Source: Empedobacter falsenii (GTDB lineage Bacteria; Bacteroidota; Bacteroidia; Flavobacteriales; Weeksellaceae). Taken from it: DNA of 43,683 nucleotides. A program made the position numbers and the translations under genes. Positions 1 through 43,683 of this stretch are shown one piece after another. Below the pieces are notes generated by a model. The model searched no databases. It was given only the letters and a program-made list of their open reading frames with translations, and was not told the origin of the DNA. The stretch covers positions 1 through 43,683 of the forward strand of contig NZ_JAAGKM010000023.1 of assembly GCF_019308355.1 (NCBI RefSeq). Reading direction: 5' to 3'. The first letter of the stretch is position 1; every line of letters begins with the position of its first letter.

Positions 1-64
1 AGAGAAGTTAAGCCTGCCTGCGCCGATGGTACTGTTACTTACGGGAGAGTAGGTCGTCGCCAGT
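1..64 (+). rRNA. rrf: 5S ribosomal RNA, 3' part
   Basis: This is the 3' half of 5S rRNA; the gene begins upstream of the window. The run AGAAGTTAAGCCTGCCTGCG, then GATGGTACTG and GGGAGAGTAGGTCGTCGCCAG, matches the conserved loop and 3' helix regions of bacterial 5S rRNA. It is followed 7 bases later by a strong intrinsic terminator, so the window starts at the end of an rRNA operon. Confidence 0.93.
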
Positions 65-71
65 TTTTATC

Positions 72-105
72 AAAAGCCTCAAGTGAACAACTTGAGGCTT
101 TTTTT
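72..105 (+). terminator. Intrinsic terminator of the rRNA operon
   Basis: A 12-bp stem (AAAAGCCTCAAG with CTTGAGGCTTTT) around a 7-nt loop is followed by a T run. It lies directly behind the 5S rRNA and ends the rRNA transcript. Confidence 0.9.
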
Positions 106-171
106 GTGGGTATACGTCGCGCTTTAGACTGAACGTTTTAAGCTTTACGCATCTCCAGACTATGTTTTATA

Positions 172-259
172 AAACAAGAAGCTTCCAATCAGTAAATAAG
201 AGGCTTCTAATTAGTCAACAAGAAGCTTCTTCTTGATAAAAAGGAAGCTTCCTTTATAA
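172..259. repeat. Four-copy imperfect 22-bp tandem repeat
   Basis: Four consecutive 22-bp units (172-193, 194-215, 216-237, 238-259) can be aligned without gaps. Each holds a palindromic or near-palindromic core: AGAAGCTTCC, AGAGGCTTCT, AGAAGCTTCT, GGAAGCTTCC. Outside the core the units are A/T-rich and diverged. No coding frame fits it. It lies between the rRNA terminator and a longer intergenic repeat. A similar 21-bp array occurs at 41962-42129. Function unknown. Confidence 0.7.
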
Positions 260-383
260 CTTACAACTCATAAATCGAAAAGCCCCTATTTCCCTCAAGT
301 GGATATTTTAACTTCTACTTCTATTCCTGTAAGTCTTAAATCTTACGTCTTATAACTTATTACTCAAAACTCAGAACTTACAA
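260..383. other. Non-coding stretch with ACTTA/TCTTA quasi-repeats
   Basis: I see no gene here. From about 327 to 383 the sequence is made of short variants of ACTTA, TCTTA and ACTCAAAACT, which looks like degenerate low-complexity DNA rather than a regulatory region. A similar stretch lies at about 29105-29190. Confidence 0.4.
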
Positions 384-575
384 CCCGCGTTAGGGATAGT
401 AGTGGAAATCCTTTTGTAGAAATTGGATTTTCCTGTAATCACTTCCAATTTTCTTCTACAAAAGATTGCAACGGATAGCCCGACCGAGCGATTTGCATTA
501 GCTGTGTTTGTATTATTTTGGTTATTCTATGAATAATAAATAATATAAATGGAAGGCAAAGAGCGAGGGAACGCC
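384..575. repeat. Candidate flavobacterial intergenic repeat with central hairpin
   Basis: The element begins with CCCGCGTTAGGGATAG and contains GCAACGGATAGCCCGACCG (468-486); GAGCGAGGGAACGCCC (561-576) marks the other end. Between them an interrupted inverted repeat is visible: 412-427 pairs with 444-463 (TTTTGTAGAA with TTCTACAAAA, then ATTGGA with TCCAAT after a 4-nt bulge). From memory, intergenic elements with these CCCGCGTTAGGGAT and AGCCCGACC modules are common in Flavobacteriia genomes. It does not code for a protein that I can recognise. The exact borders are uncertain. Confidence 0.5.
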
Positions 576-586
576 CAAATAATTAC

Positions 587-617
587 AAAAAAAGCCCAAC
601 CGAAGTTGAGCTTTTTA
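587..617 (-). terminator. Terminator of lysS with UUCG tetraloop
   Basis: Read on the minus strand, AAAGCTCAAC pairs with GTTGGGCTTT across a TTCG tetraloop and is followed by a run of T. One pair is G-U on the minus strand but would be a C-A mismatch on the plus strand, so the hairpin belongs to the minus-strand transcript of lysS, which ends 24 bases earlier. Confidence 0.8.
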
Positions 618-640
618 AATATAGATGAAAGGGTAATAAT

Positions 641-2341
641 TTACTCGCCTAAATATGAAACTGTCTTAGAATCTCCTTCAACAGTTACTTTAGTCAAGTT
701 ATATTTTGCTAAATTTTTCATTGATTTGTCCCATTTTTTACCGCTTAAAGCAGCTTGAGATTTTAATTCATTCAAATCAATGTTTTCGTTAGCTTTTAAA
801 ATTCCAATAATCTGAGTTTCTTCTTCTGTCAATTCGTAAGCTGGTGCAGCTTTTTCTGGACGCATTTGAGGGAAGAATAAAACTTCTTGGATAGATGGAT
901 TATTTGTTAAGAACATAATCAAACGATCCATTCCGATTCCTAAACCTGATGTTGGAGGCATTCCGTACTCTAATGCACGTAAGAAATCTTGGTCGATAAA
1001 CATTGCTTCGTCGTCACCTCTATCAGCTAAAGCCATTTGTGCTTCAAAACGCTCACGTTGATCGATTGGGTCATTTAACTCAGAATATGCGTTAGCAATT
1101 TCTTTTCCACAAACCATTAATTCGAAACGCTCAGTTAATTCTGGATTATCACGGTGCTTTTTAGTCAATGGAGACATTTCTTTTGGATAATCTGTAATGA
1201 AAGTTGGTTGAATGTAATTTCCTTCACATTTTTCACCAAAAATTTCATCGATTAATTTTCCTTTACCCATAGTCTCATCAACCTCGATCCCCATTCCTTT
1301 AGCAGCTTCAAATAATTCTGCTTCAGATTTTCCATCGATATCAAATCCTGTAAAATCAATAATTGATTGACGCATTGTTACACGTTTGTAAGGTGCTTTG
1401 AAATCAATTTTATGTTCTCCGAAAGTTGTTTCAGAAGTTCCATTAACAGCAATTGCACAATGTTCTAATAATTGCTCTGTGAAATCCATCATCCAGTTGT
1501 AATCTTTGTAAGCAACATAAATTTCCATTGCTGTAAATTCTGGATTATGCGTACGATCCATTCCTTCGTTACGGAAGTTTTTAGAAAATTCGTAAACACC
1601 ATCAAAACCACCAACGATTAATCTTTTTAAATATAATTCGTTCGCGATTCTTAAATATAATGGAATATCTAATGCATTATGATGTGTAATAAACGGACGA
1701 GCTGCTGCACCCCCAGGAATCGATTGTAAAACAGGAGTTTCTACTTCCATGTATCCACGATCGTTGAAGAAATTACGCATTGCGTTGAATAAACGTGTAC
1801 GTTTTAAGAAAATTTCTTTCACGTGAGGATTTACAACCATGTCTACGTAACGCATACGGTAACGCAATTCTGGATCTGTAAAAGCGTCAAATACATGACC
1901 TTCGTCGTCAGTTTTTACAATTGGTAATGGACGTAAAGTTTTTGATAACAAAGTTAATTTTGTTACGTGAACAGAAATTTCACCTACTTTAGTTTTGAAT
2001 TCATATCCTTCAATTCCAATAAAATCTCCGATATCCATCAATTTCTTGAAAATTGTATTATACTCAATTCCTTCTTCAGACGAAGAAATATCATCTCTCG
2101 AGATATAAACCTGTACACGACCTTCGCTATCTTGTAACTCAGCGAAAGAAGCTTTCCCCATTACACGAACACTCATCAATCGTCCGGCAAGCTTGACAAC
2201 CTTTCCTTCTTCGTACTTTTCCTTAATTTCTTTAGAATTAGAAGTTATCACGAATTCTTCGGCAGGGTAAGGCTCAACGCCTAAGTCTCTTAATTGTTGT
2301 AGTTTTTCTCTACGAATAATTTCTTGTTCAGACAATTGCAT
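641..2341 (-). CDS. lysS: Lysine--tRNA ligase, class II (LysRS)
   Basis: Cytoplasmic class II lysyl-tRNA synthetase, which charges tRNA-Lys with lysine using ATP. An N-terminal OB-fold anticodon-binding domain (about residues 55-140) precedes the class II catalytic core. Motif 2 is visible as FRNEGMDRTHNPEF near residues 255-268 and motif 3 as GLGIGMDRL near residues 465-475. At 566 residues it is longer than the usual 500 or so; the last 65 residues or so form a C-terminal extension, which I believe is common in Bacteroidota LysRS. The ATG at 2341 is the natural start. A promoter box lies 28 bases upstream and a UUCG terminator lies downstream, so it is probably a single-gene transcript. Confidence 0.97.
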   Translation of the reverse strand: MQLSEQEIIRREKLQQLRDLGVEPYPAEEFVITSNSKEIKEKYEEGKVVKLAGRLMSVRVMGKASFAELQDSEGRVQVYISRDDISSSEEGIEYNTIFKKLMDIGDFIGIEGYEFKTKVGEISVHVTKLTLLSKTLRPLPIVKTDDEGHVFDAFTDPELRYRMRYVDMVVNPHVKEIFLKRTRLFNAMRNFFNDRGYMEVETPVLQSIPGGAAARPFITHHNALDIPLYLRIANELYLKRLIVGGFDGVYEFSKNFRNEGMDRTHNPEFTAMEIYVAYKDYNWMMDFTEQLLEHCAIAVNGTSETTFGEHKIDFKAPYKRVTMRQSIIDFTGFDIDGKSEAELFEAAKGMGIEVDETMGKGKLIDEIFGEKCEGNYIQPTFITDYPKEMSPLTKKHRDNPELTERFELMVCGKEIANAYSELNDPIDQRERFEAQMALADRGDDEAMFIDQDFLRALEYGMPPTSGLGIGMDRLIMFLTNNPSIQEVLFFPQMRPEKAAPAYELTEEETQIIGILKANENIDLNELKSQAALSGKKWDKSMKNLAKYNLTKVTVEGDSKTVSYLGE

Positions 2342-2369
2342 AGTGAATATAATTTATATAAAATGAATG

Positions 2370-2401
2370 CAAAATTATGAAAAATAATCTTGATTCACGA
2401 A
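2370..2401 (-). promoter_or_regulatory. Probable lysS promoter
   Basis: On the minus strand TAATTTTG (2370-2377) matches the Bacteroidota -7 box TAnnTTTG. TTCG lies 20 bases further upstream (2398-2401), close to the -33 consensus TTTG. Confidence 0.6.
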
Positions 2402-2448
2402 GTTTTTATGATTTAATAATGTAAGAATTATCAGTATTGATGCGAGTT

Positions 2449-3429
2449 TTAGTCTACTAACTCAAAACGGCGCTCTAATGTATAATCTGTATCTTGAAAT
2501 TTTACCTTTTTGGTTTCGATACTATATGAAATCCAACCGTTATCCTTGATACGCGAAGTCGTTTTAACATAATATTTTATGTCGTCTTTCAATCTATTTT
2601 CAGAAGGCTGTTCTGTACCTAATTTTGTTGCTAATTCTTTTAGATAAGTATACCAAGAATTGGCCAACCAATCTTTATCGGCTTCCTGAAAACTTGACAT
2701 AATGTAATTGGTTTGCGAAACTCCAATCTCATTCAATTTCAATTCTGTTGTAGCTGGAGTGGGAGAAGTGCTAAATAAATTGTCCATGTAAGATTGATAA
2801 ACAAATGGCGCACTTTCTAAAGTAAAATTACTTTTTCCATAAAAATGATGGAATTGACGAATGTCTTTGTCAAATAATTTAACAATACTTTCTTCTGTAG
2901 AATATTGTTGAAGATTCTTTTTGATTAACGCAATCGCAGTAGGATTATCCAAATATTTATTCTCTAAATCTTCTGAAGATAAAACCAATTGTTTAATCGT
3001 TTTATCTAAATCTGTATAACCTAAAAATCGTCCGTCTTGATCTATTTTAAAGGAAATCGAAACATTATTAACTAACGAAAAAGGATTATTTAAAAATGAT
3101 TTTGAATTGAATTGTATATTTCTGAAATTCCACTTTACAATGGTTTCGTTTTGATAAATATTTTCAACTTGAATAATAACGTTATAAGTATATTGTTCTT
3201 GATGCGAAATCGTGTCATCTTCCAATTTCACTTCACTTGTTGTTACATTATATCGTTTTTCGTTTCCAATATTCCAATATGTTTTGGGAAAAATAATCGT
3301 TTCCTGCGGAGCATTAAAAATGGTATCATTTTTAACAACCGGTGAAATTGTATCTTGAATAGGATCTTGGGCAAATATTTTTATCGAAAAAAATAGAAAA
3401 AACAGATAATATGTAAAATTAATTTTCAT
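2449..3429 (-). CDS. Secreted protein of unknown function
   Basis: I do not recognise the family. The 326-residue product starts with a signal peptide (hydrophobic stretch at about residues 4-18, then IFAQ as a likely signal peptidase I site), so it should be periplasmic or outer-membrane associated. The rest is a soluble mix of beta-strands and charged helices with several aromatic residues and no metal or catalytic motif that I can name. Its layout (signal peptide, DTIS segment, a strand-rich middle with a G-x-F-L stretch, a charged C-terminal third) resembles the next gene at 3506-4444, and both are read in the same direction 76 bases apart. I infer a pair of diverged paralogues. Confidence 0.85.
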   Translation of the reverse strand: MKINFTYYLFFLFFSIKIFAQDPIQDTISPVVKNDTIFNAPQETIIFPKTYWNIGNEKRYNVTTSEVKLEDDTISHQEQYTYNVIIQVENIYQNETIVKWNFRNIQFNSKSFLNNPFSLVNNVSISFKIDQDGRFLGYTDLDKTIKQLVLSSEDLENKYLDNPTAIALIKKNLQQYSTEESIVKLFDKDIRQFHHFYGKSNFTLESAPFVYQSYMDNLFSTSPTPATTELKLNEIGVSQTNYIMSSFQEADKDWLANSWYTYLKELATKLGTEQPSENRLKDDIKYYVKTTSRIKDNGWISYSIETKKVKFQDTDYTLERRFELVD

Positions 3430-3505
3430 TTATAAGTAATCAAACTAATTCAAAAATAGAGCAAATTATCTAAAATGAAGTTTGAAATTCGTTAAAAAAT
3501 AAAAC

Positions 3506-4444
3506 TTAGTCATTTAAAAGTTTTATACTTAATTGATTAACTGTTTTCTTAGAACCGATGTTTAAGCTAAATAAATATTCAGATTTGATTAAAATTGAAT
3601 TCAAATCGTATGTATTTTCATATTTTACTTTTAATTCAACTGTTTCTGAATATTTTTTGATTTCTTTTTTTACCTGTTCTTGTGACAAATTCAGTTTAGC
3701 ATCATTCAACATATAATACGCCATTTCTTCCCATAATTTTTCAAAATCATCTTTGCTCAAATTTTGGTCAGAAGCAATTGTATACGTACCTTTTTCTTTG
3801 TTGATGTCTTTTAGATAAGTATTTGTTGTAGAAGAAATTGGAAAACCAAAAATATTTTCCTGTACCGATTTTCCTTCATACGTTTCACCTAAACGAAAAT
3901 ATTGTCCATTAAAATAATTGAAAACATGAATTTCTTGCTCAAAAACATACGGAACATAGGTTTTTGACTTGACCATTTCCTCGATGTACGCAATATTTGA
4001 CTTATAATCATCAGATTTTTTGCGCTGTTTGCCAAGTTTATCTGTTATTTTAAGCAATTTTTCTTCAATCTGAGGAACATTTAATAATTCTAAAAATTCT
4101 CCAGAAGGATTTGTTGTGAATTCGTATTCTATTCCTTCAGAATTATTGATAAAATCGCGGTAAAATTCGTCAGGATCATTAGATTGATTTTTACCATTTA
4201 CAAATGTATACTTATTGGCAAAATCATTTTTGTCAACCAATTCCATCGATTTATTTGATTGGTTGATGACTTTAGAAACCGTGTCATTTACAGAAATCGA
4301 AAAGTTACGATCTGTAAATGAGTAGTTATATACTTTATTTAATTCTAAATTTGGTTTTACCTGTACAGATTTTTCTTCAAAATTCACCTGCGCAAAAATG
4401 GCAGGAGAGTATAGTAAAATCAAGGTAAATAGGCTTGTTTTCAT
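3506..4444 (-). CDS. Secreted protein of unknown function, possible paralogue of 2449-3429
   Basis: The 312-residue product has a signal peptide (about residues 1-18, ending PAIFAQ) and no other membrane segment. It is rich in Asn, Lys and Glu. A short segment N-P-S-G-E-F-L-E-L near residue 116 resembles D-Q-D-G-R-F-L-G-Y in the downstream neighbour, and both end in a strand-rich C-terminal region after a Lys-rich helix. It follows rmuC by 31 bases but carries its own -7 box. No function can be assigned. Confidence 0.85.
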   Translation of the reverse strand: MKTSLFTLILLYSPAIFAQVNFEEKSVQVKPNLELNKVYNYSFTDRNFSISVNDTVSKVINQSNKSMELVDKNDFANKYTFVNGKNQSNDPDEFYRDFINNSEGIEYEFTTNPSGEFLELLNVPQIEEKLLKITDKLGKQRKKSDDYKSNIAYIEEMVKSKTYVPYVFEQEIHVFNYFNGQYFRLGETYEGKSVQENIFGFPISSTTNTYLKDINKEKGTYTIASDQNLSKDDFEKLWEEMAYYMLNDAKLNLSQEQVKKEIKKYSETVELKVKYENTYDLNSILIKSEYLFSLNIGSKKTVNQLSIKLLND

Positions 4445-4458
4445 TCTCTCTAAAAGTT

Positions 4459-4466
4459 GTACAAAT
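4459..4466 (-). promoter_or_regulatory. -7 box for the gene at 3506-4444
   Basis: On the minus strand TATATTTG matches TAnnTTTG and lies 14 bases before the ATG, inside the short gap after rmuC. It suggests that the secreted-protein gene is transcribed separately from rmuC. Confidence 0.5.
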
Positions 4467-4475
4467 ATAGAATGA

Positions 4476-5852
4476 TTATTGAATATCCAAGTTATTTATT
4501 GAACGAATCATTGTATCAATTGGCTTAGTTTCCGAAATTTTTTTTTCCATCAAAGTTCCACCGATTTCTTTCAACTTTTTAACCTGCGGAATAAAACGAT
4601 TTTCTAATGAACCTATAGCTTTATTGTAACTTTGGGTTGCTTGGTTTAGATTATGACCAACAGTTGCCAAATGTTGTATCAAAACATTCACACGATTGTA
4701 TAATTCTATCCCTGCATCTCGCATTTGATATATATTTTCCGCAACATTTAATTGTTGCCAGCTAAACGCAATTGTGCGAAGCATTGTAATCAAAGTAGTT
4801 GGTGTTGCAATAATTATTCTATTGTTTAATGCATCTTCTATCAAAGTTCGCTCCAATTCTAACGCAGCACCAAAAGAACTTTCAATTTGTAAATACATCA
4901 CCACATAATCGGGCGCTTCTGTGTATTGATTCCAATAAGCCTTAGAACTCAAATTTTTTAAATGTTCGCGGACAGCTTTCGCGTGCATTTGCAAATGATG
5001 TTTTCTCAAATTCTCATCTTCCGTCTCAAATGCAAGCATATATTGGTTTAACGGAACTTTAGAATCGACAATAACTTTTCTATTTCCAGGAAGATTAACG
5101 ATTAAATCTGGGCGAAGCAAACCATTTTCGGACTGAACAGAAGTCTGTTCTTCAAAATCACAAAAAGACGACATTCCAGCAAACTCAACTACACGTCGCA
5201 ACCCAATTTCTCCGTATTTTCCTCTTGTGTGCGAAGTTTTAAGTGCAGAAACTAATGTATTGGTTTCTTTTTGTAATTTATCGGTTGTACCACGCATTGA
5301 ATCTAAGAAAACTTTAATTTCTGAATAAGCGCCTTCTCGAGCTTTTTCTATTTCGGATATTTTTCCGTCAAATTTATTCAAGCTTTCATTTAATGGTTTG
5401 ATTAACGAATCAATCGCTTGTTGACGTTTTTCTAAATCGTTTTGAGAATTAGAAAAATGTTTATCCAATGTTGTTTTCGCTAAATCAAGAAATTGTTCGT
5501 TATTACTTTTCAAAACTTGAGCTGAAAGTGCTTCAAATTGCTCTTTTAATCGTTCATTGGTTTCGAGCATAAACGATTTTTGCTCCTCCACAGCTTTCAT
5601 TGCTTCTTGATGGCGAACCGTTAATTCTGTATTTTTTTCGCGCTCTTTTTGCCATTGATCCAAATTGAAATTTGCATCATCTTTTATTTCGATAAATTCA
5701 TTTTTTAGCGAATCATATTGTTTCTGAAGTTCTTGGTGTTTTATTTCATTTCCAATTATGGCTGAATTTGCTTTCGATTTTGAATATAAAAAACTGATAA
5801 CGGCTCCAATGATAAAAAAAAGGATGCATGAAAGTATGATTGCGCTGTTCAT
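4476..5852 (-). CDS. rmuC: DNA recombination protein RmuC homologue
   Basis: RmuC family; in E. coli it limits inversions at short inverted repeats, and a nuclease-like fold is inferred for the family. An N-terminal membrane segment (about residues 3-22) is followed by a long coiled coil (to about residue 190), then the conserved core with KYGEIGLRRVVEFAGM and LIVNLPGNRKVIVDSKVP. I chose the ATG at 5852 (MNSAIILSC), because the 14 residues of the longer frame (MCRIKSFLC...) precede the membrane anchor and have no family support. The product of 458 residues fits the family. Upstream lies a 17-bp palindrome that could be an operator. Confidence 0.93.
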   Translation of the reverse strand: MNSAIILSCILFFIIGAVISFLYSKSKANSAIIGNEIKHQELQKQYDSLKNEFIEIKDDANFNLDQWQKEREKNTELTVRHQEAMKAVEEQKSFMLETNERLKEQFEALSAQVLKSNNEQFLDLAKTTLDKHFSNSQNDLEKRQQAIDSLIKPLNESLNKFDGKISEIEKAREGAYSEIKVFLDSMRGTTDKLQKETNTLVSALKTSHTRGKYGEIGLRRVVEFAGMSSFCDFEEQTSVQSENGLLRPDLIVNLPGNRKVIVDSKVPLNQYMLAFETEDENLRKHHLQMHAKAVREHLKNLSSKAYWNQYTEAPDYVVMYLQIESSFGAALELERTLIEDALNNRIIIATPTTLITMLRTIAFSWQQLNVAENIYQMRDAGIELYNRVNVLIQHLATVGHNLNQATQSYNKAIGSLENRFIPQVKKLKEIGGTLMEKKISETKPIDTMIRSINNLDIQ

Positions 5853-5885
5853 AATCTTAAAATTTAAACAAAGGAACGATTTTAT

Positions 5886-5902
5886 ACGACACAATATGTC
5901 GT
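5886..5902. promoter_or_regulatory. Palindrome upstream of rmuC
   Basis: ACGACA and TGTCGT form a perfect inverted repeat separated by 5 bases, 33 bases upstream of the rmuC start. The geometry suits a dimeric repressor, but no regulator can be named. Confidence 0.3.
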
Positions 5903-6011
5903 TATTAAAAATAAAATCATAAAAAAACGATTTCTAAGAATTGTTTTTTCATCTTAAATTAATTGTTTTGATCTCTTTAGATAATTTTTGTGCCTTTTAT
6001 AAAATTAATGT

Positions 6012-6044
6012 TAAGAAAAAAGACAGCTTGAAAAAGCTGTCTTT
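6012..6044 (-). terminator. Terminator of the cysteine desulfurase-cvpA operon
   Basis: An 11-bp perfect stem (AAAGACAGCTT with AAGCTGTCTTT, 4-nt loop) is followed on the minus strand by a T run. It lies just behind the cvpA stop. Confidence 0.85.
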
Positions 6045-6050
6045 GTATGA

Positions 6051-6575
6051 TCATAAATGAATAGAATCTTGGGATTCTGTCCTTAAATTATCTTTTGTTT
6101 CGAAGATAGAATTTTTGATGATTTGAGAACTTTCGTTCAAAATTGGTAAAATCTGACTTTCGTCTTTTGTTTCTTTAAATCCTAGTTCTAAAATCGGATC
6201 GATATAATACAAAATACTTGATGTTAAAAGTAAAGAGATTATTAATCCTAAAGCCGCTCCACCAAATCGATTAATGATTCCTAAACCAACTGCTTCTACT
6301 GTTTTTTGTGTTAAACTTGACGCTAATTTTATTGTGAAAAAAGCAATTGCAAATGTAATAACTAACGCAACCAAAGAAGTTAAGCTATCTGCAACAATGT
6401 TGTAAGAATCGACATAAACTTCGATGATTTGATAAAATTTAAAACTTAACCAAATTGCTACAAAAAAACCGACTAACCCAATTAATTGAGAAATAAAACC
6501 TTTGAAAAATCCGTTGATAAAACCAAAAGCTAACGCAATTAAAATCAGAATATCAAGTTGATTGAAATCAGTCAT
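6051..6575 (-). CDS. cvpA: CvpA family membrane protein
   Basis: CvpA family inner-membrane protein of 174 residues; in E. coli CvpA is needed for colicin V production and envelope integrity, and its molecular role is not settled. Four hydrophobic segments are visible (about residues 8-27, 29-48, 62-84, 102-125), with the typical opening DILILIALAFGFINGFFKGF. The start ATG shares one base with the stop of the upstream cysteine desulfurase (TAATG), so the two genes are translationally coupled. A terminator follows immediately. Confidence 0.9.
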   Translation of the reverse strand: MTDFNQLDILILIALAFGFINGFFKGFISQLIGLVGFFVAIWLSFKFYQIIEVYVDSYNIVADSLTSLVALVITFAIAFFTIKLASSLTQKTVEAVGLGIINRFGGAALGLIISLLLTSSILYYIDPILELGFKETKDESQILPILNESSQIIKNSIFETKDNLRTESQDSIHL

Positions 6576-7735
6576 TAAGCGTTTTGTAATTGATGTTTTT
6601 CAGCGATTTTTTTCAATGTTCCAACTAAGACATCAATATCTTCTTTAGTTGTTTCGTATGAAAAAGATACACGTAAAGGCGTCATTTGATCAATTTCTTC
6701 TTCTGTGTACAATGTTTGCATAACTAATGAAACTTTTGCTGCACCAGAACTGCAAGCACTTCCTTGTGAAACAGCGATACCAGCTAATTCTAATTCGAAT
6801 CCGATTAAGGCATCATGAAATGGTAATTTGATGCTTAATAATGCATACAAACTTTTGTCTAAATCATCTGATAATCCATTGAAAGAAACGCCTGGAATAG
6901 CTGCTTTTAATTGATCGATTGTATATTGTTTAATTTCTTTGATGTGATTAACATGAGCTTCTAACTCATCAATTGCTAAATCAAAAGCTTTTGAAAGTCC
7001 AACAATTCCGTATACGTTTTCGGTACCAGAACGCATTCCTCTTTCTTGTCCTCCTCCAGCAATCAAGGCTTTTAAATGCGAAGCTTTTTTTGCATATAAA
7101 AATCCAGCACCTTTTGGTCCATGAATTTTGTGTGCTGAGCAAGAAGCGAAATCCATTCCCAAATCTTGGAAATCTAAATCGTAATGACCAACTGTTTGCA
7201 CCGTATCTGTGTGGAACAATGTATTATTTTCTTGACACAATTGCGAAATACGTTTAATATCTGTTAAATTTCCAATTTCGTTATTAGCATGCATCAAAGA
7301 AACCAATGTTTTTTTAGATTGATCTTTAACTAATTCCTCTAATTGAGCATAATCAATGTCTCCATTTTTTTGAATATTGATGCGGATTACTTCAACTTTT
7401 CCACGATATTCTAAATCTTTGATACTTTCTTGTACGCATTTGTGTTCCATATCCGAAGTAATGATACGTGTAACATCTAAATCATTTACACAAGAACGTA
7501 TAATCGTATTGTTAGATTCTGTCCCACAAGAAGTAAAATAAATTTCGGCAGGAGAAATATTTAAACGCTGCGCAATGTTCTTTCGAGCCATTTCTATAAG
7601 TGCCTTGGCTTCTCTACCAAAAACGTGGGTAGAAGATGGATTTCCGAAAACATTTTTCATCACATTTGCCATTTCGTCAACTACTTCTGGACGAATTGCT
7701 GTGGTTGCTGCATTGTCTAAATATACTCTTTGCAT
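6575..7735 (-). CDS. Cysteine desulfurase (NifS/IscS family)
   Basis: PLP-dependent enzyme that removes sulfur from cysteine as a persulfide for Fe-S clusters or tRNA thiolation. The first residues (VYLDNAATTAIRP) are typical, the PLP lysine lies in SAHKIHGPKG near residue 202, and the persulfide cysteine in SQGSACSSGAA near residue 326. The length of 386 residues and the short active-site loop match the NifS/IscS group. There is no iscU or suf gene nearby, so the sulfur acceptor cannot be read from context. A -7 box TAAATTTG lies at 7782-7789 on the minus strand. Confidence 0.95.
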   Translation of the reverse strand: MQRVYLDNAATTAIRPEVVDEMANVMKNVFGNPSSTHVFGREAKALIEMARKNIAQRLNISPAEIYFTSCGTESNNTIIRSCVNDLDVTRIITSDMEHKCVQESIKDLEYRGKVEVIRINIQKNGDIDYAQLEELVKDQSKKTLVSLMHANNEIGNLTDIKRISQLCQENNTLFHTDTVQTVGHYDLDFQDLGMDFASCSAHKIHGPKGAGFLYAKKASHLKALIAGGGQERGMRSGTENVYGIVGLSKAFDLAIDELEAHVNHIKEIKQYTIDQLKAAIPGVSFNGLSDDLDKSLYALLSIKLPFHDALIGFELELAGIAVSQGSACSSGAAKVSLVMQTLYTEEEIDQMTPLRVSFSYETTKEDIDVLVGTLKKIAEKHQLQNA

Positions 7736-7820
7736 TATCGATTATTTACTGTATTGTTGTTTACTTTGAGGTTTTGAACAACAAATTTAAGTAAAATGTA
7801 AGGATTGAAAAAGTAAAATG

Positions 7821-8630
7821 TTATTTAAAACGCATCAAGTCCGAAGACAAAAATCTCCACTCAGGTGTAAGAAGTATGCCTTCTTTTGCAATATACCATG
7901 GTGAGATTAAATCGTTGCTTGGATTAGAAAGAATATGAATGTCTTGACTTGGATAATAACTTTGAGCCAAAATGAATATATTATTCCCATTTTTATCTTT
8001 CGCTAAATCAATTACCATTACAGCATGACTTTTTATATTTCCCTTTTGAAAAAATACATCGCCAATTTGAATCTCTTTGATAGAGATTGGTTTTAATAAT
8101 TCAGCAATTGTATTTGAATTTGTATTTTCTAAATAATAGATCAAATATTGCATGTATTTCGTATGAGAATAATCTCCTTTTACATAGTCAGTGTAAGGAA
8201 TTGGCTTTGTAGAAATTTTAGACAATTTATCTATTTCATTGTATTTTTTCGAACGGAAGAAATACTCTAAACGCAAACTCATCATCGCATTTGCATTAAA
8301 CTGTACATTTTTTTTGGGTTGTTCTAAATCTAAAACTCCTACATATATATTTGGATTAGATTTTTTTTGACCATCAAAAGAATAAACAGCTGTATTATTG
8401 TTTTTGAGCGGAAGGTTATTTATCCATTTACCAAAATCTGTATAATTTTGATTCCTTTCATAATTTGGAGGTGTATCAAATTTTTTGAAAATTTTTAATT
8501 CACGAGAATGAATGAGACTATACTCCTCATTTTCTATCAATTCATTATTAGTAGAAGATTTTAGAATATGAGTATTACAGGACGATAAAAGAGTAAATAA
8601 TATTAAAAATGTATTCTTAAAAATTTTCAT
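7821..8630 (-). CDS. DUF4846 domain lipoprotein
   Basis: The 269-residue product has a lipoprotein signal (hydrophobic residues 7-17, lipobox LSSC with Cys18), so it should be membrane anchored. The mature part fits the DUF4846 family as I recall it: VYSFDGQKK, VLDLE, a block with MMSLRLEYFF, then IQIGDVFFQKG, HAVMVIDLA, and FILAQSYYPSQDIHILSNP followed by SPWY. The family's biochemical role is unknown; the conserved His and the LAQSYxPxQDxH block suggest an enzymatic or binding site. It ends 21 bases before... the uvrB stop lies upstream of it on the same strand, and the -7 signals between them are weak, so it may depend on uvrB transcription. Confidence 0.85.
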   Translation of the reverse strand: MKIFKNTFLILFTLLSSCNTHILKSSTNNELIENEEYSLIHSRELKIFKKFDTPPNYERNQNYTDFGKWINNLPLKNNNTAVYSFDGQKKSNPNIYVGVLDLEQPKKNVQFNANAMMSLRLEYFFRSKKYNEIDKLSKISTKPIPYTDYVKGDYSHTKYMQYLIYYLENTNSNTIAELLKPISIKEIQIGDVFFQKGNIKSHAVMVIDLAKDKNGNNIFILAQSYYPSQDIHILSNPSNDLISPWYIAKEGILLTPEWRFLSSDLMRFK

Positions 8631-8651
8631 TGAAATGTTGAAAAAAACGTG

Positions 8652-10643
8652 CTATTCTTTGGTTAAGAGTTGAATTTGATCTCTTAATTCGGCTGCTTTT
8701 ATAAAATCTAAATTTTTTGCAGCATTTTCCATTTCTTTCTCCAATTTTTGTACCAATTTCTCTTTATCTTCTGTCGAATAATTTTCATTAATCTCTGCTG
8801 CTTGTTGAATCAAATGTTTTTGTTCGTAAGGATTTTCTTCAAAATCTGCTGCAGCTAAACTTAGTTTCGTTATTTTTTTGTTTAAAGCTTGCGGAACTTT
8901 ATTGTGATCTTTGTTGTATTTCATTTGAATTTCACGACGACGATTTGTTTCATCAATCGTTAATTGCATACTATCTGTAATTCTATCTGCGTACATAATC
9001 GCCAAACCATTCACGTTACGAGCAGCACGACCAACCGTTTGCGTTAAAGAACGATGACTTCTTAAAAAACCTTCTTTATCAGCATCCAAAATTGCTACTA
9101 GAGAAACTTCAGGTAAATCTAAACCTTCTCTCAAAAGATTAACTCCAACCAAAACATCAAATAATCCAGCGCGTAAATCAGCCATAATCTGAACACGTTC
9201 TAATGTATCCACATCAGAATGAATATAACGACATCGAACGCCATATTTTGTCAAATATTTCGTTAACTCTTCCGCCATTCGTTTCGTTAAAGTAGTGACC
9301 AAAACACGTTCGTCTAACTCTACTCGTTTATTGATTTCTTCCATCAAATCATCGACTTGATTTTGTGTTGGACGAATTTCAATAATTGGATCTAATAATC
9401 CTGTTGGACGAATGACTTGCTCTACAACAACTCCTTCCGATTTTTCTAATTCATAATTCGCAGGTGTTGCTGAAACATAAATCACTTGATTTTGTAAAGC
9501 TTCAAATTCTTCGAATTTTAACGGACGATTGTCCATTGCAGCTGGAAGTCGGAAACCATATTCTACTAAATTCTCCTTGCGCGAGCGGTCTCCACCATAC
9601 ATTGCATGAACTTGAGAAACTGTAACGTGCGACTCATCAATCACCATCAAATAATCTTCTGGGAAATAATCTAACAAACAGAATGGACGAGTTCCTGGTT
9701 CGCGACCGTCTAAGTATCTCGAATAATTCTCGATTCCAGAACAATATCCCAATTCTTTGATCATTTCCAAATCGAATTCAGTACGTTCTTGCAAACGTTT
9801 TGCTTCGAGATGTTTTCCGATTTCATGATAATATTCAACTTGTTTACCCAAATCGATCTGAATATCAGCAATTGCACCATTTAAAGTGTCTTTAGAAGTA
9901 ACAAAAAGATTGGCTGGATAAATATTAATTTTATCTAATTTAGTTGAAGTTTTACCTGTTTCTACATTGAAAACTGAGATTTCTTCGATTTCATCACCAA
10001 AGAAATTAATTCTGATTCCATCATCCGCATAAGCAGGGAAAATATCTAATGTATCTCCTTTAATTCTAAAATTTCCGCGTTGAAAAATACCTTCTGTTCT
10101 CGAATATAAAGCTTGGACTAATTTATGCAAAAAAGCTGTTCTCGAGATAATTTGCCCCGTTTCAATCTGAATCACATTTTTATGAAATTCTGTTGGATTT
10201 CCAATACCATATAAACACGAAACTGAAGCCACAACCAAAATATCGCGACGACCAGAAAGTAGGGAGGAAGTTGTACTTAAACGAAGCTTTTCAATTTCTT
10301 CATTAATTGATAAATCTTTCTCAATATAGGTTCCTGATGAAGGAATGTAAGCTTCTGGTTGATAATAATCATAGTAAGAAACGAAATATTCGACTGCATT
10401 ATTCGGAAAAAATTCTTTGAATTCCATATACAACTGTGCCGCCAACGTTTTGTTATGTGCCAAAACTAAAGTTGGACGTTGCACATCTTGTACAACATTC
10501 GCGATTGTAAATGTTTTACCAGAACCTGTAACACCCAAAAGTGTTTGATAACGATCATTATTTAGAATACCATTTGATAATTCTTCAATAGCTTTTGGTT
10601 GATCACCAGTTGGCTTGAATTCAGAATTTAATTGAAACTGCAT
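8652..10643 (-). CDS. uvrB: Excinuclease ABC subunit B
   Basis: UvrB, the damage-verifying helicase-like subunit of nucleotide excision repair. Visible are the Walker A motif GVTGSGKTFT (about residues 38-47), the beta-hairpin segment with YYDYYQPEAYIP, the helicase block VYVSATPANYE, and a C-terminal UVR motif FIKAAELRDQI that binds UvrC. At 663 residues it has full length. The ATG at 10643 lies only 4 bases after a perfect -7 box TAAATTTG, so the message is probably leaderless. uvrA and uvrC are not in the window. Confidence 0.98.
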   Translation of the reverse strand: MQFQLNSEFKPTGDQPKAIEELSNGILNNDRYQTLLGVTGSGKTFTIANVVQDVQRPTLVLAHNKTLAAQLYMEFKEFFPNNAVEYFVSYYDYYQPEAYIPSSGTYIEKDLSINEEIEKLRLSTTSSLLSGRRDILVVASVSCLYGIGNPTEFHKNVIQIETGQIISRTAFLHKLVQALYSRTEGIFQRGNFRIKGDTLDIFPAYADDGIRINFFGDEIEEISVFNVETGKTSTKLDKINIYPANLFVTSKDTLNGAIADIQIDLGKQVEYYHEIGKHLEAKRLQERTEFDLEMIKELGYCSGIENYSRYLDGREPGTRPFCLLDYFPEDYLMVIDESHVTVSQVHAMYGGDRSRKENLVEYGFRLPAAMDNRPLKFEEFEALQNQVIYVSATPANYELEKSEGVVVEQVIRPTGLLDPIIEIRPTQNQVDDLMEEINKRVELDERVLVTTLTKRMAEELTKYLTKYGVRCRYIHSDVDTLERVQIMADLRAGLFDVLVGVNLLREGLDLPEVSLVAILDADKEGFLRSHRSLTQTVGRAARNVNGLAIMYADRITDSMQLTIDETNRRREIQMKYNKDHNKVPQALNKKITKLSLAAADFEENPYEQKHLIQQAAEINENYSTEDKEKLVQKLEKEMENAAKNLDFIKAAELRDQIQLLTKE

Positions 10644-10647
10644 TCTA

Positions 10648-10655
10648 CAAATTTA
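10648..10655 (-). promoter_or_regulatory. -7 box of uvrB, leaderless geometry
   Basis: TAAATTTG on the minus strand, then TAGA, then the start codon. With a transcription start about 4-6 bases after this box, the mRNA would begin at or next to the AUG. No clear -33 TTTG is visible at the usual distance. Confidence 0.55.
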
Positions 10656-10710
10656 CAAATTATTCAGATAAAAAAGGATTGTTATGAATTGTGATTTTAC
10701 ATAGAAGTTG

Positions 10711-10745
10711 ATAAAAAATAAAAAGGCGACTTTAAGTCACCTTTT
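10711..10745 (-). terminator. Terminator of the candidate small RNA
   Basis: On the minus strand AAAAGGTGACT pairs with AGTCGCCTTTT over a 3-nt loop, followed by TATTTTTTAT. One G-U pair on the minus strand corresponds to a C-A mismatch on the plus strand, which points to minus-strand use. Confidence 0.8.
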
Positions 10746-10830
10746 CATCAAAACCACAAAAAAATGAGAAAACTGTTTACTTAGTAAACAAACTTCCTTC
10801 CATTATTACAAGCTATTGCCCGCTATAACC
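10716..10830 (-). ncRNA. Candidate small RNA, possibly 6S-Flavo or Flavo-1 class
   Basis: A self-contained transcription unit of about 115 nt lies between mazG and uvrB with no coding frame beyond 8 codons. It has a complete Bacteroidota promoter (TTG, 21-nt spacer, TATATTTG at 10835-10842) and ends in an intrinsic terminator at 10711-10745. Inside, GTTTAC-TAA-GTAAAC forms a hairpin that can be extended outward by GGAAG pairing with the following TTTTC, partly with G-U pairs, and a T-rich single-stranded part follows. Published comparative work describes flavobacterial RNAs of this size (6S-Flavo, Flavo-1); I cannot align to them here, so the class is only a suggestion. Confidence 0.55.
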
Positions 10831-10834
10831 ATTG

Positions 10835-10866
10835 CAAATATATGTCGGTTTTCTGTGCGTGCACAA
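10835..10866 (-). promoter_or_regulatory. Promoter of the candidate small RNA
   Basis: TATATTTG (10835-10842) is a perfect -7 box on the minus strand, and TTG of TATTGTGC (10864-10866) lies 21 bases upstream as the -33 element. It is one of the two most complete promoters in the window. Confidence 0.7.
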
Positions 10867-10981
10867 TAATTTGTAATACTTTGTTTTATTGGTGTCGATA
10901 AAAGTTATTTATAATAGTGTTAAAACGTCTGATTACAACGTTTTCGTTGATTTGAATAAACTTTATAGTGTTAAGTTTACA

Positions 10982-11746
10982 CTAGCGAATTTTCGCTAAA
11001 TTCCATAATTTATCTAATTCGGAAATGGTTAAATCAGCTATGTTTTGACCATTTTCTTTCGCGATTTCTTCTAATTTCTGAAAACGTGTGATAAATTTTT
11101 TGTTCGATCTTTCTAAAGCATCTTCAGAATTGATGCCATTAAATCGTCCATAATTAATCAAAGAAAATAAAATGTCACCAAATTCCATCTCTTTATCTGT
11201 TGGATTTTGTTCTTCTTTGAATTCATTAATTTCCTCGATAATTTTATCAAAAACTTGATCAGAATTTTCAAATTCAAATCCAACACCTTTTACTTTGTCT
11301 TGAATTCGGTAAGCTTTTACCATTGCTGGGAGAGAAGTAGGAACGCCAGAAAGTACAGATTTGTTACCTTCTTTTAGTTTGATTTGTTCCCAATTTTGAA
11401 GCACCTTTTCTTCTGTATTTGCTTCTACATCGCCGTAAATATGTGGATGACGATGAATTAATTTGTCACAAATACCATTTAAAACATCAGCAACATCGAA
11501 GTTGTTTTGTTCTGATGCGATTTTAGAATAAAAAACTAGGTGAAGAAAAACATCACCTAGTTCTTTTTTTATTTCATCCGAATCTTTTTCGATGATGGCA
11601 TCCGAAAGTTCATAAATTTCTTCGATAGATAACGTACGCAACGTTTCCATTGTTTGTTTACGATCCCACGGACATTTTTCACGTAATTCATCCATTATAT
11701 CCAACAATCTTTCGAAAGCCTGTAATTGATCTTTACGTGTATTCAT
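10982..11746 (-). CDS. mazG: Nucleoside triphosphate pyrophosphohydrolase MazG
   Basis: MazG hydrolyses (d)NTPs to monophosphates and pyrophosphate and is a house-cleaning or stress-modulating enzyme. The 254-residue protein has the usual two MazG domains: the first with CPWDRKQTMETL, an EEIYEL helix and ELGDVFLHLVFYS (Mg-binding Glu/Asp), the second with a shorter EINEFKEEQ and EMEFGDILFSLINYG. It follows the DUF5606 gene by 6 bases and is the last gene of a def-DUF5606-mazG run. No terminator lies directly behind it; the next one on this strand is that of the candidate small RNA. Confidence 0.94.
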   Translation of the reverse strand: MNTRKDQLQAFERLLDIMDELREKCPWDRKQTMETLRTLSIEEIYELSDAIIEKDSDEIKKELGDVFLHLVFYSKIASEQNNFDVADVLNGICDKLIHRHPHIYGDVEANTEEKVLQNWEQIKLKEGNKSVLSGVPTSLPAMVKAYRIQDKVKGVGFEFENSDQVFDKIIEEINEFKEEQNPTDKEMEFGDILFSLINYGRFNGINSEDALERSNKKFITRFQKLEEIAKENGQNIADLTISELDKLWNLAKIR

Positions 11747-11752
11747 CTCTAA

Positions 11753-12349
11753 TTATTCAGCGTCTTTATCTTTTTTTGCTGTTGTTTTTTTAGCAGCAGT
11801 TTTTTTAGCAGGTTTTTCTTCAGCGTCTTTTTTGTCAGCAGCCTTTTTAGCAGGAGCTTTCTTTTTTGGTTTTTCTTCCACAACAACTTCTTCTGTAGCT
11901 TCTACTTCAGCAACAGGAGCTTCTTGTGCTTGTTGAGCAGCCATTGCAGCTTCTACAGCAGCTAAGTCGATGTTTAATAATCCGTTTTTGTGTAAGATAT
12001 TATACCATTGGAATAATTTTTTCAAATCAGAATCATAAACTCTTGAATCGTCATATTCTGGTAAAACTTCTTCCATATATTTACGCAATTCTGCACCAGA
12101 AGTTTTGTAATCGATCGTTTCTCCTCCGTTTTCTTTTTTGTAAATTCTGAAGAAAACTTCAGCCAAAGGAAATTCTTGTGATACTCCGTAAATAGCAACG
12201 TTGTCTAATAAACTAACATTGTAGTTAGAAGCGATTGAGATTTTTTTACCTTTTTCTAAATCTTCAACAACAAAACCACCTCTTGTTTGAGAAACTAAAC
12301 GGTATAATCCTGGTTTTCCTGAAATTGCGATAACTCTTGATAAATCCAT
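11753..12349 (-). CDS. DUF5606 domain protein with Lys/Ala-rich tail
   Basis: The first 130 residues match what I recall as DUF5606, a family typical of Flavobacteriia (opening LSRVIAISGKPGLYRLVSQ, then FVVEDLEKGKK). Its function is unknown. An Ala/Glu-rich linker (about residues 133-155) leads to a tail of repeated KKxAAKK and PAKK steps like those of H1-type bacterial proteins, so binding to nucleic acid or another polyanion is possible. It lies 20 bases behind def and 6 bases before mazG and is probably co-transcribed with both. Confidence 0.88.
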   Translation of the reverse strand: MDLSRVIAISGKPGLYRLVSQTRGGFVVEDLEKGKKISIASNYNVSLLDNVAIYGVSQEFPLAEVFFRIYKKENGGETIDYKTSGAELRKYMEEVLPEYDDSRVYDSDLKKLFQWYNILHKNGLLNIDLAAVEAAMAAQQAQEAPVAEVEATEEVVVEEKPKKKAPAKKAADKKDAEEKPAKKTAAKKTTAKKDKDAE

Positions 12350-12369
12350 ATTCTATTATGTTTAAGGGT

Positions 12370-12945
12370 CTATGAAGGGAATTTCATTTTGTAACTCGTG
12401 TTTACTTTCCCTTTTGTTATATTTTTTAATTTATTACTTATTAATTTCTTTTTAAAGCTCGAAATATAGTCAATAAAAAGCTTTCCTTCCAAATGATCGT
12501 ATTCGTGTTGAATAACTCGAGCGCGAATATCCGAAAAAGTTTCGGTATGTTTCACCCAATTTTCATCAAAATATTCTAAAGTTACCGATTCTGGACGTGT
12601 TACATCTTCGTGAATGTGAGGAATACTCAAACATCCTTCTGTAAAAGCCCATTCATCACCTTCAGAACTACTGATTTTTTTTGGATTGATGAAAACTCGT
12701 TTGAAATCTTTTAATTCATCTTTTACATCATCATAATCTTCATCTTCTTCGAAAGGCGAGCAATCAACAACAAATAAACGTATATCTTTCCCGATCTGAG
12801 GCGCTGCGATACCAACTCCGTTAGAGTCATACATTGTATCGAACATATTTTGGATCAGTTCTTGTAAATTTTTATAATCTTGATCGATTTCTTGTGAAAC
12901 TTTACGCAAGACAGGATCTCCGTAAGCTACAACTGGTAATACCAT
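12370..12945 (-). CDS. def: Peptide deformylase
   Basis: Removes the formyl group from the N-terminal methionine of new proteins. The three metal-site motifs are intact: GVGIAAPQIG (about residues 42-51), EGCLSIP (about 102-108; Cys is a metal ligand) and QHEYDHLEG (about 145-153; both His are ligands and Glu is catalytic). The length of 191 residues is normal. The gene is 44 bases behind ruvX and has its own -7 box TATCTTTG at 12975-12982 in that gap, so it can be transcribed independently and probably leads the def-DUF5606-mazG operon. Confidence 0.97.
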   Translation of the reverse strand: MVLPVVAYGDPVLRKVSQEIDQDYKNLQELIQNMFDTMYDSNGVGIAAPQIGKDIRLFVVDCSPFEEDEDYDDVKDELKDFKRVFINPKKISSSEGDEWAFTEGCLSIPHIHEDVTRPESVTLEYFDENWVKHTETFSDIRARVIQHEYDHLEGKLFIDYISSFKKKLISNKLKNITKGKVNTSYKMKFPS

Positions 12946-12974
12946 TTTCTGATCTTTTTTTATTAATTTAACGG

Positions 12975-12982
12975 CAAAGATA
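12975..12982 (-). promoter_or_regulatory. -7 box of def
   Basis: TATCTTTG on the minus strand matches TAnnTTTG and lies 29 bases before the def start codon, in the gap behind ruvX. Confidence 0.5.
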
Positions 12983-12989
12983 CAATTTG

Positions 12990-13403
12990 TTATAGTTTAT
13001 GTGATAAAAATGATTGTAAAATTATTACGGCACTCACTTTATCGACCATTCCTTTTTCTTGACGTTTTTTCTTTTTCATTCCTCCAGCAAACATTGCTTG
13101 AGAAGCCATTTTTGAGGTAAACATCTCATTTTCACGATGAATTTTGATCAACGGAAATTGTTCAGAAAATTTTTTCAAAAAAGGTTGAATTTGATTTTCA
13201 ATCTCATTTAATTCTCCTGAAAAACGAACAGATAATCCAACTACAAGGTCAGAAACGTTTTCTTTCTCGATATATTGTTTCAAGAAATCCATCAATTTTG
13301 ATGTATCAATTGTATCAACTGGCGAAGCTATAATTTGCAATTCATCGGTTACGGCAACGCCTGTTCTTTTTCCTCCGTAATCTAACGCTAATATTCGTGA
13401 CAT
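12990..13403 (-). CDS. ruvX: Holliday junction resolvase-like protein RuvX (YqgF)
   Basis: RuvX/YqgF has an RNase H-like fold and acts in pre-16S rRNA 5'-end processing and is described as a putative Holliday junction resolvase. The opening ILALDYGGKRTGVAV carries the first catalytic Asp, DLVVGLS follows in the middle, and the last conserved acidic residue is in GMVDKVSAVIILQSFL. At 137 residues it is full length. The start ATG at 13403 lies 4 bases behind a -7 box, which suggests a leaderless mRNA. Confidence 0.93.
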   Translation of the reverse strand: MSRILALDYGGKRTGVAVTDELQIIASPVDTIDTSKLMDFLKQYIEKENVSDLVVGLSVRFSGELNEIENQIQPFLKKFSEQFPLIKIHRENEMFTSKMASQAMFAGGMKKKKRQEKGMVDKVSAVIILQSFLSHKL

Positions 13404-13407
13404 TTGG

Positions 13408-13415
13408 CAAATTTA
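13408..13415 (-). promoter_or_regulatory. -7 box of ruvX, leaderless geometry
   Basis: TAAATTTG on the minus strand is followed by CCAA and then the start codon, the same spacing as at uvrB. Confidence 0.5.
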
Positions 13416-13468
13416 AAAAAACGATTCAATAATAAATAATCTCTATGAAATCCCTTGATTATAATTTT

Positions 13469-13476
13469 TATATTTG
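13469..13476 (+). promoter_or_regulatory. -7 box of dapD
   Basis: TATATTTG matches TAnnTTTG and lies 18 bases before the dapD ATG. It also shows that a longer reading frame starting at the TTG at 13474 cannot be the gene, because that codon lies inside the promoter. Confidence 0.6.
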
Positions 13477-13494
13477 TGGCTATTATTAATAAAG

Positions 13495-14310
13495 ATGGAG
13501 AATTTAAAACAAATCATAGAAAAAGCTTGGGACAATAGAGAATTGTTACAAGAAGAGTCAACACAAATTGCAATTCGTGAAGTAATTGAGTTAATCGATA
13601 ACGGACAATTACGTTGTGCAGAACCAGTTGGAGAAGATTGGCAAGTAAACGAATGGGTGAAAAAAGCAGTTGTAATGTATTTCCCAATTCAGAAAATGGA
13701 AACTTTAGAAGCTGGAATTTTTGAATACCATGATAAAATGGAATTGAAACGTAATTATGCTGAAAAAGGAATTCGTGTTGTTCCAAATGCTGTTGCTCGC
13801 TATGGTGCGTATATTTCTTCGGGAGTTATTTTAATGCCTTCTTATGTAAATATTGGTGCGTATGTGGACGAAGGAACAATGGTTGATACTTGGGCTACTG
13901 TAGGTTCTTGCGCTCAAATTGGGAAAAATGTTCATTTATCTGGTGGTGTAGGAATCGGTGGAGTTTTAGAGCCATTGCAAGCTGCGCCAGTAATTATTGA
14001 AGATAATGCGTTCATCGGATCTCGTTGTATCGTTGTAGAAGGAGTTCGTGTAGGTAAAGAAGCGGTTTTAGGAGCAAATGTTGTATTAACAGCATCGACT
14101 AAAATTATTGATGTTACAGGTGACGAACCAGTAGAAATTAAAGGTTATGTTCCTGCTCGTTCAGTTGTCATTCCAGGGTCTTACACAAAGAAATTTGCTG
14201 CAGGTGAATACCAAGTTCCATGTGCTTTGATCATCGGAACACGTAAAGAATCTACAGATAAAAAAACTTCATTAAACGATGCATTGCGCGAGCATAATGT
14301 AGCGGTTTAA
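13495..14310 (+). CDS. dapD: Tetrahydrodipicolinate N-succinyltransferase
   Basis: DapD transfers succinyl from succinyl-CoA to tetrahydrodipicolinate in the diaminopimelate and lysine pathway and so supplies peptidoglycan precursors. The 271-residue product has an N-terminal helical part (about residues 1-95) and a left-handed beta-helix built of hexapeptide repeats (about 100-235), with VDTWATVGSCAQIGKNVHLS and GGVGIGGVLEPLQ visible. I chose the ATG at 13495 because the in-frame TTG upstream is within the -7 box. A terminator follows, so the gene is transcribed alone. Confidence 0.97.
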   Translation: MENLKQIIEKAWDNRELLQEESTQIAIREVIELIDNGQLRCAEPVGEDWQVNEWVKKAVVMYFPIQKMETLEAGIFEYHDKMELKRNYAEKGIRVVPNAVARYGAYISSGVILMPSYVNIGAYVDEGTMVDTWATVGSCAQIGKNVHLSGGVGIGGVLEPLQAAPVIIEDNAFIGSRCIVVEGVRVGKEAVLGANVVLTASTKIIDVTGDEPVEIKGYVPARSVVIPGSYTKKFAAGEYQVPCALIIGTRKESTDKKTSLNDALREHNVAV

Positions 14311-14334
14311 TTAGAACTAAATTTTTTAAAATAT

Positions 14335-14366
14335 AATCCTCAGCAGTTTTGTTGAGGATTTTTTTA
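14335..14366 (+). terminator. Terminator of dapD
   Basis: AATCCTCAGCA pairs with TGTTGAGGATT (one G-U pair) over a 4-nt loop, followed by a run of T. Confidence 0.85.
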
Positions 14367-14389
14367 TTTTCGAATCAAACATATTTTAG

Positions 14390-14397
14390 TAGTTTTG
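14390..14397 (+). promoter_or_regulatory. -7 box of the GT9-GT2 fusion gene
   Basis: TAGTTTTG matches TAnnTTTG and lies 17 bases before the ATG at 14415, downstream of the dapD terminator. Confidence 0.5.
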
Positions 14398-14414
14398 CTT
14401 TATAACTATGTTTT

Positions 14415-16316
14415 ATGAAAATTTTGATTATCCAACACAAGATGATAGGCGATGTATTAATCACTTCTTTATTGTGCGAAAATATCAAAAAAGCTTATCC
14501 AAATGCTATTGTTGATTATTTAATCAATAGTAATACTTTGCCTGTTTTAGAGAATAATCCCTACATCGATCATAAAATTGTTTTTGACGAAAAAGAAAAC
14601 AAAGGTTTGATGAATTTGATTAAATTTTCTAAAAAAGTTAATCAAAATAAGTATGATGTTGTCATTGATGCTTACTCAAAATTACAAAGTTGGGTGGATG
14701 TTTTTATCAATAATGCACCGAAAAAAATATCGTACAAAAAGATTGGAAGAACGTTTTTGTATACAGATAATGTAGAAAAGCATGAAGAGCCAAATTCATA
14801 TTTAGGTTTAGCAATCGAACACCGTTTGGCTTTGTTAAAGCCTTTGGGAATAGAAGAACCTTTGACTACAGAACCAAAATTGTATTTAACGGAAGATGAA
14901 ATAAATTTCGCTAAAGATTTATTTGTAAAACATCAAGTTGATACAACGCGAAAAACAATTATGATTAGTTTGCTTGGTTCTGATCTTTCAAAAACTTATC
15001 CGTTGAATGAAATGGCAAAAATGGTTGATTTTATTGGTCAACATTATAATGTCAATATTTTATTCAATTATTTTCCGAAACAGTTACCGCAAGCAAAAGA
15101 AGTATATAATCAATTATCTGATGAAACCAAATCGAAAGTTTATTTTGAATTGTTGGGTAATGATTTGCGCGAGTTTATTGCAATTGCAAATGAATGTGAT
15201 GTGATTGTTGGAAATGATGGAGGTGCAATTAATATGTCCAAAGCTTTAGGGAAAAAATCATTTATTATTTTTTCTCCTTGGATTGATAAAAAAGTTTGGG
15301 CAACTTTCGAAGATGGAATTAATCACACAAGTGTTCATTTGAAAGATTATTTTCCTGAAAAACTTGGAGATTTAAACAATCGTCAAATAAAAAAACAAGT
15401 AAATGAATTTTATTCAATATTTGATTTCGAGTTGTTTAAAGAAAAGTTAGAAAATTTTCTAAACAATAACTCATTGGATAGGCAATTAATAAGTAATAAT
15501 AACGTTGAAATAGAAACTAAAAAAGAATATTCTATAGAATCAATGTCTACTAAAATTTCAGCTTTACTGATTACTTATAATGAAGAAAAAAATTTACATC
15601 GTTATTTAAATGATGTAGATTTTGCTGATGAAATTATTATTATTGATTCTTTTAGTACCGATAAAACAGAAGAAATTGCTCGTCAAAATCCTAAAACTAA
15701 ATTTGTAAAACGTAAGTTTGATAATTTTACGAATCAACGTAATTACGGACTTTCTTTAGCAAAAAATGATTGGGTTACTTTTTTTGACGCAGATGAAGGA
15801 ATCCCACTAGAATTAAAAAAAGAAATTGTTTCGGTTTTTAATCAGCAACCTACTTTTGATGCATACTTTGTTTATCGAAAATTCTTTTTTAAGAAGAAGC
15901 ATATTAAATATTCGGGCATGCAAAATGATAAAGCTGTTCGAATTTTTAAAAAATCTAAATCTCAATATAAATCAGATAGAATGGTTCATGAGATTATAGA
16001 ATGTAATGGTAGAACAGGTTATTTAACAAACAAACTTGATCATTTTACATTTGATAATGAAGAAGAATATTTAGATAAACTGAATAGTTATTCACGTTTG
16101 CGAGCACAAGAACTTCGTCTTAAAAATTTGAAACCATCATTTTATCATTATACCATAAAACCTGCTTATCGTTTTTTAAATTATTTCGTAATGAGACTTG
16201 GTTTTTTAGATGGAAAAGATGGTTATACAATTGCAAAATTACACGCAATTTCTGTTGCAAATCGTTATAAATATTTAGACGAAATTTATAGAAAAGAAAA
16301 TCAAAACTTAGGTTAA
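14415..16316 (+). CDS. Fused heptosyltransferase-like (GT9) and GT2 (WaaE-like) glycosyltransferase
   Basis: One uninterrupted frame of 633 residues joins two transferases. Residues 1-350 or so form a GT9 heptosyltransferase-like unit: opening ILIIQHKMIGDVLITSLLC, then VGNDGGAINMSKALGK, the usual NDGG/H region near the C-terminus of this fold. Residues 380-630 form a GT2 unit with ITYNEEKNLHRYL, IIIDSFSTDKTEEIA, FDADEG (the DxD-like metal site) and NQRNYGL, as in the WaaE/KdtX family. The linker (about 350-377) is Asn-rich, and an in-frame ATG stands at 15543 exactly before the GT2 unit. Predicted role: two successive sugars on an LPS or other envelope glycan. Substrates cannot be read from the sequence. 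Confidence 0.88.
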   Translation: MKILIIQHKMIGDVLITSLLCENIKKAYPNAIVDYLINSNTLPVLENNPYIDHKIVFDEKENKGLMNLIKFSKKVNQNKYDVVIDAYSKLQSWVDVFINNAPKKISYKKIGRTFLYTDNVEKHEEPNSYLGLAIEHRLALLKPLGIEEPLTTEPKLYLTEDEINFAKDLFVKHQVDTTRKTIMISLLGSDLSKTYPLNEMAKMVDFIGQHYNVNILFNYFPKQLPQAKEVYNQLSDETKSKVYFELLGNDLREFIAIANECDVIVGNDGGAINMSKALGKKSFIIFSPWIDKKVWATFEDGINHTSVHLKDYFPEKLGDLNNRQIKKQVNEFYSIFDFELFKEKLENFLNNNSLDRQLISNNNVEIETKKEYSIESMSTKISALLITYNEEKNLHRYLNDVDFADEIIIIDSFSTDKTEEIARQNPKTKFVKRKFDNFTNQRNYGLSLAKNDWVTFFDADEGIPLELKKEIVSVFNQQPTFDAYFVYRKFFFKKKHIKYSGMQNDKAVRIFKKSKSQYKSDRMVHEIIECNGRTGYLTNKLDHFTFDNEEEYLDKLNSYSRLRAQELRLKNLKPSFYHYTIKPAYRFLNYFVMRLGFLDGKDGYTIAKLHAISVANRYKYLDEIYRKENQNLG

Positions 16317-16340
16317 ATAAAGAAGTTTAAGATTTTATTA

Positions 16341-16348
16341 TACATTTG
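16341..16348 (+). promoter_or_regulatory. -7 box of fabD
   Basis: TACATTTG matches TAnnTTTG and ends 21 bases before the ATG at 16370. The alternative in-frame TTG at 16346 lies inside this box and is not the start. Confidence 0.55.
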
Positions 16349-16369
16349 TCATACATTAAAAATAATACA

Positions 16370-17248
16370 ATGAAAGCATATGTTTTTCCAGGACAAGGTG
16401 CTCAATTCTCTGGAATGGGTAAAGACTTGTACGAAAATTCTGAAATCGCAAAAGAATTATTTGATAAAGCAAACGAAATCTTAGGATTTGATATAAAATC
16501 AATTATGTTTGAAGGTTCTGCAGAAGACCTAAAACAAACAAAAGTTACACAACCTGCAGTTTTTTTACATTCTGTTATTTTAGCGAAAACTTTACCAGAT
16601 TTTAAACCAGAAATGGTTGCAGGACATTCTTTAGGAGAAATTTCTGCTTTAGTTGCAAATGGAACTTTAGACTTTGAATCTGGATTAAAATTAGTGTACA
16701 AACGTGCTTTAGCAATGCAAGCTGCATGTGAAGCTAATCCATCTACAATGGCAGCAATCTTAGGATTAGAAGACAAAATTGTAGAGGATGCTTGTGCAGA
16801 AATTGATGGAGTTGTAGTTGCTGCAAATTACAATTGCCCAGGTCAGTTAGTGATTTCTGGAGAAATTGAAGCGGTTAACGTAGCATGTGAAAAATTGAAA
16901 GAATTAGGCGCAAAACGAGCATTAGTTTTACCAGTAGGAGGAGCTTTTCATTCACCTTTAATGAAACCTGCTGAAGAAGAATTAGCACAAGCTATTGAAG
17001 AAACAACATTCAATACTCCAATTTGTCCAGTTTATCAAAATGTAAGCACAACGGCTGTTACAGATCCTGCTGAAATTAAGAAAAACTTGATTGCTCAATT
17101 AACTGCTCCTGTAAAATGGACACAATCTGTTCAAAATATGATTGCTGATGGTGCGAGTGAATTTATTGAGGTTGGACCAGGAAATACTTTACAAGGTTTA
17201 GTGAAAAAAATAAACAGAGAGGTCTCAACATCTTCGGCACAAATCTAA
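16370..17248 (+). CDS. fabD: Malonyl CoA-acyl carrier protein transacylase
   Basis: FabD loads malonate from CoA onto acyl carrier protein for fatty acid synthesis. The fold markers are all present: FPGQGAQFSGMG at the N-terminus, the nucleophile in GHSLGEISAL (Ser near residue 87), and the catalytic His in GGAFHSPLM near residue 195. The length of 292 residues is normal. I chose the ATG at 16370 (MKAYVFPGQG), as the longer frame begins in the promoter. The GHMP kinase gene starts 5 bases after the stop, so the two are probably one operon. Confidence 0.96.
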   Translation: MKAYVFPGQGAQFSGMGKDLYENSEIAKELFDKANEILGFDIKSIMFEGSAEDLKQTKVTQPAVFLHSVILAKTLPDFKPEMVAGHSLGEISALVANGTLDFESGLKLVYKRALAMQAACEANPSTMAAILGLEDKIVEDACAEIDGVVVAANYNCPGQLVISGEIEAVNVACEKLKELGAKRALVLPVGGAFHSPLMKPAEEELAQAIEETTFNTPICPVYQNVSTTAVTDPAEIKKNLIAQLTAPVKWTQSVQNMIADGASEFIEVGPGNTLQGLVKKINREVSTSSAQI

Positions 17249-17253
17249 ACGAA

Positions 17254-18159
17254 ATGAAAACATACCGTTCCAATGGAAAATTATTCCTTATCGGGGAATA
17301 TATTGTGATTGATGGAGCGAAAGCATTTGCATTGCCCACAAAATATGGGCAATGTTTGTTTGTGGAAAATTCATCAGAAATAGAAAATTTAATCACTTGG
17401 AAAGCAATTAAATTTGATAATTCTATTTGGTTTGAAACTGAAATTAGATTGAATGATTTAGAAATAATTTCGTCTACAAATGATAAATTAAGTCAATCAT
17501 TACAAAATGTTTTAAAACAAGCTAAAATTTTAAATCCTGATTTTTTTGATTCTAATAACAGTTATCAATGTTTAACGAAGTTAGAATATCCGCAAGAATG
17601 GGGACTGGGAAGTAGTTCGACTTTGATTGATTTGATTAGTCAATGGATAGAAATAAATCCGTTTGAATTAAATCAATTAACCTTCAATACAAGTGGTTAT
17701 GATATTGCTTGCGCACATCATCATCAACCGATTTTGTTTTCAAATAATCCTATTGAAGTTGAAGATTTAGAATTGAATTGGAATTTTAAAGATCAACTTT
17801 ATTTTGTTTATCTTAATCAAAAGCAAGATACACAAGCCGTTGTTGGAAATCATTATAAGAACAAATCAAAAGATTGGAAAATGATTCAGGATCTTTCTGA
17901 TTTGGTTGTAAAAGCAACTAAAGTTGAGAGTTTAACTGATTTAGAATGTATTTTAGATGAATATCAAGCACGATTAGGTGATTTTATGCAAATTCCACAA
18001 GTTAAAGAATTGTATTTTCCTGATTATTTAGGAACTGTAAAAAGTCTTGGAGCTTGGGGCGGAGATTTTGTCTTAGTGACGTATAGAGAAGGAATGAACG
18101 ATTATTTTAAAGAAAAAGGATATGAGATTATTATTCCGTTTTCTGAAATGATAAAATAA
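17254..18159 (+). CDS. GYDIA-type GHMP kinase
   Basis: GHMP-superfamily small-molecule kinase of the group named after the motif GYDIA, seen here as SGYDIACAHHHQP near residues 148-160. The ATP-binding glycine loop is present as EWGLGSSSTLIDL near residues 114-126, and the N-terminal part NGKLFLIGEYIVIDGAKA resembles mevalonate and phosphomevalonate kinases. The length of 301 residues is typical. The substrate is not established for this subgroup; an isoprenoid pathway kinase is a reasonable inference, but no mevalonate gene is adjacent. It follows fabD by 5 bases and ends in a terminator shared with the opposite gene. Confidence 0.88.
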   Translation: MKTYRSNGKLFLIGEYIVIDGAKAFALPTKYGQCLFVENSSEIENLITWKAIKFDNSIWFETEIRLNDLEIISSTNDKLSQSLQNVLKQAKILNPDFFDSNNSYQCLTKLEYPQEWGLGSSSTLIDLISQWIEINPFELNQLTFNTSGYDIACAHHHQPILFSNNPIEVEDLELNWNFKDQLYFVYLNQKQDTQAVVGNHYKNKSKDWKMIQDLSDLVVKATKVESLTDLECILDEYQARLGDFMQIPQVKELYFPDYLGTVKSLGAWGGDFVLVTYREGMNDYFKEKGYEIIIPFSEMIK

Positions 18160-18200
18160 CAAAAAAGCAGATTTGATTTCAAATCTGCTTTTTTGTTATT
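18155..18200. terminator. Bidirectional terminator between convergent genes
   Basis: A perfect 21-bp stem (18155-18175 with 18180-18200) around a 4-nt loop has A runs on the left arm and T runs on the right arm, so it works on both strands. It overlaps the stop codons of both the GHMP kinase and the LPS-kinase-like gene. Confidence 0.85.
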
Positions 18201-18978
18201 ATTTTTTACCAATCATGGCTTTTAATTTCTTTTTTCGAGCTTGTTTTGTCTGAAATTTATGTTGGAATTCTTGCGTTTTATTCCACATAGCTTCAATAAC
18301 TTCCTGTTCTGGTTTATTAATAAGTTTCGCATATTCTTTTCCCATAATTTCAATCATTTCTTTTTGAGGAGTTAGACGAGAAAAATTTTTAATTCGAATA
18401 TCAAAACTCATTGAATTGTGAAAATTCATGCGATTTAAATCAACCAAATAAAATTCGTACTGATTTTCTCCAATTTGCTTGATTAAAGTATTTCCAGGAG
18501 AATGATCCAAAAATTCAATTCCAGCTTCATGCAAATCAAATGTGAATTTTGTAAATTGTTTCAAGATTTCATTTCGATTTTCCCAAATCGGAATTTCAAC
18601 TAATTCACGATATGTTAGATCAGCTTCAACTAGTTCACAAAAATAATAGCTATCTCTAAAATTAACAGCAGTTTTGTTTTCGACAAAAGCAATAGGATAA
18701 GGCGTTAGAAAACCTAATCTAATCAATTCCTTTGCATATTCATAAGAGCGTTCAGCTTTTGATTTTCTAAAAAATCTATAAACAAATTTGTTAACAACAT
18801 TAGGAATTTTGAATGATTTAATCGTAGCAATTTTACCCGACTCTAATTTCTTTTTCTTTATAGAGTTTCTCGTACCTTTTGCAATATAATCATCAATCAA
18901 ATCAAAATTGTCAATAATAGATTTGATTTCATTTTTTGTAGTAGGAAATTGTTGGTTTACGACAATTTTTTGTGTCAT
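18199..18978 (-). CDS. LPS kinase-like protein (WaaP/InaA superfamily)
   Basis: A 259-residue protein-kinase-like enzyme of the lipopolysaccharide (Kdo/WaaP) kinase superfamily. The ATP lysine is probably in GKIATIKSFKIP, the catalytic loop is FLDHSPGNTLI (Asp and Asn near residues 155-160), and the metal-binding Asp is in YLVDLNRM near residue 177. The C-terminus is very basic (QARKKKLKAMIGKK), which suits contact with membrane phosphates. Expected role: phosphorylation of an inner-core sugar on the cytoplasmic side. It is divergent from a GT4 glycosyltransferase gene and 2 kb from the GT9-GT2 fusion, which supports an LPS role. A -7 box TATCTTTG lies about 55 bases upstream. Confidence 0.85.
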   Translation of the reverse strand: MTQKIVVNQQFPTTKNEIKSIIDNFDLIDDYIAKGTRNSIKKKKLESGKIATIKSFKIPNVVNKFVYRFFRKSKAERSYEYAKELIRLGFLTPYPIAFVENKTAVNFRDSYYFCELVEADLTYRELVEIPIWENRNEILKQFTKFTFDLHEAGIEFLDHSPGNTLIKQIGENQYEFYLVDLNRMNFHNSMSFDIRIKNFSRLTPQKEMIEIMGKEYAKLINKPEQEVIEAMWNKTQEFQHKFQTKQARKKKLKAMIGKK

Positions 18979-19032
18979 TTTCTTGAATTCTTAATATTTA
19001 ATATAGATTTTCTATATTTCATTTTAATCTGT

Positions 19033-19052
19033 CAAAGATATGTTTATTTTTG
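19033..19052. promoter_or_regulatory. Divergent promoter boxes of the LPS kinase and GT4 genes
   Basis: TATCTTTG on the minus strand (19033-19040) and TATTTTTG on the plus strand (19045-19052) are both TAnnTTTG matches, only 4 bases apart. The two polymerase footprints would overlap, so the two genes probably compete for transcription. Confidence 0.45.
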
Positions 19053-19084
19053 TGGAGAAAGCCTAACTATTTCTAAAAACAGAT

Positions 19085-20182
19085 ATGAGAATTTTAAATG
19101 TTACTTCTATTGAAGATTGGAGAGGAGGAGATGCTCAAATGTATACTATATATAATCTACTAAAAAAATATGATGAAATAGAACAATTTATATTATGTCC
19201 AGATACATCAATATTGTCTCAAAAATGTGAAGCTGATAAAGCGAGTTATTTTACTTATAATAAAAAAAGTAAAATTAAAAGTCTTATAAAACCAATACAA
19301 CAAATTGTAAAGAATCAAAACATAGATGTTTTACATGTTCATGATTCAAGTGCATTATCTGCATCAATTTTAGCTAAAATTCTTAGTTGTAGGGATGTTA
19401 GGATTATCTATAGCCGTAAGAGAAATAATAGAATAAAGAACAATTTTTTTAGTAAACTAAAATATGATAATAAATATGTAGAAGAAATTGTTTGCGTTTC
19501 TAAAGCTGTAGAACAAATATATCATGATGTTAATGTAAGTCCTAATAAACTAGTTACAATTTATGATGCTATTGATGTTCAGAAGTTTTCAAATCAAATT
19601 TCAAAAAATATTATTCATAAAGAGTTGAATCTTTCTAATGAAACTAAGATTGTCGGAAATATTTGTTCTTTAACGAAACAGAAAGATGTAAAGACATTTA
19701 TTGATTCTGCAAAGGTAATTATTGAAAATTATAACGAAGAAATTGCATTTGTAATAATTGGTGATGGAGTTTTAAAAGATGATTTGAAAGAGTATTCAGA
19801 ATTAAAAGGATTAAATGACAAAGTCTATTTTTTAGGATTTAGAGATAATGTTGATGAATTATTACCAGAATTAGATGTTTTGTTAATAACTTCATTAACA
19901 GAGGGTTTACCATTGTCTATTTATGAAGCTTTCGCAAGTAGAGTACCTATTGTATCAACAAAAGCTGGTGGGATTTCCGAAGTTGTTAAAAATAATGAGA
20001 CAGGTTTTGTATCTGAAATTAAAGATGTAGATGATTTAGCTAAAAAAGTAATATTAATCTTATTAAATGATGAGTTAAGGAATAATATTATTGAAAATGC
20101 ATATCAATTAGTATCTACAAAGTTTGATTTAAAAAATTTAGAAGAAAATTATTTAAATTATTATAAAACTTTAAATCAATAA
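19085..20182 (+). CDS. Glycosyltransferase family 4
   Basis: GT-B fold glycosyltransferase of 365 residues, retaining type. The opening ILNVTSIEDWRGGDAQMYTI contains the Gly-rich acceptor-side loop, VLHVHDSSAL follows, and the C-terminal half shows VGNICSLTKQKDV, FVIIGDGVLKDDL and the E-x7-E signature in EGLPLSIYEAFASRVPIV. Cytoplasmic, probably membrane associated, adding a sugar to a lipid-linked or LPS core acceptor. It is somewhat richer in A+T than its neighbours, as is common for surface-glycan genes. It is transcribed divergently from the LPS kinase-like gene. Confidence 0.92.
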   Translation: MRILNVTSIEDWRGGDAQMYTIYNLLKKYDEIEQFILCPDTSILSQKCEADKASYFTYNKKSKIKSLIKPIQQIVKNQNIDVLHVHDSSALSASILAKILSCRDVRIIYSRKRNNRIKNNFFSKLKYDNKYVEEIVCVSKAVEQIYHDVNVSPNKLVTIYDAIDVQKFSNQISKNIIHKELNLSNETKIVGNICSLTKQKDVKTFIDSAKVIIENYNEEIAFVIIGDGVLKDDLKEYSELKGLNDKVYFLGFRDNVDELLPELDVLLITSLTEGLPLSIYEAFASRVPIVSTKAGGISEVVKNNETGFVSEIKDVDDLAKKVILILLNDELRNNIIENAYQLVSTKFDLKNLEENYLNYYKTLNQ

Positions 20183-20207
20183 TATTCTCATTTCAACTTT
20201 CCTACAA

Positions 20208-20215
20208 TACCTTTG
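20208..20215 (+). promoter_or_regulatory. -7 box of tsaC
   Basis: TACCTTTG matches TAnnTTTG and lies 25 bases before the ATG. Confidence 0.5.
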
Positions 20216-20240
20216 CACTCAAATTTATAAAACAAATAAA

Positions 20241-20798
20241 ATGTCAGATATAAACGAAATTGTAGCCAAACTAAAACAAGGAGAAACAATGCTTTATCCA
20301 ACAGATACAATTCTTGGATTGGGTTGTGATGCGAAGAATGAGGCTGCAATCGAAAAAATTTATCAGATAAAAAATCGCCCTTCATCAAAATCGTTGATTA
20401 TTTTAGTTGACTCACCACGCATGTTACAAAATATTGTTGAGGTGCCAGAATTAGCTTGGGATTTGATTGATTTGAATGAAAAACCTCTTACAATTATTTA
20501 CGATAATCCAAAAGGTTTACCACAATCGTTAGTTGCAGAAGACAATACAATTGCTATTCGATTAACAGACGATTTGTTTTGTAAGAAAATCATAGGGAAA
20601 TTAGGTGGACCAATTGTGTCTACATCGGCTAATTTATCAGGAGAACCTTCTCCAAAAGTGTTTTCGGAAGTTAATCCTACTATTTTAGAGCGTGTTGACT
20701 TTTATCCAGACGAGACAAAAACCTTTGTGCCTCAGTTTACTGCATCAACGATAATTAAATTAGGTCTAGATAACGAAGTAAAAGTTATTAGAGAGTAG
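20241..20798 (+). CDS. tsaC: L-threonylcarbamoyladenylate synthase
   Basis: TsaC/YrdC-Sua5 family; makes threonylcarbamoyl-AMP from threonine, bicarbonate and ATP, the first step of the t6A37 tRNA modification. Residues typical of the RNA- and ATP-binding cleft are visible: MLYPTDTILGLGCDA, IYQIKNRPSSKSLIIL (the KxR...SK block), VAEDNTIAIRL and GPIVSTSANLSGEP. At 185 residues it is the short YrdC form without the Sua5 C-terminal domain. The cca gene follows 31 bases later, so two tRNA-maturation genes are adjacent. Confidence 0.94.
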   Translation: MSDINEIVAKLKQGETMLYPTDTILGLGCDAKNEAAIEKIYQIKNRPSSKSLIILVDSPRMLQNIVEVPELAWDLIDLNEKPLTIIYDNPKGLPQSLVAEDNTIAIRLTDDLFCKKIIGKLGGPIVSTSANLSGEPSPKVFSEVNPTILERVDFYPDETKTFVPQFTASTIIKLGLDNEVKVIRE

Positions 20799-20817
20799 TT
20801 TTTTATTTCAAAACATA

Positions 20818-20825
20818 TACTTTTG
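20818..20825 (+). promoter_or_regulatory. -7 box of cca, leaderless geometry
   Basis: TACTTTTG is followed by CAGA and then the ATG, the same 4-base spacing as at uvrB and ruvX. Read-through from tsaC is the alternative source of cca transcript. Confidence 0.45.
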
Positions 20826-20829
20826 CAGA

Positions 20830-22251
20830 ATGAAAATCTTAGAAGCCGTATCAAATCCAATTTTTAAAAATGTAGCAGAAGTTGCTGATGAAATCAATCA
20901 AGAAACTTATGTAGTTGGTGGATTTGTACGCGATTATTTATTGAATCGTGGTCAGAAAAAAGACATCGATTTTGTAACAGTAGGAAATGGAATTTTATTG
21001 GCTAAAGAATTGGCTAATAAATTAGGACATACATCACAAGTTTCAGTTTTTAAACGTTTTGGAACAGCAATGTTCAAATATAAAGACACAGATTTGGAAT
21101 TTGTAGGTGCACGAAAAGAGAGTTATTCAGAAGATAGTCGAAAACCACATGTAGAAGACGGAACGTTGGAAGATGACCAAAAACGTCGTGATTTTACAAT
21201 CAATACATTGGCAATTTCGATGAATAAAGAGAATTTTGGTGAATTAATTGATCCTTTCAATGGAGTTGAAGATTTGAATAATAAAATCATCAAAACTCCT
21301 TTAGAGCCGAATGTTACCTATTCTGATGATCCTTTACGCATGATGCGTGCGATTCGTTTTGCAGCTCAATTGGAGTTTGAAATAGAAAAAAAATCTTTTC
21401 AGGCAATAATTGATAATGCTGAACGTATTAATATCGTATCTTTTGAACGCGTAATGGATGAGTTTCAAAAAATTATGATGACGGATAAACCTTCGGTCGG
21501 ATTATTGTTATTGGAACAATCAGGATTAATGCAACATATTTTACCAGAATTGGTTGCATTAAAAGGAATTGAAGAGGTTGAAGGTCAAAAACATAAAGAT
21601 AATTTTTATCATACATTAGAAGTCGTTGATAATATTTCTGTCAACACAGATAATGTTTGGTTACGTTGGGCAGCGTTGTTGCATGATATTGGAAAAGCTG
21701 TAACTAAACGTTTTGATAAAAATGTAGGTTGGACATTTCATTCGCATGAATTTGTTGGATCTAAAATGGTATTAAAATTGTTCAGACGATTAAAATTACC
21801 ATTAGGACCACAAGTAAAATATGTTCAGAAATTGGTAATGATGAGTTCTCGTCCAATTGCAGTTGTAACAGATGACGCAACAGATTCAGCTTTACGCAGA
21901 TTATTGTTTGATGCTGGAGAAGATTTCGACGATTTAATTACGCTTTGTAAAGCCGATATTACAACAAAAAATGAACGTAAACAGAAACGTTTTAAACAAA
22001 ATTTTGAAGTTGTAGAACAAAAAATAAAAGATGTTGAAGAACGTGATAAAGTACGTAATTTTCAACCACCAATTACAGGTGAACAAATAATGAAAATATT
22101 TGATATTCAGCCAGGAAAAGAGATTGGAATCTTAAAAAATGCCATCAAAGAAGCAATTTTAGAAGGCGAAGTAGAAAATAATTATAATTCTGCATTAGAA
22201 TTTGTAATTAATATGGGAAAAGATTTAAATTTGGAACCGAAAAATATTTAG
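20830..22251 (+). CDS. cca: CCA-adding tRNA nucleotidyltransferase with HD domain
   Basis: Class II nucleotidyltransferase that adds or repairs the 3' CCA of tRNA, or an A- or poly(A)-adding relative. The head domain shows YVVGGFVRDYLL and the metal-binding DIDF, followed by RRDFTINTLA and the neck region DDPLRMMRAIRFAAQLEFE. An HD domain begins near residue 275 (LLHDIGKAVTKR), as in the fused bacterial forms. The full length is 473 residues. The only tRNA gene in the window does not encode CCA, consistent with a need for this enzyme. The next gene starts 3 bases after the stop. Confidence 0.95.
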   Translation: MKILEAVSNPIFKNVAEVADEINQETYVVGGFVRDYLLNRGQKKDIDFVTVGNGILLAKELANKLGHTSQVSVFKRFGTAMFKYKDTDLEFVGARKESYSEDSRKPHVEDGTLEDDQKRRDFTINTLAISMNKENFGELIDPFNGVEDLNNKIIKTPLEPNVTYSDDPLRMMRAIRFAAQLEFEIEKKSFQAIIDNAERINIVSFERVMDEFQKIMMTDKPSVGLLLLEQSGLMQHILPELVALKGIEEVEGQKHKDNFYHTLEVVDNISVNTDNVWLRWAALLHDIGKAVTKRFDKNVGWTFHSHEFVGSKMVLKLFRRLKLPLGPQVKYVQKLVMMSSRPIAVVTDDATDSALRRLLFDAGEDFDDLITLCKADITTKNERKQKRFKQNFEVVEQKIKDVEERDKVRNFQPPITGEQIMKIFDIQPGKEIGILKNAIKEAILEGEVENNYNSALEFVINMGKDLNLEPKNI

Positions 22252-22254
22252 AAA

Positions 22255-22767
22255 GTGATATATAAAATTCGTGTATTCCTTGATGCAAAAGAGGATGTTT
22301 TTAGAGACATAGAAATTAAAGAGAAGCAAACATTATTCACATTGTACAAAGGTATTATTAGTGCTTTTAGTTTACAAGGTGAGGAGTTGGCATCGTTCTA
22401 TGAAGTAGATGAAGATGGAAACCAAACAAAAGAAATTCCTTTAGAGGATATGTCTGATGATGGAACTGATGAAACAATGGCTGATTTTTATATCAAAGAA
22501 GCTTTTGCTAATCAAGGAGATCGTATGGCTTTTGTATATGATTTTATGGAAATGTGGACATTTGTGGCTGAATTAATTTCTGTAGAAGATAAACCAGCTG
22601 TTCTTAATTATCCATTAACGGTTTACCGTTTCGGTTCAATGCCTCTTAAAGCGCCTAAAAAAGACATGATGGTTGATTTAGACGATGAAGAAGATATTGA
22701 TTTTGCAGAAGATGCTGAATTAAATGATTTACAAATCGACGAAGATTTAGACGTAGACGATTTATAA
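22255..22767 (+). CDS. pRiA4b ORF-3-like (IS1096 TnpR passenger) family protein
   Basis: A 170-residue acidic protein matching the plasmid pRiA4b ORF-3 family as I know it: opening YKIRVFLDAKEDVFRDIEI, then LYKGIISAFSLQGEELASFY and a central VYDFMEMWTFVAELI. The C-terminal third is a run of Asp and Glu (VDLDDEEDIDFAEDAEL and DEDLDVDDL). Despite the family name, no transposon genes are near; chromosomal copies in Flavobacteriia seem to be ordinary genes of unknown role. Translation starts at GTG (22255), 3 bases behind the cca stop, so it is probably coupled to cca. A GCAA-loop terminator follows. Confidence 0.82.
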   Translation: MIYKIRVFLDAKEDVFRDIEIKEKQTLFTLYKGIISAFSLQGEELASFYEVDEDGNQTKEIPLEDMSDDGTDETMADFYIKEAFANQGDRMAFVYDFMEMWTFVAELISVEDKPAVLNYPLTVYRFGSMPLKAPKKDMMVDLDDEEDIDFAEDAELNDLQIDEDLDVDDL

Positions 22768-22794
22768 AAACTACAACTAATCAACTTATATATC

Positions 22795-22830
22795 AAAAAA
22801 TCTGAATGGCAACATTCAGATTTTTTTTTG
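22795..22830 (+). terminator. Terminator of the tsaC-cca region
   Basis: A perfect 14-bp stem (AAAAAATCTGAATG with its complement) capped by a GCAA tetraloop is followed by a T run. Confidence 0.9.
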
Positions 22831-22918
22831 TGCTATATATCAACCATTTGATAATTTTTTTACTTCCAGAACCAACCATTTTTCCGTAACTTGCATCTAC
22901 TGATAAAAGAAAGAATCT

Positions 22919-25900
22919 ATGAAACAGCTACTGTTTTTATTATTAATTTTAACCAATTCGATGCTTATGGCTCAATCCCCAACGATTGATCAAAAGTGGA
23001 AAGAAATTGACCAGCAAATGCAAAATGGTCAATTCAAATCTATCCAACCAAAAATTGATGAACTTAAAACGTTATCAAAAAAGCAAAATAATCAACAAAG
23101 TTATCTGAAAGCTTTGTTTTATGAAGCAAAAATAAAAGTTGCAACTTCTGATGAAACAGATGATGTAAACTTCGTTTTTGATTTGTTTAAAAAGGATTTA
23201 GATGAAAAATCAATTGTAAATAATGCGATTGTTTATTCATATTTAGCTGAGTTATATCAATTGTATTACAACGAAAATCGTTGGAAAATCAATAGTCGTA
23301 CAAATGTCGAAAATCAAGCTACAAATGATGTGAGATTTTGGACAGAAGATACTTTTAAGAAAATAATTAATGATTATTTTTCGAAATCAATTCAACCAAA
23401 AAATGAATTAATAAATGCAAAATCTCAAGATTATAAAATGATTTTGAATATTGCAAATGATAAGAAAAATGCGCAACAACAATTTGATTTAACGCCAACA
23501 TTGTATGATGTTTTAGCAAGAAATTATATCAATTATCTGAATGAGAATGATGAAAAAGATAAAGCAAATCAATTGCTTTCTGATTTAGTTGAGATTAATA
23601 AACAAAAGAATAACGAAAATGCTGTTTTGTACAATGAATTGATTTTAATTGATTCAAACCGCGGTTCGACTTCGGTTCAAGAAATTATTAAACAAAAAGA
23701 ATCTTTAGCAACAAAATATCCAAAAGCCTGGTATTCGTCTTATGTGTATGCAACTTTAGCGACAGATTATTATGGTTTGCAAGAAGATAAATTGGCGAAC
23801 GTAAATAAGATTTTTGAACTACAACAAAAAGTTGCGAAGCTTTATCCAAATTCGGAGGAATTAGAGAATATAAATAATTTAGTTTCGAAGATAAAATCGC
23901 AAGAATTAAGTGTACAAGCAGAGCGATATATTAATGAAAATCAGAATACACCAATTCAATTAACGCATAAAAATTTGTCGCAAGTTTTTGTGAGAATTTT
24001 CGCTTATAATGAAGGTTTTGATGGAAAAGATAAAGTACAAGCGTTAAATGTTTACAACGAAAATAAAATTGCAGAAGCGCAAAAATTTCTGAATAGTTTA
24101 CAAGTTGTTGATCAATATACAATTGATGTCAAATCGTTTGAAGATTATCAAAATCATTCGACAATTGTCAAATTAAATCCACTTAAATCTGGTCGTTATA
24201 TTGTCCTTTTTTCGAATAATTCTGAATTCAAAATCAACACAAAAGACGATATTGATTATTTGGATATAATGGTTTCGAAATATGCGATAAACTCGCTGAA
24301 TGAAAAGGTTTCGGTTGTGAATCGTGAAACTGGAAAACCAGAAAGTAATGTTGCGGTTGAGTTTTCTAATTTGTCAGATTATAATAAAAAGGAATTTAAA
24401 ATTTTAACGTCGGATAAAGATGGAATAATTACAATTCCTTCGGGTTGGAGAAATCTTCAATATCGCGTAAAAGACGAACATACTATTTATTCAACATATT
24501 ATTACGATTACGATCGTTATGATGAAGATGATGATTCTTCTGTCAAAATTTTCACAGATCGTGCGATTTATCGTCCTGGACAAACGGTTTATTTCAAAGG
24601 AATTTATTATTCATCAAATGATAAATCGAGAAATGTCGTTCCAAATTCTAAATTGACGATTGCTTTGTTTGATGTCAATGGTAAAGAACTTTCTAAAGTT
24701 GATTTAACAACAAATGAATTTGGTTCTGTAAATGGAAGTTTTGTTTTGCCAAGTTCAGCATTAACAGGGAATTTCACGATTAGACCTGTAAATGTTCAAG
24801 GTTATTATTCATTCAAAGTGGAAGAATATAAACGTCCAAAATTCAAAGTTGAAATAGAGAAAAATAAAGGTGTTTATAGTTTAAATGACAAGGTAAAAGT
24901 AGAAGGGAAAGCAATCGCTTTTTCTGGTGCTAATATCGATAATGCAAAAGTTTCGTACCGTGTTTATCGTCAAGAAATTTTTACGTTTTGGCCTTGGTAT
25001 CGCTCAATTCCAGCAGATCGTGGCGAGCGAGAAGAAATTACGTTTGGTGATACAACAACTGATGCAGAAGGAAAATTCAATTTCGAATTTGTCGCAAAAC
25101 CGGCTTCTGAGAAAAAGAAAGATGAGGTAAGAACGTACAATTATTTTATCGAAGTAAATGCAACAGATATCAATGGAGAAACGCAGTCTGAGTCTTCTTC
25201 GGTGAAAGTTGGTGATACGAGAATGTCGTTGAATGTGGCTGTTTCAGAGAAAACAAAAGCGGACGATTTGAAAGCTTTCAAAGTTGAAGTGAAAAACTTG
25301 AATGATGAAAAATTAGATGGAAAGGGTCTTATTGAAATTTATTTGTTAAATGCGCCAAAAGAAGTTGTTCGTCGTCAAAAATTTATAACAGATTATAATA
25401 TTTATACGAAAGAAGAATTCAAGAAATTGTTTCCAAATGAGCCTTATGGTGATGAAATTAATCCTAAAACATGGACAACTAATCAAAAGGTTTTCGAAAG
25501 TGATTTTGATACAAAAGTTTCAGATGAAATAAAATTCAATCAAGCGTCAAATTTAGAAGAGGGTTATTATGTCATCAAAGGTTTTGTGATGGATGGAACA
25601 CAAAAAGTTGAGGTGGATAAATTGGTTTATGTTTCGAATGAAAAGAAAGCAAATGAAATCAAAACGCTTTTAGCAGTTTCGCCAAATCAATCAACTTATC
25701 AACCAAAAGATGTTGCAAAAATTGAATTCAAATCGGGTTCTAAAAATACATTTGTGTATTATGAAGTAGAGGCGAATCAAACAATTATTGAGAAAGGTTT
25801 CTTGGATTTGAGTAAAAAATCGGTTGTTGAAATTCCTATCAAAGAAGAATATCGTGGCGGAATTTATGTGAATTATGCGATGACGAAATTCAATGATGTG

Positions 25901-28900
25901 CAAACAGGAAGTCTTAATTTGGCAATTCCATTTACAAATAAACAACTGAAAGTGACGGCTGAAGTTTTACGTGATAAATTGACGCCAGGCGCAAAAGAAA
26001 AATGGCAATTAAAAATAGAAGGACCAAATAAAGACAAAGTTTCGGCTGAGGTTTTAGCAAGTATGTATGATGCTTCGTTGGATCAATTTGCGTCGAATTC
26101 TTTAGATTTTAATGTATATAATTTTACGAATTCAAGAAGAAATAATCCATTTAATCTCTATCAATTTTATTCAACAAATTCTTCACGCGCAATTTATTAT
26201 CGTACAAATTATGATTTTTATGCAAGAGGATATGCAGGATTAGACCTTAATTTATTTGATTTTGGATTTAACCAATATCGTATGAATCGTAGGATGATGA
26301 AATCGGTAGCTGCGCCAAGTGCAAATGTAGAAAATGAGTTAGCGGGAAGTGTTGCAGGTATTCAAGTAGAAACTGCTGATGCTGAAGTTGCTTATGTAGC
26401 AAAATCTTCAAATTCAGGAGAAGCTCCAACTGTAATTAGAGGTAATGCTAATTACTATTTAGCAGATAATTCACTTGCACTTTATGTTATAGACGGAATC
26501 GTATATGATAAAATGCCAGAACTTAATCCAGATGATATTCAGTCTATGAATATATTGAAAGGAGGAGAAGCAACAGCTTTATATGGTGCAAGAGGAGCAA
26601 ATGGAGTAGTGGTAATTACAACTAAAAAAGGAGCAAACGCAGCTTTAGATAATGTAAAAGCGCGTACAAATTTAAATGAAACAGCGTTCTTTTATCCAAA
26701 TCTTAAAACAGATTCAAAAGGAAATGTAATTATAGAATTTACAACGCCAGAAAGTTTAACAGAGTGGAAATTCATGGCGATTGCGTATACACCAGACCTT
26801 AAAACAGGTTATTTAGAGCAAAATGTTCGCACCCAAAAAGACTTGATGGTTGTGCCAAATATGCCACGTTTTTTACGAGAAGGTGATCAAATTTCGGTTT
26901 CATCTAAGATTAATAATTTATCAGATAAAGTATTAAATGGTTCTGCGAAATTGATGTTGTTTGATGCGTTTACCAATCAACCAATTGATGCGCAATTTAA
27001 ATTGATAAATGCAGTTCAGGATTTCTCTGTTGCGAAAGGAAGTTCGGATCAAGTGACGTGGACAATTGATGTTCCGAAAAATGTACAAGCGGTTGTTTAT
27101 CGTGTGGTGGCTTCGGCTGGAGATTTTTCTGATGGAGAAGAATCGGCTTTACCAATTTTGACAAATCGCATGATGGTAACAGAAACGTTGCCGATTTATG
27201 TGAAAGAAGGTCAAAAGAAATCGTTCCAATTTGAGAATATGATGAACAATAAATTGACTTCTTTGGATAATTTCAAATTAACGTTTGAGATGACAACGAA
27301 TCCGATTTGGTATGCGATTTTCTCGTTGCCTTATTTGCGCGAATATCCTTACGAATGTGCTGAGCAAGTGTTCTCGCGTTTATATGGAAATATGATTTCG
27401 GAGAAAGTGATTAATTCGAATCCAAAAATTAAAGCTGTTTTTGATGATTGGAACAAAAACGGTGAATTGAAATCGAAATTACAATTGAACCAAGACTTAA
27501 AAAACATCATTTTAGAAGAAACGCCTTGGGTAAAAAATGCGGAAAGCGAAGAAGAGCAAATGAAACAAATTGCGGTTTTATTCCAATTGAATCAAATGCA
27601 AACGGAAATGAAATCGGCTTTCCAAAAATTATCTGATAAACAACTCTCAAATGGTGGTTTCGCTTGGTTTGATGGCGGTCGTCCAAACGAATATATCACA
27701 ACGCATATCGTTTCTGGTTTTGGAAATATGAAGAAAATGGACGTGAATTTCAAAGCATTTGAAATAGATGTAAATCCATTAATCAAAAAAGCGATTCAGT
27801 TTATTGATGATGAGAATTTAAAACGTTTCAAAGAGTTCAAAAAAGATCAAAAATCATTCAAGGATGTTACGTATTCAGACGGTTTACATTATTTATATGC
27901 GCGTTCGTTTTTCTTAGAAGATTATCCGATGTCGAAAGAATTGGAAGAAATGAAAACAGCGATGTTAAAGAATCTAAATGATACAAAATTAGAGTTGTCG
28001 TTGCAACAAAAAGCAATGGCTGCAATTGTGATGAATCGTTTTGGAATGCAGTCTGGTGCTAAGATTGTAGTCAATTCGATCAAAGAAAAAGCAGTAGAAT
28101 CGGATGAAATGGGTATGTATTGGAAAGAAAATCAACCGGGTTGGTTTTGGTATCAAGCGCCTGTAGAAACACAATCGTTGTTAATCGAAGCATTTGACGA
28201 GGTAACAAAAGATGAAAAATCTGTCGAAGAAATGAAAGTTTGGTTATTGAAAAATCGTCAAACAAATCAGTGGAATTCGACAAAAGCAACGACAAAAGCG
28301 GTTTATGCTTTAATGAATTTCGGAAAATCTTGGATAGATGCAGAGAAAGGAATTGAAGTGAAGATCGGAAATCAAAAAATTGATTTAGATAACAATACGC
28401 AATCTGGTTCGGGTTATGTAAAAACTTCTTGGAACAAAGAAGAAATTAAACCTGAAATGGGTAAAGTTGAAGTTTCGAAAACTTCTCCAGGTGTTGCTTG
28501 GGGAGCGATGTATTGGCAATATTTTGAAGATTTAGATAAAATAAAATCTGCCGAAACGGGAATCAAATTCAATAAGAAATTGTTTGTTAAATCGAATTCT
28601 GCAAATGGTCCAATTCTGAAAGAAATTACACCGTCAACACCAATAAAAGTGGGTGATATTGTAACTGTTCGATTAGAGATTTCGGTTGATCGTAACATGC
28701 AGTTTGTACACATCAAAGATATGCGTGCAAGTGGTTTCGAACCTGTGAATGTACTTTCTGGTTACAAATGGAAAGGAGAATTTGGTTATTACGAAAGCAC
28801 GCGCGATGCAGCAACCAATTTCTTTTCGGATTATATGAGAAAAGGAACATATGTTTTCGAATATGATTTGAAAGCGAATAATGCAGGTAATTTCTCGAAC

Positions 28901-28978
28901 GGAATTACATCGATGCAAAATATGTATGCACCAGAATTGAGTGCGCAAAGTGAAGGAATTCGTGTTGAAATTAAATAG
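22919..28978 (+). CDS. Alpha-2-macroglobulin family protein with TonB-plug-like insertion
   Basis: A 2019-residue exported protein of the bacterial alpha-2-macroglobulin family, thought to trap or inhibit foreign proteases in the periplasm. After a signal peptide (about residues 1-18, no lipobox Cys) comes a long helical part (about 20-340), then MG domains with FTDRAIYRPGQTVYFKG near residue 545. The A2M domain follows at about 1250-1350 (LTEWKFMAIAYTPDLKTG), then the thioester domain with the intact motif CAEQ at residues 1480-1483. Between MG part and A2M domain, about residues 1134-1239, lies a SusC-type plug-like segment: AGSVAGIQV, LALYVIDGIVYD, LNPDDIQSMNILKG, ATALYGARGANGVVVITTKK. No pbpC gene is adjacent, unlike the E. 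coli-type locus. A TAACTTG box and a terminator suggest a single-gene unit. Confidence 0.92.
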   Translation: MKQLLFLLLILTNSMLMAQSPTIDQKWKEIDQQMQNGQFKSIQPKIDELKTLSKKQNNQQSYLKALFYEAKIKVATSDETDDVNFVFDLFKKDLDEKSIVNNAIVYSYLAELYQLYYNENRWKINSRTNVENQATNDVRFWTEDTFKKIINDYFSKSIQPKNELINAKSQDYKMILNIANDKKNAQQQFDLTPTLYDVLARNYINYLNENDEKDKANQLLSDLVEINKQKNNENAVLYNELILIDSNRGSTSVQEIIKQKESLATKYPKAWYSSYVYATLATDYYGLQEDKLANVNKIFELQQKVAKLYPNSEELENINNLVSKIKSQELSVQAERYINENQNTPIQLTHKNLSQVFVRIFAYNEGFDGKDKVQALNVYNENKIAEAQKFLNSLQVVDQYTIDVKSFEDYQNHSTIVKLNPLKSGRYIVLFSNNSEFKINTKDDIDYLDIMVSKYAINSLNEKVSVVNRETGKPESNVAVEFSNLSDYNKKEFKILTSDKDGIITIPSGWRNLQYRVKDEHTIYSTYYYDYDRYDEDDDSSVKIFTDRAIYRPGQTVYFKGIYYSSNDKSRNVVPNSKLTIALFDVNGKELSKVDLTTNEFGSVNGSFVLPSSALTGNFTIRPVNVQGYYSFKVEEYKRPKFKVEIEKNKGVYSLNDKVKVEGKAIAFSGANIDNAKVSYRVYRQEIFTFWPWYRSIPADRGEREEITFGDTTTDAEGKFNFEFVAKPASEKKKDEVRTYNYFIEVNATDINGETQSESSSVKVGDTRMSLNVAVSEKTKADDLKAFKVEVKNLNDEKLDGKGLIEIYLLNAPKEVVRRQKFITDYNIYTKEEFKKLFPNEPYGDEINPKTWTTNQKVFESDFDTKVSDEIKFNQASNLEEGYYVIKGFVMDGTQKVEVDKLVYVSNEKKANEIKTLLAVSPNQSTYQPKDVAKIEFKSGSKNTFVYYEVEANQTIIEKGFLDLSKKSVVEIPIKEEYRGGIYVNYAMTKFNDVQTGSLNLAIPFTNKQLKVTAEVLRDKLTPGAKEKWQLKIEGPNKDKVSAEVLASMYDASLDQFASNSLDFNVYNFTNSRRNNPFNLYQFYSTNSSRAIYYRTNYDFYARGYAGLDLNLFDFGFNQYRMNRRMMKSVAAPSANVENELAGSVAGIQVETADAEVAYVAKSSNSGEAPTVIRGNANYYLADNSLALYVIDGIVYDKMPELNPDDIQSMNILKGGEATALYGARGANGVVVITTKKGANAALDNVKARTNLNETAFFYPNLKTDSKGNVIIEFTTPESLTEWKFMAIAYTPDLKTGYLEQNVRTQKDLMVVPNMPRFLREGDQISVSSKINNLSDKVLNGSAKLMLFDAFTNQPIDAQFKLINAVQDFSVAKGSSDQVTWTIDVPKNVQAVVYRVVASAGDFSDGEESALPILTNRMMVTETLPIYVKEGQKKSFQFENMMNNKLTSLDNFKLTFEMTTNPIWYAIFSLPYLREYPYECAEQVFSRLYGNMISEKVINSNPKIKAVFDDWNKNGELKSKLQLNQDLKNIILEETPWVKNAESEEEQMKQIAVLFQLNQMQTEMKSAFQKLSDKQLSNGGFAWFDGGRPNEYITTHIVSGFGNMKKMDVNFKAFEIDVNPLIKKAIQFIDDENLKRFKEFKKDQKSFKDVTYSDGLHYLYARSFFLEDYPMSKELEEMKTAMLKNLNDTKLELSLQQKAMAAIVMNRFGMQSGAKIVVNSIKEKAVESDEMGMYWKENQPGWFWYQAPVETQSLLIEAFDEVTKDEKSVEEMKVWLLKNRQTNQWNSTKATTKAVYALMNFGKSWIDAEKGIEVKIGNQKIDLDNNTQSGSGYVKTSWNKEEIKPEMGKVEVSKTSPGVAWGAMYWQYFEDLDKIKSAETGIKFNKKLFVKSNSANGPILKEITPSTPIKVGDIVTVRLEISVDRNMQFVHIKDMRASGFEPVNVLSGYKWKGEFGYYESTRDAATNFFSDYMRKGTYVFEYDLKANNAGNFSNGITSMQNMYAPELSAQSEGIRVEIK

Positions 28979-29001
28979 ATTTTAACTTGTAAGTTTAATA
29001 A

Positions 29002-29035
29002 TAAAGGCAAGATTTTTAATCTTGCCTTTATTTTG
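29002..29035 (+). terminator. Terminator of the alpha-2-macroglobulin gene
   Basis: A 13-bp stem (TAAAGGCAAGATT with AATCTTGCCTTTA, 3-nt loop) is followed by TTTT. Confidence 0.85.
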
Positions 29036-29040
29036 GTTAA

Positions 29041-29242
29041 AAGATACCTAAGAGTTGGTGAACTCTTAAGCAAGAGTTTAGTAATTCCTGCTTAGCTTTC
29101 TTTTGATTTATGAGTTGCGTGAGTTACGAGATTAGTGTTTCGAATTTTACACTTTGTAAAACATATTACGTACAACTTAAAACGTTAAGCGTATCACATA
29201 CAATTCAAGATTTTATTTATCTTTAAAATCAAATAACACTAA
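29041..29242. other. Non-coding gap with hairpin and ACTTA-like low-complexity DNA
   Basis: TAAGAGTT and AACTCTTA (29049-29068) form a short hairpin with a 4-nt loop and no T run. From about 29105 to 29190 there are short variants of ACTTA and GTTACG that resemble the stretch at 327-383. Otherwise it only holds the upstream region of the serine hydrolase gene. Confidence 0.35.
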
Positions 29243-30343
29243 ATGAAGAAAAGACTTCTACTCAATATTGTACTCATTCCTTTTATCGGATTTGCGCAGC
29301 TGCAAACCATTTTTCAATCTAAAATAGATTCGATTTACGAAAAAAATAAAAACGCTGTCGGAATTATTGTTCACGTTGAAGCACCAGAACAAAACATTTC
29401 GTGGAGTTATGCAAAAGGAGTTTTGGATATTAAAACCAACGAAATTTTAAACAGCCAACAACCGGTTTTAATCGCAAGTAATACCAAACCTTATGTAGCT
29501 GCTGCAATTTTGCGTTTGGTAGAAAAAGGTCAAGTTAGAATTAACCAATCGATCAAGAATTTATTGTCTAAGAAGACTCGTAAATTGCTCGAAAAAGATG
29601 GTTATGATTTGAATACGATAACAGTCAAACATTTGTTGTCGCACACTTCTGGAATACAAGATTATGTCGATGATGCGTATTTTGAATTAGTTAATCAGCG
29701 ACCGCAATATAAATGGACGAAGGAGGAACAAATAAAACGAGCAATGGAAATCGGAAGTCCACAAAAAGTAGGAGAAAAGTTTAGTTACGGTGATATCAAT
29801 TATTTGCTTTTAGCAGAAATTATTGAGCAAAAAACACATCAACCTTTTTATAAAGCAATTCGAGATTTGTTAAAGTATAAAGAATTAGGTTTGACACAAA
29901 CGTGGTTTATCGATTTGGAAAAATATCCACAACAAACGCTTCCGCTAGCTCATCAATATGCAGATAAATACAAGTGGGATTCGTATGATCTGAATCCTTC
30001 GTGGGATTTGTATGGTGGTGGTGGAATAGCTTCGACAGCGAAAGAATCGGCTCTGTTTTTTCAGTATTTGTTTGAAGGGAAAATTATTCAGAATAAACAA
30101 ATTTTGGATTCGATGTCAACATATGTTTTACCTTCGGATCAATCGAAATATTGTTTGGGAATTTATCATTTTGATATGGGATTCAATGCCTATTATCATG
30201 GTGGTTGGTGGGGAACAGATGTGATTTATTCGCCAGAAACTAATGCGACAATTACAGTTTTTATCTTGCAAAAAGGGTTTCAACATATCATTAATCCTTT
30301 TATTGGAAAAGAATTTCTGAAGTTGTTGATGAAGAAGAGTTAG
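29243..30343 (+). CDS. Secreted serine hydrolase of the beta-lactamase (class C-like) family
   Basis: A 366-residue exported protein (signal peptide about residues 1-18, IGFAQ) of the AmpC/penicillin-binding-like serine hydrolases. The active-site motifs are visible: SNTK (the SxxK nucleophile and Lys, near residue 79), a YGDINY segment for the YxN motif near residue 184, and HGGWWG near residue 320 in place of KTG. Members act as D,D-peptidases, esterases or D-amino-acid hydrolases; the substrate cannot be told. It is not a typical beta-lactamase, so no resistance role is claimed. It has its own upstream region behind the macroglobulin terminator. Confidence 0.9.
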   Translation: MKKRLLLNIVLIPFIGFAQLQTIFQSKIDSIYEKNKNAVGIIVHVEAPEQNISWSYAKGVLDIKTNEILNSQQPVLIASNTKPYVAAAILRLVEKGQVRINQSIKNLLSKKTRKLLEKDGYDLNTITVKHLLSHTSGIQDYVDDAYFELVNQRPQYKWTKEEQIKRAMEIGSPQKVGEKFSYGDINYLLLAEIIEQKTHQPFYKAIRDLLKYKELGLTQTWFIDLEKYPQQTLPLAHQYADKYKWDSYDLNPSWDLYGGGGIASTAKESALFFQYLFEGKIIQNKQILDSMSTYVLPSDQSKYCLGIYHFDMGFNAYYHGGWWGTDVIYSPETNATITVFILQKGFQHIINPFIGKEFLKLLMKKS

Positions 30344-30407
30344 AATTTTGAATAATTTTCTCATAAGATTTGACATTTTTTTAATTCATTCTAAGTATAA
30401 AACTTTC

Positions 30408-30415
30408 TAAATTTG
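30408..30415 (+). promoter_or_regulatory. -7 box of the phosphodiesterase gene, leaderless geometry
   Basis: TAAATTTG, then AGGC, then the ATG. This is the fourth case in the window of exactly 4 bases between the box and the start codon. Confidence 0.5.
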
Positions 30416-30419
30416 AGGC

Positions 30420-31688
30420 ATGAAAAAATCAATACTTAGTATATTTTCTGCAATTGTTTTAACGTTCTCAGTTACAGCAAATGCACAAGAAATCGAAGAA
30501 CAAATCGTAATCGAAAATCGTGTAAATGATGCCAAACAACAAGATAAACCTTATGTTATCTTGATTTCGGCAGATGGTTTTCGTTATGATTATGCTCAAA
30601 AACATGAAGCTAAAAATCTATTAGCTTTGGCTAAAAATGGAGTGAAAGCAGATGCCATGTATCCGTCTTTTCCTTCTGTTACATTTCCAAATCATTATAC
30701 AATTGTAACTGGTTTAACACCTATTCATCATGGTTTGGTAGGAAATAATATGTTAGACAGAGAAGTTGGTGATCGTTATTTATTGGGAAATAGAAATGCA
30801 GTTATCAATCCGAAATGGTACGGAGGAACGCCAATCTGGAACCTTGCAGAACAGAACAAAATGTTAGCTGCTTGTTACTATTGGCCAGGTTCGGAAGCGC
30901 CTATTAATGGTATGTTCCCAACGTATTCGTACAAGTATTCGGAAAAATCACCAATTGATTACCGTATTCAGCAAGTTGTAAATTGGTTGGAGTTACCAGC
31001 TGAAAAACGTCCACATTTAATTACGTTTTATTTTCCGGAAGTAGATCACGCAGGGCATTCTTTTGGTCCTGATGCACCTGAAACAAAGGAAGCTGTACAA
31101 TTTGTAGATCAATCAATCAAGAAATTGAATGATGAGGTTGCAAAAACAGGTTTGAAAGTGAATTTTGTTTTTGTTTCTGATCATGGAATGACAAGAATTG
31201 ATGATGAAAATCCATTGAAATTGCCAATTAAAATTGATGAATCAAAAGTACAAGTTGCTTCAAATGGTTCTTATGTAAGTCTTTTTGTAAAAGATAAAAA
31301 TGATATCGAATCAATTTACAAAGAAATAAAAGCAGTTCAGAATAATACGTTCGAAGTGTATAAAACAACAAATGTCCCATCTAAATATCATTTTGATAAA
31401 AAGAATGATCGATACAATCGTATTGGAGATATTATTTTGATTGCACATGCTCCAAACTATTTCTCAAACAAAAATGCACCGAAAGGTTCGCATGGTTTTT
31501 ATGTAAAAGAAACGCCAGAAATGAAAGCGACTTTTATGGCTTGGGGACCAAATATTAAGTCTGGTAAAGAGATTAAAGTTTTTCCAAATACAGAAATCTA
31601 TCCAATGCTTGCGAAGATATTAGGTTTACCAATTCAAGAAAAAATTGATGGAACAAATCAATTAGCCAATAAAATTTTGGTGAAATAA
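30420..31688 (+). CDS. ENPP-type nucleotide pyrophosphatase/phosphodiesterase
   Basis: A 422-residue exported enzyme (signal peptide about residues 1-22, ANAQ) of the alkaline phosphatase superfamily, ectonucleotide pyrophosphatase/phosphodiesterase type. The first metal Asp lies in VILISADGFRYDY, the nucleophile Thr in PSVTFPNHYTIVTG near residue 91, the second metal site in FPEVDHAGHSFGPD, and FVSDHGM contributes Asp-His. A late His is in KGSHGFY. Expected role: cleavage of phosphodiester or pyrophosphate bonds in nucleotides or lipids in the periplasm. It is 76 bases behind the serine hydrolase but has its own -7 box. A terminator follows. Confidence 0.93.
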   Translation: MKKSILSIFSAIVLTFSVTANAQEIEEQIVIENRVNDAKQQDKPYVILISADGFRYDYAQKHEAKNLLALAKNGVKADAMYPSFPSVTFPNHYTIVTGLTPIHHGLVGNNMLDREVGDRYLLGNRNAVINPKWYGGTPIWNLAEQNKMLAACYYWPGSEAPINGMFPTYSYKYSEKSPIDYRIQQVVNWLELPAEKRPHLITFYFPEVDHAGHSFGPDAPETKEAVQFVDQSIKKLNDEVAKTGLKVNFVFVSDHGMTRIDDENPLKLPIKIDESKVQVASNGSYVSLFVKDKNDIESIYKEIKAVQNNTFEVYKTTNVPSKYHFDKKNDRYNRIGDIILIAHAPNYFSNKNAPKGSHGFYVKETPEMKATFMAWGPNIKSGKEIKVFPNTEIYPMLAKILGLPIQEKIDGTNQLANKILVK

Positions 31689-31709
31689 TTTAGATTTTAC
31701 TCAAAATAC

Positions 31710-31741
31710 AAAGCCAACTTATTAAGAGTTGGCTTTTTTTG
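31710..31741 (+). terminator. Terminator of the phosphodiesterase gene
   Basis: AAAGCCAACT pairs with AGTTGGCTTT, followed by a T run. The left arm starts with only a short A stretch, so it fits the plus strand best, but it may also stop the convergent EamA transcript. Confidence 0.8.
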
Positions 31742-31784
31742 TTATTGAATTTTCATTGACTTATAAGAATTCGTCATTTTGAAT

Positions 31785-32738
31785 TTATTTTTTCTTAAAA
31801 TTCAGATTTGATATAATAATAGCAAAAATAATAACGGCGATTCCTGTCCATTGTATTGCGAGTACTTGTTCATGTAAAAGCACAAAAGCCATGGTTACTG
31901 AAACGGGTAATTCTAACGAAGAAACAATACTTCCCAAACCTAATCCTGTGTGCGGAAAACCTTTGTTTAAAAGAATAGGAGGTAAGACAGTTCCGAAAAT
32001 TGCCAACGGTAATCCCCAAGTATAAAAAATGCTAAAATTGAATGCATGAATTCCATTTACATCATTTGAAAAGTTGTTGTAAAAGCTCATTAAACCATCA
32101 AAGTAATAAGGTCCGATTTGGCTAAAAAACAAAAATAGAGACACAATAATAGAACCTCCAAAAAGCATCCACAAACTTTTTTTATAAGCTGGTAAATAAT
32201 TGGCTAAACTATTCGATGTAAACATGGTAGTCGTAAAAGAACAAGCTGCTAAAAATCCCCAAAACAATCCTTTAGGATTTAACTCGACTTCTTGGTTGAT
32301 TAAATTTGTTGCCAAAACAGTTCCAAATAATACCAAAACCATTGCAATTAATTTTTTGGCAGAAGGAAATTGTTTTCCCAAAATACTCTCAACCAAAATA
32401 CTAATCCAAACCGTTTGCATCAACAATACAATTGCGATTGACACATTGATATATTGTACCGCTAGATAGTAAAATAAACTTGTGAAACCTAACGAAGTTC
32501 CAGCAAGAATCAACCTTTTTTTATCTTTTTGTTCAATCTTTGGTAAATCTTTTTTACTCATCATAAATAAGTTGATGATTCCCAAAATCAAAATTCCTAA
32601 TACAAACTGAGAAGTTGTTACCTCGGCAGTCGTATAGCCTTGATCGTATGCAATTTTTACAAATGTTGCTAACATTCCGTAGAAGCTAGCGCCCATTGCA
32701 ACGAACAAAACTCCCTTCAAAATACTTTTATTTTCCAT
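31785..32738 (-). CDS. EamA/DMT family transporter
   Basis: A 317-residue inner-membrane protein of the drug/metabolite transporter superfamily with about ten hydrophobic segments in two EamA repeats (about residues 5-140 and 160-312). The first repeat opens with GVLFVAMGASFYGMLATFVKIA and the last segment is IQWTGIAVIIFAIIISNL. It probably exports or imports a small metabolite; the family does not allow a substrate call. No catalytic neighbour gives a clue: it is preceded by a deoxynucleoside kinase whose terminator separates the two. Confidence 0.92.
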   Translation of the reverse strand: MENKSILKGVLFVAMGASFYGMLATFVKIAYDQGYTTAEVTTSQFVLGILILGIINLFMMSKKDLPKIEQKDKKRLILAGTSLGFTSLFYYLAVQYINVSIAIVLLMQTVWISILVESILGKQFPSAKKLIAMVLVLFGTVLATNLINQEVELNPKGLFWGFLAACSFTTTMFTSNSLANYLPAYKKSLWMLFGGSIIVSLFLFFSQIGPYYFDGLMSFYNNFSNDVNGIHAFNFSIFYTWGLPLAIFGTVLPPILLNKGFPHTGLGLGSIVSSLELPVSVTMAFVLLHEQVLAIQWTGIAVIIFAIIISNLNFKKK

Positions 32739-32750
32739 AATTTTTTACGC

Positions 32751-32785
32751 AAAAAAACGGCCTGATTAAATTTAAAATCAAGCCG
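32751..32785 (-). terminator. Terminator of the deoxynucleoside kinase gene
   Basis: On the minus strand CGGCTTGATT pairs with AATCAGGCCG (one T-G pair), then TTTTTTT. The same pair would be a C-A mismatch on the plus strand. Confidence 0.8.
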
Positions 32786-32809
32786 TGCAAGTTACTTTAT
32801 TTTTTCTGA

Positions 32810-33424
32810 CTAAAAAAGTCCGTTAATTTCTCCTTCTATTTTATTGAAAATGAATCCTAAATCTTCTTTATTTTCAACAAAATCTAAATTATCCACGTCG
32901 ATTACCAACACTTTTCCTTCTTTATAATTCGAAATCCACTTGTCATATTTCTCGTTTAGACGATTCAAATAATCAATACTAATTGAATTTTCGTAATCGC
33001 GACCGCGTTTCTGAATTTGCGAAACCAATGTAGGAATTGAAGCTTTAAGATAAATCAATAAATCTGGTGCTTCTACAAAACTTGTCATCAAATTAAAAAC
33101 ACGCAAATAGTTGTTATAATCTCTTGTAGACAATAATCCCATATCGTTCAAGTTACTCGCAAAAATATGCGCATCTTCGTAAATTGTACGATCCTGAATA
33201 ATGTCTTTTCCGCTTTCTCTAATCTCTTTTACTTGATTAAAACGGCTTCCTAAGAAATAAATCTGAAGATTGAACGCCCATTTTTCCATGTCGTTGTAAA
33301 AATCATCCAAATACGGATTCATTTCTACATCTTCAAACTGAGCTGTCCAGTTGTATTGTTTTGCTAAAAGGTTTGTTAGAGTAGTTTTACCTGCTCCAAT
33401 ATTTCCGGCTATGGCGATATGCAT
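32810..33424 (-). CDS. Deoxynucleoside kinase
   Basis: A 204-residue kinase of the dCK/dGK family that phosphorylates deoxynucleosides for dNTP salvage. The P-loop is at the very N-terminus (IAIAGNIGAGKTTL), the substrate-binding Glu is in EDVEMNPYLDDFY, and DRTIYEDAHIF carries the DR-S/T motif region. The lid region is QKRGRDYENSI. The length is normal. It has the most complete promoter of a protein gene in this window and its own terminator, so it is a single-gene unit. Which base it prefers cannot be told. Confidence 0.92.
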   Translation of the reverse strand: MHIAIAGNIGAGKTTLTNLLAKQYNWTAQFEDVEMNPYLDDFYNDMEKWAFNLQIYFLGSRFNQVKEIRESGKDIIQDRTIYEDAHIFASNLNDMGLLSTRDYNNYLRVFNLMTSFVEAPDLLIYLKASIPTLVSQIQKRGRDYENSISIDYLNRLNEKYDKWISNYKEGKVLVIDVDNLDFVENKEDLGFIFNKIEGEINGLF

Positions 33425-33446
33425 TTTCCAATTATTTTAACGTTTG

Positions 33447-33478
33447 CAAATATACTAAAGCTTAATTTTCAAAACAAA
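33447..33478 (-). promoter_or_regulatory. Promoter of the deoxynucleoside kinase gene
   Basis: On the minus strand TTTG (33475-33478), a 20-base spacer and TATATTTG (33447-33454) match both elements of the Bacteroidota promoter. The leader is about 20 bases. Confidence 0.7.
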
Positions 33479-33614
33479 ATCTAAGCTAGCGACTCATAGA
33501 AAAATCTTTTTTTAGAAAAAAATTATTCCGATTGATTTATGAATTTTTATTCAATTATAAATTAAAAATAAATAAGGATTAGTAATTAGTTTTAATTGAT
33601 TAAATAGTTTATTA

Positions 33615-34406
33615 TTAATTATTTGTACTTAAAATAGTATAAGTGTAAATTTTATTTTCGACCAAAGTATAAAGATTTTTTTCGCTAAACGCAAAACTTT
33701 TTACATTTTCTAAATCAATAAAAGTCGTCAAATTTTGATTGACAATATTTTTTGATATTAGCTTATTGTCATTTATATAGAAAATAACATCTTTATAAAA
33801 ATAAAAAGGTTGCTGATTGGTGTCAAATTCAAAATTAGATTTGAAATTTCCATAATCATCGTAAACATAAATTGTTTTCTGACCTTTTAAATACACCAAA
33901 TTTTTGTACACATGTATTTTATCGATTGATTGATCATTATACTTCAAATAAATTTGTTTTGATGTCAGAATTGGTTTTTGTAACTGATAATTATAGTAAA
34001 CAATTTTATTCCCGATTAAATCATAAAACCAACAAAATTGCGTGTCAACAACTTTTAATGCAGCTGGCATAAAATCGTTTGATTTAATCTTTACAATATC
34101 CTGAATAGGATTCAAATCTTCATCTAAAATAGTGAGTTGATTAAAATTTGAATATACATAAGCTCGAAGTGGATTATTGACATCAACTGAAGTAATAATA
34201 TTCTTGAGATCAATACTTTTGTTCTTTTTCGACTGAAATATTTTTTCAATTCTAGTATCTGAAATCAAATAAATCGAATTATTTAGATCAGTATCAATTG
34301 ATTTGATTGTCCTATTTTCAATCAAAACTGAATCTTTTAACTCAAACTTTTGAGAAAAAACAGTGATAAATGCAGAAACAAAAATAATTGAAAAAATGGT
34401 TTTCAT
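33615..34406 (-). CDS. Secreted protein of unknown function, possibly beta-propeller-like
   Basis: I do not recognise a family. The 263-residue product has a signal peptide (about residues 1-18, VFSQ). The mature part consists of short beta-strand-like segments of 30-40 residues with D-x-x-N or Y-x-x-x turns (for example SIDTDLNNSIYLISD, YVYDDYGNFKSNFEF, YFYKDVIFYINDNKL), as in degenerate beta-propellers. The start codon follows the stop of the TSUP transporter gene without a gap (TAA ATG on the minus strand), so the two are co-transcribed and may be translationally coupled. A link to transport is possible but not shown. Confidence 0.82.
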   Translation of the reverse strand: MKTIFSIIFVSAFITVFSQKFELKDSVLIENRTIKSIDTDLNNSIYLISDTRIEKIFQSKKNKSIDLKNIITSVDVNNPLRAYVYSNFNQLTILDEDLNPIQDIVKIKSNDFMPAALKVVDTQFCWFYDLIGNKIVYYNYQLQKPILTSKQIYLKYNDQSIDKIHVYKNLVYLKGQKTIYVYDDYGNFKSNFEFDTNQQPFYFYKDVIFYINDNKLISKNIVNQNLTTFIDLENVKSFAFSEKNLYTLVENKIYTYTILSTNN

Positions 34407-35174
34407 TTACTTGAAAATTACTTCATAACCAAATCTACAAATTGAGAGTAGGATTACCAAAATAAATATGTATCGAATAAATTTATTCCCTTTGTTGATG
34501 GCTAATTTTGCTCCAATAAAACCTCCTAAAGCGTTGCAAATAGCCATTGGTAAAGCTATTTTCCAGATAATTTGCCCTTTGATTAAAAACAAACAAATCG
34601 AACCAAAATTAGTTGCTAAATTGATCAGTTTTGCATTAGTATTAGCTTTCAAAAAATCCATACCAAGAAGTGTTACGAATCCCAAAATAAAGAAAGTTCC
34701 AGTTGCAGGACCAATAAAACCATCGTAAAAACCAACTGCAATACTCACAATACAACCATTGATAATCGCAATGTGGTAAGGAATTTTACGCTCGGTTGCT
34801 TGTCCAAAATCTTTCTTGAAAATAGTGTAAATGGCTAAAACAATCAAAATGATTAACAAAACAGGCTTCATAAAATCATTATTGATAACCGTTAACAATT
34901 GTGATCCTAAAAAAGCAGAAACAAATGCGCATATAGCCATAATCGTGAAAAGTTTCCAATCTATTTTTACCTTTTTTAGATATTGTGAAGTTGCTAAAGC
35001 TGTTCCACTAAATGCTGGAATTTTTAGCGTTCCGATTACTGTTGAAACAGGTAAATTAGGTAAAAAAGCAAGTGATAATGGCGTTTGTATTAATCCTCCA
35101 CCGCCAACAATAGAGTCGATGAAGCCAGCGCAAAAAGCTGCCATGTATAAATATAATAAAATCTCAATTTCCAA
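34407..35174 (-). CDS. TSUP (TauE/SafE) family transporter
   Basis: A 255-residue membrane protein of the TauE/SafE family, usually exporting or importing organosulfur anions or sulfite. About seven to eight hydrophobic segments are visible, and the family mark FIDSIVGGGGLIQTP is near the N-terminus, with its partner GFYDGFIGPATGTFFILGF near residues 148-166. The start shown is TTG at 35174, which leaves a complete first membrane segment; the next ATG at 35144 would shorten it. A -7 box TACATTTG lies at 35191-35198. The unknown secreted protein gene follows directly. Confidence 0.9.
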   Translation of the reverse strand: MEIEILLYLYMAAFCAGFIDSIVGGGGLIQTPLSLAFLPNLPVSTVIGTLKIPAFSGTALATSQYLKKVKIDWKLFTIMAICAFVSAFLGSQLLTVINNDFMKPVLLIILIVLAIYTIFKKDFGQATERKIPYHIAIINGCIVSIAVGFYDGFIGPATGTFFILGFVTLLGMDFLKANTNAKLINLATNFGSICLFLIKGQIIWKIALPMAICNALGGFIGAKLAINKGNKFIRYIFILVILLSICRFGYEVIFK

Positions 35175-35238
35175 AACTGAAAAATTTAGGCAAATGTAGA
35201 TGAGAAATAATAAATAATGAAGGAATTATTAAAAATTG

Positions 35239-35310
35239 TAGCCACGATGAGACTCGAACTCATACTGTCAGAACCGGAATCTGATATTCTATCCATTAAA
35301 TTACGCAGCC
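35239..35310 (-). tRNA. tRNA-Arg, anticodon CCG
   Basis: The minus-strand cloverleaf is complete: anticodon stem TCAGA/TCTGA around loop TTCCGGT (anticodon CCG, reads CGG), T arm ATGAG-TTCGAGT-CTCAT, and D arm with AATGGATAGAAT. The 7-bp acceptor stem (GGCTGCG with CGTGGCT) needs three G-U pairs. CCA is not encoded. Confidence 0.9.
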
Positions 35311-35338
35311 AAAAGTTTTGCAAATATAGATAAATAGA

Positions 35339-36355
35339 CTATTTGAGTTGAATATTTTGTCTAAATTTTCGGTGTTGGGTTGCGGTAAAATAATCTCTGA
35401 AAATTTGATTGATTTCTTCATTTATTTTTGAAGCTTTAATTCCAAGTTGTGGATAAATTTCAATGATAAATTGAGTGATTTTCTCAACAGTTTCTATTCC
35501 AAACGAATGAATTTCAGTTTCGATTTCTTCTGAAATAGGAGAATTATTTGTCAATAAATTTTCTATTGTTTTAGCAAATTCAATAGTTTTCGAAGTTGAT
35601 TTAATAACGAAATTATCAAAATTAGTTTGTTTTTGGTATTGAATAATCTCTAAACTTTTTTCGATAAAATGTTCTGCCATTCCAAGATAATTTACCAATA
35701 AAGTTAAATCAGCAAAAATTCGGAAAGGTATTTTTTCGACCAAATCATCACTATAAAATTCATTATAAATAAAACTATAATCTTGATGAACGATTTCATT
35801 TTCTACTTCAAAACTATGAGAAGATGTTGCAACCATTCCCATTGATTTCCAGGTAGAAATTAATTTAACTTGAGATTTATTTAAAATAAATGACAAAAAC
35901 TTTGGTTCACCATTTTTATCCAATTTCTCTTTTCCATCTTCGATTATTTTCGCATTTAATGTAAAATGAGTGAGATAAGGAGCGCCAGTTGCATAATGCC
36001 ACAAACCGTTTATGATATATTTATCTCCAACTTTTTCAGCAGTTCCACCAAGCATTCCGCTTCCACCAAAACACGTTTTTTGTGATGAAAATAAATTATA
36101 AACAATATCGGGTTTTAGATTTCGAGAAAAATAATTTGCTCCACTACAAAGCGTTATAAACCAACCTAAACTTCCGTCAATTTTAGCAACTGATTGAAGA
36201 ATTTTTAATCCTTCAGAAAAATGTAAGCCAAGTCCATTGTATTGTTTCGGAACCCAAATATTCAACCAATTTTGAGTATAAATATGATCGAGAACTACTT
36301 GATTAAAGGATTCTTTATTCAATAATTCTTTTTGAATTTTGGGAATATCAAGCAT
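35339..36355 (-). CDS. Acyl-CoA dehydrogenase-like flavoprotein in a TPP-riboswitch operon
   Basis: A protein of about 338 residues with the acyl-CoA dehydrogenase fold, nearest in form to the HsaA/flavin monooxygenase-like branch. Visible are the N-terminal helical part with WVPKQYNGLGLHFSEGL, the central domain CFGGSGMLGGTAEKVGDKYIINGLWHYATGA, and a C-terminal helical part ending in FRDYFTATQHRKF. The classical catalytic Glu is not obvious. I prefer the ATG at 36355 (MLDIPKI), which overlaps the pnuC stop by 8 bases; an ATG at 36364 is also possible. It follows pnuC and must share the riboswitch-controlled message, so a role in thiamine or thiazole/pyrimidine salvage is plausible but unproven. 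Confidence 0.85.
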   Translation of the reverse strand: MLDIPKIQKELLNKESFNQVVLDHIYTQNWLNIWVPKQYNGLGLHFSEGLKILQSVAKIDGSLGWFITLCSGANYFSRNLKPDIVYNLFSSQKTCFGGSGMLGGTAEKVGDKYIINGLWHYATGAPYLTHFTLNAKIIEDGKEKLDKNGEPKFLSFILNKSQVKLISTWKSMGMVATSSHSFEVENEIVHQDYSFIYNEFYSDDLVEKIPFRIFADLTLLVNYLGMAEHFIEKSLEIIQYQKQTNFDNFVIKSTSKTIEFAKTIENLLTNNSPISEEIETEIHSFGIETVEKITQFIIEIYPQLGIKASKINEEINQIFRDYFTATQHRKFRQNIQLK

Positions 36356-36935
36356 TATTTTCATTCAAAATTTTTCTCCAATTAAAATATCCAGAAATCG
36401 CCACACAGAATAAAATCAACGATAAAATAGCATATAAATACAAATCTTTGTGAATCATTAATGGAATTGAAATAATGTTACTAATATTCAACAAAATCCA
36501 ATTTTCGAGTTTACGTTTTGCCATTAACCACATACCAGCCCATGCAAATGCGCTTACGATTGAATCCCAAATTGGAACGTCAGAATCGGTGATATGTGTA
36601 AGTGTTAAATAAAAAATGGTAAAACTACTTAAAACAATTCCTGAGACAACTCCCCATTCTTTTTTGTTGGTTATCGTAATTTCAATTTCGTGTTTTTGTT
36701 GTCCAAATTGCCAATATAACCAACCATAAATGCTCATCACTAAATAATAAATATTAAGAGTGAACTCGGCATATAGCTTAGAATTGAACATAACGAAAAG
36801 CGATAATGTAATTCCTGCAATTCCAAATAAATAATTTTTTGGATTATTGAATCTCGCCAATACGACTTGAAAAATAGAAAATGTGACACCTAGCCATTCA
36901 AGCCAAGTTGTGTGTAAAATAATTTCCTTCATCAT
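36348..36935 (-). CDS. PnuC family transporter, probably for thiamine (PnuT)
   Basis: A membrane protein of about 195 residues of the PnuC vitamin-uptake family with about seven hydrophobic segments; WLEWLGVTFSIFQVVLARFNNPKNYLFGI is typical of the start. PnuC members move nicotinamide riboside, and those under TPP riboswitches are thiamine transporters (PnuT), which fits here because a TPP aptamer lies just upstream. The start is uncertain: ATG at 36935 (MMKEIILHT) suits the family, whereas ATG at 36974 has an in-phase GGAGG 5 bases upstream but lies at the end of the aptamer. An ATG at 36992 is inside the aptamer and is not credible. The downstream flavoprotein gene overlaps the stop. Confidence 0.88.
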   Translation of the reverse strand: MMKEIILHTTWLEWLGVTFSIFQVVLARFNNPKNYLFGIAGITLSLFVMFNSKLYAEFTLNIYYLVMSIYGWLYWQFGQQKHEIEITITNKKEWGVVSGIVLSSFTIFYLTLTHITDSDVPIWDSIVSAFAWAGMWLMAKRKLENWILLNISNIISIPLMIHKDLYLYAILSLILFCVAISGYFNWRKILNENNA

Positions 36936-36973
36936 AATTTGTTTTGATGAGGAGATAGAAGTTATTGCTAACA

Positions 36974-37058
36974 TCAATTCCTCCGCCAGCATTATCTGGA
37001 TCAGGTATAGAACAAAATTGTTCTTGGGTATATTCTCAGCTTTTTAGCACCCCATTGA
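36974..37058 (-). promoter_or_regulatory. TPP (THI-box) riboswitch
   Basis: The minus strand shows all conserved TPP aptamer blocks: GGGGTGC, CTGAGA, ACCC, ACCTGATC, and GATAATGCTGGCGGAGGA. The closing stem P1 pairs TCAAT (37054-37058) with ATTGA (36974-36978). A variable hairpin GAAC...GTTC fills the P3 region. GGAGG at its 3' end would be free as a ribosome site only when P1 is open, and no terminator lies between the aptamer and pnuC, so control of translation is likely. Confidence 0.92.
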
Positions 37059-37096
37059 AAGGCAAAGATGAAAAGTTTTGATGAGTTTTCCTAATT

Positions 37097-37144
37097 AATA
37101 ATCAAAAAAGCTTTCTCAGTTCTGAGAAAGCTTTTTTGATTATT
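37097..37144 (-). terminator. Terminator of the DUF1569 gene, 23-bp perfect stem
   Basis: 37097-37119 and 37122-37144 are exact complements. Runs of A and T on both arms allow it to work in both directions. It separates the DUF1569 gene from the TPP riboswitch. Confidence 0.85.
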
Positions 37145-37151
37145 GTATTTT

Positions 37152-37607
37152 TTATATCAAACCAAATTGCTTGAAATGATGTGTAAAATGTTTTTTATGA
37201 AATGTTTTCCAATCTTCGTATCCAATATCATTTAAAACAGGATTGACAATTTTAGCATCAGGATTTTCTGTGAAATATGAATTGAATTTATCAATTTCTT
37301 GTTCTAATTTTTCTATTGCAGCTTCTAAAGAATGGTAACGTAAATCTAGTAAACCTTCCATTCCATTTGCTTTTATCCCCTTTTGCATTTCATGATCAGA
37401 TTCTAATAAAAAGGATTTGTATTGGGGTATTTGCTCTGCAGGAATTCGACAAGGTACTGTTAAACCTCCATTTGAAATTTTAGTGGTTACAATCAAATGT
37501 TCAACCATGTGTTGAGGTGTCATAATTCCCCATTCTGGCTGTTGATCTACTTTTAAACTTTTTAGTTTAGAAATAAGACTGGCTTTATCTTCAAAATTTA
37601 AAAACAT
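37152..37607 (-). CDS. DUF1569/DinB-like putative metal-dependent protein
   Basis: A cytoplasmic protein of 151 residues with no signal peptide. The block EWGIMTPQHMVEHLIV and the C-terminal HKKHFTHHFKQFGL place it with DUF1569/DinB_2 four-helix proteins, in which three His residues bind a metal. Here His candidates are in QHMVEH and in HKKHFTHH. Such proteins act in thiol transfer or in unknown reactions; nothing more specific can be said. It is a single-gene unit with a strong terminator. A decayed reading frame lies directly upstream on the same strand. Confidence 0.82.
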   Translation of the reverse strand: MFLNFEDKASLISKLKSLKVDQQPEWGIMTPQHMVEHLIVTTKISNGGLTVPCRIPAEQIPQYKSFLLESDHEMQKGIKANGMEGLLDLRYHSLEAAIEKLEQEIDKFNSYFTENPDAKIVNPVLNDIGYEDWKTFHKKHFTHHFKQFGLI

Positions 37608-37661
37608 ATTTTTTCTGTGAAGTTAGTTAGTCGTATAATAATAATCAATAAAATTCAAGAT

Positions 37662-37886
37662 TTATTTTGTTAATTGTTCAAGCCTTTTTATATAAGCGTC
37701 TACAAAATTCTGAATGAAACTTGTTGTGGTTATAGAGTTCTAATTGTCCAATCTTAATAACTTTAAGGGTATATCCTTCGGTTGTCATTTTAATTAAGTT
37801 CTTTGAAATCTTTCTAGAATTTGCTTCTTTTCATAGACTTCCCATAAAAGTCCAATTGTTTTTTGAGTTTAGTTATCTGATTTCAT
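37662..37886 (-). pseudogene. Possible decayed ORF with four in-frame stop codons
   Basis: In one minus-strand frame, from ATG at 37886 to TAA at 37662, protein-like pieces are separated by stops: MKSDN, stop, TQKTIGLLWEVYEKKQILER followed by FQRT, two stops, QPKDIPLKLLRLDN, stop, NSITTTSFIQNFVDAYIKR and LEQLTK. The last pieces are amphipathic and look coding. All three stop-codon types occur. I do not recognise the family. The 370-bp gap in which it lies holds no other gene on either strand. Chance open stretches in AT-rich DNA are the alternative. Confidence 0.3.
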
Positions 37887-37977
37887 TTTAAGAAAGTTTA
37901 TGTAAAAATTTTCAATGAATTAATTATCATTTTTAATGAATATCGTATAAGAAAAATGTAAATTAGTATTGTATTAA

Positions 37978-38514
37978 ATGAAACAAATGATAAATATTCA
38001 GCCCAATTTAGAAAATGATTTAGTAGAACTTCAACCGCTCAACGATAATGATTTTGAAGCGCTTTATTTAGCTGCTTCAGACCCGAAAGTTTGGGAACAG
38101 CACCCAAATAAAAATCGTTGGAAAAGAGATGTTTTTATGAATTTTTTCGAAGGTGCAATTCAAAGTAAAGGTGCTTTCAAGATTATTGATAAACAGACAA
38201 ATCAAGTTGTTGGTAGCTCTCGTTTTTACGATTATGATGAGCAAGATTCATCTATTTTGGTTGGTTATACGTTTTATTCGACGAATTGTTGGGGAAAAGG
38301 TTTTAATCCGTCTGTTAAGAAATTAATGTTTGATTATATTTTTCAGTTTGTTGACAAAATTTATTTACATGTTGGCGCTGATAATGTACGTTCGCAAATT
38401 GCAGTAGAGCGTTTGGGTTGTAAAAAAGTGAAAGAAGAACAAATTGAATATTTTGGAGAAGAGCCAAAGTTAAATTTTATTTATCAGTTGAATAAAGTTG
38501 ACTGGTTTAAGTAA
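37978..38514 (+). CDS. GNAT family N-acetyltransferase (RimJ/RimL-like)
   Basis: A 178-residue acetyl-CoA-dependent transferase. The RimJ/RimL-type N-terminus (VELQPLNDNDFEALYLAASD), the beta-strand segment NQVVGSSRFYDYDEQDSSI, the GYTFYSTNCWGKGF block for acetyl-CoA binding and the LHVGADNVRSQIAVERLGC end are as expected. The substrate may be a protein N-terminus, an amine or an antibiotic; the sequence does not decide. A weak -7 box TAGTATTG lies 6 bases before the start. An in-frame ATG three codons later is also possible. A terminator follows. Confidence 0.92.
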   Translation: MKQMINIQPNLENDLVELQPLNDNDFEALYLAASDPKVWEQHPNKNRWKRDVFMNFFEGAIQSKGAFKIIDKQTNQVVGSSRFYDYDEQDSSILVGYTFYSTNCWGKGFNPSVKKLMFDYIFQFVDKIYLHVGADNVRSQIAVERLGCKKVKEEQIEYFGEEPKLNFIYQLNKVDWFK

Positions 38515-38537
38515 TTGATAATTAAAACTATTTTTTG

Positions 38538-38565
38538 AGGACAGATTTTTTATGTCCTTTTTTTG
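38538..38565 (+). terminator. Probable terminator of the GNAT gene
   Basis: AGGACA and TGTCCT form a 6-bp stem around a 9-nt loop, followed by a T run. It is a weaker hairpin than the others. Confidence 0.55.
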
Positions 38566-38637
38566 AAAAAAAACTTAAAAATATGATTATGTTTTTCGTA
38601 ATAAAATATACTTTTACTGAAGTTTTCATAATAATGA

Positions 38638-39285
38638 ATGAGTAATATTACATTAAACCCAATTTATGAAAAGATTATTGATGACTTATCAAATCAAAAA
38701 TACTCTATTTCAGACTTTTTTTTCTCAACAGAGGAAACAAAGCAACTTCGCGAAGCTATAATTCGAAAAGAAAATAAAAAAGATTTTCATCAAGCTGCTG
38801 TCGGAAGTTCGGTTAACGAACAAATTATAAAATCAATCAGAGGCGATAAAATCAGATGGATTGATGAAGAAAATAAAACAGAAACGGAAGAAATTTTTTT
38901 CTCAAAAATCAATGATTTTATTGACTATCTCAATTTAACATGCTACATGGGCATTGAGGAAAGTGAATTTCATTACGCTATTTATCCAGAAGGGACATTT
39001 TACCAAAAACATGTTGATGCTTTTAAGAATGATGATAGACGCACACTTTCTATTGTTTTGTATTTGAATGATGAAGAATGGAAAGATGAATTTGGCGGAC
39101 AATTGACCTTGTATTTGGCAGATGAAAATAAGGCTGAAAAAGAATTAGATATTTTACCTCTTGCTGGTCGTTTGGCTGTTTTTGATAGTAAAACTATTCC
39201 GCACGAAGTAAAAACTGTTAATCGACCAAGATATAGTATCACAGGTTGGTTGAAAACCAGAGGAAATATTTTGACATATTTGTAA
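38638..39285 (+). CDS. 2OG-Fe(II) oxygenase (prolyl 4-hydroxylase-like)
   Basis: A 215-residue non-haem iron dioxygenase. The iron triad is visible: His and Asp in QKHVDAFK (near residues 125 and 127) and a second His in TIPHEVKT near residue 188. Arg of RPRYSITGW near residue 198 binds 2-oxoglutarate. The jelly-roll strands TLSIVLYLNDEEW and FGGQLTLYL lie between them. Members hydroxylate prolyl or other residues, often in translation factors. It is a single-gene unit with a terminator shared with trxB. Confidence 0.9.
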   Translation: MSNITLNPIYEKIIDDLSNQKYSISDFFFSTEETKQLREAIIRKENKKDFHQAAVGSSVNEQIIKSIRGDKIRWIDEENKTETEEIFFSKINDFIDYLNLTCYMGIEESEFHYAIYPEGTFYQKHVDAFKNDDRRTLSIVLYLNDEEWKDEFGGQLTLYLADENKAEKELDILPLAGRLAVFDSKTIPHEVKTVNRPRYSITGWLKTRGNILTYL

Positions 39286-39367
39286 TAAAATCTGTAGTTG
39301 CTTCGAGATTTCAATTTCTATTTACATTAGATAAATATTGGTATCAATTCGAACGATATAGACAATA

Positions 39368-39406
39368 AAAATAAAAGCTCAACCATTAGTTGAGCTTTTA
39401 TTTTTT
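39368..39406. terminator. Bidirectional terminator between the 2OG oxygenase and trxB
   Basis: A stem of at least 13 bp (ATAAAAGCTCAAC with its complement, 5-nt loop) has A-rich and T-rich flanks and lies between two convergent genes. Confidence 0.85.
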
Positions 39407-39426
39407 CTTATATATGCTAAACGATA

Positions 39427-40374
39427 TTATACTTCGTCAAAGAATTCTGCAACATAACGTTCTGCGTCTAATGCAGCAGCGCAACCAGAACCAGCAGCAG
39501 TAATTGCTTGTCTGTAAACAGAATCTTGTACATCACCAGCAGCAAAAACACCTGGTACATTTGTTTTGTAAGAACGATCTTGCGTGATTAAATATCCTGT
39601 TTCATCCATATCCAATTTACCTTGGAATAATTCTGTATTTGGTTTATGTCCAATCGCGATAAAAACTCCATCAACGATTAATTCTTTTTGTTCGTTAGTA
39701 AGATTGTTGATGATTTTAGCTTTCTCAACAACATTGTTTCCTTCCAAACCAATCAATTCGTGGTTATATAAAACCTCTAAATTATGCGTATTTGCAACAC
39801 GATCTTGCATCGCTTTAGACGCGCGCATTTCCTCTTTACGAACCAATAAATAAACCTTGTTACAAAGTTTTGATAAGTAAGTTGCTTCTTCAGCAGCGGT
39901 ATCACCACCACCAACTACCGCAACATCTTTACCGCGGTAAAAGAAACCATCGCAAGTTGCACAAGCCGAAACTCCACTACCAGCGTATTTAGTTTCATCA
40001 TCTAATCCTAAATATTTTGCAGTTGCACCAGTTGAAATAATGATAGAACGCGCTTGGTAAGTTCCATTGTTTGATTTTACAGTATGTACATCACCTTCTT
40101 TTTCTCCAAAAGTTACTTCCGTTACATATTCGTATTTTATTTCAGTTCCAAAACGTTCAGCTTGTTTTTGTAAATCAGCCATCAATTCTGGTCCAGTAAC
40201 TGCTTCTGGATAGCCTGGAAAATTCTCAACATCTGTAGTTGTTGTTAATTGTCCACCTGGCTCCATACCAGTTAAAATCAAAGGATTCATGTTCGCGCGT
40301 GCTGCATAAATTCCCGCTGTATAACCTGCAGGTCCAGATCCTATTATGATAACATCTCTTACGTTATTTTCCAT
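39427..40374 (-). CDS. trxB: Thioredoxin-disulfide reductase
   Basis: TrxB reduces thioredoxin with NADPH through FAD and a redox-active disulfide. The FAD-binding GSGPAGYTAGIYAARA is at the N-terminus, the CATCDG active site is near residues 136-141, the NADPH-binding GGGDTAAEEA follows at about 152-162, and the C-terminal FAD motif is GVFAAGDVQD. At 315 residues it has the normal length. A -7 box TAAATTTG lies 21-28 bases upstream of the start on the minus strand (40395-40402). Confidence 0.97.
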   Translation of the reverse strand: MENNVRDVIIIGSGPAGYTAGIYAARANMNPLILTGMEPGGQLTTTTDVENFPGYPEAVTGPELMADLQKQAERFGTEIKYEYVTEVTFGEKEGDVHTVKSNNGTYQARSIIISTGATAKYLGLDDETKYAGSGVSACATCDGFFYRGKDVAVVGGGDTAAEEATYLSKLCNKVYLLVRKEEMRASKAMQDRVANTHNLEVLYNHELIGLEGNNVVEKAKIINNLTNEQKELIVDGVFIAIGHKPNTELFQGKLDMDETGYLITQDRSYKTNVPGVFAAGDVQDSVYRQAITAAGSGCAAALDAERYVAEFFDEV

Positions 40375-40394
40375 TGTGTTGTTTTATTTTTTTA

Positions 40395-40402
40395 CAAATT
40401 TA
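40395..40402 (-). promoter_or_regulatory. -7 box of trxB
   Basis: TAAATTTG on the minus strand matches TAnnTTTG; no -33 TTTG is clear at 19-21 bases. Confidence 0.5.
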
Positions 40403-40445
40403 GTATTTCTTATTTAGTTTTCTCGATTCTATAAATAGATGAAAA

Positions 40446-41456
40446 TTATAGATTCATAATTTTATACACTAATTCAATTAATAATTGGCTTGGCGTCACA
40501 TTTCCAGTAGTTCCAACACCTTTTCCTTTCAAATCATATTCGCGTATGAATGAGATAATTCTCGTAGCTTTTTTTAGCGGATAATTACTCGCAGCTGTCA
40601 TCATTCCTTGTACAAAGTAGGGATTAATTCCTAAGACTTTTGCCAAATTTTGTTTTGATTTATCTGGCGTAACATGTATTTGAATGATGTTTGTAAACAG
40701 ATTAAAAATTGTTGTGATCGAAACGACGTACGGATTATCCTTCGGATTTTTTTCGAAATATTTAATGATTTTGAATGCTTTTTCGATGTTCTTCGTTTCG
40801 ATTGCATTGCGAAGTTCAAAAACATTATAATCTTTACTAATCCCAATATGTTCCTCAATATGATTTGGTGTGATAGTTTTATCCGCGCCAACAATTGTAA
40901 AGAGTTTTTCTAATTCATTGTTCAAACGAGATAAATCTGCTCCGACATACTCCGTCAACAAAAACTTTGCTTTTGGTTCAATCTTAAATTGATTAGCTGC
41001 AACTTTTTGTTCTATCCAAGAAGGTAACTCGCTTTCATAAATCTTTTTGAATTCGTGGTAATACCCTTTTTCATTCAGAACTTTATAGATTTTCTTGCGT
41101 TTATCAAGTGAATTTCCTTTGTAATTGATGATTAAAACCGTCGAATCTTGTACTTGATTTGCATACATTTCCAACTGATCTATCGAACGGCTAAGATGTT
41201 GCGCTTCTTTTACAATCACTACAGATTTTTCTGCACCCATCGGGTATTGACGCGCCATTCCAATCAATTGTCCAACTTCTACATCTTGTCCATAAACTAT
41301 TGTTTGGTTAAAACCTTTTTCTTCTTCTGTTAAAATATTTGCTTCCAACAAATCAGTTACCTGATCGATGAAAAACGGCTCGTCGCCCGCCAAGAAGTAA
41401 ATCGGTTTATAGTTTTTGTTTTTTATATCTTTGATCAAAGATTCTACAGGACTCAT
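40446..41456 (-). CDS. holA: DNA polymerase III subunit delta
   Basis: HolA is the subunit of the clamp loader that opens the beta clamp. The 336-residue product begins with IYFLAGDEPFFIDQVTDLLE, as usual for the family, followed by the AAA+-like fold without a P-loop and the middle block LLTEYVGADLSRLNNELEKL near residues 168-187. The start codon is only 3 bases from that of the HsdR-N-domain gene on the other strand, so its promoter must lie within that gene. Confidence 0.95.
   Translation of the reverse strand: MSPVESLIKDIKNKNYKPIYFLAGDEPFFIDQVTDLLEANILTEEEKGFNQTIVYGQDVEVGQLIGMARQYPMGAEKSVVIVKEAQHLSRSIDQLEMYANQVQDSTVLIINYKGNSLDKRKKIYKVLNEKGYYHEFKKIYESELPSWIEQKVAANQFKIEPKAKFLLTEYVGADLSRLNNELEKLFTIVGADKTITPNHIEEHIGISKDYNVFELRNAIETKNIEKAFKIIKYFEKNPKDNPYVVSITTIFNLFTNIIQIHVTPDKSKQNLAKVLGINPYFVQGMMTAASNYPLKKATRIISFIREYDLKGKGVGTTGNVTPSQLLIELVYKIMNL
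41426..41433 (+). promoter_or_regulatory. -7 box of the HsdR-N gene, inside holA
   Basis: TATCTTTG matches TAnnTTTG and lies 26 bases before the ATG at 41460, within the first codons of holA on the other strand. Confidence 0.45.
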
Positions 41457-41459
41457 ACA

Positions 41460-41912
41460 ATGACTGAATTAGTACAATTAAATTTTTCCGAAAAATACCA
41501 AATAAGATTGAAACAAGCCCAAGATAAATTGTATATCTTTTGTTTGATTCGAAAAAAATGGTTGGTCTATACGCCCGAAGAATGGGTTAGGCAACACGTT
41601 CTGAATTATTTAATCAACGATTTGGGTTATTCAACTTCGGCGATTGCGTTGGAAGTTGCAATTGATATTACAGGAATGCGAAAACGTGCAGATATTGTCG
41701 TTTATCAGCAAGAAAAACCATTTATTATGGTAGAATGTAAAGCGCCACTTATAGCAATTTCGCAAGCAACTTTTGACCAAATTGCACGTTACAATATAGT
41801 GTTAGGTTCTCAATTGTTGATGGTAACAAATGGATTGAATCATTATTATTGTATGATGGATTTTGTCCAAAAAAGATATAACTTCTTGAAAGAGTTGCCG
41901 AAGAAAGGATAA
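41460..41912 (+). CDS. Stand-alone type I restriction HsdR N-terminal (HSDR_N) domain protein
   Basis: A 150-residue protein made only of the PD-(D/E)xK nuclease-like domain found at the N-terminus of type I restriction HsdR subunits. The nuclease signature is intact: acidic residues in LEVAIDI, then KRADIVVYQQEKP and FIMVECKAP (Asp, then Glu-x-Lys). No HsdM or HsdS gene and no helicase part are present, so it is not a restriction system. Such lone domains are common beside holA in Flavobacteriia, as far as I recall, and their role is unknown. It is divergent from holA with a 3-base gap. Confidence 0.88.
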   Translation: MTELVQLNFSEKYQIRLKQAQDKLYIFCLIRKKWLVYTPEEWVRQHVLNYLINDLGYSTSAIALEVAIDITGMRKRADIVVYQQEKPFIMVECKAPLIAISQATFDQIARYNIVLGSQLLMVTNGLNHYYCMMDFVQKRYNFLKELPKKG

Positions 41913-41961
41913 TTTGAAAATGAGCTAATGTGTTGATGTGAAAATTTGTCAATTCGAGCGA

Positions 41962-42129
41962 TTTTAATGGATCTTGAGTACGTTTCAAACGTAACTGACC
42001 ATGTCCCGAACGTAGTCGACGTGGTTCTGAACCAAGCTGACTAGGTTCCGAAGTAAGCTAGCTTAGTATTTTAGTAAGCTGATGGGGTTCAGAACCACGT
42101 CAGCTTGGTTGTGGACGTGATTGAGTAGG
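41962..42129. repeat. Eight-unit 21-bp tandem array with palindromic cores
   Basis: Eight gapless 21-bp units start at 41962, 41983, 42004, 42025, 42046, 42067, 42088 and 42109. The middle units share the frame TTCnGAAC, then AGCTGAC or a variant, then GG. At the unit junctions GGTTCTGAACC and GGTTCAGAACC are themselves palindromes. GACGTGGTTCTGAACC (42018-42033) and GGTTCAGAACCACGTC (42086-42101) form an exact 16-bp inverted repeat across the array. The outer units (first, sixth and last) are more diverged. No reading frame fits the array. Confidence 0.75.
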
Positions 42130-42208
42130 TTGTATATTTTAATTTGTTAGATGATTAAATAAATTACTTACTTAAAAAGTTTATTGAATTTGTTTATATT
42201 TGAAAAAT

Positions 42209-42529
42209 ATGAAAGGTTGTTTTAATTTTTTAATTACTTGTATAATTTTATTGGCCTTTTGTGGCTTGATGACAGGAATTACATCAATCTTTTTTAAATC
42301 AGATGTTAAGAAAGATAAAATAATTAAAAATGATTATTATGATTTACAAAAAAATAATTATAATAATGTAAGTATTTATGATACAGTAATTAATTATAAA
42401 AATTATAACCAAAATTATAATTATATACCTTCAAGATCTGGAGCGATTTGTAACGATGGTTCTTTTTCACAAGCAACAGGAAGTGGTGCATGTTCACATC
42501 ATGGAGGGGTGAGTTATTGGGTGAATTAA
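42209..42529 (+). CDS. DUF3761 domain membrane-anchored protein
   Basis: A 106-residue product with an N-terminal membrane segment (about residues 5-24), a Lys- and Asn/Tyr-rich linker, and the C-terminal mark GAICNDGSFSQATGSGACSH followed by HGGVSYW, which is the DUF3761 pattern. The two Cys and two His residues may form a small metal or disulfide site. The function is unknown. I chose the ATG at 42209; TTG at 42200 lies in the -7 box TATATTTG (42195-42202). It directly follows the tandem array and is 17 bases before the next ORF. Confidence 0.75.
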   Translation: MKGCFNFLITCIILLAFCGLMTGITSIFFKSDVKKDKIIKNDYYDLQKNNYNNVSIYDTVINYKNYNQNYNYIPSRSGAICNDGSFSQATGSGACSHHGGVSYWVN

Positions 42530-42546
42530 ATTTTAAAAAACTATAT

Positions 42547-42978
42547 ATGACTATACTAGCTTATCAAATAATAATATTCTTCATTATTCAGCTATCATCA
42601 TTTTTTGGAAAAAAAATAAGAAATATTGTTATTTTTTTGTCAATCATATTTACAATCATTGAGGTGTTTACAACTTGGTTAACTTTATTACAATTTGTTA
42701 CAATTTTTGTGTCGTATCAAGTTTCTAAAATATGGTTTAATGATAAAGTACATATTAAAAAAGAAGAAGATTTAGTAAGATTTGATGATTATGATGAAAA
42801 AGGAAGAAGATTTTATAGAGAAGTTGACTTGAATGACAGTAATATAGATGATGGATTAAGAGATAAAGCTGTAAAAAGTAAAAGAATTGAAGAATTAGCT
42901 AGAGAAGGTTTAAAAAATAATCCGAAACTAAATAAAATGATGAAGGATCATATGGATAATATGATTAATAGAAATGAA
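42547..42978 (+). CDS. Membrane ORF without stop codon, cut by or fused to an IS
   Basis: From ATG at 42547 the frame is open for the rest of the window. The first 144 codons look like a genuine protein: two hydrophobic segments (about residues 5-35 and 38-62), then a charged soluble part with VRFDDYDEKGRRFYREVDLN and a helix-rich end LKNNPKLNKMMKDHMDNMIN. No family is recognised. The natural stop is missing: the frame runs through a terminator hairpin and 54 further bases into the transposase at 43063 in phase (172 codons). I infer truncation by insertion of the element. Coordinates give the plausible native part only. Confidence 0.55.
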
Positions 42979-43010
42979 TCCGTCTCACAACTGAGGCGGA
43001 TTTTTTTTTT
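42977..43010 (+). terminator. Strong intrinsic terminator in front of the transposase
   Basis: AATCCGTCTCA pairs with TGAGGCGGATT (one T-G pair) over a CAAC loop, followed by ten T. It would stop transcription of the upstream ORF before the transposase. Whether it belongs to the host gene or to the element is unclear. Confidence 0.8.
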
Positions 43011-43683
43011 GTTATTATTGAGGGTTTTCGTATATTTATATCTGATAATCATACAGTTGTTTATGAATTTTAAGCATTACAATCAAAATCAGTTGGTTTT
43101 GTTTCCTTATAGTTTTGAGGATTTGATTCCCGAAAATCATCCTGTTCGGATCGTTAATGATATTTTGGAGAAGGTAAACATTGACCCGCTCCTGAAAGCT
43201 TACAGCAAAGAAGGAAATCCCAGTTATCATCCCGTGATGATGCTCAAGGTGATGGTTTTTGCGTATATGAACAATATTTATTCATCGCGGAAAATCGAAA
43301 AAGCGCTTCGTGAAAACATCAACTTCATGTGGCTCTCCAACCTGAGCATCGTGGATCACAATACCGTGAACCGTTTTCGTACCCATAAACTTGAAGCCGC
43401 CTTCAAAAATATTTTCTCACAGGTGGTTTTGCTTTTGGCAGAAGAAGGTTTGGTGAGCCTGAAACAGGTGTTTGTAGACGGAACCAAAATTGAAGCACAG
43501 GCGGGTCGCTACACTTTTGTCTGGGCAAATGCCATCAAAACCAACAAAGAAAAAATGCTTCGTCAGCTGGAAGAGCTCTGGAAATACGCTCAAAGTGTGG
43601 CAAAGGAAGAAGATAAAGACCCTGCACTGCCGGAGTTCAAAGAGATCAGCAAAGAAAAAATCCGGCAAACGGCAGAAAATATC
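43011..43683 (+). mobile_element. Left part of an IS1182-family element, cut by the window end
   Basis: The region holds the 5' part of a DDE transposase preceded by about 50 bases of possible terminal sequence. GC content rises visibly from the start codon onward (for example GTGGATCACAATACCGTGAA), unlike the AT-rich host DNA upstream. The left terminal inverted repeat cannot be placed because the right end is outside the window. Confidence 0.6.
43063..43683 (+). CDS. IS1182-family transposase, N-terminal part
   Basis: The first 207 residues of a transposase; the rest lies beyond the window. The N-terminal DUF772-type domain is visible (SFEDLIPENHPVRIVNDIL, then PSYHPVMMLKVMVFAYMNN and SSRKIEKALRENINFMWLS), followed by DHNTVNRFR and the first catalytic region with VFVDGTKIEAQAGRYTFVW, which carries the first Asp of the DDE triad. 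Codon use and GC content differ from the neighbouring genes, which indicates recent arrival from a less AT-rich relative. The frame is open further upstream, in phase with the membrane ORF. Confidence 0.9.
   Translation, partial: MNFKHYNQNQLVLFPYSFEDLIPENHPVRIVNDILEKVNIDPLLKAYSKEGNPSYHPVMMLKVMVFAYMNNIYSSRKIEKALRENINFMWLSNLSIVDHNTVNRFRTHKLEAAFKNIFSQVVLLLAEEGLVSLKQVFVDGTKIEAQAGRYTFVWANAIKTNKEKMLRQLEELWKYAQSVAKEEDKDPALPEFKEISKEKIRQTAENI

Follow-up and report, generated by a model that had tools for sequence, protein, structure and literature searches.

Rows of short repeats beside a protein gene are a feature of several described systems. Plasmid iterons and centromere repeats are arranged in rows, spaced by roughly two turns of the helix, next to the gene of the protein that binds them. 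In type III toxin–antitoxin systems the repeats constitute an RNA antitoxin and lie upstream of the toxin gene. An integron cassette is a gene with a partly palindromic attC element at its 3' end, served by an IntI-type recombinase. The available excerpt of the report on TIGR arrays describes units of 8-12-nt repeats and 9-nt spacers, RNAs of 36 nt, Nop-domain proteins, and CPR or phage hosts (PMC12045711); the array motifs differ from locus to locus, which is explained there by a symmetric dimer of the protein (PMC12045711). In Porphyromonas gingivalis, BrickBuilt is a MITE minisatellite with 23-nt tandem repeats in 18-19 copies per genome, bearing a leader and a tail with terminal inverted repeats, as far as the excerpted account goes (PMC4596501).

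We analyzed a stretch of 43,683 nucleotides from Empedobacter falsenii (the window) that contains an array of 21-bp units at 41962-42129. Comparable arrays occur behind the genes of one protein family, here called the partner protein, across the Bacteroidota. A complete module, as we propose it, would consist of a gene for a protein of about 163 amino acids, usually a terminator-like hairpin, and then 5-15 degenerate units of 21-22 bp. Such a module is like iterons and plasmid centromeres in having rows of roughly two-turn pitch beside a protein gene (with binding presumed here), and unlike them in that its units are strand-symmetric and strongly diverged and that, in the genomes seen, its genes lie on the chromosome. 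The partner protein had no match to plasmid Rep or Par proteins, and one member was without a match in a plasmid collection.

The module resembles TIGR-Tas, as excerpted, in that one protein gene is accompanied by an array, that each unit contains two alternating elements and that the motifs vary between loci; it differs in its 21-22-bp pitch and in the lack of spacer-like columns (PMC12045711). No Pfam match to the Nop family was found among 46 partner proteins. The combination of one protein gene with a tandem repeat array is also that of type III toxin–antitoxin systems (treated in PMC8860590), whereas the array here mostly follows the gene, from which a terminator-like hairpin usually separates it, and is without covariation. 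Like an integron cassette, the module has a partly palindromic 3' element and is present or absent at a given site; unlike one, it has a terminator-like hairpin before the array, a single gene family and several units. BrickBuilt is similar in being an intergenic tandem repeat of comparable unit size in the Bacteroidota, and dissimilar in that its excerpted account names no partner protein (PMC4596501). The arrays are also unlike CRISPR, which combines conserved repeats, unique spacers and cas genes, since their units drift over the whole length and the 46 proteins had single weak PADLOC matches only.

The 21-bp array of the window

The preliminary description of this DNA had recognized a 21-bp period in spite of differing units and had proposed an autocorrelation check. 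The self-match of the array is 0.51 at lag 21, 0.52 at lag 42, 0.49 at lag 63 and 0.51 at lag 84, as against 0.255±0.036 at lag 21 in 2000 dinucleotide-preserving shuffles, none of which gave a self-match that high at any of the lags 2-61, so that the period is significant. Tandem Repeats Finder did not report the array at score 30 because its units are only about half alike. No open reading frame of at least 80 amino acids covers the array, which is real and non-coding. A coding-repeat reading was rejected on this ground and on that of the pitches of 21.5 and 22 found elsewhere, which do not suit codons; a guide-spacer reading was rejected since the units drift from a single consensus.

Seven of the eight units originally claimed (41983-42129, no strand assigned) fall on one profile with the half-site pattern GGT tc n ga AC. 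The first (41962-41982, likewise without strand) is weak, being in phase by eye and outside the reach of profile extension. The palindrome GGTTCnGAACC, described as forming the unit borders, is exact at two of them (42023-42033 and 42086-42096) and degenerate at the remainder. An exact 16-bp inverted repeat is present, as had been reported, with arms on the forward strand at 42018-42033, which contains GGTTCTGAACC, and at 42086-42101, which starts with GGTTCAGAACC; its center is at 42059.5. An equally good inverted repeat arose in 8% of 60 trials in which the order of the units was shuffled (p = 0.08 for the best inverted repeat), so the exact repeat of the array adds little to the palindromic unit. 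The array matches its own reverse complement at 68% across 120 bp, and its dyad score is 0.45 against a mean of 0.25 over offsets, with the consensus gGTtc.gaAc.

On the left, the array adjoins an HSDR_N_2 gene (41460-41912, forward strand) that is present in all 14 genomes of the genus; on the right lies an open reading frame (42200-42529, forward strand) with a sub-threshold DUF3761 match, a neighbor that we do not consider part of the system. The protein neighboring the array has its best named relative in Empedobacter brevis (90%). Immediately left of the array, at 41941-41968 on the forward strand, is a degenerate end copy of an interspersed repeat of the TCAATTCGAGTGATTTTT type, 88-92% matched to six other places in the genome. 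This interspersed repeat, also seen at L003-L008, has TCAATTCGAGTGATTTTT and TTCTCGATACAATTTTT ends and adjoins the L119 module (below) as well. Elsewhere in the window, an Rfam Flavo-1 RNA lies at 378-489 (62.5 bits, gathering score 42).

A period-21 array stands behind the HSDR_N gene in two of the 14 genus genomes (G000, score 0.56; G004, 0.53), with scores of at most 0.43 in the other 12. The G004 array, the only other one at this site among the 14 genomes, is 91% alike to the window array across 128 bp and looks about double its length by eye; G011 has the G004 flanks and lacks the array. A second array in G004, at another place, matches the window array at 79% over 61 bp (E 1e-6) and stands behind a partner gene broken by two stop codons. 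An intact homologue of this broken gene occurs at L110 in another genus, beside a different 21-bp array that matches only weakly. G004 also has a second, intact copy of the gene, L119; the 21-bp array behind it is AT-rich and quite different in sequence. One genome can thus hold several divergent gene-array pairs.

The window array has the 21-bp pitch and dyad half-site pattern of the modules and no adjacent partner gene. None was matched elsewhere in its genome either, a draft rated 99.98% complete in which a gene could have been missed because it consists of 95 contigs. Since the partner gene was found neither beside the array nor elsewhere in the genome, we favor, on balance, reading the window array as the DNA half of a Bacteroidota gene-array module, present as a solo copy. 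With its gene missing, the array is probably a relic.

The preliminary description had also noted a likeness in style to a 22-bp array at 172-259 of the window. This array is real, with units that contain GAAGCTTC palindromes, and it is like the modules in pitch and double-dyad build; its kinship with the 21-bp arrays is unproven. At exact 22-bp spacing, the GAAGCTTC set gave 18 matches at 14 places in five of the 14 genus genomes, against none for a reversed control, and a 5S-tail signature accompanies six of the 14 places. Genomes G010, G011 and G012 have the GAAGCTTC set and no match to the partner protein. At one intergenic peptidase site (L301 1300-1527, L297 546-846), G012 carries a 22-bp GAAGCTTC array, and G004 the partner gene with its 21-bp array.

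The partner protein and its association with arrays

The partner protein has about 163 residues and the pattern MPI.NLN..HL, ER..YGSINEQNKL, HD.DNYQ.AL.DY. Of the 197 family genomes sampled, 75 contain it, spread over 15 of 33 genera, with seven weak or partial matches left out of the locus set; in the class and phylum samples it was found in 37 of 395 and 25 of 296 genomes, respectively. No credible match was found in Pfam, NCBIfam, PHROGs, PADLOC or PDB, and searches of the open-access literature yielded no publication on this protein-array pair. An identity as MobP3 relaxase was rejected, as the NCBIfam matches were weak (found in 8 of the 46 proteins, with E 1e-4 at best, and reaching 20 bits in L119 where the cut-off is 150); these matches fall on the helical tail region of the relaxase model. 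Pfam matches to LTXXQ (3 of 46 members) and DFF-C (1 of 46) were too weak, and a match to IFT70 (E 0.015) was not accepted. The family members searched had no plasmid or phage matches; the sole viral match was judged false because it is to an apparent tape-measure protein and lacks an array.

Behind the gene, within 600 bp, the score exceeds 0.5 at 70 of 109 loci, and ahead of it at two of 111. Here the score is the best of periods 21, 22, 42, 43 and 44, with genes oriented. Among controls it exceeded 0.5 in five of 1054 segments around another gene and in none of 288 taken from distant parts of these loci. When all periods from 12 to 30 were allowed, period 21 scored best behind the gene at 82 of 158 loci, period 22 at six and another at four, with none in 288 controls; the remaining 66 fell below the cut of 0.5. 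Seven duplicates had been removed from the 158-locus set, in which L232 and L279 still have one tandem gene pair in common; places present twice in an earlier scan (L110/L120, L119/L121) were later dropped. The period scan of the class and phylum samples covered 53 loci (L230-L282), and the pattern recurs in many of these more distant loci as well. The further arrays that the preliminary description had expected in related genomes therefore exist, behind the partner gene across the Bacteroidota, at 88 of 158 loci with period 21 or 22. The gene and its array would seem to be the two parts of a single system.

There are exceptions to the usual arrangement. The array precedes the gene at L120, L231 and L264, and in one clade it is 0.4-1.1 kb away. 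At L232 and L279, two tandem copies of the protein gene are followed by a single long array of about 640 bp. At L068 (1429-1806), in Flavobacterium saliperosum, a 21-bp array of near-identical units (TGCCCAACTCCTGCATTGACC) occurs at a locus without a partner gene. Outside the loci such arrays are rare: none was present in 798,420 sampled bases of G000 and G004, where the two period-21 matches were 7-bp microsatellites.

Seven clade loci picked for their distant or missing arrays (L202, L209, L212-L215, L218) are situated among restriction-type genes, namely type I restriction-modification subunits, GmrSD-like genes, AAA genes with type II restriction endonuclease matches, and a GIY-YIG/Schlafen-type helicase; an XRE-like gene lies ahead in several of them. 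Elsewhere the neighbors of the module are mixed, with any other family near at most 12 loci.

Symmetry, folding and spacing of the arrays

Among the 90 arrays scoring above 0.47, 52 have strand symmetry above that of column-permuted units at P<0.05, and 38 are not significant. When 48 arrays were aligned on their dyads, conservation peaked at ±3 and ±8 and was lowest at the two dyad centers, with the average pattern TTTnGGT..n..ACCnAAA; symmetric arrays are favored in this set, which was chosen by a dyad cut. Among the variants of this common pattern is the GGTTCnGAACC seen in the window. Units of the 21-bp class carry two half-sites in inverted orientation, averaging ACCnAAA and its complement, and half-sites accordingly recur about every 10.5 bp, or one turn of B-DNA. 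A second class of arrays accompanies MALDNLIS-type proteins and has pitches of 21.5-22 and, in part, CCCCTT/AAGGGG half-sites.

The array could instead act as RNA, with its own promoter and a repeat RNA that is bound or cut by the neighboring protein in the manner of a type III antitoxin or of TIGR. A gene with a repeat array is the layout of both those systems. The window array folds well on both strands (z -4.6 and -4.9), and the stretches around 87 arrays, flanks included, folded better than their unit-order shuffles (mean z -1.0 and -0.8). The fold signal was only apparent, because the stretches took in terminators; it was gone on array units alone (mean z 0.06±0.12), and a dedicated hairpin or RNA was rejected. 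No preferred hairpin was found among 76 arrays, a set that excludes those of period 43, since the best inverted repeat compared with unit-order shuffles had a mean z of 0.06±0.12 and 8 of the 76 were at p<=0.05.

Other features of the loci also bear on an RNA role. In 74 arrays there was no covariation between the arms of the dyads (excess complementarity -0.004±0.005 within dyads), and the units drift from a single consensus without distinct spacers. A terminator-like hairpin separates the stop codon from the array at 42 of 66 loci, compared with one after shuffling. Promoter-like boxes directed inward from beyond the array were not in excess (6 of 74, shuffled 6). Ahead of the gene, TAnnTTTG, which we take to be the flavobacterial -7 box, lies within 120 bp at 32 of 111 loci, against 10 when shuffled. 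The lack of covariation, the lack of a dedicated hairpin and the hairpin between gene and array thus lend no support to a small-RNA role at the level of sequence, and we consider it quite unlikely that the array acts as RNA. Palindromy in the consensus without pairing covariation agrees more readily with phased sites for a protein than with hairpins in an RNA.

The arrays might also be neutral minisatellites, copies made by slippage that are now decaying and have no function. Adjacent units resemble each other slightly more than units farther apart do (lag-1 excess 0.023±0.006), near-identical units occur at L208, L252 and L165, and arrays do change length by whole units, all of which would be expected of such repeats. 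Against this, arrays behind a single gene family have a common pitch throughout the phylum, the symmetry and phase-locked pattern are common to unrelated arrays, and the sampled bases described above contained no such array. The arrays also have few indels beside many substitutions, 3 per 708 (one of exactly 21 bp), as compared with 18 per 484 in the spacer between gene and array (Fisher P 4.5e-5); these counts come from 28 pairs whose genes are at least 80% identical, some with members in common. The depletion of indels is biased because the arrays were picked for an unbroken period; it supports selection on array spacing but is not proof of it. We regard decay of a functionless minisatellite as very unlikely.

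Divergence, mobility and a possible mechanism

Over 39 pairs, arrays were 75% identical and genes 86%, with the array the more alike of the two in five. In 56 period-21 arrays, after removal of all pairs with any flanking DNA in common, the similarity of array consensuses followed the identity of the proteins (r 0.34; 0 of 2000 permutations); a laxer version of the test took out only pairs with flanks matching within about 1.2 kb. Consensus similarity was 0.33 at protein identities below 30%, 0.43 at 30-40%, 0.39-0.40 at 40-60%, 0.54 at 60-70%, 0.70 at 70-80% and 0.81 above 80% (9 pairs), and at the low end similarity does not rise steadily with identity (0.43 at 30-40% against 0.40 at 40-60%). 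Shared descent and mutual adaptation explain the correlation equally well. The preliminary description had envisaged a family of fast-changing arrays that keep period and palindromic core but not sequence. Period and dyad symmetry are indeed retained far beyond this genome, and change is faster on average; the sequence, however, is not free but constrained, with a phase-locked pattern in 48 arrays and a consensus that follows the protein type.

The homologous blocks of 10 module pairs start 21-97 bp ahead of the gene and, in nine of the 10, end no more than 50 bp from the end of the array. Five genomes (G002, G010, G011, G012 and G013) lack the L119 module at the corresponding site and have other sequence between the common flanks. 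Given these boundaries, the consensus that tracks the protein, and the absence of L119 from its site, gene and array behave as one block.

These observations could also be caused by a mobile gene cassette of which the array is the recombination end, with the recombinase, integron-like or other, acting in trans and the protein as mere cargo. The bounded blocks, the site empty of L119 in five relatives and the existence of solo arrays would agree with this, as would a tyrosine recombinase beside L110/L120. However, a crude recombinase pattern was present in the flanks of just one of 111 loci, neither exact ends of insertion nor duplications of the target were found, and the cargo is always the same family, though that family was itself the search query. 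Displaced flanking DNA was common to five of 13 inspected pairs, and some of the apparent moves of the module may be rearrangement at one place. That the array serves only as a cassette end, with the protein as a mere passenger, seems unlikely to us.

In the mechanism that we propose, the protein would bind its own array as a dimer or oligomer, at sites that lie in a row on one face of the DNA. What stands against binding is the acidity of the partner proteins (in 99 of them, a median pI of 5.2 and a net charge of -5), together with the lack of any match to known DNA-binding families. The purpose of such a complex is a guess: it could move or keep the cassette, or restrain the protein. We suggest, tentatively and at clearly less than even odds, that the modules constitute a new two-part system, in which a small acidic protein of a new family would assemble on a helically phased, strand-symmetric array of its own with a pitch of 21-22 bp, the two would move jointly as a cassette without a transposase and diverge in a matched way, and solo arrays would be left where the gene is lost.

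With the partner protein in 75 of 197 family genomes and in other families of the Bacteroidota, the modules could be a test case for the co-evolution of proteins and their DNA sites, and genomes with several divergent pairs would offer naturally separate pairs. The restriction-type surroundings of seven loci in one clade make a role in, or against, phage defense a candidate. If the protein assembles on its array, the module would represent a new nucleoprotein; if it does not, the array would be a new kind of cassette end or RNA.
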